A DNA stretch of 64,000 nt from Opeltia flavorubescens (taxonomy: Eukaryota; Ascomycota; Lecanoromycetes; Teloschistales; Teloschistaceae), in contig KE546970.1 in the NCBI GenBank assembly GCA_000442125.1, positions 434,001 through 498,000 on the forward strand, read 5' to 3'. The position numbers were made by a program, and so were the translations under genes. The notes under the pieces were generated by a model. That model did not search any database and was not told the DNA's origin. It was given only the letters and a program-made list of their open reading frames with translations. Position 1 is the first letter of the stretch. Every line of letters starts with the position of its first letter. Positions 1 to 64,000 of the stretch are shown here, piece after piece.

Positions 1-726
1 TCATTATTCCAGCGGTGATGGCGAGCTGTTGGAGGGCGACGAGGCTGCCACGGACCTCGGGTGGAGCGACTTCTGCATTATAGTTCGGTACGTTGACAGA
101 TATAGCACCAATTGCGAGACCTGGGTCTCGTCAAATTCTGTCATAGAGAATGATATGAAAACAGAGCTTACCAGTGATGAAGCGACCAGCAATGATACAT
201 GAAGCTCCGCCTACAGCGGTGATACATTGAAGAACAACACCAACAACGAAGACAGCAATGTTGAATTGGATCGCGAATTTGCGAGAGAGGATCTCAGCCA
301 AGAAACCACTGTACAAACAACCAAACCAAGCACCGAGTTCGAAGATGGACGTGAGCCAACCCTTTTTGGTTGCATTACCAACCCAATCGCCCATATCTGG
401 CTCCAAGAATCAGTACCAAAATACCGAGGGTACATAAATGGTTTCCATACGTTCACCGAAAGACGACATGGTAAGAATACTCGATAGTACACCCTGATTA
501 TACCCATATATGAATCTTTCCCGTCGGTCGTAAGTGAATCGAAACATAAAACATATGCCTCAGCCTTGAAGCCGTTCTGTACTCACCCTCCCAAACACGC
601 AAAACAGGCGATCCCGAAAACCTTCATATTCTTCACCAGTGCCATCGGGCCTGATGCTCCCGTAAGCTGCTGGCGAAGATTCAACGTCGCATCTTTAACG
701 ACCGATGCTTTGCGATCCGAAGCCAT
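1..726 (-). CDS. MFS sugar/quinate-type transporter, 5' part only
   Basis: Sugar-porter branch of the major facilitator superfamily; such proteins carry sugars or quinate-like acids across the plasma membrane. Only the N-terminal part is in the window; the gene runs off the left edge. Four exons are supported: 726-587, 515-451, 396-172 and 120-1, all with GT-AG borders and compatible phases. The joined protein reads through [19 protein letters not shown], then [16 protein letters not shown], then [22 protein letters not shown] and an [11 protein letters not shown] loop. These correspond to TM1, TM2 and the TM4-5 region of sugar porters. The ATG at 726 opens a hydrophilic cytoplasmic N-terminus ([20 protein letters not shown]). 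The substrate cannot be told from this part. The next gene upstream on the same strand is a Zn2Cys6 regulator, which might control it; that is inference. Confidence 0.88.
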
Positions 727-1361
727 GATGATAGATCCAAATTATGTCGATAGAGGCTCTTTGATAAGTGTTCGGAACAGTAGCTCAATTGTCAACAAAA
801 TGTACTCCCAAGACCAAGGGCCAGGTAGAAATGAAACATGTACAAGAAGTTCAACAACTATTTGCCTGTGTCAAGCAGAGCGAAGGAGACCTCTCTACTA
901 GAAAAGCCAACGCTGGCGATGCTGGAGAGCATCTCCAGGTGATGGACTCTGGGAGGTTGGGCGTGTTATAGGTTCATCCAAACTAGCTCGGGCCCTAATT
1001 GGTCCCTGGTCTATAGGCACACGGGATATCCAATCCTGACGCGCAGTCTGATTGATGGCTTTTGTGGGGTCATCCTACCCTAAACCTGAACAGGAAATCC
1101 GTACTTCCCGTGCGCCATGTCCTGGCACTCTTTCATGGCGGAAAGGCAAGCTCGTGCCAGCGGTTTGCAACGTCTGTCCGACACACCATTTCCAGCGTCC
1201 CCGTTGCCAGAATTTTCTATGATGATCCTGAAGCACCCAAGAGAAAAAGCATATATTTAGGAAATCGATCGCTCGCTGTAAATACATGACCAGTGATTCA
1301 AATAAATTAGTGTAACGGTTGCGAGGGAAATGCTTGATGGTTGGCAATTTCTAGACACAAG
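727..1361. other. Intergenic, transporter to regulator
   Basis: About 635 bp between the transporter start and the regulator stop. Only short unrelated reading frames occur. It must hold the transporter promoter; no clear motif stands out. Confidence 0.6.
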
Positions 1362-4164
1362 TCAGAGCTCGAGACTATCAAGTTTTCCACAGGAGGACAT
1401 ACCGGTGAACATGTAGTCGTTGAAGAAGGCCTCGGGATCAAAGTCGAGCTTCATCTGATCATCACCCAAGAAGCCTGATGCCAAGTCTGACCAAGCAGCA
1501 GAATAGTCTTCAGACGTCATAGTTGGTAGATTGTTCGAGCCCAGAGGTAAGGGTGGAAACTACGGAGGTCATGTCAATGTTGCCTGTACCGAGGAGATAC
1601 TGTAACACACCTTGGCGTTTGCAGTGTCAGGACCATTGCGACGTCGAAGGTCGTGAAGCCTGATGTAGGCGCTAATGTTGTCGCTCACAATGCTCAAATC
1701 GACGTCTCGGAGGCCAGCCTCCCGTTGATCAAGCACGGCGTCGACCCAGGCAGCCCCGCTGTAGAAGTGGGCAACCCTCCGAATGGCCTCTCGAAGGAAC
1801 TGATAATTTGCCTTGGCAATGAGCGTCAAATAGGAACTATTTGATTCCGTAGCTTGCGCTGAACCCGTTGGTGGAATGATGTTCTTGGGATATTGCGAAT
1901 AATCTTGGAATGGATCTACCAGTGAGGGTGCAGTATGACTCGGGATAGGAAAGGCCCTTGGCTTTCCCTCCTCAGGTAGTCGAAGTTCACCCTTGTGCTG
2001 CAGCATGTCACGAATGTAAGCACAAGCTGCGTGGAAAAAGGATTGATTGAGGTAAAAGGTCGTCAGTAAGGGCCGATCGTCGATATGTTTGGCGAAGGTC
2101 AGCATGTCTGTGATTGATCTGATAGAGCACCGGTATAGATCTTGGTTGCTTTTGCGCAAATTCGATTCTCTTTCTTGGGTGTCCTTGGGGAGTTCTAGTC
2201 GCCCGTCTTCAGCTACTGTACCTTCAACCGGTGCAGGAGCTGGTTCTTCTCCAACCATGTGCTCTTGCGTAAGGAAAGCGATCTGTAGATGGTACTTGAA
2301 AAGAGATCAAAGTCAGCATCGCCTATCTGGATTTAGGTTGCTCAGACTGCTTCTTACTTGATGATGTAGAAGCAGGTATGGAGCGGCGAGGCCTGATCTA
2401 GCAGCCGCTTGGTAGTAAATGGCTCCAAATTTGATTTCTCGAGGTAAGGACTTGTATTTCATTATCAGCTCGTCCAACAAATCTGCAAAAATCTCCTTCC
2501 GTCTTGCATCATCCATTGGAGGTCGACGGTATACTTCACTAGATTGGGTGTTGAGGAAATCTATTGACTGAGCATAAGAAAGCATCTGAAGAAGATATCA
2601 GCGTCCGTAATACCCCTTCAGGTTCAAAATGGAAGTCTTTGCTCACCATGTTCGCGTAGTGAGGATACACTTCAGGCTTCAACGGCTTCATTGTACCGCC
2701 AGGTCCCGCCCGGATAATGGCCATATCTTTGTCTTCGGGCAGCCTTACACTGATTTCATGCCTTTTGATACACGGGACACGGCCAGTCCCATTGCACAGA
2801 TTCACATCCATGGAATAACAACACCAAAAGAGTATGAGCTGTTGAGATTTCTCGAAGGCGTCGAGACTGACCAAGTTCGCATTTGCTTCTGGTGGTATAG
2901 TAAGTGGGGGCTCGGTAGTAGCCCCCTGGTTTGTCGGAGACTGGCTGACGCTCATGCCACGGGAAGACCTCTCGCGATGCAATCCAATCTCTTGAGCCAT
3001 ACGTAGCGCCATGCCTGTGAACATCCACATTCCTGTTTTCGGGTCAAAAAGATCCGCTCAGCGTCAGACTAAGCCTCAACTCACCAGACTCGGAGTTATT
3101 GCCGAACTCTGCCAGTGAAAGCAGGACCAGTCCTCCGACAACATCACATGATGGTATTCCAAACAGAGGTATGAGAAGACATTTGGCCCGTTCGAGAAAT
3201 GGATTAGATAATTCCCAGCCTTCTCTTCGACTCCCGTCTTCTTTTGGCGGAAGATACTTTGCGAATTTGGCTGGATTGCAGAAACGGGAAGAGAGGGCAG
3301 CCATAGAAAGTATGAGGAATGTTGAAGCTTCGCCACGGCGGAGGAGTTGATCGAGATAGGGGCGATTCAAGAAACAAAAATTATCGGCATAGTACTCGAA
3401 GAATGCATCAAGTAGATCAGGAAGCAAGTCGGCAACAGGCAGACATGTTTCACTATCAAACATAGATGGATAACCAGGTGTACATGCTTCTTCTCTGACT
3501 GGTGCCAACGTTTGCAGTTGAGCCGAGTAGTGATTGGCTGATCTCGACGGATCCTTGAGAGAAACCCCATAATCCTGCTGCTGTTGCTGGACTTTAATAG
3601 AGATCTGCTTATGACCTGGGGCTATCGCCGTAGGTCCTAGCTCTCTGTAGTAGTGTATGGTTGTGTAGGGGTTGCTTAGCTGATTGTTGTTTGGAGGTGG
3701 GTAACGGGTCTCGGCAGCCTCATTAGACCGAGGGCCTGGTCTGCCTCTTCTTTCTGTACACAGGTCAGATGAGTCTTGTCAAGATGCAACATCGATAACC
3801 CACCTTGTTCAGAGCCTATACTTAGTCGATTGACATCGGTCAAAGTGGATTGTGGAGTGAGACCACCATCTACTGAAGTGGTCTCGTCACTGGTGGGGGN
3901 ATTGCGGTAAGCAGGATCAGAAGGCTCTGCAACAACATTCGCTCTTGGGCGTTTCCTCCCATCTTCCTCTGGCCATAAACACTCCTTTCTCAAAGCCTCA
4001 CAATGGTTACATCGCTTTGTCCGGTTGGCCTTCCCTGGAGCAATGCCGCCTTCACATCGTATTCGTAGTTTTCGGCAAGAACCACAGGCAATGGTAGAAT
4101 GCTTTTTTCTTTTTGGAGATGTGGAAGAAAAGTCACGAGGGGTTTTCACTTTGATGGAATCCAT
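1362..4164 (-). CDS. Zn2Cys6 fungal-specific transcription factor
   Basis: Nuclear DNA-binding regulator of about 841 aa. Six exons fit: 4164-3804, 3753-3085, 3032-2647, 2585-2358, 2294-1611 and 1559-1362; they sum to 842 codons including TGA. The zinc cluster is at residues 27-62 with spacing C-x2-C-x6-C-x14-C-x2-C-x6-C (CGSCRKLRIRC ... CNHCEALRKEC), preceded by a basic KRKK stretch. A Gln-rich linker (QQQQQDYG) follows. The fungal-specific transcription factor domain runs from about residue 200 to 560; it includes AFFEYYADNFCFLNRPYLD, the MWMFTGMALRMAQEIGLHRE helix and a LILFWCCYSMDVNLCNGTGR segment. The C-terminus is acidic and aromatic (FDPEAFFNDYMF), as expected of an activation region. 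An N base at 3900 leaves one residue undefined. The target genes are unknown; the neighbouring transporter is a candidate. It is divergent from the gene at 4372 with only 207 bp between starts. Confidence 0.9.
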
Positions 4165-4371
4165 GTGATCCGCGCCGGTCGGAAAATATGCAACATGATA
4201 TGTACAGTAATGATGATGTATGCACTACCCATTTTCGGCACTGCATGTTTACCCAAAACCGTTTGTCGGGAGCGGGCCGTTATGTGGGTTAGCGCGCGCC
4301 TGTAATTGAGGCGTTGTGTCCCACTCATTTATCCTTTACGCGGTCTTCCTTTGCGAAAAGTCATTTCAATT

Positions 4372-5311
4372 ATGGCACGCACCCGAGGCCAAGCTCGTCA
4401 GGGATCCAGTGAAGGATCTCAAAGGTACGATAAGACCGTCCAAGTCGGAGGGAAAAAGCGCAAGCAGTCCGCAGTAGAACAGGATGAGGAAGCGGAAAGC
4501 CCTGTCGTGAAAACGCGGAAGTCAGGAGGCTCCAATCCAGTCGAGAATCAGGTGAAGTCTAAGACAGAAGCCCTGCTCTCCAAGTACGGGTCACTTCTAT
4601 TGGCCGACCTTGGGTTACCCGATCCGTCCTCATCAACTCCGGAGAACGTACTGGCATTGGTTTTCAATGCTATGCTAACATCGGCACGCATATCTCATGA
4701 ATTGGCCTAGAAGAGTGTGAAATGTCTTATTGAAGCAGAACACCACAATATTGAAACGCTAAGTAAGAGTACATGGCAAGAACGAACCGAGGTACTCACG
4801 AAGGGCGGCTACACACGTTATCGAGAAAAGACAGCAACAGCACTTGGTGATCTGGCAGATTTTGTAAATAACAAATACGGTGAGTCCTATGCGCAGAGAA
4901 ATTTTTCCGCCAGGAAATCTCTAGTCAAATATGGTATCCAATTGCGAATTGATTTATCCCCCTCAGTATTTGAGCACTTGTCCACAATCACTGACCTGTC
5001 CTTCTGTAGATGGTGATCTCAACAATCTTCTCAATAAGGCAGATTCATCTGCAGCGCAAGTTCGCAGCTTGCTGAAAGAGATTAAGGGGATTGGCAATGT
5101 TGGAATCGACATATTCTGCGATACCGCTCAGGGGATTTGGCCATGCCTTGCTCCATTCATTGACCCGCGAAGCATGAAGACTGCTCAACAGTGCGGCCTC
5201 GGTGAAGAAATAGATGCGATATGGGATACCATCGGCAAGGACCGTATGTGCAGACTCGCTGCCGCCCTGACCACCTTAAGGCTGGAGGAAAAGGAGAAAG
5301 AGCTTGCTTAG
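4372..5311 (+). pseudogene. Helix-hairpin-helix (endonuclease III-like) protein interrupted by TAG
   Basis: Two exons, 4372-4879 and 5010-5311, give about 269 codons that read as one protein except for an in-frame TAG at 4708-4710. The same frame continues directly after it (KSVKCLIEAEHHNIETL). The N-terminus is basic and nuclear-like (GGKKRKQSAVEQDEEAE). The rest is helical, and LLKEIKGIGNVGIDIFC near residue 200 matches the helix-hairpin-helix motif of the HhH-GPD DNA-glycosylase fold. No catalytic Lys/Asp pair or Fe-S cysteine loop can be confidently assigned, so enzymatic activity is uncertain. A second TAG at 5309 ends the frame, with DFDD and a TAA immediately after. Either the gene is decaying, or the TAG is a base error, or it is read through. 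The start at 4372 gives MARTRGQARQGSS. Confidence 0.62.
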
Positions 5312-5326
5312 GATTTCGATGACTAA

Positions 5327-5670
5327 AATCGATCAGCTTGGAATACTACTTCATCGCGCTCGTGTCCTTTCGTGATACTGGACTGGATTTGACCATAAAT
5401 GGAAGATATTGTCCGAAAGACTGTCAATTCGACGAACAAATTTTCGCTTATTGATCGTGTCGAGCGCGCGATTTTTACCTTTGTACAATCAACATCAAAG
5501 CTTTGGGCAACCTTGTCAGTGTGGCAGTTAATGAGGAATCCCGTACGTGGGCAAGTCGCTACCTCGACAATCAATAATTGATATTTCGACCTCGGAAACA
5601 GTTCCGGACTGCGCCACAGAGCCACAGAGTCTTGACATCAGTGCTCGCGACGTGACTGCACCCTGATCGG
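5327..5670. other. Intergenic stretch
   Basis: No supported gene between the HhH gene and the SDR promoter. Short frames on both strands (up to about 100 codons) show no recognisable protein. Confidence 0.5.
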
Positions 5671-5676
5671 TGGTAG

Positions 5677-5708
5677 CCAATCAAAAGACAGGTAATAATA
5701 TCTATATA
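5677..5708 (+). promoter_or_regulatory. CCAAT box and TATA-like element before the SDR gene
   Basis: A CCAAT pentamer at 5677-5681 lies 22 bp before a TATATA stretch at 5703-5708. The stretch is 68 bp upstream of the SDR ATG, and a CT-rich tract follows it. Spacing and order suit a core promoter; function is inferred. Confidence 0.4.
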
Positions 5709-5775
5709 TTGGAGCTCGACTCTTTTCATCATCAATGCCTCTCACTTACGCAATTTCTTTAATTTCTCCGCCTTG

Positions 5776-7167
5776 ATGTCAATTCTCCTTCGACCAGCAA
5801 AAATTCAAATTGCAAGGCAATATTTCAGATCGACAAACTTGATTGGCAGTTCTTCTCAAATTCTAGGTCTCCAGACTCCAAAAAGTGATATTACGTTTCT
5901 AAGAGCTTTTCATACTTCAAAGTCCTATTACGCACTTCCTACGGACGCTATGGTAAATATATGGCCTTTGCTTCCTGCATGCACTGGATTTACTCTTCCA
6001 AGAAACATATCTGCTTTGATTGCGGTCCCCGAAACTCAAATCTCATACCAATTTCCATTTGCTGATCAGTCTTTATTCATCAGGATGCCATTAAGCAGAC
6101 CGTAGCTCAGAATTTTGGCGGTGCCGCTCACCAAGCCGTTTCAGAGAGCCAGCAATTCGCTTTGGAGGAGGTTCCGTCATTGACTGGGAAGGTTGCGTGT
6201 ATCACGGGAGGGTCTGCGGGCGTGGGCTTTGCGTGTGCACATACGATGCTTACGCATGACATCAAGAAGATCTTCATTCTTTCTGTTTCTAAAGAAGTCA
6301 TCGATGGAGCCATAGACTCGGTCAAAGAAGAAATGGGCCAGGAATCAGCCGATAAGATAGTTTGGTTACAATGCGATATATCGGATTGGAAGAAAGTTAA
6401 GGCAACGGCAGATCAGATTGCGAGCCAGACGGACAGGATTGATATTATGATTAACAATGCAGCTCGAGGAATTATGACCTACCAAACAACGGATTATGGA
6501 GTTGATCGCCATGTAAGTCACTGATGCTCGTAGAGTTAGTGCACATCAGCTGACATATCTCTCGCAGATGGCGATGAATCACATGGCTCATGTGATACTC
6601 AACAGCCATCTCCTCCCGATCATGAAAAAGACGGCCTCCGACGGGAACACGGTGCGGATAGTGACACTAGCATCGAACGCACATCAGGCAGCACCATCCG
6701 ACTGTAAATTCGAGTCGCTCGACGAACTCAACCAGGACCTTGGCCCCAACGGCCAATATGGTCGCTCCAAGTTGGCCGGAATCCTCTATGTTCGATATCT
6801 TGCTCGTCATCTCACCGAAGCTCATCCCAATATCCTCGCCAATGCCACTCACCCGGGATTTGTTGACACCAAGATGTCAGCAGAAGACATACATGAACCC
6901 TATCCAATAGCGGGTTATGCCATGTCAGTTGGAATGAAGCCTTTCAAGAAGGACAATTTCATGGGAGCTGTTAGCACCATGTATGCGGCAACCAAGACAT
7001 CCAAGAGCGGTGAATATATCTGTCCACCAGCTGTACCTGAAAGCGGGACCAGTCTTTCTCAGGACTCTGAACTAGGCGAGAGGCTCATGAAGTTGACTCG
7101 AGATCTGATCAAGGAGAAGACGTATGACGAGTCAGCGGCCAAAGGTTGTCCTTTCCAAGATTATTGA
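5776..7167 (+). CDS. Short-chain dehydrogenase/reductase with mitochondrial-type presequence
   Basis: NAD(P)-dependent oxidoreductase of the SDR superfamily, 401 aa, with exons 5776-5952, 6084-6512 and 6568-7167. The Rossmann glycine motif is TGGSAGVG, the structural NNAA motif follows in IDIMINNAARG, and the catalytic dyad is YGRSK (Tyr-x3-Lys) after a conserved Ser in VTLASNAHQ. NATHPGFVDTKM is the usual post-active-site proline/glycine segment. The first about 55 residues are rich in Arg, Ser and hydrophobic residues with few acids (RPAKIQIARQYFRSTNLIG, AFHTSKSYY), as in a mitochondrial targeting peptide. The substrate is not predictable; relatives are often annotated as retinol-dehydrogenase or WWOX-like. 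The C-terminus ends GCPFQDY. Confidence 0.9.
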
Positions 7168-7594
7168 GCTCAGCCGCCACATGCTTGTAAAGTATATATA
7201 TAGCATAGTCATAGCATAATGCATGGTAGGGAAGAAAGTGTGGTTATGAAACCGTTATATCGATTACAAAATACAACTGCGTTCAGTATTTAAGGTAATA
7301 CGTAACTTGGAAGGATTTATTCTTTACAATTGATCAGGCGGCGTACCCCTCCGTGCCCTCAAAGAACAACGGGAGCAATTCTTGCACTAGAAATTCAGAA
7401 TCGTCGTCGTATCTACACGGATGCTTGCGTGGCTAGAACCAATTCATGATTAGGCATCGACCAAATACTTCTACTTCATACATTATGCTTGTTTCTCCAC
7501 AATTGTTCTGATTGATTCTTTTAGCGTCTAAGGCAGCACTCTTCGACACCCTCAGCCCCAAGGACTGGTCAATAATTCTCAGGAACCGCAGCTA
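7168..7594. other. Intergenic, SDR to fimbrin
   Basis: About 427 bp holding the SDR 3' end and the fimbrin promoter. No gene or clear repeat is seen. Confidence 0.5.
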
Positions 7595-9846
7595 TGAACG
7601 TCCTCAAGCTCCAGAAGTGAGAACCACATGCCCTTCCTTACACCTCCATCTCGTCTGTACTCAGCTATAAGTCTACAGAAGCTAACAGCAGCTGCCTCAG
7701 AAAATATCCACAATTTCAGCAGAACGAGATCTTCAGCTTTCAAGATGCTTTTCGCAAACTCGACATAGAAGACAAAGGTTATATCGACGAAGCGACCGTG
7801 ATAAAAGCTACTCAGCAGTCAGAACGGCAGCCGTATGATGTCGTAAGACAAGCGCTGAAAGAGGTGGAGCTCGATAGTTCTAGAAGAGTAGAACTTGACG
7901 ATTATGTCGACGTACGTCTATACCATCAGTCCTTAATTAATTGATGATTTATCATCCCTCTCGACATCTCGAAACTGACCGCGCAACGATTTCAGCTTCT
8001 CTCCAAAGTCCGAGGCGCATCTCCTACACAAAATCGTATGTCAGCCGGCCGCTCGAGAGGATTCAGCAACGCAGCGGACGGTAACGCAAGTGCTCCTTCT
8101 TCGGGTCATCAATCGAAAAGCAGCGTATCTGGGAAGATTCAGGTGCAAGGCTCCTCGGCCAACGTAACCCATACGATCAATGAAGACGAGCGGACAGAAT
8201 TCACCAGGCACATCAACGCAGTACTCGCAGGTGACCCAGACATCGGTAACCGGCTGCCCTTTCCAACAGACACATTCGAAATGTTTGACGAGTGTAAGGA
8301 TGGCTTGGTCCTGGCAAAATTGATCAACGATAGTGTACCGGATACCATTGACGAGCGTGTCCTGAACCGAGCAGGAAAGAAGATAAAGTCATTGAACCAA
8401 TTCCATATGACGGAGAATAACAACATCGTCATCAATTCGGCCAAGGGTATCGGATGCTCTGTGGTTAACATTGGTAGTGGAGATATCATAGAAGTCCGGG
8501 AACACTTGATCCTAGGTCTGATATGGCAGATTATCCGAAGAGGGCTGTTGGGCAAGATCGATATCAAGTTACACCCAGAGCTCTACAGATTACTTGAAGA
8601 TGATGAGACACTGGAGCAGTTTTTGAGGTTACCACCAGAGCAGATACTACTCAGATGGTTCAATTACCACCTCAAGAATGCCAAATGGGACAAGAGGTAC
8701 TACAACCTACTTGATCACCAGCCGATATCGCTAACAGATGATTAGAGTCACTAATTTTTCCTCCGACGTCAAAGAAGGCGACAATTACACCGTTCTACTC
8801 AATCAACTCGCCCCAGACCTCTGCTCCCGCTCCCCGCTCCAAACTCGCGACCTCCACCAGCGCGCCGAACAGGTCCTCCAAAATGCCGACAAGCTCTCCT
8901 GCCGTAAATTCCTCTCTCCTCAATCCCTCGTCGCGGGCAACCCAAAACTCAACCTCGCCTTCGTCGCCAACCTGTTCAACACCCACCCCGGCCTCGACCC
9001 CATCACCGACGAAGAAAAAGCCCAAGTCGAAGACTTCGACGCGGAAGGTGAACGCGAAGCCCGCGTCTTTACTCTCTGGCTCAACTCCCTCGACGTAAAC
9101 CCGGCAGTCAACTCCCTCTTCGACGACCTTACAGATGGCACCATCCTCCTCCAAGCCTACGACAAAGTCGTCCCCGGCTCCGTCAACTGGCGCCATGTAA
9201 ACAAACGCCCCGCGTCCGGCGCGGAACTCATGCGCTTCAAAGCCGTTGAGAATACAAACTACGCCATCGAGCTCGGCAAACAGATGCGCTTCTCCCTCGT
9301 CGGTGTCCAAGGCGCAGATATCACGGACGGTCAACGCACACTCACGCTCGGCCTCGTATGGCAGCTCATGCGCAGAGATATCAGCGAGACTCTCTCCGCG
9401 CTCGCGCAAAGGTTGGGCAAAAACGAAATCTCGGATAATGAGATGGTCAAATGGGCGAATGAGCAGAGCCACAAGGGCGGCAAGGGGAGCTCGATACGCA
9501 ATTTCAAGGACCATGCGATCGGCAGTGGGGTCTTTTTGCTGGATGTTCTGAATGGCATGAAGAGTAGCTATGTGGATTATGACCTTGTGACGAGCGGGAG
9601 GACGGATGATGAGGCGTATGCGAATGCGAAGTTGGCGATTAGTATTGCGCGGAAGATGGGGGCGACGATTTGGTTGGTTCCGGAGGATATTTGTCAGGTG
9701 AGGAGTCGGTTGGTGGTTACTTTTATCGGTGAGTGGTCCCCGCAGTTCCTCGTTCCTCAATCGTTTTCCCCTTCAGCTTTGGGGAGTGGCTGATACGATG
9801 TGTCTCGATTATAGGTTCTCTGATGGCTACGTATGAGAAGATGTGA
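7595..9846 (+). CDS. SAC6: Fimbrin (plastin), actin-bundling protein
   Basis: Cross-links actin filaments in cortical patches and cables, supporting endocytosis and polar growth. Five exons, 7595-7617, 7701-7911, 7996-8696, 8746-9728 and 9815-9846, give 649 aa, the usual fimbrin length. The first exon encodes only MNVLKLQ plus two bases, and the last ends SLMATYEKM. An EF-hand-like segment at about residues 22-45 (FRKLDIEDKGYIDEATVIKA) precedes four calponin-homology domains at about 140-260, 290-400, 410-520 and 535-645. CH signatures include DGLVLAKLINDSVPDTIDERVLN, HLILGLIWQIIRRGLL and TLTLGLVWQLMRRDI. A Ser/Gly-rich linker separates the EF-hand region from CH1. All splice phases agree. 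A 320-codon open frame on the opposite strand at 8795-9760 is a codon-bias shadow. Confidence 0.97.
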
Positions 9847-10426
9847 TGAGGAAAGCGTGGTTCCATCCGAGTCATCATTTCTCCATTCTCGATTCTGGAA
9901 CTAGTGGAAGAGAGGTGCCCGTGGCTTTTTTCAAAGCTGCTGTTCGGTTGGTGAAATGAAGCATGCAGTACGAAGGGACGGAAATGATCATGCAGACAAG
10001 GAAAGGAAGTGTGTATTTCTATTACGGCAGCGTGTGGACAGTGTGCAGGGACTAGGATCAGCTGAAGAAATTCAGTAGGCAAAACATTTCTAAAAGTTTG
10101 ATCGATTGTCAGTGATTCCTCGACTCTACGAGATCCTTGAAGTCATTTTGCGCATTCGTACCTCAACGCCATATGGGACTTCTCTCAAAGAATATGTATT
10201 CAAAAGCTCGTGCTACATCATTCCTATTTCATTTAGATAAGCTCATGATTCCACCCTGTTCAAGATCATCATGCAAATATGCCGGAACCCTCCCCTTGGA
10301 CACAACAAGACTTCGACTTCCCTCAATGTACCACACATCTCCACATATACTCTGTGAACATGCCGACATTCAAGATACTCGCTCCCATATGATACGCCTA
10401 TCCTGAATCCACCGTTCCAACCTCCC
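9847..10426. other. Intergenic, fimbrin to P450 (convergent)
   Basis: About 580 bp between two convergent genes. Only short, unconvincing frames are present. Confidence 0.5.
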
Positions 10427-12470
10427 TCAAAACGCGAATCTCTCACTCCCTCTCCTTACAAACCTCAATGCCACCTTCCCGCCTCTTAATTGCATGGTGA
10501 AAACCATGCTCATCTTCTCCCTCATTAACCCCCTCACCTCCTCACTCACTTTCCCCCAAACCTTTCTCCTCTCCGTCTCCCCCATCCGCTCCACTTCTTC
10601 ATCGCTCGCATACTTATCCAACGCCAACTCGACGGAGTAGTATTTGAAGATAACGGCGAGCACGGCCAAGACCTCTGTTTGTGCAAAACGTCGACCGAGG
10701 CACGCGCGAAAGCCTTCGCTGAAGGGGATGTATGCGCCGCGGGGTGGGCGGTGAAGATTCGAAGAGACGTTAGTGCCTGTGGCAGTGTTGGGCGCATCTT
10801 CACTATGGGGGGTGGTTGTAGATTCGCCGGAGATGGGTTCTCGACTGGAAGACTGCCCTCCGCGGAGCCAGCGCTCCGGTTTGAATTCCTCGAGATCGTT
10901 ATTCGTGTTGCTGGTTGGATGGATCGGATGATTTGGGTCCGCAGGCGAACCAGCAGGCCAGGCTTTGGGGTTACGGTGAGCGGCGACGGAAACTAGGTTG
11001 ATGTAAGTTGCGGGAGGGATATGAAATTCCTTGCCATCGATGGTGAGTGGTTGTGGAGGGCTGTTCCTAGGAACGCATTTAGGGATCGCGGAAACGGGAG
11101 GGATGAGTCGGAGCTCTTCCGCCAGAACAGCGCCTGCCATGCTGCCAAAGAGCATATTGAAGTCGCGATCGTAATCCCAATCGGAAATTGGACGGGAACC
11201 AAAGATGTGGTCGAGAGAAGCTTGGAGGCGACGCTGGGATGCGGGATGAAGAGCAAGGTAGACGCAGGAGAAGTGGATGGAGTTGGCGGCGGTCTCATGT
11301 CCGGCAAGAAGGAAGATGAAGGCGTTGCCCTTGATTTCGGCGTCACTTAGGGCAGGTTTTGATGGGCTTTTGTCCGGAGAGCCGTTGTTGAGTGATTGGG
11401 AAGTTGTACCTGTGCCTTTTAGAAGGAAGCCCATTAGATCCATGCCCTCTTGAGGTTTTCCAGTAGCTCCACTAGCGATGTCATGCTTTTTGGCATCGAA
11501 CAGCTCTTCAAGATACTTGCCCCATTCAATGTAGGCCGTGTACGCGGTCTGAATGCCCTTGAACGGCAGAATCTCTGACGTAGAACATTAGACGAAATCT
11601 CGAGCGCATGAATCCAGCGAAGGACTTACTCAAAAGATACTTTGGAACGATCAGTATCCATACCATGCTATGGAGGAGGGTTGAGAGTGCCTCTGTGTAG
11701 CTCATGATGTGCTCTTTGCTGAATTCTGGTTCTTTGGGACCACTTTCAGCCGTTACATGTAGATCATCATTGGCTGCTGGTTGTTTTTTATGTTGATCCG
11801 AGGTTGGCCAATTCAATTTGACTCCAAAACCTGCGCAGCTGATGACATGGAGACTAAGTCGCATACAGTCTGCAGCGACAGTATAAATAGCAGCAGATGA
11901 ATCGGTTTGATCTCCCATCCATCCTCCGACCATTGCCTGAGCCTGCCGTATGCTCTCAAACCATACTAGCCGATTGTTCTTTTCGTTGAAAGGTGGGCTG
12001 ACCGTTTTCCGATGGTGTTTCCAGACATGACCCTCAGTGCTTACAACGTTTCTTCCATACAGCTCGGTCGAGCCATAAACCTCGACGGGCTTAGGGAATG
12101 CGTTCCTTCTAGTGGTGATCTGATCGATGACAGCAGCGTCGGCAGTCTGGAGGTAGTTTCTTGCTGGCGATACAGTCATGAAACTGTCACAGCCAAGACG
12201 CTGGAAAATTGTATATTGTTGTTGCCATGGCCAGTCATTCGAAAGCAGGGCACACGTGAGGCTATCCCGGACGATTGGGATTCGACGGATATATGGTACC
12301 AGGAATGGGCGTATGATCAGCCAAGGAAGGTTGAGATTATTCCAAGGGAGGACAACGTAGGTCAAGCCAGTCGCCTTTGCGATGACAATATTCCGACGAA
12401 GGGCCCAACAACTGTGCAGGATGTAGACAAGAGGGAAGGCAAGTAAGGTAATGACCAGATTTGAGAACAT
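10427..12470 (-). CDS. Cytochrome P450 monooxygenase
   Basis: Haem-thiolate monooxygenase, 662 aa from exons 12470-11630 and 11574-10427. The N-terminus is a membrane anchor (MFSNLVITLLAFPLVYIL), placing it on the ER. The C-helix WxxxR equivalent is VWKHHRKTVSPPF, the I-helix oxygen-activation motif is LLAGHETAANS near residue 371, and the K-helix ExxR is EELRLIPP. The PERW-type motif is FKPERWLRGG and the haem loop FSEGFRACLGRRFA has its Cys ligand near residue 570. The protein is long for a P450 (usually about 500) because of low-complexity Ser/Thr/Pro/Asn loops, one of them between PERW and the haem loop. It resembles fungal E-class group I enzymes of secondary or fatty-acid metabolism; the substrate is unknown. 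No biosynthetic backbone gene lies beside it. Confidence 0.94.
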
Positions 12471-14029
12471 CTTTAGTCAAGATTTCAAGGTGCTGCTTGA
12501 TTATCATTCAAAGCTGATATCTGGACGCATTTCCCAAATTGAAAAGGATTTATCATCGATGAGGTAGAAACTTGATAGTAGATGATTTTTCAAGAGTCCA
12601 TCGTCGGCGGGGATATAGTACCACAAGGGATTTTTTATGAAACATGGAAAGAAAAAGTCATTCACTGCAATGGAAGACTGCACATGATCTTCATCGAATA
12701 TTCGCTTATGGCAGGNGATCTCGTAGGGGAGGAATACAAGATATTGACACATACTAATATTCAAGGACAAAGAATGGAGTGCAACAAGATGTAGGCAAAA
12801 CCGGGCATCGCTTAGAAGAGACAAAGATGCTCTAAGAGACATATTCTCGGATGGGGAAGTCGCGATCTGGCTCGCTTGGAACAACAGGCCACGATGATGT
12901 GAGTAGATCCTTCGGATTACGAGTCGAGCGTTGATATTGACACCCCCAGCAGCTCAGTCTGCTTGCCGTTCCTACCGAGCCATGTGTTTTGAATAATACT
13001 GACCGCCGATAAGGCCTGGTGCCTAGACGCGAAGGTCAGATCAGATCCAATTCTTGTGGTTTAGTTCTAGGAACACATTCGGTAAGTGCTCCGGTGGAGG
13101 TTGGCATTGTCGCACCTGGCTTGCTGATCGCCACCTTCGCTTGCGAGTCATGATCGTCGACGAATTTCTTCTTCGGCTCTCACCCGTCCCGAGAACCCTG
13201 TGACTCCATGAGCTCCCTTTTCCAGAAGAATGAATGGAAGGCTCGGGTGCACACTCAAGAGGCTGCACTTAAAGAGATCGACGACCGCCACAGACGCAGG
13301 TCACCGCTCGCTACGCAAGCGATGGAACAGGGTGGGAGTAAATGCTAGCCAACCGTTCCCCTGGCCCCGGTCAAGCCACCTGCCTGGTGCTGCAACTCCC
13401 TCGTGGGTCAAGCCAGATCCCGGCGATTTGCTCCGGCTTGTTCCTTGGGGGCCAGATGAAAACCGAACAGTTTCCAGCTTGTGCAACATATAGATGAAAT
13501 CAAGGTGGCTACCTTAACCCGAGCTCATGTGATATTAAGGAGCAACAACAAGAGTCCTGCATCGTGCAAAACTCGGATACCTCACTCACTCTCACGCAGC
13601 TCGGTATTGGACAGGCTCGCTTAGAGGATTGCTGGTAGCAAACCCGGCGTCACCTCGTGTGTGCGTTGTCAAGCGCCTTCGGTTACATGATACCTGAAAA
13701 GCATTGAACATGAAGGATAAATTGCCATGCGAGGCTAAGAGACGTATCCCGGGAACAGAGAACCGACATGGCAATGCAGAGAATGGTTAAGGTATATGGA
13801 TACAAGGTTTCAATCCGAAAAACGCTCCGTGTAGCGGAGATTATGTTCACATCTTCTGATCAGTCGTGTAAGATTTGTGTAATCAATGTATCATGCACAG
13901 CGATATCTAGGAATGTACAGATGCAAATACACCGCATGATCTCTAACTGTGACTTTGACATTATTATCCACAATGGTTCATTAGCGGCTTCTGATCCCTA
14001 GAGAAGCCACGGCCCCAAGCTTGACCATC
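12471..14029. other. Long intergenic region
   Basis: About 1.56 kb upstream of the P450 start, with one ambiguous base at 12716. Several frames of 60-125 codons exist on both strands, but none has a family signature, good splice context or typical composition. No tRNA, terminal inverted repeat or tandem repeat was recognised by eye. Confidence 0.45.
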
Positions 14030-15034
14030 TCATCTTACCTCCCGCTCCTCAAGTTTGGATACACGTTTCTCTAGCTCTTCAGCCTTGCGGTTTAACTTTC
14101 GTACCCTTACACTGATGCTTTCCAGGTACTCTTTTCCCTGCTTCAAATCCTGCTTCATGCAATTTATCGTGTTAAGCGTTCCGTCCCGACCCATTCGATC
14201 TGGGGGATCTTGCAAGCAGGGTTCATGGTCAGGGTATCTCTTAGGTACAGGTGGAGGTCTATCCTCGTCGGGATCTAAACATGAATGGCGCTTAGGGGTC
14301 TGGCTCGCACATGGATTAGGAGACGCTGGCGCGGATTGTGAAGATGAGTTCAATGTCCAACAGTAGCCAGGAGATGGCATCCCTGCTCGTCCGTCTTTGT
14401 TGAGAGGGCCCCAGTGAGAGCTTTCAGAACCATCGTCGTAGCGAGTGCTGCACTGCTTCCTATCCTCCCGACAACGAGGAAACCCTGTCGAAGGATGAAA
14501 GTTTTTTCCACCGGAGTCATCGACATTATAGGCAGGAGACTCCTGATCTTCATCATCCCCGTCTTCTTCTCTTGCCCCGTTGCCCTCAAAAGGCGTGAAA
14601 CGATGATGATTATCGAATGACGTCCACTCGTCAGGACGTCCTCGCTGATGATGGGCGGCAAATGGCCCCTTGAGTGATGAAGGGAATGGTGAGCATGGAC
14701 GATTCCTTTGATCGAAATCCTGTTGCAGCGGATCGTGCAGGGGGAATGCTGCACTAGAATCCCCTACCCACTCCCACGGGCCTCGATCGAATAATCTCCC
14801 TCCCCATCGCCTTGGTCTCCTGTAAGGTTGGTAAGATGACTGAAACCAAGCATCATACTCAGCGTTATTTCGTCTTGTGCCATGGTACCACCTTGAGGTC
14901 TCTTCGTTGTCAAAATGACAATGGAGTCGTTCGGATGGTCTGTAGTCATTAAACAGTGGATCATAAGAAGCTTCATGAATATGGGCAGACAGGAGATCCG
15001 GGAATTCTGACTGCATATGGTACCGGAATTCCAT
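14030..15034 (-). CDS. Hypothetical protein with C-terminal coiled coil
   Basis: An uninterrupted 334-aa frame not recognised as a known family. It is rich in His, Arg, Asp, Ser, Pro and Trp/Tyr in the first 250 residues, with an acidic patch (EEDGDDEDQES) and a Pro-rich stretch (DEDRPPPVPKRYPDHEP), so it is probably largely disordered. The last about 50 residues have heptad-like spacing (LKQGKEYLESISVRVRKL, then AEELEKRVSKLEEREVR), a likely short dimeric coiled coil. There is no signal peptide or membrane segment. The ATG at 15034 is the first in frame. It is probably a lineage-restricted protein of unknown function; length and composition argue against chance, but homology is not shown. Confidence 0.6.
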   Translation of the reverse strand: MEFRYHMQSEFPDLLSAHIHEASYDPLFNDYRPSERLHCHFDNEETSRWYHGTRRNNAEYDAWFQSSYQPYRRPRRWGGRLFDRGPWEWVGDSSAAFPLHDPLQQDFDQRNRPCSPFPSSLKGPFAAHHQRGRPDEWTSFDNHHRFTPFEGNGAREEDGDDEDQESPAYNVDDSGGKNFHPSTGFPRCREDRKQCSTRYDDGSESSHWGPLNKDGRAGMPSPGYCWTLNSSSQSAPASPNPCASQTPKRHSCLDPDEDRPPPVPKRYPDHEPCLQDPPDRMGRDGTLNTINCMKQDLKQGKEYLESISVRVRKLNRKAEELEKRVSKLEEREVR

Positions 15035-15511
15035 GGTGTTTCAAAGCTGCACGAGAGCCAAAAAGGTCTTTGAAAGGAAGAGTCACCGTTGATAAAGAGA
15101 AATCATGGCAGGGTGTTTGGACAAGGGTCGTGACACTTCAGCAAACGAAGGTCTCTGAACCTTCAAACCGGCTGCGGCTATACCTTATGTTTGTTTGCTA
15201 CCTGGCTTGCTTGTGTAGCTGCTATACGTGGCATGCAAGGATTCCCAACAAGACACTGCTTGGATGTTTCACTCGATCGCGTGTTATTACAAACATCTGC
15301 AAGAATTGCGAATGTTAAAGACTGCACGTGTAAATTCTGTCAGAGTATAATAGAACATTGAGAGCCAGAAACCTAGAAGCAATGCGTAAACAATGTGCAA
15401 TGCCTGCCTCATGAACCCGTCGAGCTTTAAGCTCTCGATAACGCCACCCATCCCAATATTTTACGTCTAGGGGTATCCAACCAAGACCGGTGAGAAAATG
15501 ACCTACCCATG
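15035..15511. other. Intergenic stretch
   Basis: About 477 bp between two minus-strand genes; no supported gene. It would contain the promoter of the hypothetical gene ending at 14030. Confidence 0.45.
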
Positions 15512-17353
15512 CTAGAAGAAACCGCTATTCTCGCCCTTCGCCTCGTCCTCCTTTGCCCGATTGAACCACCCAGGCATCCACGAGTTACGGTTCGCTTTCT
15601 TTCGGGCTGTCATCTCGTCAGCTTTGGTATTCTCATCGCCGCCACTTTCCATTTCGCGATTTTCCTGGACGAGCCGCAGAGGACGTAATCTATTCTGTGT
15701 CATAACAGCCCCAGTATAATTTGTGTAGCCGGACTTGGTCTTATCTTTCCCTGATAAGTCTCCACTTCTGTCGCTGTAAGTGCTATTCGAGCTGCTACCA
15801 GGGCGCTCTTGGGAGAATCGAGACCCAGATGCCGCCCTAGACGTGGGATTAGAACTGGGCACCCCTGTCGTAGGAGCGAAAAAGGGATTCCTGGCGATAC
15901 TTGTGCCAGGACTGATACCAGGACTCAGTGGGCCACCAGAACCGGTCGATGGAGGTCCACGATACATCTGGTTGACTATAGGTGCAGCCATTGGCAACTC
16001 GGATTGGGAACGCCGGTGCGACTCCAAGCGTCCAAACTGCGAACGTGACATAGGAACACTGGAATTCTTCGAAGTATCTTCATCAACTGAAGGTGTAGCT
16101 GTTGCAGAAGGAGCCATAAAGCTCATCGGTCTTGGACGTCGAGGTCCACTAACAACGGATTTTGCTCTCTGGAGTAATGATGGGGCAACTTCGTTCTCTT
16201 TTTCTGGTGGAGGCGGCGGCAGCTCTTTATCTTTGTTTCCTGCCTTTGCTCCTGCGTTAGGCTGTGTAATTGACGACATTAGATCTGGTGATTTTTCAAG
16301 GACATTCTCGAATTCCTTGTGAGATAGAAGTCGCCCGATGATATTCTCGATGTAGAGCGTCAAGGCCTTGTTTTGATCCTTGAGAGACTTCGCTTCGAGT
16401 TCCAAACGCCGATAATTCTCGCTCTCGCCTTCCGCTGACTCTAGCTCCTCCGCCAAAGATCCGAGGCCTGTGGAGGGCTGCATGACTTCTGTCTTCGTAA
16501 AGTCTCCGTTCAATGTCTTTTCGCTCAGCAAAAGCTGAAAGCTCTCATTTTCCTCCATCAATCGGGCATTCGTGATTCGAGTCTCGAGAATCGTTTTCTC
16601 GAGCTCTTGCAGACGATTGCCACCCACATTCTCGAGTTCCATGATCTTGATCTGTGACTCAGTGATTTCCAACCGAAGAGAGTCGATCAGCTTATCCTTC
16701 TGGATTGCCTCCCGTGAAGCTTCACGATGACCGCTCACTTGATAGGAGGGTTGGGAAGGATTGCTGTCTTCCCTACTTAAGTCTGGGGACGATTTGTGAG
16801 ACTCTGGATCCCGACCGGCCAAGTTGTCCTTTAACCGTTTATTGGCAGCCCGTAACTCTTCTTCCACAGCTTTTTGTTCCAATTGATCCCTTAGCATAGC
16901 CTTTCGCTCAGAATCAAACTCGCTTTCCGTATCCCTCCGCTGTCTTGCAGCAATCTTCTCCTGATCTTCCAGCTTGGTAATCTTTTCCTCACGTTCGTGC
17001 AGCCGATCTTCGAGCCTACCATGCTCTTGTAGTATTTCTTTTAGACGGCTTTCCATAACTTGTAGTTGCCGCTGATAGTCCTCTGACATTGTCTCAGCTC
17101 TCTGAACTCTTTGACGGAATTCTTCCAACAAGGACGCATGCTCTGCCCTTGCATCGGCTTCTTCCGCATTATCAGGTGTTAAGGAAGGTCCGTTGGAGCG
17201 GTTTACGCTGGAGGTCGGCTTCTTGAAACTGCCACGAGTACTTCTTGAGACATTGTTCATGCCACGAACAGGCGAAGAGCGTCCAGTTCCAGTCAGGTTT
17301 GAAGATGATGTCGCTGATCCCCGCGAGCTGGGGGAACGAGCGAAGTTACTCAT
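15512..17353 (-). CDS. Conserved fungal coiled-coil protein ('M protein repeat'-type annotation)
   Basis: Single-exon 613-aa protein. Residues 1-60 are Ser/Arg/Gly-rich and basic. About residues 65-370 form extended coiled coil (ASLLEEFRQRVQRAETMSED; RLKEILQEHGRLEDRLHER; KDQNKALTLYIENIIGRLL). The C-terminal 240 residues are disordered, with PPPPPEKE, many SP/TP/SR sites and a basic, aromatic end (RKKANRNSWMPGWFNRAKEDE). Similar Pezizomycotina proteins are often labelled 'M protein repeat protein'; the label is by coiled-coil resemblance only. The architecture would suit a cytoskeletal or spindle-pole scaffold, but that is inference. It is divergent from RPL30 with 609 bp between starts. Confidence 0.85.
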   Translation of the reverse strand: MSNFARSPSSRGSATSSSNLTGTGRSSPVRGMNNVSRSTRGSFKKPTSSVNRSNGPSLTPDNAEEADARAEHASLLEEFRQRVQRAETMSEDYQRQLQVMESRLKEILQEHGRLEDRLHEREEKITKLEDQEKIAARQRRDTESEFDSERKAMLRDQLEQKAVEEELRAANKRLKDNLAGRDPESHKSSPDLSREDSNPSQPSYQVSGHREASREAIQKDKLIDSLRLEITESQIKIMELENVGGNRLQELEKTILETRITNARLMEENESFQLLLSEKTLNGDFTKTEVMQPSTGLGSLAEELESAEGESENYRRLELEAKSLKDQNKALTLYIENIIGRLLSHKEFENVLEKSPDLMSSITQPNAGAKAGNKDKELPPPPPEKENEVAPSLLQRAKSVVSGPRRPRPMSFMAPSATATPSVDEDTSKNSSVPMSRSQFGRLESHRRSQSELPMAAPIVNQMYRGPPSTGSGGPLSPGISPGTSIARNPFFAPTTGVPSSNPTSRAASGSRFSQERPGSSSNSTYSDRSGDLSGKDKTKSGYTNYTGAVMTQNRLRPLRLVQENREMESGGDENTKADEMTARKKANRNSWMPGWFNRAKEDEAKGENSGFF

Positions 17354-17962
17354 CGCTTATGGGAGTGACACTTATGGATGTATACGAGATATCACGGAAT
17401 GCTGGATATCAGGAGTAAGCCATTCAAGTCCTCAACAATTTTCCGGAGCTTCGGTCGATAGAAGAAACTCAGATAGAGAGTATCTGAGAAATCTAGACAC
17501 GATAAGGTAAGGGGTCCGAGATGTTCTGCCTACGGACAGGAAGCTTTGGGTCACTGCGGATGCCAGATCGCTTGTATCGTTGGTCTGTTTGAGACAAGGG
17601 TTGATAGCTTTGTAGCATTCCCGTTCATACGCAAGCTCTGTGAGGAAGTTTCTTTGCTTTATAACCAAGCCTCGAGGAAGAGTCAACTCATCTGGTAATT
17701 GAATGATGGATATGAACAGATGACCCTTATATTGCGGGAGAATGAGCCATAGATGTAAATATCCCGATATTGCATGGATCAGATTCCCGATGGAGAAGTC
17801 GCGGATCGGCACAGGGTTCAGTCTCCGGCAAACACGCCACCTGCACGGTTAGCGCATATCGCTAAAGTCGACCACACAAGTTGTACATATCATTAATAGC
17901 ATTTCATTCAGCACTCAGCAACAAGTTCCACAATTTAGATTCTTGCCGGAGCATTAGCAACG
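17354..17962. other. Divergent intergenic region, coiled-coil gene / RPL30
   Basis: 609 bp serving both promoters. No TTAGGG-type motif like that of RPL10 was seen; no additional gene. Confidence 0.45.
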
Positions 17963-18561
17963 ATGGCACCCACCACCAAGAAAGCGAAGAAAACAGCGGA
18001 TAGCATCAACAGCCGTCTTGCGTTGGTCATGAAGTCTGGCAAAGGTTCGCATACCTTTTCTCTATTAATAAATTTCTAGTACTAATTCATTGGTTGGTAG
18101 TCACTCTGGGATACAAGTCGACGCTCAAGTCTCTTCGATCTGGCAAAGCGAAGCTCGTTATCATCGCTGGAAACACCCCCCCTCTGAGGAAGAGTGAGCT
18201 TGAATGTATGCGGCAGTTGAAGCTATGGTTGGGGTCTGAATAAGGCTAACATAATGGCAGATTATTCGATGTTAGCAAAGACCAATGTCCATCACTTTGC
18301 TGGCAACAACGTAAGCGTCCCCTTGCCTTAACGGTCCATGTCGCGTCTCCCTCCTTATCAGCTGCCCAAGAATCAGAGATTTATCTGCCTTGGGCGTCTA
18401 CCCAGAGAAGGGGCCTTCGACATAAGGCACTGGAGGGTAACTCGAATACTAACTCCTTACCGCAGATCGAACTCGGAACTGCTTGCGGAAAGCTCTACAG
18501 ATGCTCCACGATGGCTGTGTTGGATGCGGGCGACTCGGACATCTTGGGCGCAGCATCATGA
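17963..18561 (+). CDS. RPL30: 60S ribosomal protein L30 (eL30)
   Basis: Component of the large cytosolic ribosomal subunit. Four exons, 17963-18044, 18101-18205, 18261-18310 and 18466-18561, give 110 aa, matching the family length. The protein begins [20 protein letters not shown] and continues [60 protein letters not shown] and [19 protein letters not shown], which is diagnostic. The first donor is GTTCGC rather than GTAAGT/GTATGT, but phase and protein require it. The last intron is 155 nt. In yeast L30 autoregulates splicing of its own first intron; the sequence here does not show whether that applies. It is followed on the same strand by RPL10. Confidence 0.96.
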
Positions 18562-18808
18562 GAATAGGAAGGTCAGGGATTGATTTTAATGGGACGGACG
18601 ATCTGCTCTCGGAGCGTGTCACTATTCGCCGTAGCTCTTGTTGCGAGAATCTATCTGCGGATGTTCATGGAATATTCGCTGAGTCTAGCTAGACATTCGT
18701 AATCCTTGAGAGCACAAGAAGCGCTTACAAAGTAGAGTCTGATGTTTCTATGATGTGACTGATGTTTTCGCAATGGCTAAATGAGCTGACTGCGGAATTT
18801 GGGCGAAG
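18562..18808. other. Intergenic, RPL30 to RPL10
   Basis: RPL30 3' end and distal RPL10 promoter; no further gene seen. Confidence 0.4.
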
Positions 18809-18819
18809 TAGGGTTAGGG
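18809..18819 (+). promoter_or_regulatory. Tandem TTAGGG-type (Tbf1-like) site upstream of RPL10
   Basis: TAGGGTTAGGG, a double telomere-like repeat, lies about 170 bp before the RPL10 ATG. In many ascomycetes Tbf1-type factors bind such repeats in ribosomal protein promoters. The site is seen; its use here is inferred. Confidence 0.45.
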
Positions 18820-18986
18820 CACACTTGAAGTGGTGACCAGCTGCTTCCGCTTGATTTGTCAGTCAGTTAGTTATAAATCGCCTTTGGCCCTCTACTCTTC
18901 AAGTAGAAACCTCTCAAATTTCCCACACGTAGTTTTCTCTCTATTCCCTGCAGTAACTTCACGTAACTCGCAGAATAACTACCGAG

Positions 18987-19926
18987 ATGGCACGACGTCC
19001 AGCGAGATGTTATCGCTATTGCAAAAACAAGGTACGCTTCTCTTGACTCCTACCTTTGCACCACCTTTTCCCGAGCTCCTACGGTATCTACGCTTCATTG
19101 TCTGAGCTGACGACCTACCTAAACAGCCATATCCAAAGTCCCGCTTCAACCGCGGTGTCCCTGACCCAAAAATCCGCATCTTCGACCTCGGCCGCAAGCG
19201 TGCGAACGTCGACGAATTCCCTCTTTGCGTCCACATGGTCTCAAATGAGTACGAACAGCTATCGTCAGAAGCTCTAGAAGCAGCCCGTATCTGCGCGAAT
19301 AAGTACGTTGCCTGCCTATCTTTGAGGCAATACCCTAGAGCAGACTCTGCTGCTTCAACGAAGAAGACAACTTCTTGATTCACTTGAAGAATAAAAAGCT
19401 GACGGTATACTTCACAATCTAGGTATCTTGTCAAGACTGCCGGTAAAGAAGGATTTCATCTCCGTGTTCGCGCCCACCCCTACCATGTCGTCCGTATCAA
19501 CAAGATGTTGTCCTGCGCCGGTGCCGATAGATTGCAAACTGGTATGCGTGGTGCATGGGGCAAACCTAATGGCACAGTCGCTCGCGTCAACATTGGTCAA
19601 ATCCTCCTGAGTGTCCGCACTCGTGATAACCGTACGTATCCACCTTTTCGCAAACAGACCAGCATCGGATGATCTAAACATTCAATGCAGACCGTGCTAC
19701 AGCCATCGAAGCCCTCCGCCGCTCCCAATACAAGTTCCCAGGCCGCCAGAAAATCATCGTGTCGAAGAACTGGGGCTTCACTCCTCTACGTCGGGATGAG
19801 TATCTCGAGAAGCGTGCCGAGGGGAAAGTCAAGATCGACGGTGCCTATGTGCAATTCTTGAGAAACAAGGGACCGATTGAAAGAAATGTGGGATTGTTCC
19901 CCGAGGCATTTGAGACGGAGGCATGA
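18987..19926 (+). CDS. RPL10: 60S ribosomal protein L10 (uL16)
   Basis: Large-subunit protein near the peptidyl-transferase/tRNA corridor, joined late in 60S maturation. Exons 18987-19031, 19127-19302, 19423-19631 and 19691-19926 give 221 aa, the normal length. Diagnostic stretches are [39 protein letters not shown], the P-site loop region [19 protein letters not shown] and [20 protein letters not shown]. The ending is [13 protein letters not shown]. All exon phases agree. It sits in tandem with RPL30, with an upstream TTAGGG pair and a CT-rich leader typical of ribosomal protein mRNAs. Confidence 0.97.
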
Positions 19927-21405
19927 ATAAGATGATTCTGAAAGGAGATGTTGAGCAAGGTTGCGGAATGATGGAGATAGATAACGGACAATGAGATCAT
20001 GCTGCATGGCTTCCGATGTCCTGGTTCCTTGTCAATTTCATATGCTGTTGCTCCCCTAGCAGGTAGGTCTTCATGGTCTTAAACAAGTAGAGCTGGTAGC
20101 GTCCGAGTTTCTCCCTATAGCCTGATACGCTGTCTTGCTGGTGCATTTAGCATTAGATGCCTACTCCCGCCCGCCGTAGGCCCTCTTGGCCCCTGATCAA
20201 AAAAGCGATTAAGATAGGCTTCACACGTGAACACTACAACAACAGCGATCGTTACGCAAACATTGCATCATAAATCTTGATTACCGTAAGGATGTTAGCC
20301 GAAAATCTCAGCCCTACTATGGAAGGACTGTCGGAGCTACCTATGCAGTTTCTTGTATAAGATTCCGTGAGTTCTGGCGGGGAACGCGGTGTCCTATTCG
20401 CTTCTGTTGGTCACCCGGAGGGGGGCTTCTCCTAAACTCGACTTTTGACCTCGACGCAAAACACTATGCCTCCCGGCGAGGGCATCGCTAATACATCGGA
20501 CCCGCTCTGTTTTATCTTGTATTCGATTCGATTGCTATTACCTCGTACTCCATAGCCGATCAATGCAGACATGAGCATCCACTTGTCAACTTAAAGCTGA
20601 CATCTACAACAGCAACAGCACGGCTACATATCCAACATTCGATAGCAAAACGGCATAATCACTAATGGAAAGAATGATATGGGAGAGTAGAAAGCAGTCC
20701 TAGATTGAGCTATCTAGAGACCTATCCGCAGATCATATCTCCTCAGCAAGTAATAATTGATGCTATTGACACACTTTTCATCATCGTCTTCTCCGAATGT
20801 CCTTCCTCAATAAGATAAGAAATGCTTTTTGGAAGAAATGTTTCCGCCAGTGAGCTCGTCAATCGGCCGTTTCATTAGGAAAAGAAAAGAATNTGTTCCA
20901 CCAGCGAAAAGCTCCTGTGCTCCAGACCGCCGTTTTCGATATGTTGGTTTCATCATGGGAATTTGTGATAATAATGCTGAATTCTGGTGCATGTGTCAGT
21001 TGTTGCGTTGAGCAAGGGGAACGGAGGAAAGTGGAATGGACATACAGAATTCCCATTGATGAAACGATGTCATGAACTACTCTTTTTCGACTTGGCCAAA
21101 GTCGCGAGGCTAGGGACAGCTTGGTCAGTAAAAGGAACGTACAGTGGACGAAAAACAGTGTGACATACCTCGTCGACAGTGACTGGGTCATCCGAAGCGG
21201 TGACTACAAAGCGGATGGGTTGGTTAGCAGATGTCTTCCGACGCGAAAGAGGACGAAAGTGAAATGAAAAAGAAAATCAGCTAAGAATACATGATGATCA
21301 AAATCAGCAAAGAAGTAAAGAACGCCAGACAGCCATGGATTGCGACTCTTGTACAAAATTCATGACCAAGTCCCTTCGAAGTGTGACGAAAGTCGAGTCC
21401 CCAGG
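19927..21405. other. Long intergenic region with a possible short spliced transcript
   Basis: About 1.48 kb. Around 20805-21240 on the minus strand there are two well-formed intron-like segments (a GTATGTCACAC... donor near 21174 and a GTATGTCCATTC... donor near 21046, the latter ending CACCAG). No joined reading frame of useful length or recognisable product results. One N at 20893 lies in this stretch. The remainder holds nothing recognised. Confidence 0.4.
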
Positions 21406-22780
21406 CTAGCCGGTCACTATCGGCTCGAACAAGGATACTCGTCCATTTTCAGCGTTCTCCAAGGAGCTTGTCATTGGTGCAAATGACGAAGCTGATGGTG
21501 GAGTGGTTATCGTTCCGTACACAGCGCCAGTCGTACTGAGATCAGCGCTTCCTCCGGGAAAAGGAGTTGGTGCTGGCTGACCATGGCCTCGAGTACCGTT
21601 TCTCGCTTCAGTCACTCTCAGTGCTGGCAGCAATGGGGCCGTTGATGATGCCGCCTGAGTGGTGTTGGACATGTTTGTGAACAACGGGAATGAAGCATTG
21701 GATGCTGCATGAAAATTAGAGAATTGCTTGACGATACTATAGCATCCGGGACACATACCTTGGACACCCTGAATGCAGTAAGCGTATCCAACCTTGAGGT
21801 TGTCGCAGCTGGAGTTGATGTCCGGGTTAAGCTGTCGGAATTGCGCGAAGGTGAGGTTTTGCGCGGATACCAAGGCTGCCAGGCATGAATCCGGCTGACC
21901 TTGCAAGTTGACAACCACCCACCAAGACGCACACTGTCTTGATGTACCATTGATGATGAGAGCAGGAGGAGGAAGGACGACTATGATTCATCAAGGTTGT
22001 CGGTCTGAGTTGAAGCGGATCACGTTGTGATGGGTTCGCAGAACACATGAGGCGACAACATACGCTAGGAAAGATACGAAATGCAAGAGCACGAAACTTT
22101 GTATCAAGATGATGACTTACGAGGTTCGGGCGAAGCGTCACGCTTCATCTCCATGGAGTAGGAGCAGTGGATCTGTCCGTCAGGTGCTTCCCAGCAATGC
22201 TCCTGACGCTTGCCAAGGGAGCAATGGATCTGTCCGTCGGGTGCTTCCCAACAATGCTCTTGACGCTTGATGAAGGTCTTGTAACAGATGGGAGCGCCAC
22301 AATTCGGATACTTGTCGAGATCAGGATTCTTCTTTGGCTTCTTCTTCTTCGGCTCTGATCCTTGTATCAGCTCCTATCTCTTGACACAGCACGAAGTCTA
22401 CATGGTGATGGAACCTACCAGGAAGTGCTTCACGCTTTCCGTAGGAACAGTGGATCTGGCCATCAGGAGCTTCCCAACAATGCTCCTGGGGATCGCGCTT
22501 GACCCAACCGCAATGGACCTGACCATCTGGGGCCTCCCAACAGTGCTCTTGAGGCGAACGCTTCATCAAAGAGCAATGGACTTGCCCGTCAGGGGCTTCC
22601 CAACAATGCTCTTGGGGAGCACGCTTGACATCTGCTAAGGAATGTCAGTCTATTATTAGATGAGTACAGTGAAGGTAGAATGGACATACCGACGTCCACT
22701 TTCGGGAGTGCAGCAGTGTTAACACCATGCAGACCAATCGTGGTGAGGCCAATGATGGCAGAAATGATGAAAGTCTTCAT
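21406..22780 (-). CDS. Secreted Kex2-repeat peptide precursor fused to a LysM domain
   Basis: Model: exons 22780-22690, 22631-22419, 22354-22121 and 21980-21406, total 371 codons including the stop. A signal peptide (MKTFIISAIIGLTTIGLHGV) is followed by Lys-Arg-delimited units. Three tandem copies of QEHCWEAPDGQ[I/V]HC are each preceded by Ala-, Ser- or Asp-Pro. A Lys-rich spacer with YPNCGAPICYKTFI follows, then two more copies. After the last KR comes SPEP-LVLPPPALIINGTS and a LysM domain (SCLAALVSAQNLTFAQF, LNPDINSSCDNLKVGYAYC), then a Ser/Thr/Pro tail. Kex2 should release the repeats in the Golgi. The repeats resemble KEP/dikaritin or alpha-pheromone precursors; LysM domains bind chitin oligomers. 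No in-frame ATG opens the LysM exon after its upstream stop, which favours fusion. The joining intron (140 nt) is longer than its neighbours, so two genes remain possible. A 54-nt in-frame segment at about 21706-21759 may be a further intron. Confidence 0.7.
22165..22623 (-). repeat. Five Kex2-delimited peptide repeats (units of about 57-66 nt)
   Basis: Three copies lie in exon 2 (about 22623-22430) and two in exon 3 (about 22275-22165), separated by an intron and a different spacer peptide. Each copy encodes QEHCWEAPDGQ[I/V]HC plus a variable tail (SLM, GWV, SYG, SLG, SYSMEM) and KR. Within the 14-codon core the copies differ at the third base in 11 codons, but only Val/Ile varies in the protein. 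Confidence 0.9.
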
Positions 22781-23744
22781 TTCGGCGGATGTTCAACTTT
22801 ATGAACAAAGATGTCAGTAAATTGGCATGTGTCACTCAGACCTTTCGACTATATTCAATTGTATAAGGGAAACATCAAGGCGAGCATTTTTTGTTGATCA
22901 CTATGACACTTTAGAAGTGAGAGCAGAGTTGCTCATCACGACAAGCACCAAAGGTTCAGCATCAAGATTGACAGTGCTACTGAGGCAATGTCATAAGAAT
23001 GCAGCACAAAGAAATCCTTACTTACATTGAAGTTTGAAAAGTTATCGAGTGTGAAAAGTTCGGAAGTTTAGAGAAAATGCTGGTTGCGGGTCTGAAAGGA
23101 AGAGTTGTGAGTAGGAAGAAAGAAGACGATTGAAGGGCAAAGTTGAACTCTTTTCAACAAAAAAAAACCCAACTGATTCACCGTTGGAGCCTCGGCAGTG
23201 ACAGCCTGGAATAAGTGTAGACGTCAAAATATCCAGTGAAGAGATCACTAATATCAACAGTGAAGTTAGCAAATTCGGAAGCACTACTGCCGATTGGTCA
23301 CTTTTGATCACGATCTTATGACTTCTCTATTCATTGGATCAGAGAACTACAAGAGTATAGATTTACTGTGTTTCATATCAGTATTTGTCATTGCATTGAC
23401 GGTGAAGGGCAGGTAAAGTGAGAGGGAAATCATTTGAATCCTCATACACGCAGGTAATGAATGTAAGATATTCAATGCCCCGGGACCTGGCCCTCAATGG
23501 TATCTATGCATCACATACATAGCACAGAAGGAAGAGCAACGGCTCGGGACGACAGATCGAAATTAGTACCGTCCGAAATCCTGAAAAAACTGTCAGTTCG
23601 TCAGCTCAGGGGGGTATTTAATTGGATATGGGAAGCAGCCGGCAAAGCCTGAATGAACGCTTTCACTTGCTTGGAATTTGGCACAGCGAGCATTGGGAAA
23701 TCCGTGGTGGCTCCTGGCGAAGTTCCATGGCTGGGAGATGCTTC
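22781..23744. other. Intergenic, peptide precursor promoter region
   Basis: About 960 bp between the precursor start and the oxygenase stop. It must carry the precursor promoter. A poly-A run lies near 23160. No other gene was recognised. Confidence 0.45.
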
Positions 23745-24822
23745 TCATGGAAATTCTTCTGGTTCGATCACAGCAACATGTTCAACAACCGCTGAATTCT
23801 TCTCTAGGTACTGGAACTCCACCCATTCTTCCATCTTAGCCAAGACGTGCTCGCCGTAGACGATTGGTGCACCCTCTCCGTCCATACCCTGGATCGCACA
23901 ATTTATGCCAGGCTCGAAGAAGAAAGGGACACTGTATCGCTCCCTACTGGGTGAGCTTCGTACCCGATGGTATGTCGCCCGAAATTTACCGCCGGAAACA
24001 CGAGCCATCAGATCTCCTATGTTTACGACAATGCTACTAGGCACATAGGGTGCCTCAATCCATCTGCCATTAGAACTGAGAACTTCAAGGACTACCGGTG
24101 GAGTCTTGATGCAGCAAAGTGAGGATACCTGAATCTGTATGGGGAGTGCAACAAAGCCCCTGTCGCGGAACAGGCTCGTTGATCGCCGGGTAATGGAGAT
24201 ATCGGAGAGTTGAGACACTCCCATGAAGGTAGTGATCGAAATACGACGGCTCCTTTCCCAGAGCGATTGCAAGGAGCGAAAGGAGCCTAGACGAGAGGTC
24301 CTGAAGCTCTGTGTAGAGCTGCTTGGAGTCCTTTCGAAAACCCGACGCTGATGCTTCAGACGGCCAGACATTGGCTTCTGTAAGGTTTATATTCCTTCTC
24401 GCCCGATCTGGTGCTATAGATGATTCAGAAGGGCCAATTTCGAAGCCTTCTTTGAAGTTATCTGATCCAGTCTGCGCGGGGAAATAGCTACAGCGGTATT
24501 CCGTGTCAGAGCCAAGTCATGGACCTCCATCCCCGAAGCGCAGACACGTATAGACTTACCCTCTGTATGTATTCTTACTGTGCTTCCTGAACTTTTTCTT
24601 TGCGAGTCGAAGCTTTTCATTTTGTGGAATCTGAAAGAAGCTTTTCGCTACATCAAAAATACAATCATGGCTGAAGGTCAGTGGTGCGTTGATAAGGTAA
24701 GCGAATCCTTCTGTTTCGAACGCCTTTCCCAGCTGCTCTGCCAGTGAATAGATGCTTGCCTGATCGAGAGGAGAAAAAGAAAAGGGGGAGAGATCGATGA
24801 CTGGCAGCGGTAGCTCAGCCAT
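23745..24822 (-). pseudogene. 2-oxoglutarate/Fe(II) oxygenase (isopenicillin N synthase-like) with frameshift
   Basis: Exons 24822-24560 and 24487-23745 encode a protein of about 334 aa, the normal family length. The N-terminal DIOX_N part begins MAELPLPVIDLSPFSFS and includes GFAYLINAPL. The catalytic part has the HxD iron ligands in CTPHTDSGILTLL, the distal His in ATYHRV and the Arg-x-Ser cosubstrate motif in RERYSVPFFFEP. Upstream and downstream halves are in different frames, meeting at about 24087-24090 where one extra base in GGTAGTCCTTGAAG shifts DSTGS out of LEVLSSNGRW. Exon length is 3n+1, consistent with a single inserted base. All key residues are intact, so this is either a recent lesion or a base-call error. 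It lies on the same strand next to the peptide precursor, and is divergent from AIP1 with 347 bp between starts. Confidence 0.8.
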
Positions 24823-25169
24823 CTGACTTGAGAAAGGATATAGCTATCTAAAGTCGAAGCATCTGAACTTTTCAGCTCCGTATTAGGCCTGTGTAATTGT
24901 ACTGGCTTGATATGGCAAGTGGTCTCGTGCTCAAACACAGCGAATGACGTGAGACCTCGAGATCTCATCTAATCTAATCTATCCTCGATGGGGGTTATTC
25001 GTTTCGTAAATACGTACATCGCTATTAGAAATACCGCTTTGTTTCAGAAGATAGTGATAATAATGACCATGAGAACGCTGGCCATTGAGCTATAGGATAG
25101 TTGATTTTGCATCATTGCTATAGATATGCAAAGACTTTAGAAATCAGCACCCTTTACCTCCAGCCAAAC
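24823..25169. other. Divergent promoter, oxygenase / AIP1
   Basis: 347 bp between divergent starts; no gene seen. Confidence 0.45.
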
Positions 25170-27110
25170 ATGTCCATCAAACCTGGTACTAATCCTTTCA
25201 TTGCCGTTGAAGAACCGAGCTGAGCTTGCATAGAGTATGTATGGGCCCCATCGCCATCGACTACACGAGGTCAACCCACCCAACTTTCGTCTGATCCTAA
25301 AGGTGAACGCCTAGCTTATGCCGTGAGTAAGCCAGGATACGTAGATCTTTCCTATCTTTTGATCTGATACCGCAATTCCTTGACGTAGAATAACAAATCA
25401 ATTTTCCTTCGATCAATTGATAATCCCGCCATCAGCACTCAGTACTCGGCCCATACCGCAAGTACTACCGTTGCTCGATTCTCTCCTTCTGGCTATTATG
25501 TTGCCAGTGGTGATGTCTCTGGTACAGTCCGAGTATGGGATTGTGTTGGTGAAGGGGCTACCAAAGGCGAATATCATATCATAGGTGGGCGGATCAACGA
25601 TCTAGCTTGGGATGGAGACTCCGCAAGAATTATCGCCGTTGGCGATGGAAAGGAGAAATACGGTCATTGTATCACTGCCGATTCTGGAAATTCTGTTGGG
25701 GAGATCTCCGGTCACAGCTCGCAAATCAATTGTGTGTCAATACGACAACAAAGACCTCTGCGGGCGGCAACTGGGAGCGATGACACGAGTCTGGTTTTCT
25801 ACCATGGAGCGCCTTTCAAATTCAATACGAGTCTAAGAAAGCATCAGAGATTCGTCTATGGAGTTGGCTTTAGCCCAGATGGCGCGTCGATCACCAGTGT
25901 AGGCGCTGACAAGCAGATCTTCCTCTACGATGGTAAGACTGGTGAGGCAAAGGCTGAGATATCTGCTGGTGAACATAAAGGCAGCATCTTCAGCATTTCA
26001 TGGGCGAAAGACTCTAAGAAATTCGTGACATCCTCTGCAGACCAGACAGTCAAGATCTGGGACGCAGAAGCAGGTAAGGTTGTCCAGACCTGGCGGATGG
26101 GTGAAGAGGGCAAGGTCAGCGTTCCGGATCATCAAGTCGGTGTGGTATGGCCAGCAGGGCGTTCAGACGGATTGATCATCAGCTTGAATCTCAATGGTGA
26201 TTTGACTTATCTTTCCGAAGGCAATCCAGCACCCCGAAGAGTGGTTCATGGACATGATAAGAACATCACAGCGATCTCAACGAGTAAAGCAAACGCAGCA
26301 GAGCCAACTCTCTTCACAGGCAGCAGCGACGGACGTATCTGTAGCTGGGACGTTGCTACCGGCGAAGCACACCCAGTAGACGGCACCGGCCACTCCAACT
26401 ACGTCTCTGCCATCTCCTCTTCATCATCAGGTCACATCCACAGCGTCGGCTGGGACGACACCCTCCGCTCCATCGATCCCTCGGCCACAGTCTTCACCGG
26501 CCAAGCGGCCACCACAGATGGCCAGCCCAAAGGCGTCGCCACAACCATAAATGGCCTGGTAGCCGTGGCAACACACAAAGGTGTTGAGCTCTTCAAAGAC
26601 GGCCAAAGGCAAAAAGATATCCAACTCAAAAATATCTCACCCACAACCATCGCCGCAAATGAAAACCTCATAGCCGTCGCAGGCGACGACAGTAGTATTC
26701 ACATCCTTTCCCCCACCTCCTTGGAAACTAAACACAAACTCTCTTCCCTAGGCTCCACTATCTCCGCCCTATCATTCTCGCCTGCCGGCGAATACCTCGC
26801 AGCTGGGTTTTCCAACGGTAAGATATCTGTTTTTGATACCAACACGTGGGAAGTGGCGATAAGTCGCTGGTCTTCACACACAGGACGAGTGACGGGGATT
26901 TGCTGGAATAAGGAGGGAACGCATGCCGTCAGCGGAGGTTTGGATACGAATGTCTTTGTGTGGAGTGTTAAGAAACCGGGAATGAGGGTAGGTAAGACAA
27001 ATGCGCATAAGGACGGGGTGAACGGGGTCGTTTGGGTGGATGGGGGAAGAGTGGTGAGCGTGGGGGGTGATGCGGCGGTGAAAGTGTGGAAGGTGGAAGG
27101 GTTGGTGTGA
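25170..27110 (+). CDS. AIP1: Actin-interacting protein 1, WD40 repeat protein
   Basis: Works with cofilin to disassemble actin filaments at cortical patches. Exons 25170-25185, 25234-25322 and 25389-27110 give 608 aa, the expected length for two seven-bladed propellers. The start reads MSIKPEYVWAPSPSTTRGQP. WD repeats are visible throughout: VARFSPSGYYVASGDVSGTV, SWAKDSKKFVTSSADQTVKI and LSFSPAGEYLAAGFSNGKIS. The last blade reads GGRVVSVGGDAAVKVWKVEG. All phases agree, and exon 3 is open over 574 codons. It is convergent with the complex I 24-kDa gene, with 145 bp between stops. Confidence 0.96.
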
Positions 27111-27255
27111 TCTGATGCGAGGATGGTGTGTAGAGAATATTGACGATCAATCATGCTCATAATCTCAAGCTCTGAATAGGATCCTTGAATATAGAGGTTC
27201 CTTGGTATATCGATGCAAAGATTCCTTCGACGCCACCAAATCCGTTGACCTTTAT

Positions 27256-28293
27256 CTACAATTGCCCATCAGTCCTCAGCTTCTCATTCCCCCATGGCTC
27301 CTCGACCAAAGCTGTCAAGCCAGCCATGTTTTCGCATGTTCTCCTCCCACTCTGTGGCCCCGGACTCGGTAATTGTACCCCCTGCTTGCCCTGATATCCT
27401 CTGGTAGCCTGCGCAGAAACATCCCGTTCTCCTTGCGCTCTGTCAACGCCCTTACTCGATCCCATCCCAGCCTCGCTCTCCCCCGTCAGACCTGCTGTAC
27501 CACCAGCAGCACCAGTCACCTCCGCCGATGCTTGCAGTGTCTTTAGTAATGTTACCATCGATTCCGGGGTCAGATCTTCATAGTAATCGTCGTTGATTTG
27601 TACCATAGGCGCATTGACACACGCGCCAAGGCATTCAACTTCCGAGAACGTGAACATGCCGTCAGCGGTGGTAGAGCCAGGACCGACCCCAAGATGGTTC
27701 TCTATCGCTTCCATGATCTTATCAGAGCCACATCCTCCTAACTGACATGGTGTCTAAGTCAAAGTCAGCTATAAATTTCGAAAACCAGATTGAATGGAAG
27801 AAAAAGCCAGCATACCGTTGTACAAGCCTGCAAATGAAACCTCCCCACCGGATCCCTGTTATACATCGTGTAGAACGTCGCCACCTCGTACACTCTCATC
27901 GGTGGCATCTCCAACAGTCTGGCAACTTCATTCATGACGCTGATACTCGTGAAGCCGTGCTGCCGCTGACCGAGATCGAGAAGGGGCATTACGGCGGCTT
28001 TCTTGTATTGAGGGGGATATCGTTTCAGGATCTCGGCAATGAGTTTTTGATTTATGGCGTTGAATTGGAAAGGGATGTTGGGATTATTTTCGGGGGTATC
28101 GCGGTGCTAGAAGGGGAGAGTTTCTTGTCAGATCGAGAGGTTTATTGAATGGGATGAGAGGGGAACGTACTACTTGAAGGGCCTCGCTTGCCACTCGAGT
28201 TGTTGTGGAGAGGGATCGCCATTGGGGTCTTATTGGTATTCGCGGAGCTTGCTTGAAACATCGACTTATTCTCGGAAGTATTTTGGAGGCCAT
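27256..28293 (-). CDS. nuo-24: NADH:ubiquinone oxidoreductase 24-kDa subunit (NDUFV2/NuoE), mitochondrial
   Basis: Peripheral-arm subunit of complex I carrying the N1a [2Fe-2S] cluster. Exons 28293-28171, 28106-27816 and 27753-27256 give 303 aa. The Arg-rich, acid-poor N-terminus ([20 protein letters not shown]) is a mitochondrial presequence. The core contains GWMNEVARL-type helices ([20 protein letters not shown]) and [14 protein letters not shown]. The four cluster cysteines lie in [13 protein letters not shown] and [10 protein letters not shown]. The C-terminus has the usual [11 protein letters not shown]...[13 protein letters not shown] tail, preceded by a Gly/Gln/Ser-rich stretch (about 27370-27500) somewhat longer than I expect in orthologues. 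It is divergent from the mitochondrial S18 gene with 217 bp between starts. Confidence 0.95.
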
Positions 28294-28510
28294 GTTGGTT
28301 AGATTGCGTGGTTTGGAGCTTTGGAATTGACATCGATGAATCGATAACCGGATGTCAATCTACTCGGCAATCTCTAGACGCGGTAAGCGCTCAATATATT
28401 CGACCAGTAGTCAGTCCGAGATCTCTAAAATATTCGGTTCAATGTTTCTCAGACTTGCAAATGGGACCAAGAGACCTTACTAGGACTTTTCAATGATATA
28501 GACTCTAATC

Positions 28511-29283
28511 ATGGCGAGCCTTGCGATTCCTCGTCCAATCCTCCGCCTACCATTCCGAACCTCTCTCCTTCGTCCTTTCTCAACTTCCTGTTCAAACTCC
28601 GCAGGTATGCTATGCATCTTCTCCTCCCTAAGTGATCTCCACTCATACTGATAATCTGTTCAGCCTCTCAATCTCCCTCATCACCTCCCACACGCCCGCC
28701 CGTCGAAAATCTCGCCAACCTAGTCAATTCCTACACCAATCCCTCTCCCAACCCCGGGCGCACCACCTCCCAGCCCATGGACCGCGCCTCCCTCCTCGCA
28801 TCCACCGAATCCCTCTACCGAGCCGCAGACCTAGAACGCTACATCTATCGCCGCTATCGCCCCGGCGACATCTACGCCCCTCATGACCTCTCCTCCGTCG
28901 AACAGCAGAAATGGCGGAACACATCCCGTCGCACGGCCAACAAAGGAGCTCCTTTGCTCAGCTCCAAAAAATCCGTCCGCCATGACGCTTTCGATGTGCT
29001 GGACGTGCATCCCCTGGCGGAATTTAAGAACTTCGCGATGATGGGCGAGTTTGTGACCAGCATGGGGAGGATTAAGCATAGGAGGGAGACAGGGTTAAGG
29101 GGGGTGAATCAGAGGAGAGCAGCGAGAGCGGTGAGGAGGGCGGTGGGGATGGGGTTGTTGCCGAGTGTGCATAAGCATCCGGAGATGTTGGAGAAGGAGG
29201 CAATGGATTTGAGGAGGAGGGCGGCGGAGAGTGGTGGTGGTGGAGGTGTGTTTAGGGGATCAAGGAGGAGGGGATTTATGTGA
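28511..29283 (+). CDS. RSM18: Mitochondrial small-subunit ribosomal protein bS18m
   Basis: Mitoribosome small-subunit protein of 237 aa, exons 28511-28604 and 28664-29283. The N-terminus (MASLAIPRPILRLPFRTSLL) is a targeting peptide. After a Pro/Ser-rich linker, the S18 fold is seen in YRPGDIYAPHDLS, FDVLDVHPLAEFKNFAMMGE and FVTSMGRIKHRRETGLRGVN, then QRRAARAVRRAVGMGLLPSV. A low-complexity tail (SGGGGGVFRGSRRRGFM) ends the protein. The first intron starts after the presequence. It shares a divergent promoter with the complex I 24-kDa gene. Confidence 0.93.
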
Positions 29284-29765
29284 GTGGGAGTATGGAGGAA
29301 AAAATCGTGTACAAGCACCCATGAAATAAGGACTTGAATATCAACGACCAGGAATTCCCTGCAAGATCGTCATCATTGTAGTATTTTGCTGGGATAGTTA
29401 ACGAGAAGCACAGACGCTAAATCGATAGATATATCGGAAGATCTCTTCAAAACCACTGTGGTTATACATGCACCCTCATACACGTTAGGTTTATCCAATT
29501 GCAAAAATATAGTTTCAGCAAGCATACTATACAGTACAGCAACTCCTTCCTCGTCAACATTAGGAAAGGGGTATCATTTTCCCAAACAAAAAGGCATCAT
29601 ACTTGCGTGCCACCCAACATCAACGCCCTTTTTGTACTTCTTCCCTTCGTGGTAATGCACCATCCGCGTTCCAAAAATCCCTGCCACTGTGTCACCATAT
29701 ACTCCCCTTAACCAAAATACGCCGACTTATGCAATCTCCTGATGCATGCCCCAAGAAAGAATACC
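29284..29765. other. Intergenic, convergent genes
   Basis: About 480 bp between bS18m and Hfi1 stops; no gene recognised. Confidence 0.45.
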
Positions 29766-31307
29766 TCACGATCCAATTGCCAGACATTCATCCAATAAAT
29801 TCCCCAGCTGTCTTCGATCCGCCGCTCCTCCGCCGGCCCACCCCCAACTCTCATCTTCATCTTCCACAATATCCATATGTGCATCGAAGCCATTAACCGT
29901 ACCATTCACCGTCGGTCTAATAGCCGGTCTTTTCCCCCCTCTTTCCATTTCATCGTCAGGGATTTCCTCGTCCATATCACCATCATATACCCACCCTTCC
30001 AAGACGCCTTCATTCCATCCATTCATAACACCCAACACCACTGTCGGCATCTGCGCCAACTCCCCCCATCCGCCCACGCTGACCGCGACTCTCATGTCAC
30101 TGAGCCCCAGCGGGATCCGCGCTTCTGCAGATTCCTTCTTTGCTTTTACGACTTTATTCACGGGGTTTGCGTGCGCGGAAGTGCTTATGACGCCGCCGCT
30201 GACGGAGTTGAGGCTGGGGAGATCGCTTCGAACGCGGCCGACGATGTTCGATATAACGGATTTCATGTAGTGGTCCAACGCCGTTGACATGAACTCTGCG
30301 CAGTCATAGTTGCAGCCATTGGGCAGAGATTCTTCGTAGCAGATTGGCGTCATACGGGAATGGAGGTCCGGCGGGGAGGGGAACTCGAAGGTTTCGGTGG
30401 CGAGGGGAGGGAGGTATCGTTTTCGGATTTCGAGATCCCAGTCTTAAGAAGAGGATTAGTTATAGAGCCATTCATGTCAAAGCAAAGAGCTAAGAGACAG
30501 GATGCAGTACTTGTTTTGACTTGTCCGCCGGCGCTGGCAGGTACAGCATCGGGGAGCTTGATCGTTCTAGCGGTGTGATACTCCTGCATTGATCGAGCGA
30601 TTTGCATTTCTAAGGGGTCAGACGTTTGCCCCTGTAACAACGAGTTCGTCAGCATTCTGTTGCCCAGGCCCTGAACCGAGCTTCTTGCGCCTCAAGTCCG
30701 CTTTACGGAACGCATCCGCTTATGAGTCACCAGACTACTCACATCCGCGACCTCTTTGATTCTCCTTCGATCTCTTGCAGGTAATTGCATAATCTCCCGC
30801 TTCAGTCTCTGCTCCGCTTCATCTCCCGCCAAGGGTTTGGAGAGTAAGGTGGGTTTATCGTTGGCGGACACCCAGGGTGCGACGCCCTGATCCGGGACAT
30901 CTCGTAGGACATTACCGTAAATGGCAGCAATGAGCTGATTGTGAAGATGCTCCGTGTTTGGATCGGCACAAAGAAAAGGATTAATTTGTAGGGAAAGTTC
31001 ATTTTGGTTGAGATGACCTGTAGGTGGAGAGGAGTATCAGCTTAGACTCTTGAAGCTGGACATGAAATGTACCTAATATAAATAAGCTGATAGNATCTTT
31101 ATATCTCGTCCAATTATCGCCAATGGCCGCCTTGAGGTTGGTATATAGAGGTTCTAGATCTATGCGCTGAGGTGCATTGGAAGTTTTCTGCGCCTTGCTG
31201 GAGGATGGCTGAGATATGCCGTTTACTTTGGAAAGGTTGAGAGGATGAGGAATGGAAGGGGCGATTGAGTCTGTTCGGCTGAGGGCAGCAGGGTCGATGT
31301 CGGGCAT
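29766..31307 (-). CDS. HFI1: SAGA complex subunit Hfi1/Ada1
   Basis: Structural subunit of the SAGA transcription coactivator, in the nucleus. Exons 31307-31073, 31017-30743, 30631-30511 and 30442-29766 give 435 aa. The SAGA-Tad1 domain is clear at about residues 55-110: [19 protein letters not shown], then [19 protein letters not shown] and [19 protein letters not shown]. Further conserved parts are [20 protein letters not shown] and [20 protein letters not shown], part of a histone-fold-like region. The ATG at 31307 ([11 protein letters not shown]) is preferred; an upstream in-frame start at 31340 would add 11 residues. The N at 31094 falls in the second codon of the AIS motif, probably Ala. 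All phases agree. Confidence 0.9.
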
Positions 31308-31787
31308 GATTGATTTCACAGTCTCCTCAGCGGGATGCACCTCGCTGACTTAAGGTCTCCGGCGGCGCATTGGAGGAAGATATTCCCTCGAAGTATCTGT
31401 CAAAAGACTATCGACTCGAAGTTTCGGGAATATGAAGGGATCGTGCATCACATGGGGGCCATTGTTGGATGAAATTGCGCTTGCGCTTCAAATATCCATG
31501 GTTCAGCTATTGTCACTTATTGTTTCAACCGTGGTTAAATGATGTTTCAATTGAATAAGATGTGCATTACTATTTCAATGGCACAAGCGCCAGACAGCAA
31601 AGAGACTTTTTCCCTGGTACAGGTTCGTAGGTGGGCAATGCAGCTGACTGGAGGAGCACACATGTCGATACCACGATTCATTGTTCTCATACTATCTACA
31701 TTCTAATTCATAAGAGCATCACCGGGTCACTTGATGGAAGATGTATGTAGTAGCAGACGGGACCTATAGTATAATATTAAACGATTC
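31308..31787. other. Intergenic stretch
   Basis: About 480 bp between Hfi1 start and the next stop on the same strand; no gene recognised. Confidence 0.45.
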
Positions 31788-34700
31788 TCACTGCAGCTTC
31801 AATATATCCTCATCTAGGGTTCCGAACAGCGTCTCCAACTCACTCCCAATCTCCTTAATCGCTTTTTCAAGCTGCCCAGTAACAAGAGCTAGAAATGAAC
31901 CACATATTAGCGGGCTCTTTTTAAGGATATGCGTAGAACAAGACAAACTCACCATATGTGTATAGGAGTGCAAAGTCTCTATCGGACGCAATGGCAGCAG
32001 CCTTTTCCTCTTTTCGGAAGCCAAAAACCTTCGCAAGCAGTCTGTCCCTCGTATGTTCGATGCTTGGTAGGGCATCGTTGATGGGGTACTCGAGTTTGAT
32101 TGACGAGGCCACGACTGCTCAAGTCAGCATCTTCTGGATGGTGCATCAAATGAAAAACCACTACGTACCTTGGAAGAGATGGCTAATTCGCAACCTCATT
32201 TGCGCCCTTTCCATCCTCGTCGACTCCAATATACTAGCTTCTCCGGGAGACACCCGTGGTTCTTTGAGGAATAAGACATTGATAGCGTGCAGGGCATCAA
32301 GCATCCCGCCTGTAATGCTCAGCAGTCGACTGTACGAGGACTTTGGAAAGGGCGCCCGAAGATTGATCTCGGAACTTGCAGAATCTCTGAGCTTCTCTAG
32401 TTGGCTCAAGAATCGGTGTAAAAGGGCTTCTTCCTCTATATCCATATATGCAACGAATGCGCGGCCATGAAGGCGGTCCTCCAATGGATGCCGTTTCCAA
32501 ACGAGGCCCATACGTAGCCATAGAGCACTGAGACCATCTTTGAGCTTCTGTCGAGCACTGATTGGCCAAACGAGCCTTGTGATAATGAGGCCCCAGAGAC
32601 ATCCGGTAAGTACTGCCACCACCCTGTGAAAGGCGATCTCTGTGATGATTGGTGATAGGCCGCCTTCATCGTCATCGTCCTCGAGATCCTTGACCGACAA
32701 CGAATACGCATACAAGGCCGAGAGATTGTACGTCAACATTATGAATCGGCCCATTGGACCTTTGCCTTGTGCAACGATGATATAAGCTGTCCAGAGAGAC
32801 ATGATCCATCCGCAAAAAGCCAACAGATATGGATTGCCGCCAGATAACGTCCATGCCACGATAGCACACACCGCACCCAAGCACGTCCCGAAGAAGCGAG
32901 CGAAACCCGTGGTGTTGGATGCGCCAATCGTCATGGAACACACAAGCATATAAGACAGTAATCCCCACTCCCCGCGAAAATGTTGATATACGGGCCGCGT
33001 GGAGCTGATAAAGGAGGGCAATGCGTATAACGCGGCGCCAGCTCCAACCTTGATTGCAAATTTCGTATCATCGCGACGGAAGATGGCAAGTGCCTTCCAT
33101 AACCGATGTCGAAGATTCGTTTTCTGGCCATGTTTCTCCGTGTTATTTGAGTTGCTAAAAGGGCGATGTGGCGGGCCTGGCATATTGTTTGGGATGCTTG
33201 ATTCTTGATCCGAGTTGGTAGACGCTGTGTAAATAATTAGTCCTTCATTGTCCCTGTCAGTATGACGAGACTCACGAAATTTAGTCCCGAACTTTGAAGA
33301 TTGGTCTCTTCGCCAAAAGTGGAGCCATTTCCAAGTCCTGCCGTGCGGTCTCTCTTCGATCTCCAGCTTCAAGCTATCCAGAATGTCAAGATACGTTCTC
33401 ATTTCATTTGCAAAATCCTGCAACGCGTAGCTAAAGACGCCACAGCTGGCTGCGATCTCCTCGAAATCAGCCTCGATCTCAATGGAGCGCTGCTCTTTGA
33501 TTCCTTCTGCATCGTAGATTTTGGTAATGGCATTCTCTCTTGACTCGCTATACAACTCGACTGCGTCTTCGAGGCTGGAAGTGTATCTTGCATTCACCGT
33601 CACTTCGTATTCGGGGCCAGGACCGAAAGGGAGATCGTCTAGGATCTCTCTTAATGTAAAGGCAAGAGACTTCTGTTGACAGGTCAGTCCATTTCCTATT
33701 AGGCTATACTGAGCCGTTTGAAGACCACAAAAGCACAACAACTTTGTCCGATAGGAATAACAATTATACAGTCTGACCTACTACCAAGGAAATGACAATG
33801 TTACAGAACGACCTTAGACGACCCTTGAGAGCCATCATAGGAACGATTGTCATGTTTATGCGCTTCTTGAGGTATAAAATGATTTTGGGTTTTTAGCAAA
33901 GGAAATAATTTTGACCATAGCAGACATATATGTATACCAGAGGCTCCTCAAAGCTTGCAATGCGAGCGAGACTTACTATAGATGGCCCAAGATGTAGGAT
34001 GAAGTCCGAAAAAGCGTTGTCAGGCGTGGGTAATGAGCTTCCAGGCTCGGAAGCCGGTTCTGGCCTTGACTCGCTGTCCCCATTCTCCGATACCTCATCG
34101 ATGGCAGTGAGTATGAGTGGCTGTTCCCTGAGGGTCTTGTCCATTTGGGAGCCACGATAAAGGTCAGATGGAGAACCAAGTCTGGGTTGGGCCAAAATCA
34201 GGAATTGGGTGGTTGCAGCACTTCTTAACCCGCCGATGTTCTGGGCAAGCCGTTGCATGCATGCAACAAGCTCCGCCTCAAGGTGATACTGTTTCTCTGT
34301 GCCGGCCATGTAATGCTCATACTTAGCCTCCAGGAGGTTCTTCTCCATACTAGCTAGCTGATTCTTGTACCTAGCCATTGCTCCTCGATATTGAGGTCTC
34401 TGGAGTTCATCTTCGGATCCGGTTAAAAAGCTCTGCGTAATCATTGCGAGTACTTCAGAGAGAGAATCCGTGAAGGATATTAGATCTTCCTTCAGATCTA
34501 CTCTTGCTGAGATAGGGTAGATCAGGAATGAGACAGCGGTCGTTGCGATGACACCCATTATTATCATCTTTAATACTTGCTCAATCTTGTCGTCTGAAAA
34601 CCTCCCTGCTTGGACTGCGCCTTCTTTGGTGAGCACAGTGATGATGGCCAGGCTGGTCAACGAGCAGGAGATATTAACGAGTGGATTCCCCAGCCGCTGC

Positions 34701-35365
34701 TTGATCCATCCAACCAATCCAAGACCCGCTCCGCAAAAGACGATGAGAACGATGGCATGTCCCAACACGACAAGATCAAGGACTCTACCGAAAAGGATAG
34801 AGACACCCATACTGCTGAAGCCAATGAAGGCAGCGTATGCGAAAGCTAAGAGGGCCAAGAGTACCGCTTCAAACATGCTTCCTTGCGATCTTGCTGGATG
34901 AAAGTAAACGGTGATTGTCGCAACCATGTGTTTTCCATCCTGTTGCCCAAGCATGGCTGCGATGGCTGGAACAAATGTCGCGAGACTGCCCAAGAAGTAG
35001 GCAATGCTACATTTTAGCACCCCTTTGCCTGTCTTCGAAGTCATGAACTCCCATGCATTACGAAAAAGGTGTTTTGACATATCGAGGAGCAATTGCGCAA
35101 CATCCGAAGGTCTCTTGCGGGCCCTCCGAAACCCCAAGAATGGGACCTCTTCAGCGGTGGTGCCATTGCCATTGATATTCCTGAGCGTTACTGTTCGTCT
35201 GACCCGTTGGCCGGTTTTTGGAAGAACCAGAGTCGCTTGACGTGGCTAGAAGGGGGAAGTAGGGTCAGCCGACATTCGTGTACCGGAAGAGGTGGTGTTT
35301 ACTTTGGGCCTGGGTTGGCGCCTGGGACGGTCCTGGTCATTGCTGCCATTGGCACTTGATGTCAT
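31788..35365 (-). CDS. ArAE_2/BRE4-like multi-pass membrane protein (FUSC-related)
   Basis: Large integral membrane protein, 1032 aa. Exons are 35365-35303, 35245-33977, 33672-32169, 32114-31953 and 31888-31788. It is organised as two halves, each with a cluster of about six membrane helices followed by a soluble helical region. The first cluster includes GVLKCSIAYFLGSLATFVPA, VLLALLAFAYAAFIGFSS, HAIVLIVFCGAGLGLVGW and MIIMGVIATTAVSFLIYPIS. The second includes LLSYMLVCSMTIGASNTTGF, ARFFGTCLGAVCAIVAWTLS, LLAFCGWIMSLWTAYIIVA and VVAVLTGCLWGLIITRLVWP. This fits the ArAE_2_N/FUSC_2/ArAE_2 (DUF2421) family, related to yeast BRE4 and bacterial aromatic-acid exporters. Intron 2 is unusually long (304 nt). 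A 51-nt in-frame segment near 33217-33267 begins GTGAGT and ends CAG, so may be a further intron (then 1015 aa). The transported substrate is unknown. Confidence 0.88.
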
Positions 35366-35659
35366 CCTGGCTCATCCATAGGGATAAATTTCAGGGGGAT
35401 GGCAGATTCCATGAAGAGAGAAACCTTTGTCTGTTGACCGCAATATTCGCCAGAGGAACATGTAAGATAGCGGAGGAAGCTGCATTGGCAATGCAGGGCC
35501 TGGCACCATTGGAGTTGCCGCTAGAACAGCCTCTAAACAGCTGCCATATGAATGGCGTCCGGGGGTGCTTTTAGCCTGCGACTTAGGCCCCACGTTTCTA
35601 TTCGAATTTGATAAAATCAATCCCCGCCTCCCATACCAACTCCTTCAAACCCCAGCATC
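35366..35659. promoter_or_regulatory. Divergent promoter, ArAE_2 gene / IMP3
   Basis: 294 bp between divergent starts; presumed shared promoter. No individual element is clear. Confidence 0.35.
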
Positions 35660-36355
35660 ATGGTCCGCAAATTCAAACATCACGAGCAAAAGTAAAAGCT
35701 CCTCCCACTGCGCTGTTTCCATTTCGTATCGCCTTCCACTGACCACCTCTCCACCCACAGACTCCTCCGCAAAGTCGACTTCACAACCTACAAATCCGAC
35801 TCCAACCATCTCGCCGCCACAATCCGCCGCCGTTACTGCATCCAAATTCCCTCCGACTACACAAAATACAACCGGCTCTGCGGCTCCCTAAAAGCCCTGG
35901 CCCACTCCCTCTCCAACCTTGAGCCCACTGACCCGGTGCGGTTAAAATATGAAAAATTACTGCTAGAAAAGCTTTACGACATGGGTATTCTAAGTCAGGG
36001 GACGAAGCTGAGTGAAGTGGAGAGGAAGGTCGGGGCGAGTAGGTTGTGTAGGCGGAGGTTGGGGGTTGTGATGACGAGGTTGGGGATGAGTGAGACGGTG
36101 CAAGGGGTATGTGATCTGAAAACCATACTCCCTCATATTATTGAATGCAATGCTGACCGGTGTCCTTCATTGATCTTACAGGCCGTCAAATTTATCGAAC
36201 AGGGCCACGTCCGCGTTGGTCCGGAAGTTGTCACAGACCCCGCCTTCCTCGTCACACGCAGTATGGAAGACTTTGTGACCTGGGTTGATAGCAGCAAGGT
36301 GAAACGCAACATCTTGAAATACAGGGATAAACTCGACGATTTCGATCTGCTTTGA
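35660..36355 (+). CDS. IMP3: U3 snoRNP protein Imp3
   Basis: Nucleolar U3 snoRNP component that promotes U3-pre-rRNA pairing in 18S maturation. Exons 35660-35691, 35761-36106 and 36182-36355 encode 183 aa, the same as yeast Imp3. The start [18 protein letters not shown] and the ribosomal S4-like core ([40 protein letters not shown]) are diagnostic. The RNA-binding S4 domain is [20 protein letters not shown]. It ends [18 protein letters not shown]. Exon 1 codes only ten residues. Confidence 0.97.
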
Positions 36356-37165
36356 GGGGGACATTCAGAGAGAGAAGAGAGTTTGAGGATAGCAAACTAG
36401 CATGAGATCCCTGCTTCAAGAATTGGATCCCCAAACCCTAGCTCAGCGAACCAATCGAAAAACCGCAGCTCCAGATACGGCGGGAGCACATATCGGCTGA
36501 AGTCATGATTCAAATAAAGGCGATAATACGCCCAAATTCATCGATCAGGAAAAGGCTTTCTAGAGGAATTTACGAGATTTACAAAGCCCTAGTTCCATAA
36601 ACAAGGGACGCTTATATAGTACAGCAGATATCAAGGGGCCGAGAGGTGAGAAGTGGCAGACATAAGCACTTGAAATCGAGATTGAAAAAATCGATATATC
36701 GACGCCTGGCGAAGCTCAAGTGACAGGGAGCACTATCAGCGCTTCGAGATAAATCTAACGGCTCACTAGCATGCTGTATTCTGCTACAGAGAATTCACAA
36801 ACAGATGCCATAGGTGGACCGGAGGGACATGGTTGGCGTATAGGAGTATTTAACTGAGGAGCGATTAAACTGAACTTCAGCCAAGCAGAAGTAGAAGGAT
36901 CCTACATCATATCATTCAAATCGTGGTAGAAAAGGACCCCCGCGGCAGATTCATAAATGTCATTGTCGTTACTCTATCGTCACAAGACTACAAGGAAACC
37001 TCCATGTTGCTACCTCCTCGCTCATGTCTAAAACGAGAGACATCTGTTCCCATGTACCCCGTAATCGAGTCGAAAAAAAGGAAAGGATCGTCATCGTAAT
37101 CATCATCCATCATCCACAAGTCGATATGAAAGAAAAAAGGACGAATAGAAAAGAAAGACATCCCG
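36356..37165. other. Intergenic, convergent genes
   Basis: About 810 bp between the IMP3 and DUF3824 stops. AT-rich with no supported frame or repeat. Confidence 0.45.
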
Positions 37166-40100
37166 TTAATCCCTCCTTCTCCGCCTTCGACTTCTTCCCC
37201 CATCGCCTAAAGGATCATCCTCACCGCCCAAAAACCCTTTCATGAGCTTGCTGATTCCACCACCTCCTCCAAACAAGCTCTCAATCTTGTCCGCCAGGGG
37301 ATCTTCCCCCTGTTCAGGTATCTTCCTACCCTTTTCATCAAAGCGTTGAGGTAGGTCGATAGTAGCTTCAGAGAGAGTAGGAGAGGGAGACCGTGCTGAG
37401 TTAACGAGAGTATTGGCGCTTGAATTAGGATTTGAAGGGGCTGAAGGTGGCGGTTCATAATGATGCCGATGACGATGCTGCCGGTTTCTATGTAGTCGAG
37501 AGTCTGAAGAAGTTGGATGAGATGCGCCGGGATTATATGAAAAAGAGGAATAATCATCACTGTAATATTTTTTATCTTGGTTGCCTTTGCGTTGGCGGCG
37601 TTTGCGAATATGTTCCGGCGAGCTTGGACTGGACGAGTCGGGAGTACCTAGGTTGAACTGCACTGATTTGGACGGAGGCTGTGAAGCAGACCTCGACCGA
37701 CCTCTATCATCCTGTAGAGAACGTGCACGAGGAGTGTTTAGACCTAAGATATTGCGGGTCAGCCATATCCGTCCGAAAAGTACGAGTAGTGGTGCTTAAC
37801 AATCACCCACCCTCCTCGGCAGCGCGGTGCTCGTCAACAGGGACACCAGCAGTATTTAAAAATGGCTCTTCACTCACATTCTCATCTGCCCGCCTTGCAT
37901 TGCCTCCTGGAGGTGTATAAGGATTCGCTGGCTGTGGCGAGTAAGCACCTTGGGCTCCAGGCGGAACATAGGGGTTTTGCTGAGCCGGATAGCCGTAGTC
38001 AGGATGAATCTGTTGTCCAGCTTGGCCTGCTTGTTGTCCATATTGAGCTGGGTCATAGCCAGGTGAAGGCGCATACCCTCCTCCAACAGGCGGTGGAGGG
38101 AAGCTGTTCGTCGACGGGTAGTAACTCTCTTGTTGTTGTTGAGGGTACCCAGCACCTTGAGCTCCAGGGTTTTCGGGGCTCATGGGAGGGTATGGCTGCT
38201 GTGGTGGCGGATATTCATCTCGGTCTCGTTCATCGTACGACCCAGGACCGTGCTCTGCCTCATAACCTACGTTCTTATTAGTTGCGACCTTTGCAATGTA
38301 GTTTGTGTAAGACTCACGTCGTCGCTCTCGCTTCTCCTCCTTTCTACGCTGCTTGCGTTTCTCATGCGATGTCAACGCCGCTGCTGCACCAGCTGCTCCG
38401 AGCCCTGCGGCAGCAACGTCTCTTGTACGACTTCGGCTCCGACTCCCGCTCTTGTGGCGGCGATGTCTTCTACGTCGCCCACCATCTGAGTCTGAAGAGA
38501 TACTTCGTCGTCGTTCTCGGCTCCTCTCTGCCCCATATGCGGCGCCGGTGGCTGCGGCAGCGATGGGAACCATAGCGTCTTCCTGATTATTATGATAACC
38601 CGCTTGGCTTGCTGGACGATTGTAGTAATCAGGGACACCGCCAGTGCTGTAGACGGGTTGATCACCATACTCTATGAGTCCAGGGTCACTTGCTGTAGCG
38701 CTGCGAGGACCGTCAAATGGTACGGACCTGGATCTAGACCGCGATATGGACCTTGACCTCCTACGCTCTGCCCGAGCTTCACGCCTAGCCTCTTTGTCCT
38801 TCTTGCCTGCTTGGCTTTTTTCATACAATCCAGCAATGGCCGCACTTCCAAGACCTGCCGCAGCGACCGGTAGCCCTTGTCGGATTCTGCTCTTGGAGCG
38901 AGATTTGCCTCTGCCGCTACGAGACTTACTGCGAGCACGTTCGACCAACCCCGCCACGGCTGCCCCGGCCAATCCAGCTTGTGCGATTTTCTTGTTTCTA
39001 TGAGCCGGATCTCGAGCGTCGTCTGGCTGCTCCATCGCAGAATCAGCCCGCCGTCGGGTTCTGGACCGACTACGACGATCCTCTTTGGCTTCCTTGTTAT
39101 TGTTTCTTGACCGTGCGTACCCTACGGCGGCGGCAGTGGCTGCTGCTGCCAGGCCTAGCCCTGCGAGCTGTCTGACTCGGGACTTGGAACGGCTTCGTGA
39201 GCGATGACGATGCTTACGACGTTCACGATCTCGAGATCTGCTGCGACTACGCGAGGGCGAGCCTCGTCGACTCTTACTTCGATGACGGCTCCTGGCGCGC
39301 GAGATGGCTTCAGCACCCGCCACACCCAGTGCTGCAGCACCGAGATCTTTTCCGACACGGCTTCGGCGGCTGCTCTTTTCATCGCCTTCGCGTTCTTTGT
39401 GATGACGGAGTATCTCAGCAGCTCCCAGGCCAGCAATGGCTCCTTCAGCTAGATGACGTTTACGATGAGGGCTTTCATCCCGATCGTATGTGTCTCGGGT
39501 CTCTTTCCTGATGTAGACCATGCTGTCGTCACTGCTATAGTCTCGATCGCGACGTCGTCCAACTTGAGAGACAGAATCACCAGGACTAACTTCTCTACGT
39601 CTATAGCGTTCTTCATAGAAGTCATCGTCGTCATCTCGACGGCTGCGATTATCACGTGAGACCTCCCGAACTCGTCTTTCGTAGTAATAATCTTCCTCTC
39701 GTTCGGGTTCACGGCGTTCAGGCTCGCGGCGAGCAATTTGGCGGTCTTCGTTCACCTCAGATCGCTGGATAAGTTGGAATTCGGATTCATCCTTCTGCGG
39801 GGCTGGGATGACAATGGGTGCTCTAGGGGCCTCCTGAATGATGATCTGTTGGGGCTCTTGGCGGATGATGATGGGTTGTGGAGGATCAGGACGTGGGAAA
39901 TACTCGACAGACTTGGAGTATCGTTCGACATCGTATGGATCACGTCGAGGTCTCTCAATCTCTCGTTCATAGCGATAATCTCGTTCGTAGGGTCGGCGGT
40001 CAGGCTCGCGCTCCCTCTCGTAGCGCTCAATACGAATATCTCTTTCGATTCTAGGGGGCGACGGTGGTCTGTCTCTTTCATAGCGCTCAATGCGAATATC

Positions 40101-40421
40101 TCTTTCGATTCGAGGGGGCGATGGAGGTCTGTCTCGCTCAAAGCGTTCAATGCGGATTTCTCTCCGCTCTGGTTCTGGCTCGGGTGTACGTTCTCGTCGG
40201 ACGATGCGAGTCTCTTCGAAGGTACGATCAGAACGACGATCCCTATCTCTATCACGATTGATTACAGTGAGTCGTTCATCGTCTTCATCGCGGTTCGGGA
40301 TGCGGTAGCGTTTGACGGTGGTGAAGCCGCCTCGATCGGACGAGTCACGGATGGAGGTTCGATTATCCCAGTCTCTGTCGCGGTCTCGTTCTCGCTCTCG
40401 CTCTCGAATGATGACTGACAT
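37166..40421 (-). CDS. DUF3824-type RS-rich protein with repeated Gly/Ala segments
   Basis: 1045 aa from exons 40421-38318, 38266-37811 and 37743-37166. The first 300 residues are extremely Arg/Glu/Asp-rich (ERERERDRDRDWDN) with a 20-residue tandem repeat (PPRIERDIRIERYER). The middle alternates Ser-Arg-rich segments with Gly/Ala-rich hydrophobic stretches of about 20 residues: LAEGAIAGLGAAEIL, GKDLGAAALGVAGAEAI, LAGLGLAAAATAAAVGYA, IAQAGLAGAAVAGLVERA, GLPVAAAGLGSAAIAGLYE, VPIAAAATGAAYGA and DVAAAGLGAAGAAAALTS. The next part is Pro/Tyr/Gln-rich, and the end is basic (RSRRRRRRD). This matches the fungal DUF3824 family, whose function is not established; some members are annotated glycine-rich or RS proteins. 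The Gly/Ala stretches resemble glycine zippers and could insert in or oligomerise at a membrane, which is inference. Confidence 0.88.
40022..40160 (-). repeat. 60-bp tandem repeat coding Arg/Glu-rich units
   Basis: Two full 60-bp units (40022-40081 and 40082-40141) and a diverged partial third lie inside the DUF3824 gene. They keep the frame and encode repeated PPSPPRIERDIRIERYER. The period is a multiple of three, so unit-number change would preserve the protein. Confidence 0.85.
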
Positions 40422-41118
40422 GTTTGGTGGAGTTTAGATTCACTCACGGTTAGCTCGGAAGTCTCTTTCTATTATCTGAACGATGAGGCTGAAGGGATGG
40501 ATAGAGCAAGCAAATGGCTTCAGCCTGCTGTTGACGAATGCCCCTCACTTGGTAATCGATAAGTGAATCAAGTGATGGACGTCAACGTGGACGTCTCCGA
40601 TCGAGAATGGCTTTTCTACAAGCAGAGGAGGGATAGAATGGATAGAAAGCAAGGTAAGGTAGCAAGTTCTAGAACGGTTGAGGCAAAGAAGCAAGTGTGA
40701 CGTGGAAAGTATGAGGTGGTTGGGGTCAAGTGCGCAGTGCAAGAGGCGAGGCAGACTGGAAATGGGAAAGTGCCAAGCAATCCCTATTCTTTGCACTGCA
40801 TAAGCGCTTTACATCACCGCACCACATGCTCCATAATAATATGTACAGATCATCAATGCAAATAGTCGATTTTGCCAATATATCATTGAACGATGTACTT
40901 TCATTGACCCAGCTCACGCAACCGTTGCATAGATATGGGTGATAAAGCAGCGCCAGATGCTAAAAGCTGGTGGAGTATTTATTCCAGTTCGGATAATCAT
41001 CACGACGTTGTACCATGTCAGCCCTGATGCCGATCTTGGAAATATGAAGTTGAGACTTCTCCGATACCTCCTACTCCTTTACGCCATACCCATACTCCCA
41101 ATGTCCCTAGCCTCATGA
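40422..41118. other. Intergenic stretch
   Basis: About 700 bp upstream of the DUF3824 gene, including its promoter; no gene recognised. Confidence 0.45.
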
Positions 41119-44100
41119 TTATCGCTTGATAATTCTCTGCCGAGAAAGAAGTTGAGAAATCATGAAATGAGCACAGTCCTCATCCTCCCAATAACTGAGA
41201 TGACTGGCGATTGTGCCAATCAGGCTAATGTTATTGATCCCGAAAGTCCTGGAAGGAGGTTATCATCCGAGATCTGCACCAAAGACTGGCCACGACAGCG
41301 CCGCCGCTGCTGGAGTGGGACTTACTCTTGAATACTAAAGTCAACCCTTCCATTGCTGTTCAATGCCCGTACCTTCGCTTCTTCTCTTTGCAATTTCTTG
41401 GCCCTTGCGTCTGCATCTTGCCATTCCGGCCTCTCTCCCAGATCTCTTGCCTCATCACTTTGCTGACTCTTCCTACGCTTCTGGAACCCAGCATACAGAG
41501 TCTCAATATCATTGTCGATCAAAGTTTGAGGGTGTGCTTCGTCTCTAACGTTGCCTCCTGTCGCATTCATATCGGCAGTAGTAGACGAAGCAACTGTGGG
41601 AGCAGTAGGAGCGGCGATGGACTGAGTCGACTGAGTTTGCTCTTCGCCACTAATCCCAAGGCTACGGTTCAGCAGACTACTTGCTACGCCAGAGGTGATG
41701 TTTGTCCACAAGCCGGACACACTCTGACCGACACGAGCTCCGATGCCCGTAAAACCTTGGCCTGGTGTAAAGATGCCTCGCTTGGTGTAAGGCAACGGCT
41801 GGGGCTTGAGTGATGACATGGCAGGGGAGATGAGCGGCTCAAGTCGGTAGGCGATTGCATCCGCAGGATGGAAAATATTGAATAGCTGCTGGCATTTTGG
41901 GGAGGAAACGGTGATGGTTAGCAAATCCGAGTCATTCGCACCCGATGGATCCTCCGAAGGCCCGCTGAGGAACGGGTCGTCCCCCAAACCAGAATCTAAA
42001 GAACTTTCCCGTGCAAGCCCATGGAGCGTCCCCCGAGCGGCGATCTTGCGTCCCTTGAGCATTTGATACAGTCCAAGTGGAGAACCGAGGCAGAAGAAGC
42101 TCTCAACTTCGAAACTTAAGCTTAGATCGCGATGTTGTGGTTGACCGACAAGACTTCCAGCCCGCCGGGACTGACGCCTGTCCCGCGAAAGATTTGAAGA
42201 CTTGTCGGAATCCTTCTGACGGCAGAGAATGTCGAACAGTATCGCAGACCCTAGTGAGTGGCCGACGAGACTGATCTTCCCACTAAATTTTGGATTTCTC
42301 TGAAGAAATAGCTGGTAGATCCGGTTGCACTCACGTTGAACAATACCTGCAATGTGCTCACGGTACGCACTTTGATAAAGCAATATATCGAGTGCAAGGT
42401 CTGTGATGAGGTTGCGAATGCCGGGAACACCTTCCACCGTGATATCATCCAGGCTTGGGTACTTTTCCTCTTCGCTAAAGGCATCCGCATCCGTCAAATC
42501 TTGCTCCTTGCCGTTGTGCTTGAAGCTTTGCTTGGGAAAATCGAGAAGGTGCCGCCAAACAACCGGGAGGACTTGCACGCGACAATTCTTGGGAAGCTTC
42601 TCCAGCTCATTATTCAACGCTTGTAGGTCTGGAGAGGCTTCGTATACACTCTTTAAGGTTTTGCGGAGCTTATTGACATCGCGAATGAAGTTTAGATTCT
42701 CCACTCGCAATCCTAACCTTTGCCCAATTCCATGAGTTACGAGGATCAGATGCTCAATCTCACGCCCAGGATCATCGCCGTCTGCTTCCTGATAGTCCTG
42801 TTCAATCTCATCTTCGTCGCCCTTCCGTGCTCGTTCGTCTTGCTTGACCGGATCTTCCGGCTCCGGAGATGATACTATCGTTGACATTTGCCGTTCGAGG
42901 GCCGCAATCTTTGACTCTTGCTGGACCTGGTCGCTGGAGCTTTGATCCTTACTGTAGGATCCTTCAGCCTGGTGGTCCGTACTGATCGACGTAGCTATTT
43001 CTGGGGGTGCGGATCTTCTCTTCGCGTTCCTGGGAGTCTTGCCGGCATCAAGCTTGCCAACCTCGGGTGTCTTGCTAATTTCAGCTTTCTTTTCTTTGAC
43101 TTTACCACCCTCAACGAATCCTCGGACAACCTTGGTGCCACCAAGATGACCACCACCGGCAAAACGTTGATAGACAGTACTGCTCATGCGTGACCAGAGG
43201 TCTTCGCTCAATATATAAGCCGTCGTTGCATCCTGGTATGTGACGACAGAATTCATATAAGCACCGAAGAGTCGTTGTGTCTGGAGCTGGAATCTAGCTG
43301 AAACGGGAGTCGTAGCTTCTTTGATATCGGCTTTAGGCTCCGAGTCCTCGGCAGAAGACTTCAACGCTGGCTTCGACGCAGTTGATCCGTCTAGGGTCGG
43401 GACCTTACTGCTTGCACTCCTCGATCGGGATCTCGATCTCGATTGAGGTTGTGTTGGCGTTTGAGACGTGGTCTCATATCGCCATGGTTTGGTTTTGAGG
43501 TATCCTTCCTCTAACTGGTTTGCCAGGTTTTCATCACAAGGCCGCATGTTTGAACCCTCCTGATAAAACCAGCTACCACGACGTACATCGTATATCGGTC
43601 CGATCCAGTAGGCAGGAGCCAGTTCCCTCTTCTCGATATCGACATCAAAGAGAAAGTCTTCATTTACTGGAACCCTCGTTTGGTTACTGCCTGGTTTCTT
43701 TACATCATCATCGGCCGCACTTGGATTCCCAGTCGCCGGGGCTGTCGTTGCTCGATCGAGACCCAAGGTTTCGATATCACGGCTTTGGTTCTCAGCGTGT
43801 ACATTACGATCTTCTTCTTCTACAAGCTGGCGAAACGCAGACTCAATGGCATTGGAGTCGCGAGAGGAGAAGGCAGCATATTTCTTGGGATTGGATGTGG
43901 GAAGGGTGTCTTTTGGAGGCTGTTCAAGAGGGAAAGGTTTCCTTTTCGGTACCTGCTCATGCGATCAGATCGGTGAGCTGGTGCCTAGTCGTTTTGGGTA
44001 ACGGGAGAATGTACCTACATCGACCGCATAGTACCATTGGACCTGGGAAGGGGGACAATCAGGAGGATAATGTCGGAGGGCGAAGCGGAAACGACTTCTT

Positions 44101-44234
44101 AGCGCTCGATCGTTACCCTGTTGTACATTCAAGGCTGTAGCAACCGAGCCATCCCCCTTGGACTGACCTGGCTTAGGTGTATTGCTCCTTGATGGCCACG
44201 GCGACCAAGATTCCAGGAGGCCAACGGAGGCCAT
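41119..44234 (-). CDS. DDHD-domain phospholipase (PA-PLA1-like)
   Basis: Intracellular phospholipase A1 family acting at Golgi/ER or mitochondrial membranes. Three exons, 44234-44019, 43952-41326 and 41248-41119, give 990 aa. The N-terminus contains PSQVQWYYAVDVPKRKPF and the WWE-like AYWIGPIYDVRRGSWFYQEG. The lipase part has LILVTHGIGQRLG, and the nucleophile elbow GHSLGS (SLVGHSLGSAILFDILC). The DDHD domain starts at VESFFCLGSPLGLYQML and has FHPADAIAYRLEPLISP. It finishes across the last intron with GRVDFSIQETFGIN and ASHLSYWEDEDCAHFM, so all four DDHD metal-type residues are present. The final 130-nt exon is easily missed because the frame stops just inside the intron. A long Ser/Lys/Glu-rich insert separates the halves. 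The MITE lies 162 bp upstream of the start. Confidence 0.93.
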
Positions 44235-44395
44235 TCTGCTCCGGTATGACCGGAAAAGATTGAAGCGGGCCAATTTGAACAGACATCAATGGATATGCAG
44301 CAGAGCTCCAAGTCGAGGAGCACATGGTCTGAAGGTCATGCCAGCAAGCTTGTGTTTAAGGTAGGCAACGTCATCCGGGTAGGGCTGCCTTATTA

Positions 44396-44914
44396 TGGTG
44401 GGCGATAAGACCCTTGTGGACACATCGATTTTTTGCCAAAACTCAGAAGATTCACCCAGTTATAACACGGCCAATACGAGTCTAGACTGCGTAAAAAGTA
44501 TATATACTGATTAAACATCTTTTAAGCTTTTAATTGAAAGACTAAATAATACGATTAGATAAACCCTTATTAAATTATTTAATATATAGATTTCTTAGAA
44601 TTCTTACGGCAATCGTTAGCCTAGTTAAGCGTTCTAGGCTAAGGCGAATTATTACAAAAAAGATTACTAGCGCTATATTTTCCCTCTCTAGTTCGTTATT
44701 TAAAATAAGTTTTTTTAGAATTTTAAGCGAATTAAAAAGAAAATTCTTCGATTATTGAAAGATATAGAATAATAGAAGCTTATATCTATACTAACTATTA
44801 GGAATTTATACAATTCAGTGCTGATATATTCAGGTAACGCCTTGGTTTTTTACGGATCTATGGTTTTATTTCGGGTAAAAATCGATATGTCCACAAGGGT
44901 CTTATCGCCCACCA
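44396..44914. mobile_element. MITE, 519 bp, Tc1/mariner-type (TA target site)
   Basis: Terminal inverted repeats of about 42 bp begin TGGTGGGCGATAAGACCCTT at 44396 and end with the complement at 44914, with about two mismatches. TA dinucleotides flank both ends (44394-44395, 44915-44916), as expected for the Tc1/mariner/pogo group. The interior is very AT-rich with many TA steps, as left by repeat-induced point mutation, and has no transposase frame. It is a non-autonomous element; the near-identical ends suggest it is not very old or that the ends escaped mutation. Confidence 0.88.
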
Positions 44915-44916
44915 TA

Positions 44917-45730
44917 CTTATCTTAGCATCACAGCACTTCTAATTCTCTTGGCAGATCCTTTTACAGCTTATCAAGAACGACTCTCCCTCGTTCGTCCTA
45001 CATTATTTTCCCAAGATCTGGTAGTCGGAAACGCGATCCTTGCTAGATATACATGCATCTTGCAGCATCAAAGGGTAAGTCCTTATTGTTTCGAAACACA
45101 ATAATTCATTGGAGAGGGTTCTCGCACAATGCTTAGTGTTACGAATCCATCTATGTATTCCTGTCGACGGGATTTCATCGAGTTTCTACCCTTCGTTTGG
45201 GAGGTGATTTCGAGACTCAGCTTGGAGTATGGCATAATCAAAGCAACAAGATCTATTATCGTAGCTCAACACCAAGGCTGGACGGCTAAGGTATTATCAG
45301 ATCAACGTACAGCTTGGCAGGTGTCAACAGACAGGTATCAATTGAATTCACGGGATGAGGAACCCCTTAGTTACCGAAGAAAGCTGTTTCTCCACTCTGC
45401 CACTGTATCTGTCATTCATAATTTCAACGCCCATGTTATTAGAATGGCTTCCTTCCACAACAGTCCGTCGTTGTCTTCCACTGATCACTTTCCCACCGCT
45501 TCGCATCTGAATTGACACCGTTGAGCAAAGCCGAAACCAGTGGAACGACGCAGACTCACAGTATGACGGCCTCCAAGCGGGATGACAAGTATGGTTTTGT
45601 AAGGCGGGCCGCGCGACAAAAGAATACACTTATGTTCCCCCAACCCCACATGAGGCACTTCTGGCACAGAGTTTGATCATAGATAACTCCAGCCATTTGT
45701 CTTATTCCACATTCGAATTTCCGTCGAGAC
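44917..45730. other. Intergenic stretch after the MITE
   Basis: About 810 bp. A 128-codon plus-strand frame at 45129-45515 and an overlapping minus-strand frame exist, but neither has recognisable content. Confidence 0.4.
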
Positions 45731-46162
45731 CTAATACCGATACCTCGTTGAATAATCCTTCGGGCTGACCACTAAACCCCTCCCTTTCTTGGCCCCACGA
45801 TATATCGTCTCCATGATATCAATCAGCTCCTGCTTATCCTCTAGCACCCAGTTCAGTTTGTTGTTATTTCCGGTCCCAAAATCGCACATCATGTGCTTAT
45901 TGCGGAAAAAGAACATTAAGGTCATTCTGTCGTACAGTTCGTACATTTGCTTGAAATCCGGTACTTGATCGAGATCACAGACGTAGATGACCGCGAAGTT
46001 CTTGACGCGATCAGCAATACGGTAGAGCACCTCGTCTTGGCGCATGCAGTCCGGGTCCCAGTCGCGGCCAAAACGGATAACGACAAGGCGTTCTTCTTCG
46101 GTGAGGATCGCTTGATCCACGTGCCAGCCGGTGGTAAGATGGGGAAGTACAACGGAACCCAT
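45731..46162 (-). CDS. DIB1: U5 snRNP thioredoxin-like protein Dim1/Dib1
   Basis: Thioredoxin-fold subunit of the U4/U6.U5 tri-snRNP, needed for spliceosome activation. Single exon, 143 aa, the family length. Diagnostic runs: VVLPHLTTGWHVDQAILTEE, VIRFGRDWDPDCMRQDEVLY, YVCDLDQVPDFKQMYELYD, MFFFRNKHMMCDFGTGNNNK and RGLVVSPKDYSTRYRY. It is divergent from the thioesterase gene with 202 bp between starts. Confidence 0.97.
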   Translation of the reverse strand: MGSVVLPHLTTGWHVDQAILTEEERLVVIRFGRDWDPDCMRQDEVLYRIADRVKNFAVIYVCDLDQVPDFKQMYELYDRMTLMFFFRNKHMMCDFGTGNNNKLNWVLEDKQELIDIMETIYRGAKKGRGLVVSPKDYSTRYRY

Positions 46163-46364
46163 GATTCAAAGTGACACTCTTGAGCTTCGTAATGCTGATT
46201 AGTATGCGGTAAGAACACTGCCTTGAATGACCGATTGTAGAGGCGAGATGATTGCACGAAGAACAAATGCGGCTAAATTTAAGGCAATTGCCAAGCCTTT
46301 AAGCGAGCCTCTCTTACCTCTATATTCCATATGAGCAGCGAGTTCTCAACAATCCTAGCATACA

Positions 46365-46808
46365 ATGGAAATGGAATCTGGCGCAGAGCTCGAACATGTT
46401 CGCAGCTATTGGGCTAGAATGAAATCCAAGAGCCCTATTTACACATTCCTTTTGGACGACATTGTTTTAATCTCCGCTACCAAAGGTATAGTCAAAGCTC
46501 ATCTCAAAGTGCTTCCGGTCCATGTCAACTCCAAGGGCACGCTCCACGGTGTAGTGTCTTCTTGCCTGATCGACTGGACTGGAGGAATGGCGATTGCTTC
46601 TACAGGTGTCGATAATTCGGGCCTATCAACAGACATACACACAAGTTTTGTGTCGACTGCCCGGGAAGGGGATCTGCTGGAAATCGAGGGCAAAGCAAGC
46701 AAGGTCGGCGCTTCTCTAGCTTTCACAACCATTGAAATCAGACATGCTGGCCCCGGTGCACAGGTAGTCGCACATGGCACTCACACCAAATACGTGAAAG
46801 CGAAATGA
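46365..46808 (+). CDS. Hotdog-fold thioesterase (ACOT13/PaaI-like)
   Basis: Single-exon 147-aa protein of the 4HBT superfamily, which hydrolyses acyl-CoA thioesters. The signature HVNSKGTLHGVVSSCLIDWT supplies the HGG-like motif and the acidic residue after it; STDIHTSFVSTAREGDLLEI and TIEIRHAGPGAQVVAHGTHT are the matching strands. Length and layout match the single-domain ACOT13 type. There is no clear targeting peptide. The substrate is unknown. Confidence 0.9.
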   Translation: MEMESGAELEHVRSYWARMKSKSPIYTFLLDDIVLISATKGIVKAHLKVLPVHVNSKGTLHGVVSSCLIDWTGGMAIASTGVDNSGLSTDIHTSFVSTAREGDLLEIEGKASKVGASLAFTTIEIRHAGPGAQVVAHGTHTKYVKAK

Positions 46809-47246
46809 GCAGATAGGAATGATCATTGCTCAATATTTATTCCCTGGTCGAGATAGAGCAAATTCACGCCATGACATGGGAGGCTGATCTTGCCGTTGAT
46901 CATACAGCTGATCAAAGAAGTCCGCTATTCCCTATCATCCAACTCACCACACGCATTCTTCTTTGCGTCTTTCGCACAGCTTCTATTGCGTCTGACTTCA
47001 CTCGGATTGCGAAGAAAAGTTTGCTCGTTACAGCTTTAGATGCCTCCTCGAGCCAGCGCTGTGAAGGTGAGGTAATTCAACAGGGCACAAAGGCTATCGT
47101 CGGTCCAATTTCGGTGCAAAGATGACCGATTGCAGTCTGCCTTTCTTTTGGAGGATTCAACCAAGGCGGGAAGTCGGTCTTAGTATACTCTGGCGTTGAT
47201 CGCTACGACTTTGAACCGAGAGTTCCAACTGCTGTGTATCGAGGCT
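46809..47246. other. Intergenic, convergent genes
   Basis: About 440 bp; no supported gene. Confidence 0.45.
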
Positions 47247-48124
47247 TTATACTACTGGCAGAATTCCATCGATAATTGGTTTTAGCCGGTCTGACTCAAT
47301 CCATTGGTCCCATTTCCCTCCAAGCTGCTTAGCCAGGTTCTCAGGGGTCCGGTGTGCTGCGTCTTCGATGATTCGAATATCTACCCTTCCTGTATGCTCC
47401 TCCCTCCTAGCGCCAAGTGTTTCTGCAGCCTGAAGGACATCTTCCGGAAAGTATTTCGGCTCGAGACTTGAGGTGAGAAGGAGTAGAAGCCAAGCAACTT
47501 CTTCCTGCCCATTATCGATGGCAACATGGAGCCCAGTGCTCATAGAGCCCAACGGATCTTGGTATCGTAAGACATCAATTGGCTTCGCGGATCCGTTGCC
47601 GTTCCCATTCGCACTAAAGTCTTCTTCTTCATCTCCTTGGCCGTTGACGAGGTCCAATATTGCACCCACGTCTCCCTCGGCACAAAACTCTAGGAATGCA
47701 CGGGATTTGCGTTCCTCTGGGAAAGCTTTTAGGTAGCTCTCCTCCTTTAGTATCGGCAAAATGTCGAAGTTTTGCTGCAGTCCACCTTCATTGTTCACAT
47801 TGCAAAGAATCTGCTCAGACCCTGACGATGTATGGCTCGAGATGTTGCTTGAGCAGCTTGGACATTGCGTTATCTCGTAGGCATCGAGTAAACATTGCCT
47901 AAATCGCGCATTATCAGCATAGAGACCATAAGATGCCTCAATCTTGAATGGTGATGTGTGGTCAATGATAGAGGTACACACCAATGGAAATGGCACCCAC
48001 ATTGAAGCTCGACTGAGTCTGGTACCACCCTCTCTGAAGCTGAGGCTTGCTCGTACTCATCTTCCTCCTCTTCTGGATCAATCTCAATCGTCAATGGCTT
48101 TCCACACGTTTTGCACTCGCTCAT
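47247..48124 (-). CDS. Conserved fungal protein with N-terminal RING-like zinc finger
   Basis: 264 aa from exons 48124-47982 and 47898-47247. Cysteines at the N-terminus form CKTCGKP, then, across the intron, ELQCGCHFHWQCLLDAYEIT and QCPSC. This is a C-x2-C ... C-x-C-x-H-x2-[C] ... C-x2-C arrangement like a degenerate RING finger. An acidic linker (DPEEEEDEYEQ) lies between. The rest is helical, with GLHVAIDNGQEEVAWLLLLL resembling a single ankyrin-like hairpin and an acidic FCAEGDVGAILDLVNGQGDE. Such proteins could be E3-type ubiquitin ligase components, but that is inferred from the finger alone. It is divergent from the sorting nexin with 274 bp between starts. Confidence 0.82.
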
Positions 48125-48398
48125 GTTGTAGCTGTCTATTCACTGCAATTTCTCTGTGCCGGAGTTCTTTTTGGAGGATTTCGAGCAAAGTGACGAATGA
48201 CGGAACATCAAAGCCGCGTCCAATCACAGACGGCCTCCAGTGTTAGCGACCGTTAGTAAATTACGCTGGTACATGGTACATGGTCTGACGGCAAGACAAC
48301 AAAACAATGTAAAGTATCCGACAAGCAGCTGTTGATCCCTGCTCAAAATCCATAGTCGTGGTTTCTGGAAGCTGTGTCGCAATGATCCGACCGCTACA

Positions 48399-51300
48399 AT
48401 GGCTGACAATGGCATCCTTACAGCTTCCAACCCTGAGGGTATGGCACAGGAGAAAGCTTCTTATGAAGAGCTAAGCAGCGCGCATGGAACAGCAGAAACC
48501 TACGGAAGACAGAAGCCAGTGGATGCTACAGATGAGTCCACAAGAGCAAGGGAGCTTCTAGATCAATTTCTCCATTTCCTGTCGAATGCCAGTAACGAAA
48601 CGCTCGGAGCATGCCTTGCTGGTCTGGGCGCAATCACGTATTTCATATTAGGAAGAGTTGGACTTGTATTAATAGGCGTTGTAGGAGGGATTGTGTTGCA
48701 TGCTACGTGGGAAGGAAGTACTGCTCAGTCTGATGAGCAAACCGAATCCACGGCCGAAAAAACGAGAAGAAAGCGGGAAGATGGGTTGAAAATTCTACAA
48801 AGAGTGCTTGATTGGCGAGGGCAACGCCATCTGACTGAATCAGATGCCATTGAAAACGGTGGTCTCCTTCAAACAAAGACGTCTACTCCAAAGCCGCTTG
48901 ACTTTTCCGAATTCGAGTTGTTGACAGGGGCTGCTTTGACCAGTTTAACTGATGCTGTAATTCGCGATTACGTCAAGTATGTCTCCTTGCCATGTCCCAG
49001 AGCTTGACTGACAATTCCAGATGGTGGTATGGACCACTTTTGCCAGACGACCTCTCATTCCCTTCCGCTTGCCGTCAAACCTTGAGTGGCTTCCTTCTTA
49101 CAATTTCTTCTCGACTATCTCGAAAGAGACCAGCGGATGTATTTCTCGATTTTCTGACAAATTCCTCTTCAATTATCATAGTTTTTCTTAATGAACTCAC
49201 CAGTGCTCTGACAACCCCAGTGTACTCTGAAGCAGGAGCTTCGGATTTGCTACATCAATACCTGAAGCAGAATCCGAGTAGCAGTCTTACCAACGTCTTA
49301 GATCTTGATCAGCAGCATAAGAAGCTACAAGTCGTCTCAGAAGATATCCTGCAAGCCAATCTAGATCCCAGAGCCTACAACTGTGAACCAGTCAAAGTCT
49401 TTCTCCGACAGATCCTGGCAGATGTATGTTTAGAAATGACAGTCCAAAGCTGTTCGAGGCCGGACTTCATCAACAGCTGGATTGTGTATCTGCTTGAGCA
49501 GGGCGAGCCAGAACTCATGAATGCGATTGATGCTGGGGTTGGAGATGCAACAGCTACTAGTACGGGAGAACAGACTTCAAGAGTTGGTGATGCGCACGGC
49601 GAGCAAGCGAGTTCTGAAGCTGACCAACCCAAGACCCCAGATGTCAGTCACAAACGGACTGTAAGTAGAGCTGAAGAAGCCATGGATGAAGCAATGCAGG
49701 AAGCCAAGCGACTTAGCGAAATGATTGCTGCAGAAGAAGCCAAGAGAATTCATGCGAGTGACGACCATGTTTCCTCCGGAACTACAACTGGAGGTGAGCC
49801 GACTCCGACTTCCTCACAGAGCGATTTGGGAACACTGGTCAACGGGCCAAGATCAGCTTCAGGCGACGAAACCGCGAAAGAGCCCGTCTCTGCTTTCACC
49901 AACTTTGATCAGCTGTTGAAATCGCAACCCCCTACTGCATTGCAATCAGGGCATACTAGAACCGAGTCTGTAGTGCCTCCTTTGACTCTTCATAACGCTA
50001 GCATCTCTATCTTTGATGACGCAATGCCTGGTGAAAAGGTTACACTACGCTCTAAACCTACCATTGATTATCTCCTGCAAGTCGAACCGGCAACAGCACA
50101 ACATCCGGGCTGGATGATTGCTCGGAAGTATGCCGACTTCGAGACTCTACATGAGGTACTAAGGCGCATCTCCATTATTTCCGGTGTCCCTGAATTCGCG
50201 GCCAGGCATAACGCGATCCCACAATGGAAGAATCGAAGTAAAGAAAGCCTTCGTGTTGAGCTTGAGCGCTACCTACGCGATTCACTTTCCTTTAACCGGC
50301 TCGCGGAAAGCGAAGGCATGAAAAGATTCCTTGAGAAGGATCAGGGCCTCGGTCGATCTTCCCCAGGCATGAAACAAGGTGGCTTCGGATTTCCTACTCC
50401 TGCAGCATTCGAGTCTATGGGCAAGGGCATGCTTGACGTGCTTTCCGCTGCCCCTAAAGGAGCTGCGGGTGGAGGGAAAGCTATTCTTGGTGGCGTGACT
50501 GGGGTCCTTGGAGGTGTGGGAGCCCTCGGGCAGAAGAAGCAGGCGGCGACTGGGAGCAACAAACCAGCCCAGGCATCAAAGGCGAACCTCATGCGGGTTG
50601 AGAGCGATAAGTCTCAAGCTGCTGAAAGCCAAGGCAATGGGCTCTCACATGACTTCACGCGAGCTTCCCTTCATGAGGCTGATCGCGCGAGCACGCTACC
50701 TTTGGATTCTCGGTACGATCGCAGCGACGATCTTGGTACACACAATTCCAACTATAGCCCATCTCCCCAGTCCAGCAACGACCCTCAGGGAAGAATCGAT
50801 GCGTTGGGTTTGGCCAGCCCCAACCTTCAGTCACCTCAGACCACAAACGAGAATGAGACAACCTTCCAGCTTCCTCCGCCACCAAGTGAGATTCCAGACG
50901 ATTGGTCTACATCTGCGCCCATTCCACGTACCTCAACATCGACCGAAGACTTTCTCACCTCTTCCCCATCTCTTTCATCCAGACCATTTCGCCCGCCACG
51001 TCCCAAGCCTCCAAAGCCTCCGCTCACGGAAAAAGAGGCCCACGTAGCCATCGAACTCTTCTTCGCCACGATAACCTCCCTGTATACTCTGTCCTCCGCC
51101 TGGTCTATCCGCCGCACCCTCCTCACGGCCGCCAAGAATTACCTCCTGCGACCGGGCAACCCAAACCTCGAGGCTATCCGTNTACTCATGCAGGACACGC
51201 TTATCGACGCCAATATATCAGACGCGGGCCTCGCGTCGCACATAGACAAGATCAGAGAGAATGCGCTACCAACGGAAGCGGAGTTGAAAGCTTGGCCGCC

Positions 51301-51511
51301 ACCACCAACCGAGGAGGAGAAGGCCAGGCTGAGACAGAAAGCGCGGAAATTACTGGTGGAGAAAGGGATGCCGCAGGCACTGACCAGCGTCATGGGCCAA
51401 GCAGCTAGCGGAGAGGCGCTGGGTAAGGTGTTTGATGCTCTACAAGTTGAAGAGGTAGCAAGGGGTTTGATGTTTGCATTGATATTACAGGGTGTCCGGG
51501 CAATTCTATGA
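48399..51511 (+). CDS. PXA-PX-nexin_C sorting nexin (Mdm1/SNX13-SNX25-like)
   Basis: Endosome or ER-vacuole membrane-tethering protein, 1022 aa, exons 48399-48976 and 49021-51511. Near residues 65-105 a hydrophobic pair (LAGLGAITYFILGRVGLVLI, GVVGGIVLHATW) gives an ER-type membrane anchor. A PXA domain follows at about 170-370 (LTSLTDAVIRDYVKWWYGPL; FLDFLTNSSSIIIVFLNELT). The PX domain lies at about 540-650 (IARKYADFETLHEVLRRI; ESLRVELERYLRDSL) and binds phosphoinositides. The nexin-C region is at about 880-1022 (AIELFFATITSLYTLSSAW; EVARGLMFALILQGVRAIL). No RGS domain is evident between PXA and PX; that stretch is Ser/Glu-rich linker. The N at 51182 leaves one residue undefined. Confidence 0.92.
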
Positions 51512-52702
51512 TCCAGGGGTTGTGCAATAATCGAGACAACTTAGCACCGTTGAAAGGCCACAAAGGAGGTATATGATTCAGTACATTATCATTAAAAGGA
51601 GGGATCAGCGTTATTCAAAGCATGGCATTACCATCAGGTGTAGGTGTTACTTGATTAGTATCATGACGCGCCTACGCTTCCAAGTCTGATTTCAGGTAAA
51701 AAAAAGTCACTATGGGGACATTGTCAGGGCTAGCTTGATCACAACGGAATATCCAAGGACTCCACCTGACATGCAAAGGCAATAAGGTCTGGGTCAGTGA
51801 TCAACAATATCCGGTAAATGTCAGACCTTGACCGAAATCTCCGTCTCTGGAAGACCAAGAGACGACCTTGATACCATATGGATATTTGAAGTAAGAGCAG
51901 TCTCCGTGCGCCTACAGAATGAGAGCTCTAGTTGTAAAGTATTCACTGGAAAGCTAGGACATCAATTTGGCTGTTCGGAAGTAATAAAACCAAGGATCAG
52001 TTTACGTCACTCTTGGGAAGGTCCTACCGCAAATTAGATATTGATCGTTGGAGCTGAAGTGATTTTATGACACAACAAAGGAGACAGAGAGGCCAATCAT
52101 ACTCGCCGGCGAAGTATGACAAAATGGGCGTCCATGTCCATTATTGAGGTTGCCTTTTCATATTCCTGGCTCGGAATGCTCTGATACGATACCTTAGGAG
52201 AAACCAACCATTAAAGGTACGGCAGCGAGTGGCAAAATAAATATCATCTAGAAGGAGTTGGAATTGGAGTTCAGCTTGTAAGCCATTATGGGTAACGGGT
52301 AAAAAACATGGTCAACTCAGTGAAGGAATTATCGATGTGAACGAACATACAACAATATCCAAGATTTACTCCAATAAGCGTTCGATCTTCTTCAAGTTTC
52401 CTTCATCAATGACTTTTGCAGTCACTACATCTTCACGTCGCCATGAGCCGTCACTCGTCACCATACAAATTCCTGGCTTCGAGTTTCTGATCCACCCTAG
52501 GTCGACTTAACGCTGAGAGAAGTCGTCTACCGTCGTCTGGGGGGACCTTTTCTTTCGTCTTATACCACTTCTTCGAAAAACAGGTTTCTAAACACTGTAG
52601 CAACTTTATCAAAGTACTTCAAATCATCAATAATGGAAGTCCGCCAGGTGACGTCGATGACAGAGTCCTGCCATAAACTCTTACAAGGTCTTACCCAAAC
52701 TT
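51512..52702. other. Long intergenic region
   Basis: About 1.2 kb. An ATG at 52633 opens a short frame ending near 52728 that does not join the downstream gene in frame. If the ipa-type gene once had a longer N-terminus, its remains would be expected here, but none was recognised. Confidence 0.4.
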
Positions 52703-55365
52703 GTGAATTCAAACGCTCCCGCTAACCAAGGACTTTCCAAGTTAGAAGCATTCAATATGGAGGATGTATCCTTGATCTTATTGATGTTAGAGACTGCGGA
52801 TCGTGAGAACTATTTGAAACGTTTACAGTCTGGAACAACAAACCAGCAAAAGTCATCGACGAGTTGTGTGATTCAGCAATGGAAGCGACTACACGCAGGA
52901 TGAAGCTTCATTGCCCAGATCTCCAATCCTACGACCCGAACAATCCGACAGGAATTTTCAGTATTATCGAGAAGTGTTACAGCACAATCTCCGCCGAAGG
53001 CTCTGAATATCAAAAGATCTTAGAGCGTGCAGGAAATCCACGGGACTTAGTGGACAGCATCTTTCATGATTGGCACAAGCTGAGGGCCATCTCAAATATC
53101 CACCGCGAAGCATTGAATAAACGCTGGGCCAAAAGAAATACCATGAAGCGAAAAACTCTCCTACTTGAGGCCTGGCCGGGCATGAATCCAGCACATCGAC
53201 CGGACTTTGATATCATACGACAAGAGCTAAAAGGTTCCAAACATCGAGACGCAGTCATGATGCCGTACATCAATCTCGAGGATCTTGGCACAGGCAGAAA
53301 CCTGCTAAATCTGATTGCATCCAGGGCTAAAATGTGTCCGGAGCACTTTGCTTGGTTCGATTCTATCCCTTTAAAGACTGCCGTTGCAATGGAGGTCATC
53401 GGACCTGCAGCGCAATTTCCGAAAGTCATGCTCTTAAATGGACAAAAGACTCGAGAAACCTATGGTAGGTTACTGTTACTGGATGACCATGCTGATCTGG
53501 AGAACATTGTCTGGACCGGGTTTGGTTTGCAACTTGGCCATGGACTCGTCATCTTGGAAGCCCAGCAGCGTTTGTATCACTTCTTGCTCCGATGTACCGA
53601 ACGTCTTCTTTGCGATATCGATCTCTCTAATATAGTGATCGATGAAGTTGCTATAGATGCCCAACAGGCTTTGATATCTACCGAAGCAACAAGAACGACA
53701 GATGTTGAAGAATGGCGTTCAGTATCAGACATGAATATCCAAGCGTCTTACAACTTACCACAAGGTTTCCCGCTGGAATTTCTACGGAGATTGGCAGGTG
53801 CCAAACGCGATGCAGCCGAAGATCATTTCTGGACTCTACGCGAAGATCCCGCCACTTTTCAAGAGCAGCTCAGCATCAAGATTGCGCAGAACATAGAGCC
53901 TTATCGCAAAGTTGCACACGATTCCTTCCCAGTGAAGAAGACTGCCGACCGGCAAGCTTGTATCAGCATCATCCATAACGCCTGCCGTGATGTCATCATA
54001 TGGGAAGCAATCGCAACTGACTTGATCGAGATCGAGACAATAAAAGCCAACGTTGGTGATGAAATTCAACTTTCAAAGCGTCTTCCGCCGAGATACGAGA
54101 AGGCCATGGAATCTTTCGCAGCCTTGACGTATTTGGCATGGATGTATGCTGTGAAAGACATGTATCGTTTATTGATGTCTGATCGTACATTCATCGATTT
54201 TTTTGAGATTGTGAACATGAACAGAGACTATGCGGATTTTCTGCCGAAAGAACCTACAAGGAATCGTTGGCCCCCAGTATTGGTACTACTCACGGATCTC
54301 AATGACAGGGTGAAATCAAACATGATGGGCGCTTTGAATATCCTTGATGAGATGGAGCGCGTCATGAGTGCCGATGAAACGCAGCGTACCATGCTCAGCT
54401 CTGAAATGGCAAGAGAGATCTCCAAATTGGCAGATTTTGCTCAAATTCTGGACGCACTGCTCCGACATCAGCCTACGATCCAGAGAACCGAAGGGGCCGA
54501 TTATGATTCCATCGTCCTTCATCATATGGAGCGATTCAAGGTCATAGGCGAACTTGAGAAAAACCTTGCGAGTATACCACACTGGAGACATTGCAAGCCA
54601 CTCTTGACTGTCAATTATCCGGTGGGAAAGAAACGAACTCCGCATCATGTGGAACAAATGCGGCAGGCTGAGGCGAACCTAGATGCTTTCTGGGAGCATT
54701 TCGATCAAAAGTTCATGTCTTGTACCGGGAAGACCATCGTATCATGGATGGGCCATAGATTGAACGCTCGGGAGATACATCGGACTCTACCGTGGCAACC
54801 GGACGGCCGATTGACTCCTGACCCTGCAGCATCAGCATCAGCATCAGCATCAGCATCAGCATCAGCATCAGCATCAGCATCAGCATCAGCATATCAACCC
54901 ATTATCAGCACAATACCCAATCCTATTGAGAAATACCCTTTAGAGCCAAGAAAAAAGGCAAAGACGAGAGGTAATATCGACCCAAATCGAGACACAGCTA
55001 CGGTCGAACCCACCAACACGCGCACCACCATCTCCCAAGCCTCAGAGCTGTCTCCTCGGAGCTTTTCCCTCCCTAGTAAATTATACAAAATAATGAGTGC
55101 ATTTTATCCGACTTCAATCGAGGACAGAACAGGTAGAAAGGTTATCTGGAAAGATTTCCTTCACGCCATGTATAGCTTGGATTTCCGGATCGAGAAGAGA
55201 CATGGGTCGGAATGGTACTTTGAGCCGTTATGGAAACGCGATGCGCCAATCACGATTCATGAGCCTCATCCCTCTCACGAAATGCGGTTTGATAAAATTA
55301 GATTCGACGCGAACAGGATGGCAAGGAAGTATGGTTGGTGTAGTGAGACTTTCGAGGCAGATTGA
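52703..55365 (+). pseudogene. 'ipa protein'-type large fungal family member, probable N-terminal frameshift
   Basis: An 833-codon open frame (52864-55365) is preceded in another frame by 52703-52821. The upstream frame ends ...ENYLKRL and the downstream frame, read back past its first ATG, gives TVWNNKPAKVIDELCDSAME. Joined they make one continuous family-like segment, so one base appears missing in the T run at 52822-52824. The C-terminus (HGSEWYFEPLWKR, ITIHEPHPSHEMRFDKIRF, ARKYGWCSETFEAD) matches a large Pezizomycotina family often labelled 'ipa protein', whose function is unknown. An Ala-Ser repeat coded by a GCATCA microsatellite lies at about residue 660. The expected N-terminal about 100-150 residues of the family are not evident. 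It may be a truncated copy, or intact with a sequence error. Confidence 0.68.
54829..54888 (+). repeat. (GCATCA)10 hexanucleotide microsatellite in coding sequence
   Basis: Ten perfect GCATCA units encode a poly-(Ala-Ser) linker within the ipa-type gene. A hexamer keeps the frame whatever its copy number. Confidence 0.97.
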
Positions 55366-56456
55366 CTTCCTCCCCAAGAGGGAGATCCTTCCTCTTGGGC
55401 TCGAGTCCAGAGTGGCTGCATGTTCTGGATATTCAATTTGCGACGTTGGCAAATTGTCAATTTCTTTTCGTCTATTGAATACCTCATAATTCAATGATTT
55501 GGTCGACAGCACTTTACAAGAGATCATCGATATATTCAGAGACACCGAGAGGACAAACAGCGACGCGGCTGCAGGGAAGTACTATTATCTTTCTTCTGTT
55601 CCGCTGCTGTCATGCTTGCTCTTACTCTTCCATGTCTACATCATCTATGTACTACTCTTGCTGATGGACTTGACTCCTTCAAAATCTCGGCAGAATAATG
55701 TTATAGACTTTGCATTCTTGCACCACGCTCCTGCTTTTCTGAATTGGATTTTTGACCTGGACTCTGATAGCGCTAGCCATGCCACAAATGGAAGGGCAGT
55801 ACCCGAGGTCAAAAGAAACCAGAAGGCGCACCCATTTATTATAGCTAGTAAATCCAATCACTATTCCATCCGCAACTATACCACATATACCCAATCGCTA
55901 TCCCATCCCTTGCTATGGCACTAAAAATAGGGGCTACCAGGACTATCTCGCCTTCGTCTCATTCCTTACCCACCATACAGGCTCGTGGTTGACAATGTTA
56001 CCAAATTATCAGACATGTATTTATGGCTACCAGTAAATCGATCTATCGATATAGTCATCTTGGAAGCTCCCTGAACAAGAAGCACAGAAGGTGTGCGCCG
56101 AGCTTTTTGATGCCATGAGTAGCAGGGGATGGGACAGAAGGGAAGCTATTCAGAAACTTTTGCGGTAGTCGTTGCTCCAAATCTATATCTCCCTGCCAGA
56201 TGAACATTGTCTGCACATGACTGGCACTACGCGGTTCTCTAAAAGCTCAATGTAACAATGACGATAGCATTGTGCAATTGTGATGTATGAGCGTCGTCTT
56301 CTAATGCAAGACATCATCTGTAGCTCTTCTCTCGGGGTATCTCTCTCGATATAAATCCAAAATAAAAGCATAAATAGTAGTAAACGCAAATCTCGAGGCC
56401 TTAACTCAATTATCCCCACCGCTCAACTGTCCGCCCTTTGCAGACACTACCCTCCT
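55366..56456. other. Long intergenic, convergent genes
   Basis: About 1.1 kb. A plus-strand frame at 55499-55924 with a hydrophobic run is unconvincing; no family signature. No repeat found. Confidence 0.4.
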
Positions 56457-57975
56457 TTACATCCTCGCCTGCCGAAACCATTCCTCCTTCCTCCTCTCAT
56501 CCTCCCCTTGAAAGCCACCCATATCAAACTCCCTTTCTCCATCTTGCATATCCCTCTCCCTCCCCACCTCCTCCAACCCCACCACACTATCCTTGCTTTC
56601 CACATCGCCTAACCTGCCGAAACCCCTGACCGCTCCTCCACCAGATCTCGCGTTTGCAGGAGTGCCGCTGCCAGCCTCATAGCTCGACTTATTTCCTGTT
56701 TTCCTGGAGACGAAGTTGGAACGGCGGAACAGGGCTGGAAGGGTAGGGAGGCAGCCACAGATGATTCCGATATTGGACTCGACAATGCCGAGGACGGTGA
56801 CGGGGACCGCGTTCCATACATCGTCCTTTTGGCGAACGAGGACGACACGGTAGTAGAGAGAGATGATGGAGCAGAGGCACGCACTGTAGATTGAATGAAG
56901 GGGAAAAGGTCAGCGTCTAGACTGTCTTGCTTATGCATGCCCAAATTGTGACAATACACTGTAATGCATGCTCTTTTTGCAACGCTAGTGTAAATAACCG
57001 CGGCAGTACATTTGAGTGGTTTATGCAAGAAACAATTTTCTAAAAGGACGGTAGCAACTTACAGGAACCCTGTGAAGAAAATGGCCAGCAGACCAAATTT
57101 CTTCTTTGACGGCAATTGAAGGCTTGAGATGGCGGCCAAAGGAATCGAAAGGATATAGAAATCGTCAACAATATTAATCGCGGTCGTGACGAGACCCAGT
57201 GTCTTCAATTGCATTGCGCAAGTTTGCGCCTTGCTCTCGCAGAGGAAGGCATACAGGAAGACGTAGATGAAGTAGAAGATGACATTGAACGTGACGCCGA
57301 AATAGATCAGGTACCGCATCACGTCACTCGGGCTGAAGAGTCGGTAGTAGAGTATGAAGAAGCAGAGCTTGGTGAATAGTATCGTGGGTCCGTAGAAGGC
57401 TTGAATGAATGTAATTTCCTAGAAGATATGTCAGCTTCAATCGCTGTAAGTCGTAGCTCACAGAATTATCTTTACATTAAGGAGGCTGTGGGTCATCGTT
57501 GAGAGGGGAATATTCCAGGTATGGACTGCATATCCACGTTCCCATACTACTGCCTGTTAGTCTTCGATGGTCATCGTTCAGATGTGACTTTACCATCGAT
57601 TGCAACGCCCATGTACGCAAAGGAACAGGCCTATACGAATTTTGGTCAGGAATGTGTAAGCATCAGCGGGCAAAGGGCGAGCCAACGAACACAAGCCAGC
57701 AGGCATATATCTAATCTAGTGGTCAGCGGACTACAATCAAGTCGAAATTCGATTGAGAACCTACAATCATCCCATCCTGTCGATCGCGAGACGAAGACTT
57801 TGGTATACATCCGGGCACAAACAAAAAGAAACATAAGGATTGTGAAAAGAACAATCACACCGATGGCGGTGGGTGCCCTTGATTGCGGGTTTACGAGATT
57901 CGGGATGATTGTTGGTGAGGGGGGTAAAGCAATGGGTATCTTGGAGGGGTCCATGCCCGGAGGTAGGTTCTCCAT
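56457..57975 (-). CDS. Fungal rhodopsin-domain (SAT4-like) seven-helix membrane protein
   Basis: 374 aa from six exons: 57975-57765, 57710-57691, 57630-57594, 57549-57476, 57418-57063 and 56883-56457. It belongs to the Pezizomycotina family with a rhodopsin-like fold (also seen in Pth11-type proteins, but without CFEM here). Helices include PTAIGVIVLFTILMFLFVCA, FIQAFYGPTILFTKLCFFIL, YLIYFGVTFNVIFYFIYVFL and FGLLAIFFTGFLACLCSII. Family motifs are STGWDDY after TM2, a TxxxDFYILSIPLAA segment (INIVDDFYILSIPL) and GIVESNIGIICGCLPTLPAL near TM7. A charged cytoplasmic tail of about 100 residues follows. Exon 2 is only 20 nt and its donor is GTTCGT, so the short-exon part is the least certain. The ligand, if any, is unknown. 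Confidence 0.85.
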
Positions 57976-59276
57976 GATGTAGGAGATTGCAGAGATATTC
58001 AAAGTTTAGGTTTTTGAGTAAAGACCTGACTAAAGCTCTAAGCAATAAACGAAAGACACACGAGAAGCTACAACAACTCAAATGAAACAAGTTGGATACA
58101 AGGAAAGAGAGGAGATAATGTAGCCACAGTACCTCGAGTACTCGGCGTATCGGAATTACAACGGTGTGTAGGGTATGGCAGCATGAAACGTGGATCGACG
58201 TCTACATGAATGGCACGAGACGTTCTACGTGCTGCTGCCTCTACGTGCTACTGTCGGAGCAAAACGGTCATCCAATGAGTGCTTGGAGAAGAGGCTGGTG
58301 GGCGTGAAGGCTTCGAAACGATCTCCGTGGTCGGTAAGCTCCGAGTATAATGATTTGGACGCATGCTGGGAGTAGCTAAAACGATCCACTTGGTTGATTA
58401 AGCGCGAAAGGAAGACGGCAGGTAGCGTTTCCCCACGTACAGAGTAGGAGAAAGTCAATTGCTCTTCGGAAGAAAGAAAAGAAAACGGCAAGCAAGGTCC
58501 ATGCGCTAGAAGTATGGGGACTTGAAACAATGCTGGAAATCGGAAGTAAACGCTTGGACGGTGCAGCTGGCGGTTGAAAGCGAAGCAGAAGGCTGGTCAA
58601 AGTAGTAGCAATAACACAAGAAACAATCGAGACTGAAGCAGCACCCACTGATGTACACTTGTACATGCCGTTCGCTTGACTGAGTGGAAAGGCGAATAGT
58701 CCGCTGCAGCTTGATTGGCCACAGAGCAAGACGATATGAGGCAGCGGGTGAAGTTGAAATTGGCAATCGAGTGGTGGAGATTTGAGCATCGAATGGAAAG
58801 ATTAAGCCAGAGATCGACGCTGCATGACGGTCTGGAAGCCGCCGCTAGTCTCAAGTGTGTCGTGCAGCAGCATCGGAAGAAAGAAGTATTGTAAGAGAAA
58901 AGTGATTTGCTCGCCACAATACTCCTTCAAGAATCAGTCAACAGTCAAGCGTAGTACAGAGATGAAAATTCTTGTCCCACAGCCGCCCATCGAAGCACTC
59001 TCATTGCCTACTGGAACAAGCCATTTAATGACAGTTGATTTATCAAGTGAGATTATAGCCCTTCATCGTCGGCTCAATCTCTCCTAAAATCTTCCTTTGG
59101 GGAACGATTCACAAGGCAGATAAGAACGGAATATGTAGCATAGAATTCGCTACCATTTGAGACTGGCACAAATAGCGGATGCATCGCTCGCTCTAAGTAA
59201 TACATGTTGTCAAGGTTTTCGAGGCTACATAGCCTGCAAAGAAGAGGTGATTTCCTTCTCAAACAATCTTTCGCAA
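57976..59276. other. Long intergenic region
   Basis: About 1.3 kb between the rhodopsin-like gene start and the prohibitin-2 stop. Around 58200-58250 a short imperfect repeat of CTACGTGCTGCTG/CTACGTGCTACTG is visible. No gene is supported. Confidence 0.45.
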
Positions 59277-60408
59277 TCAGCCACTCTTCTTGAAATCCTC
59301 ATTCGATGCCCCGACGTTAAGCCCCAACCCATTCGCATCGAGATACAGTTTGTTCTTCCCTCCAGCCTCCTGCAAGATAGCTGCAATATTTCTGGCATTC
59401 TCGATTTGCCTCAAATCCACGTAGCTTCTGCTCTTCTTGATTGCGTCTCCGATAAGCTCCGCCGACCGGGCTTCACCTTGTGCTCGTACAACTGTTGCTT
59501 GCTTCTCTTGACGCGCTTTATCGACCACGAATGCCGCTCGCTGCGCTTCTTGCTGCGCTACTTGCTTGGCCTCGACAGCAGCGGTAAACTCAGGGGAAAA
59601 GGCGAGATGCTAGATAGATTTGTCAGTACATATAGACTTCTTCGACTATATCATTGGTGACAAGTGGACGTACGGTGAGGGAAACATCATCAAGCATGAT
59701 ATTGAACCTTGCAGCTCGCCTAGAAAGATTCTCCCTGACCAGTCTCGCGACGTTTTCTCTTTGCGTGATCAGCTGGCTTGCATTGAACTGTGCAACAACG
59801 CTCTTCAGAACTTCGTTGACGATGGAAGGAAGGACTCGCTCGTCGTAGTCGGTGCCTAACGTCCGATAGATCTGGGGAAGAGCGTCGACTCGTGGTTTTG
59901 AAAGGACACGACAGGTGATGTTGACCATCTGGAGATCTTTGGTGCCGGTGAGAGAGGCGACATTTCGAGGTTTCGCTCGGACGTCGTATTGGATGGGTGT
60001 TTCAAACCAGGGAATGTTGAAGTGGGTGCCTAGCCGACATTAATCTCCCATCTTGAAAAGTACATGGTAATGATCTGGATGGTAATACGATACTCACCTT
60101 CGTTGTAGATTTCCTTCTGAACTCCTCCTATTCTAGTGTACTTGATAGCTCGATGACCACCGTCCACTGTAACCCGTCAAATTTTTCCACAACCCTAGTG
60201 CGTGCAAGCAGATATATTTACCGTTAAAGAGAGCGTTGTTCACAATAAGATAACCTCCTCCTAGAATCATCAGTCCGCCGAAAATCCCTAAGCTACCCTT
60301 TGGAGGACGTCCTCCGCCGAAGCCGCCCCCGAAGCCGCCTTTCCCACCACGCTGTTGCTGGATACTTTGCTGTAGCTTCCGCGCCCAATCTTGAGGGTTT
60401 TGTGCCAT
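59277..60408 (-). CDS. PHB2: Prohibitin-2
   Basis: Inner-mitochondrial-membrane ring subunit, partner of prohibitin-1, which stabilises newly made respiratory proteins and membrane organisation. Exons 60408-60222, 60166-60098, 60029-59674 and 59609-59277 give 314 aa. The start is [20 protein letters not shown], then a Gly-rich stretch and a membrane helix ([20 protein letters not shown]). The PHB/SPFH domain follows ([56 protein letters not shown]). The C-terminal coiled coil is [20 protein letters not shown] and [15 protein letters not shown]. It is divergent from the Rna15 homologue with 344 bp between starts. Confidence 0.96.
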
Positions 60409-60752
60409 ATCGAAACTATGCAAGCTGTAGTGATCGGGTTCGAAGTGAGCAAATACTGGTTCCGTATTTCGAAAAATATGGACGGGTAAGTGAGGTTGGA
60501 TGTAAAGGCGCACGGGACTAGCGCGGCGTCCCCGTATCAAATGTCTCAAACCTCCGCAATCCGCACGTCTGCACGATTATTTCAAAGACAAAGAAAATGT
60601 TACAAACTAACACTCAATTCACCCAGAAGGATATTCACTCAAAGATATCAAGAAAGTCAAATCCTGATGATTAGATGAAGTGAATGAAGCTCGGTAGCTC
60701 ACGTTCAGTATCTAAAAGCATTGTACATTGATTTGGACAAAGGAAGTGAAAG
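60409..60752. promoter_or_regulatory. Divergent promoter, PHB2 / RNA15
   Basis: 344 bp between divergent ATGs, presumed shared promoter; individual elements not resolved. Confidence 0.35.
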
Positions 60753-61736
60753 ATGGCTACAGACGCGCAGAAGGAAGGCAAAAATGTCTTCATAGGCAAT
60801 ATACCGTATCAATTATCAGAAGAGGCCGTGATAGATATCGCTAGCTCGTGCGGTCAGGTCGTCTCTTTCCGTTTAGTCTCAGATCCCGAGACAGGTCGAC
60901 CTAGAGGCTACGGTTTCTGCGAATACACAGATAAAGACGCCGCAGCTTCTGCCATTCGAAATTTAGACGGTTATCAAGTCATGAATCGCGAATTACGCGT
61001 CGCCTATTCCCACCAAGGGCCCAAAGACGACGGCGACTCCACCGCACGCAACAACAATCAGCAGCCATTACAACAACAACCAACCAATGGCCAAATTCAA
61101 CCTCCCCCCTCGAACGGTCTCCCTACCCTTCCTCCTGGTGTCGACCTACCCCCCGGTCTCACCTGCCCTGATGCCATCTCCAAAACCATCAACCTCCTCC
61201 CCACCGAACAATTACTCGACATCCTCACCCAAATGAAAACCCTCGCCACAAACGACCCTCAAAAAGCGACAGAACTCCTACGTCAAGCTCCCCAGCTCTC
61301 CTTCGCCATATTCCAAGCTATGCTCCTCATGGGCCTTGTCGATACCGCCGTCCTCGCCTCGGTCGTCGAACAAGCCCCGCAGGCGGTACCACCACCCCAG
61401 CAGACACAACCACCAGCACCACAAAACATGCCACCATCGCGACCACTACCTCAGGGATACCATCAACCTCCTCCTCCGATCTCACAACAGCAATTCGGTC
61501 AATACGGTTTACCCGGGCATGTCCCCACACCTCCGCTGCATGGTCAACCATATCAGCCGCCACCCATGCATTCGCAGCAGCCACCACCTCAGCAACAGCC
61601 TCAGGCCCCGCAAGGATTCGGAGTGGATAAAGAGACGTTGATCAAGCAGGTTCTGGCAATGCCGCAGCACGAGATAGATGCCCTACCGCCAGCGCAGAGG
61701 GATCAGATCATGGAGTTGAAGGCAAGATTTTCATAG
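60753..61736 (+). CDS. RNA15: mRNA 3'-end processing factor, CstF-64/Rna15-like
   Basis: Cleavage-factor IA subunit that binds U/A-rich elements near poly(A) sites; nuclear. Single exon, 327 aa. One RRM at residues 10-90 has RNP2 NVFIGNIPYQ and RNP1 RGYGFCEYTD. A hinge domain at about 145-215 (SKTINLLPTEQLLDILTQMK, AIFQAMLLMGLVD) should bind the CstF-77/Rna14 partner. A Pro/Gln-rich stretch leads to the C-terminal helical domain (TLIKQVLAMPQHEIDALPPA, QRDQIMELKARF), which binds Pcf11. No intron breaks the gene. Confidence 0.96.
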   Translation: MATDAQKEGKNVFIGNIPYQLSEEAVIDIASSCGQVVSFRLVSDPETGRPRGYGFCEYTDKDAAASAIRNLDGYQVMNRELRVAYSHQGPKDDGDSTARNNNQQPLQQQPTNGQIQPPPSNGLPTLPPGVDLPPGLTCPDAISKTINLLPTEQLLDILTQMKTLATNDPQKATELLRQAPQLSFAIFQAMLLMGLVDTAVLASVVEQAPQAVPPPQQTQPPAPQNMPPSRPLPQGYHQPPPPISQQQFGQYGLPGHVPTPPLHGQPYQPPPMHSQQPPPQQQPQAPQGFGVDKETLIKQVLAMPQHEIDALPPAQRDQIMELKARFS

Positions 61737-63006
61737 TCGTCATCTTACACGCACGACCGGCGTTGTCAGTTCAGGCCATGTGTCGGATTTGAGTGTCGAA
61801 CTTGGAGACACATTTTGGCTTGGGAAATAGCATTTAGCGAGGCGTTACAGAAAGGAGGGCCTCCGGTATGAATGGGAAGATTAAGAGACATCCGAGATTT
61901 ACCCCTCCACTAAGCCCTCCGAAGCCATTTTCTTCAACGATCTTCAATCCCTTGGCATTGAGTGCGACTGCTGATGGATCGATCCATCGCTTTTTGCGCA
62001 TTCAATACCTCGATCCCATAGATTCATGAGTCTTAGATAAAGCGAATCTTTCCAAAAAAGATTGGTTGTTGCTCACATGTCTGCGCACTAAGGCGGTCCA
62101 TGGGTGCTTAGAACCCAGGACTGTGGGAATATTCTAGGGAACGTGAGGTTGCATTAATGCTGAGACCGTAGCTAAAAACAAACCTCCCATACCCGGCTCT
62201 TCAACATCAATCACTTTAAGACCATTCTTGAATTACTGCTCCTGATGGAAGAAATTCAATTTCTATAGTTGTACCGAATATTAAATCAATCTGTCATGGT
62301 GCCAGGATCATCCTGTGTTTTCATCTCCCACAAGTCCAGATACCCCTGCCAAAGAATGTAATTTGACACCGTTTTTTAGATACCCGTGATCAAGCACGAG
62401 TTGCATACTGCAGAACCAAGGACCCAAGGAGGATCATCCTCTGCACTTTTCACAAATTTGCCCCTACGCTTTCCAAGGCTTGAAACCAGGGGAGCCTTTC
62501 CACACAAACAGCCCATGACCATACGTGTAATCACACGAAATGCGAAGTGACGGTAACCTCGACGAGTCTGAATAGGAGATTTGATAACGAAGGGAGCAGG
62601 TACCAAGTGCGATGTGAAATATGCTATACTCATTGGACTTTGACATTTGGAGGCCCGGCCAGATCGCGCTCTTAGAGCCTGGGAAATGGTTGAGGGACGG
62701 TATGGGTGGGTTGGATTTTATGATTAGCAATCCTAGCTGATCGATAAGCTTTTCCAACGGACTAGCTTTGGAGCGTACTTCTCTGTAAGGACTCTGTATA
62801 TAGGGAGCTTACCAGAACAACACCTGTTCGGAGAGCAAAGGCACCTCGTTCTCCATGGGAAGAAAAATAGTCAGGATTCTGGCGATGGACAAGATCAGGG
62901 CGCTGAGCCCTTATCGTTTAAAACCGAGTGTTCAAGATCGCTCGACTAGTATCTTGATCAGTGGTAAGTTTTCGGAAAGCCAGAGTGTCATTTAAGACTC
63001 CTCGTC
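61737..63006. other. Long intergenic, convergent genes
   Basis: About 1.27 kb with no supported gene; minus-strand frames of 85-97 codons near 62376-62757 have no recognisable content. Confidence 0.45.
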
Positions 63007-63981
63007 CTACTTGAGGCGGTTGGCGTCGAGTTCCGTGTGGGGCTCTCGATCCCACAACTCATGACGGATAGACGCGCCATCTTTCTCTGGCATCGGGCTC
63101 TTGCCATCGATCTGTGAAAATGGTGAATCTGTAAAATAATGTTGGGATCTTTTGATATAGGGCTCTATCACTTACCTCATGGACGCTGATTCTCTCCGGT
63201 GACGACTTGGAAGAGCTCCGTTTACGGATCAAGAAAACCCAAACAAGGGCTCCAGCGATCATAATTCCAACAACAGAGCAGCCTACTGCGACCCCAATGG
63301 TACCAGATGTGCTAAGACCGGATGAATCCTGGCGCTTGGGAGCACCAGTGACGACACCAGGAATCGTTGGAGTAGTAGGGAAGGCTCTTGAGGTGGAAGC
63401 AGTAGTCAATCCCGTAGTCATCGTTGTCGCTGAGCTTGTTGAGCTAGCCGATAGAGGTGCCGCGAGGATGCTAGCGATACGTATTCCGTCACCTCGAGAA
63501 CAACAAGTCGTGTTATCAGCGCCACAGCAATAGCTCCCATCGTTACAATCTGTAACCTGAACATCGCTGGAGGAGTAGTTCAGCACTGTGTCTTTATCGC
63601 GAGTTGAAACGTTAGTCAAACACTACTTCTTGTATTTTCAGCGTTGGCCTCCTAACCTTCTGATATACCCATGTCGCTTGATGCGTTCCCGCTCCCTTCG
63701 ATACATAGCTGAAGGCATAGTGGGCTCTTCCATGTTGGGTCGGTACAGCTATCTCGGAAAACGTGCCCACCACCACCACAGAGACCATTAGAGAGACACT
63801 GATCAGGGAAACTGGAGCGGTTGAGTGCACAACACATGGATCCGGTCTCTGCGGTGGTCGGATTACAAGGTGTGTAGAAGGGATCCTCGACAAATCCGCC
63901 ATCAGGTCGATAGCAATTGACTGCTAGAAGATCGCGGGTGAAGAGTGAAGCTACAAGCAAGAGAGTGGAAAAGAGCAACAT
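63007..63981 (-). CDS. Secreted Cys-rich, single-pass membrane protein
   Basis: Three exons, 63981-63657, 63585-63176 and 63111-63007, give 279 aa. A signal peptide (MLLFSTLLLVASLFTRDLLA) is followed by a Cys-rich extracellular part: NCYRPDGGFVEDPFYTPC, SMCCALNR, DQCLSNGLC, SPLCLQLC, then DCNDGSYCCGADNTTCC. Next come a Ser/Thr-rich stalk, one membrane helix (TIGVAVGCSVVGIMIAGALV), a basic stop-transfer (IRKRSSSKSS) and a short cytoplasmic tail ending HTELDANRLK. This architecture is common in Pezizomycotina and often annotated as a Mid2/WSC-like or hypothetical surface protein. A cell-wall or environmental sensing role is possible but unproven. The end exon was chosen because GTAAGT...CACAG splicing gives the family-like IDGKSPMPEKDG tail. 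The start is 20 bases from the window edge, so an earlier start cannot be excluded. Confidence 0.83.
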
Positions 63982-64000
63982 ATTCAAAAGGGTTGCGCTA

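Follow-up and report, generated by a model that had tools for sequence, protein, structure and literature searches.

Does a single gene of Opeltia flavorubescens encode both a set of Kex2-excised peptides and a LysM protein? Kex2-processed peptide precursors of the KEP type are common in fungi; their functions are largely unknown. We analysed a 64,000 nt stretch of the genome (hereafter the window; C6:434001–498000), taken from an assembly of 34.4 Mb in 23 contigs. Unless a contig is named, coordinates refer to the window. An earlier note had read a peptide precursor at this locus as being joined to a LysM domain.

A five-exon gene on the minus strand

In the best splice model, the minus strand between 22780 and 21406 contains a five-exon gene for a 353-residue secreted-type protein. 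The order of parts is: signal peptide, peptide copies 1–3, a CGAPIC peptide, copies 4 and 5, a last KR, the spacer DASPEP, a LysM-like domain and a tail. The signal peptide, five KR-bounded copies and LysM-like exon described in the earlier note are present; all lie on the minus strand and are in phase with one another. The length given there, 371 codons, was too great. It had wrongly retained a 54 nt intron.

All features below are on the minus strand. Exon 1 (22690–22780) encodes the signal peptide, MKTFIISAIIGLTTIGLHGVNTAALPKVDV, leaves in phase 1 and has homologues with a similar N-terminus. From the ATG at 22780, the 10-residue hydropathy maximum is 2.45, reached among the first residues and higher than for any other ATG scanned between 23100 and 21760; by this hydropathy measure, the signal peptide expected of a KEP is present. 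Intron 1 (22635–22689, 55 nt) has a CTGAC branch close to its acceptor, as judged by eye. Exon 2 (22419–22634; 216 nt, phase 1-1) holds copies 1–3. For intron 2 (22355–22418, 64 nt) the acceptor at 22355 was picked because ALPEPKKKK then agrees with homologues. The acceptor of intron 1 was likewise set by agreement with relatives, at ADVKR. An early splice model, with acceptors 22632 and 22361 (later 22635 and 22355), was the query for the main relative, paralogue and peptide-part searches. Exon 3 (22121–22354; 234 nt, phase 1-1) encodes the CGAPIC peptide, copies 4 and 5, the last Kex2 site and the spacer.

Intron 3 (21981–22120) is the fusion junction. At 140 nt it is longer than the other three introns (54–64 nt). 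It has the donor GTAAGT and the branch TTGAT, 10 nt before the acceptor at 21981. Exon 4 (21759–21980; 222 nt, phase 1-1) encodes the LysM-like domain, with its Cys-to-Cys part at 21933–21775. Intron 4 (21705–21758, 54 nt) is the one that the earlier note had read through. It is removed in most relatives' models; P0023 and P0015 (relatives are numbered P0004 and so on) have extra residues at that place. Exon 5 (21406–21704) encodes a Ser/Thr/Pro-rich tail and the stop. Every one of the four introns is in phase 1, which makes the LysM exon a symmetric cassette (1-1).

Five copies of one peptide and one of another

The five copies share the core QEHCWEAPDGQ[V/I]HC, and the protein contains seven KR sites. 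Copies 1 (22573–22614, after KR-AP) and 2 (22510–22551, after KR-SP) both read QEHCWEAPDGQVHC. Copies 3 (22447–22488, after KR-DP), 4 (22221–22262) and 5 (22164–22205) read QEHCWEAPDGQIHC, the last two directly after KR. According to the accessible text of PMC6339444, a KEP has at least three similar fragments between KR or RR sites; five KR-bounded copies are found here. The two-Cys repeats proposed in the earlier note were therefore borne out in number. A second peptide type, YPNCGAPIC, between copies 3 and 4 had been overlooked. Its CGAPIC motif (22284–22301) also occurs in relatives.

Codons of the copies were compared across all 10 pairs. This crude count, made with a search pattern built from the five observed copies (all that exist), gave 62 synonymous differences at 68.0 sites and 6 nonsynonymous differences at 352.0 sites. 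Hence, the codons have drifted near saturation with the peptide unchanged. This contrast, and the same layout in relatives, argue that the repeat layout is not chance.

Searching the genome for paralogues returned only a weak signal-peptide match on C12 (E 0.057). As far as this search shows, the gene is thus single-copy. At the C12 locus (C12:1463500–1465500), a similar signal peptide, MKSILISAIIGLTTLAIHGV, lies near a CVHTSDGYIEC motif. By eye the locus resembles P0031 from Loekoesia, and it is possibly a degenerate paralogue.

Peptides and LysM recur together in Teloschistales

The spliced protein had 38 relatives at E ≤0.1. Of the 35 with names, 32 have Teloschistales genus names and three are Physciaceae (Heterodermia, Physcia). 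A further 18 proteins came from the peptide-part search and six from a LysM-profile search. We take most of the genera to be Teloschistales; lineages were looked up for three to four species. The census comprised 29 of 48 fetched proteins, with 19 dropped (P0025, P0027–P0038, P0041–P0045 and P0048). Before the final census the LysM pattern was widened, bringing in Brigantiaea P0024. The pattern had no match in the 18 dropped proteins that were scored (P0048, from Colletotrichum, was fetched later).

At least one core together with a full LysM occurred in 16 of the 29 census models. Counting full or half LysM, the number was 20. Five models had cores and no LysM (P0008, P0009, P0010, P0039 and P0040), three had LysM and no core, and one had neither. 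Eight KEP-like proteins of Teloschistales that have cores but lack LysM had been set aside as paralogues by judgement (P0025, P0028, P0029, P0030, P0031, P0032, P0034 and P0036); if they are included, both modules are present in 20 of 37. For P0029, P0031 and P0034 there is another relative from the same organism; this is not so for the set-aside proteins from Letrouitia and Wetmoreana.

All but one of the census models (28/29) are NCBI annotations of MAGs, which can merge genes. In one source project, as outlined in the accessible part of PMC9907504, funannotate was given ESTs and proteins of three other lichen fungi (Xanthoria, Cladonia and Usnea) as hints. We assume that the other relatives' records were annotated by a similar pipeline. 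One model, P0009 (cf. Caloplaca sp. 1), merges an upstream oxygenase gene with the peptide precursor. The window, too, has a 2OG-Fe(II) oxygenase gene (24822–23787, minus strand) immediately upstream, in synteny with cf. Caloplaca sp. 1.

The models place both modules in Brigantiaea leucoxantha (suborder Letrouitineae) and in Gyalolechia (suborder Teloschistineae). Hence, the combination seems older than the split between the suborders. The earlier note had guessed at Leotiomycete relatives; the same domain order was found in Lecanoromycetes, order Teloschistales.

Some models depart from the common layout. Chitin_bind_1 is added in three of 25 relatives scanned, namely Squamulea P0012 and P0015 and Gallowayella P0019; P0012 scores 27.0 bits and P0019 28.1 bits against a cut-off of 27.8. 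In P0013, P0014 and P0017 (Kuettlingeria, Pyrenodesmia), C[Y/H]EAPDGQIQC-type repeats follow the LysM and tail, and other KR-bounded Cys stretches precede the LysM. Either tandem genes were merged in these models or the rearrangement is real. The Physciaceae proteins P0033, P0035 and P0038, from outside Teloschistales, have CWEAPDGQIHC-type and WCGAPFC-type peptides, and no match to the LysM pattern.

The probable fusion junction

If the locus were two genes, the precursor would stop just past 22121 and LysM would be a gene of its own; gene finders and the earlier note would both have merged the two. Some observations fit. Read-through of intron 3, or use of the acceptors 22065 or 22005, stops the precursor within 30 codons. 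P0039 and P0040 end right after DASPES and DASPEA, with RK and RE, respectively. P0023 is modelled with LysM and no peptides, and P0009 indicates that annotation merging does occur.

The sequence upstream of the LysM domain argues against two genes. We scanned ATGs between 23100 and 21760 by hydropathy. In the LysM frame, as the earlier note had it, no ATG precedes the domain or lies inside it; nor did the scan find a signal-peptide-like start in that frame. The second-best start by hydropathy (2.09, from residue 20 on) is the ATG at 21991, which is not in the LysM frame. The LysM-only model P0023 starts with MALPPPAP and has no signal peptide. LysM models from Variospora and Seirophora start with a signal peptide that resembles the precursor's. 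In Variospora P0020, P0022 and P0026, one copy or a decayed copy stands between signal peptide and LysM (half a LysM in P0026). In Seirophora scorigena P0046 the signal peptide is joined straight to LysM. These models look like natural deletions. Judging from the protein sequences, the RK and RE at the ends of P0039 and P0040 would be translated donor sequence (GTAAG or GTGAG) at the same place.

Signals at the junction itself point the same way. Among the three YAGs from 22120 to 21981, only the acceptor at 21981 has a YTRAY branch in the last 30 nt; as a background rate, YTRAY lies 8–18 nt upstream of 280 of the 3386 YAGs in the window. The last Kex2 site, KR, and the Ste13-type spacer DA-SP-EP that follows it together occupy 22122–22145 (minus strand). 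Across 18 junction sequences, which are related and not independent, A or P occupies positions 2, 4 and 6 in 15, 16 and 12 cases, and positions 1, 3 and 5 in 3, 1 and 2. The 18 are the window and 17 full-LysM models with an upstream KR, ER (P0004) or KQ (P0017). Outside the count are P0023 and P0046, which lack such a site, and four models with half a LysM (P0006, P0015, P0021 and P0026). A spacer of the Ste13 type ahead of LysM is easiest to explain by a product downstream; with two genes, it would have nothing to trim.

We regard two genes as highly unlikely. The proposal of one gene for both parts gains support from 20 of the 29 relatives' models, the phase-1 introns, the branch at 21981, the Variospora and Seirophora models and the spacer. 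The fusion of peptides and LysM, as judged from these sequences, is probably real.

Possible alternative splicing

A single gene could still be spliced in several ways. Peptide-only, LysM-only and combined proteins would then be separate isoforms, with the combined polyprotein a minor one. This is possible because all exon borders are in phase 1. In silico, peptides with a short tail, peptides with the tail and no LysM, and signal peptide with LysM are all open. Relatives' models take similar forms: peptides with a TTSDE tail in P0010, peptides with a similar tail and no LysM in P0008 (Ikaeria), signal peptide with LysM in P0046, and signal peptide with tail in P0047. Furthermore, the P0010 tail matches window positions 21204–21118 (tblastn; 51.7% identity, E 3.8e-6). 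A possible alternative exon, TASDDPVTVDE (21169–21203, minus strand), resembles the C-terminus of P0010. A possible alternative last exon, PRDFGQVEKE followed by a stop (21077–21109, minus strand), was compared with P0010 by eye; the tblastn match covers only the preceding exon and intron. By eye, donor-like and branch-like intron signals seem common to P0010 and the 3' stretch of the window.

Against this, both parts occur together in the 20 census models already described. Joining 22121 to 21203 would need a 917 nt intron, compared to 54–140 nt elsewhere in the gene. P0010 is also oddly close to the window for Letrouitiaceae (72%), with three other Letrouitia proteins at 35–39%. Hence, its contig may be misassigned. 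A short-tail isoform made via the 917 nt intron is possible. Overall, separate isoforms with a minor polyprotein seem to us unlikely, if well within reason.

A divergent LysM-like domain

Pfam LysM (PF01476) gave no match at E ≤10 in the 25 sequences scanned, nor at E ≤1 with the exon ORF. A profile of ten sequences, however, matched a Colletotrichum LysM protein (PF01476) at 6.5e-10; the latter is a Pfam LysM at 5.2e-24. In pairwise hhalign, E values were 1.3e-8 against the Colletotrichum protein and 8.8e-12 against a LysM-like domain of the same genome. This second partner, from a multi-LysM locus, scores under the Pfam LysM cut-off (14.3 bits, E 0.041), and another domain of that locus scores over it. 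The domain is thus LysM by profile homology and lies below the Pfam cut-off. The best PDB match of the profile was a Chitinase A chain at E 0.39 only, which we take to be the LysM of the chitinase. Searching PDB with a single sequence in place of the profile gave one irrelevant match (E 0.54).

Four Cys residues are invariant in 19 aligned sequences. Ahead of the second Cys, the loop exceeds that of the LysM domains compared by about four residues. Judging from this extended loop, chitin binding may be altered. At the multi-LysM locus (C13:202800–204800), an intron that appears by eye to be in phase 1 lies right after LysM, a border similar to that of the window's LysM exon. Such an intron fits an origin of the LysM exon by exon shuffling.

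Comparison with known precursors

The gene resembles KEPs, as these are described in the accessible text of PMC6339444 and PMC7329392, in its signal peptide, near-identical repeats (five here), intervening KR sites and Ste13-type dipeptides. It differs in adding a C-terminal LysM-like domain. The word LysM is absent from the main text of both papers, as far as that text is accessible. Hum3 of Ustilago maydis is like our protein in having Kex2-separated repeats and then a surface-active domain in one protein (PMC4617103, in part). However, the Hum3 domain is a hydrophobin and its repeats are amphipathic and 31–36 aa long; we compared Hum3 by its description in that paper only. On this comparison, Hum3 would be the nearest precedent.

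A chitin-binding motif has also been associated with KEPs. Type S-6 KEPs of Neocallimastix and Piromyces are annotated with Chitin_bind_1, according to the accessible part of PMC7329392, but this is another domain family in another fungal lineage. Fungal LysM effectors such as Ecp6, which we know from its description in part of PMC4617103, are likewise secreted and have LysM-like domains. Here, in contrast, a single divergent LysM, under Pfam detection, lies inside a peptide precursor.

The earlier note knew of no described precursor with both KEP repeats and LysM. We also found none in the open-access literature, nor the CWEAPDG motif. Searching there for Teloschist together with LysM led to PMC12712428, the accessible part of which is not on such a fusion. 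In a lichen fungus, secreted LysM and PF00187 are reported as separate proteins (PMC8355462, accessible part). In a survey of lichen RiPPs (PMC12048977), the accessible text does not mention LysM and its two clusters have no repeated core. Hence, the combination of KEP and LysM appears to be new; KEPs, and repeats with a surface domain as in Hum3, are already known.

Processing and a proposed role

We consider it likely that the gene encodes a Kex2/Ste13-processed polyprotein, yielding disulfide-loop peptides and a wall-binding LysM protein. This reading draws on gene layout, repeat conservation, cleavage-site grammar and recurrence in relatives' models, all taken from sequence. It supposes one transcript, cleavage, disulfides, chitin binding and a role in the thallus.

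To describe the cleavage-site grammar, we counted residues between Kex2 sites and cores. The count used 147 of 173 cores; the other 26 had no KR or RR within 14 residues upstream. Counting from KR, A or P stood at position 2 in 55 of 147, at position 1 in 13 of 147 and at position 3 in 10 of 137. Spacers not starting with an X-A or X-P dipeptide numbered 92 of 147. Once such dipeptides were removed, cores starting exactly with QEH rose from 20 to 47 of 147. In the window, trimming takes AP, SP and DP off three copies and two need none; all five then start with QEHC. Kex2-type and DPPIV/Ste13-type domains are both encoded in the genome.

Processing would run as follows. Once the signal peptide is gone, Kex2 would cleave at the seven KR sites and Kex1 would take off the K and R ends. 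A Ste13-type dipeptidase would then trim the X-P dipeptides (AP, SP and DP), giving the five copies their shared QEHC start. These peptides are predicted to close a nine-residue disulfide loop, C-WEAPDGQ[V/I]H-C. The sixth, CGAPIC-type peptide would also be cut out. Processing at KR-DA-SP-EP would free the mature LysM protein, predicted to begin near LVLPPP, with its Ser/Thr/Pro-rich and potentially O-glycosylated tail. Disulfide-loop peptides, CGAPIC-type peptide and LysM protein would thus arise at a constant ratio of 5:1:1. Most likely, the LysM product would stay on fungal-wall chitin or bind chitin fragments. The peptides may act extracellularly in the lichen thallus, as signals or defence peptides. 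We lean to a signal, to fungus or alga, because the trimming is like that of alpha-factor. Consistent with this, Le Marquer et al. argue for a signal role of Ste13-bearing KEPs (PMC6339444, accessible part).

A broader interpretation seems unlikely. The gene may be an order-wide, lichen-specific modular polyprotein in which phase-1-bordered modules are shuffled between species and possibly alternatively spliced. One locus would then set the ratio of diffusible peptide to chitin-anchored partner. LysM may hold the precursor or a product in the wall where it contacts the alga, as a symbiosis signal.

LysM joined to peptides in models from many species of one lichen order would link this family of peptides to the chitinous surface of the wall. 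The phase-1 exon layout suggests a route by which a peptide precursor takes up a wall-binding domain. The gene is a testable target for lichen biologists, and RNA-seq of re-synthesis is reported for Gyalolechia flavorubescens (PMC9232553, accessible part).

RiPP and pheromone readings of the peptides

Other identities for the peptides were considered. RiPP-like modified cyclic peptides, of the dikaritin kind, would be made via UstYa/DUF3328 enzymes. Umemura found UstYa-type genes near 22% of KEP genes (PMC7329392, accessible part), and the genome has 19 UstYa matches, counted exon by exon. A Tyr is at hand, since two of the copies are followed by SY. However, the conserved core itself contains no Tyr, and UstYa was found in none of the 20 window ORFs scanned with Pfam (of 50 ORFs of at least 150 aa). 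We rejected a dikaritin cluster, as the nearest UstYa match on the contig is approximately 495 kb away (C6:951639). Hence, modification of this kind is scarcely probable.

Alternatively, the peptides could be the alpha-type mating pheromone of the mycobiont, with LysM as a passenger. Ascomycete alpha-pheromone precursors share the Kex2 and Ste13 grammar (PMC6339444, accessible part) and have short two-Cys peptides. The core has two Cys and GQ, and X-A or X-P follows the Kex2 site at three of five copies and at the LysM junction. Conversely, the core is C-x9-C and not WCxxxGQxC, and a gene for the receptor Ste2 is present on C3. Alpha-pheromone precursors also differ in core motif, have no LysM and are encoded by a separate gene, which in this genome lies at C7:1168188–1168484. 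The presence of that precursor, whose WCYRPGQQC and WCLRPGQTC follow the usual pheromone pattern, led us to reject alpha-pheromone identity for the core. We thus consider a mating pheromone with a passenger LysM extremely unlikely, and retain the processed polyprotein as the preferred reading. The pheromone-type locus (C7:1167500–1169500) also contains CNLPGQPC and CNSDGQAC fragments.
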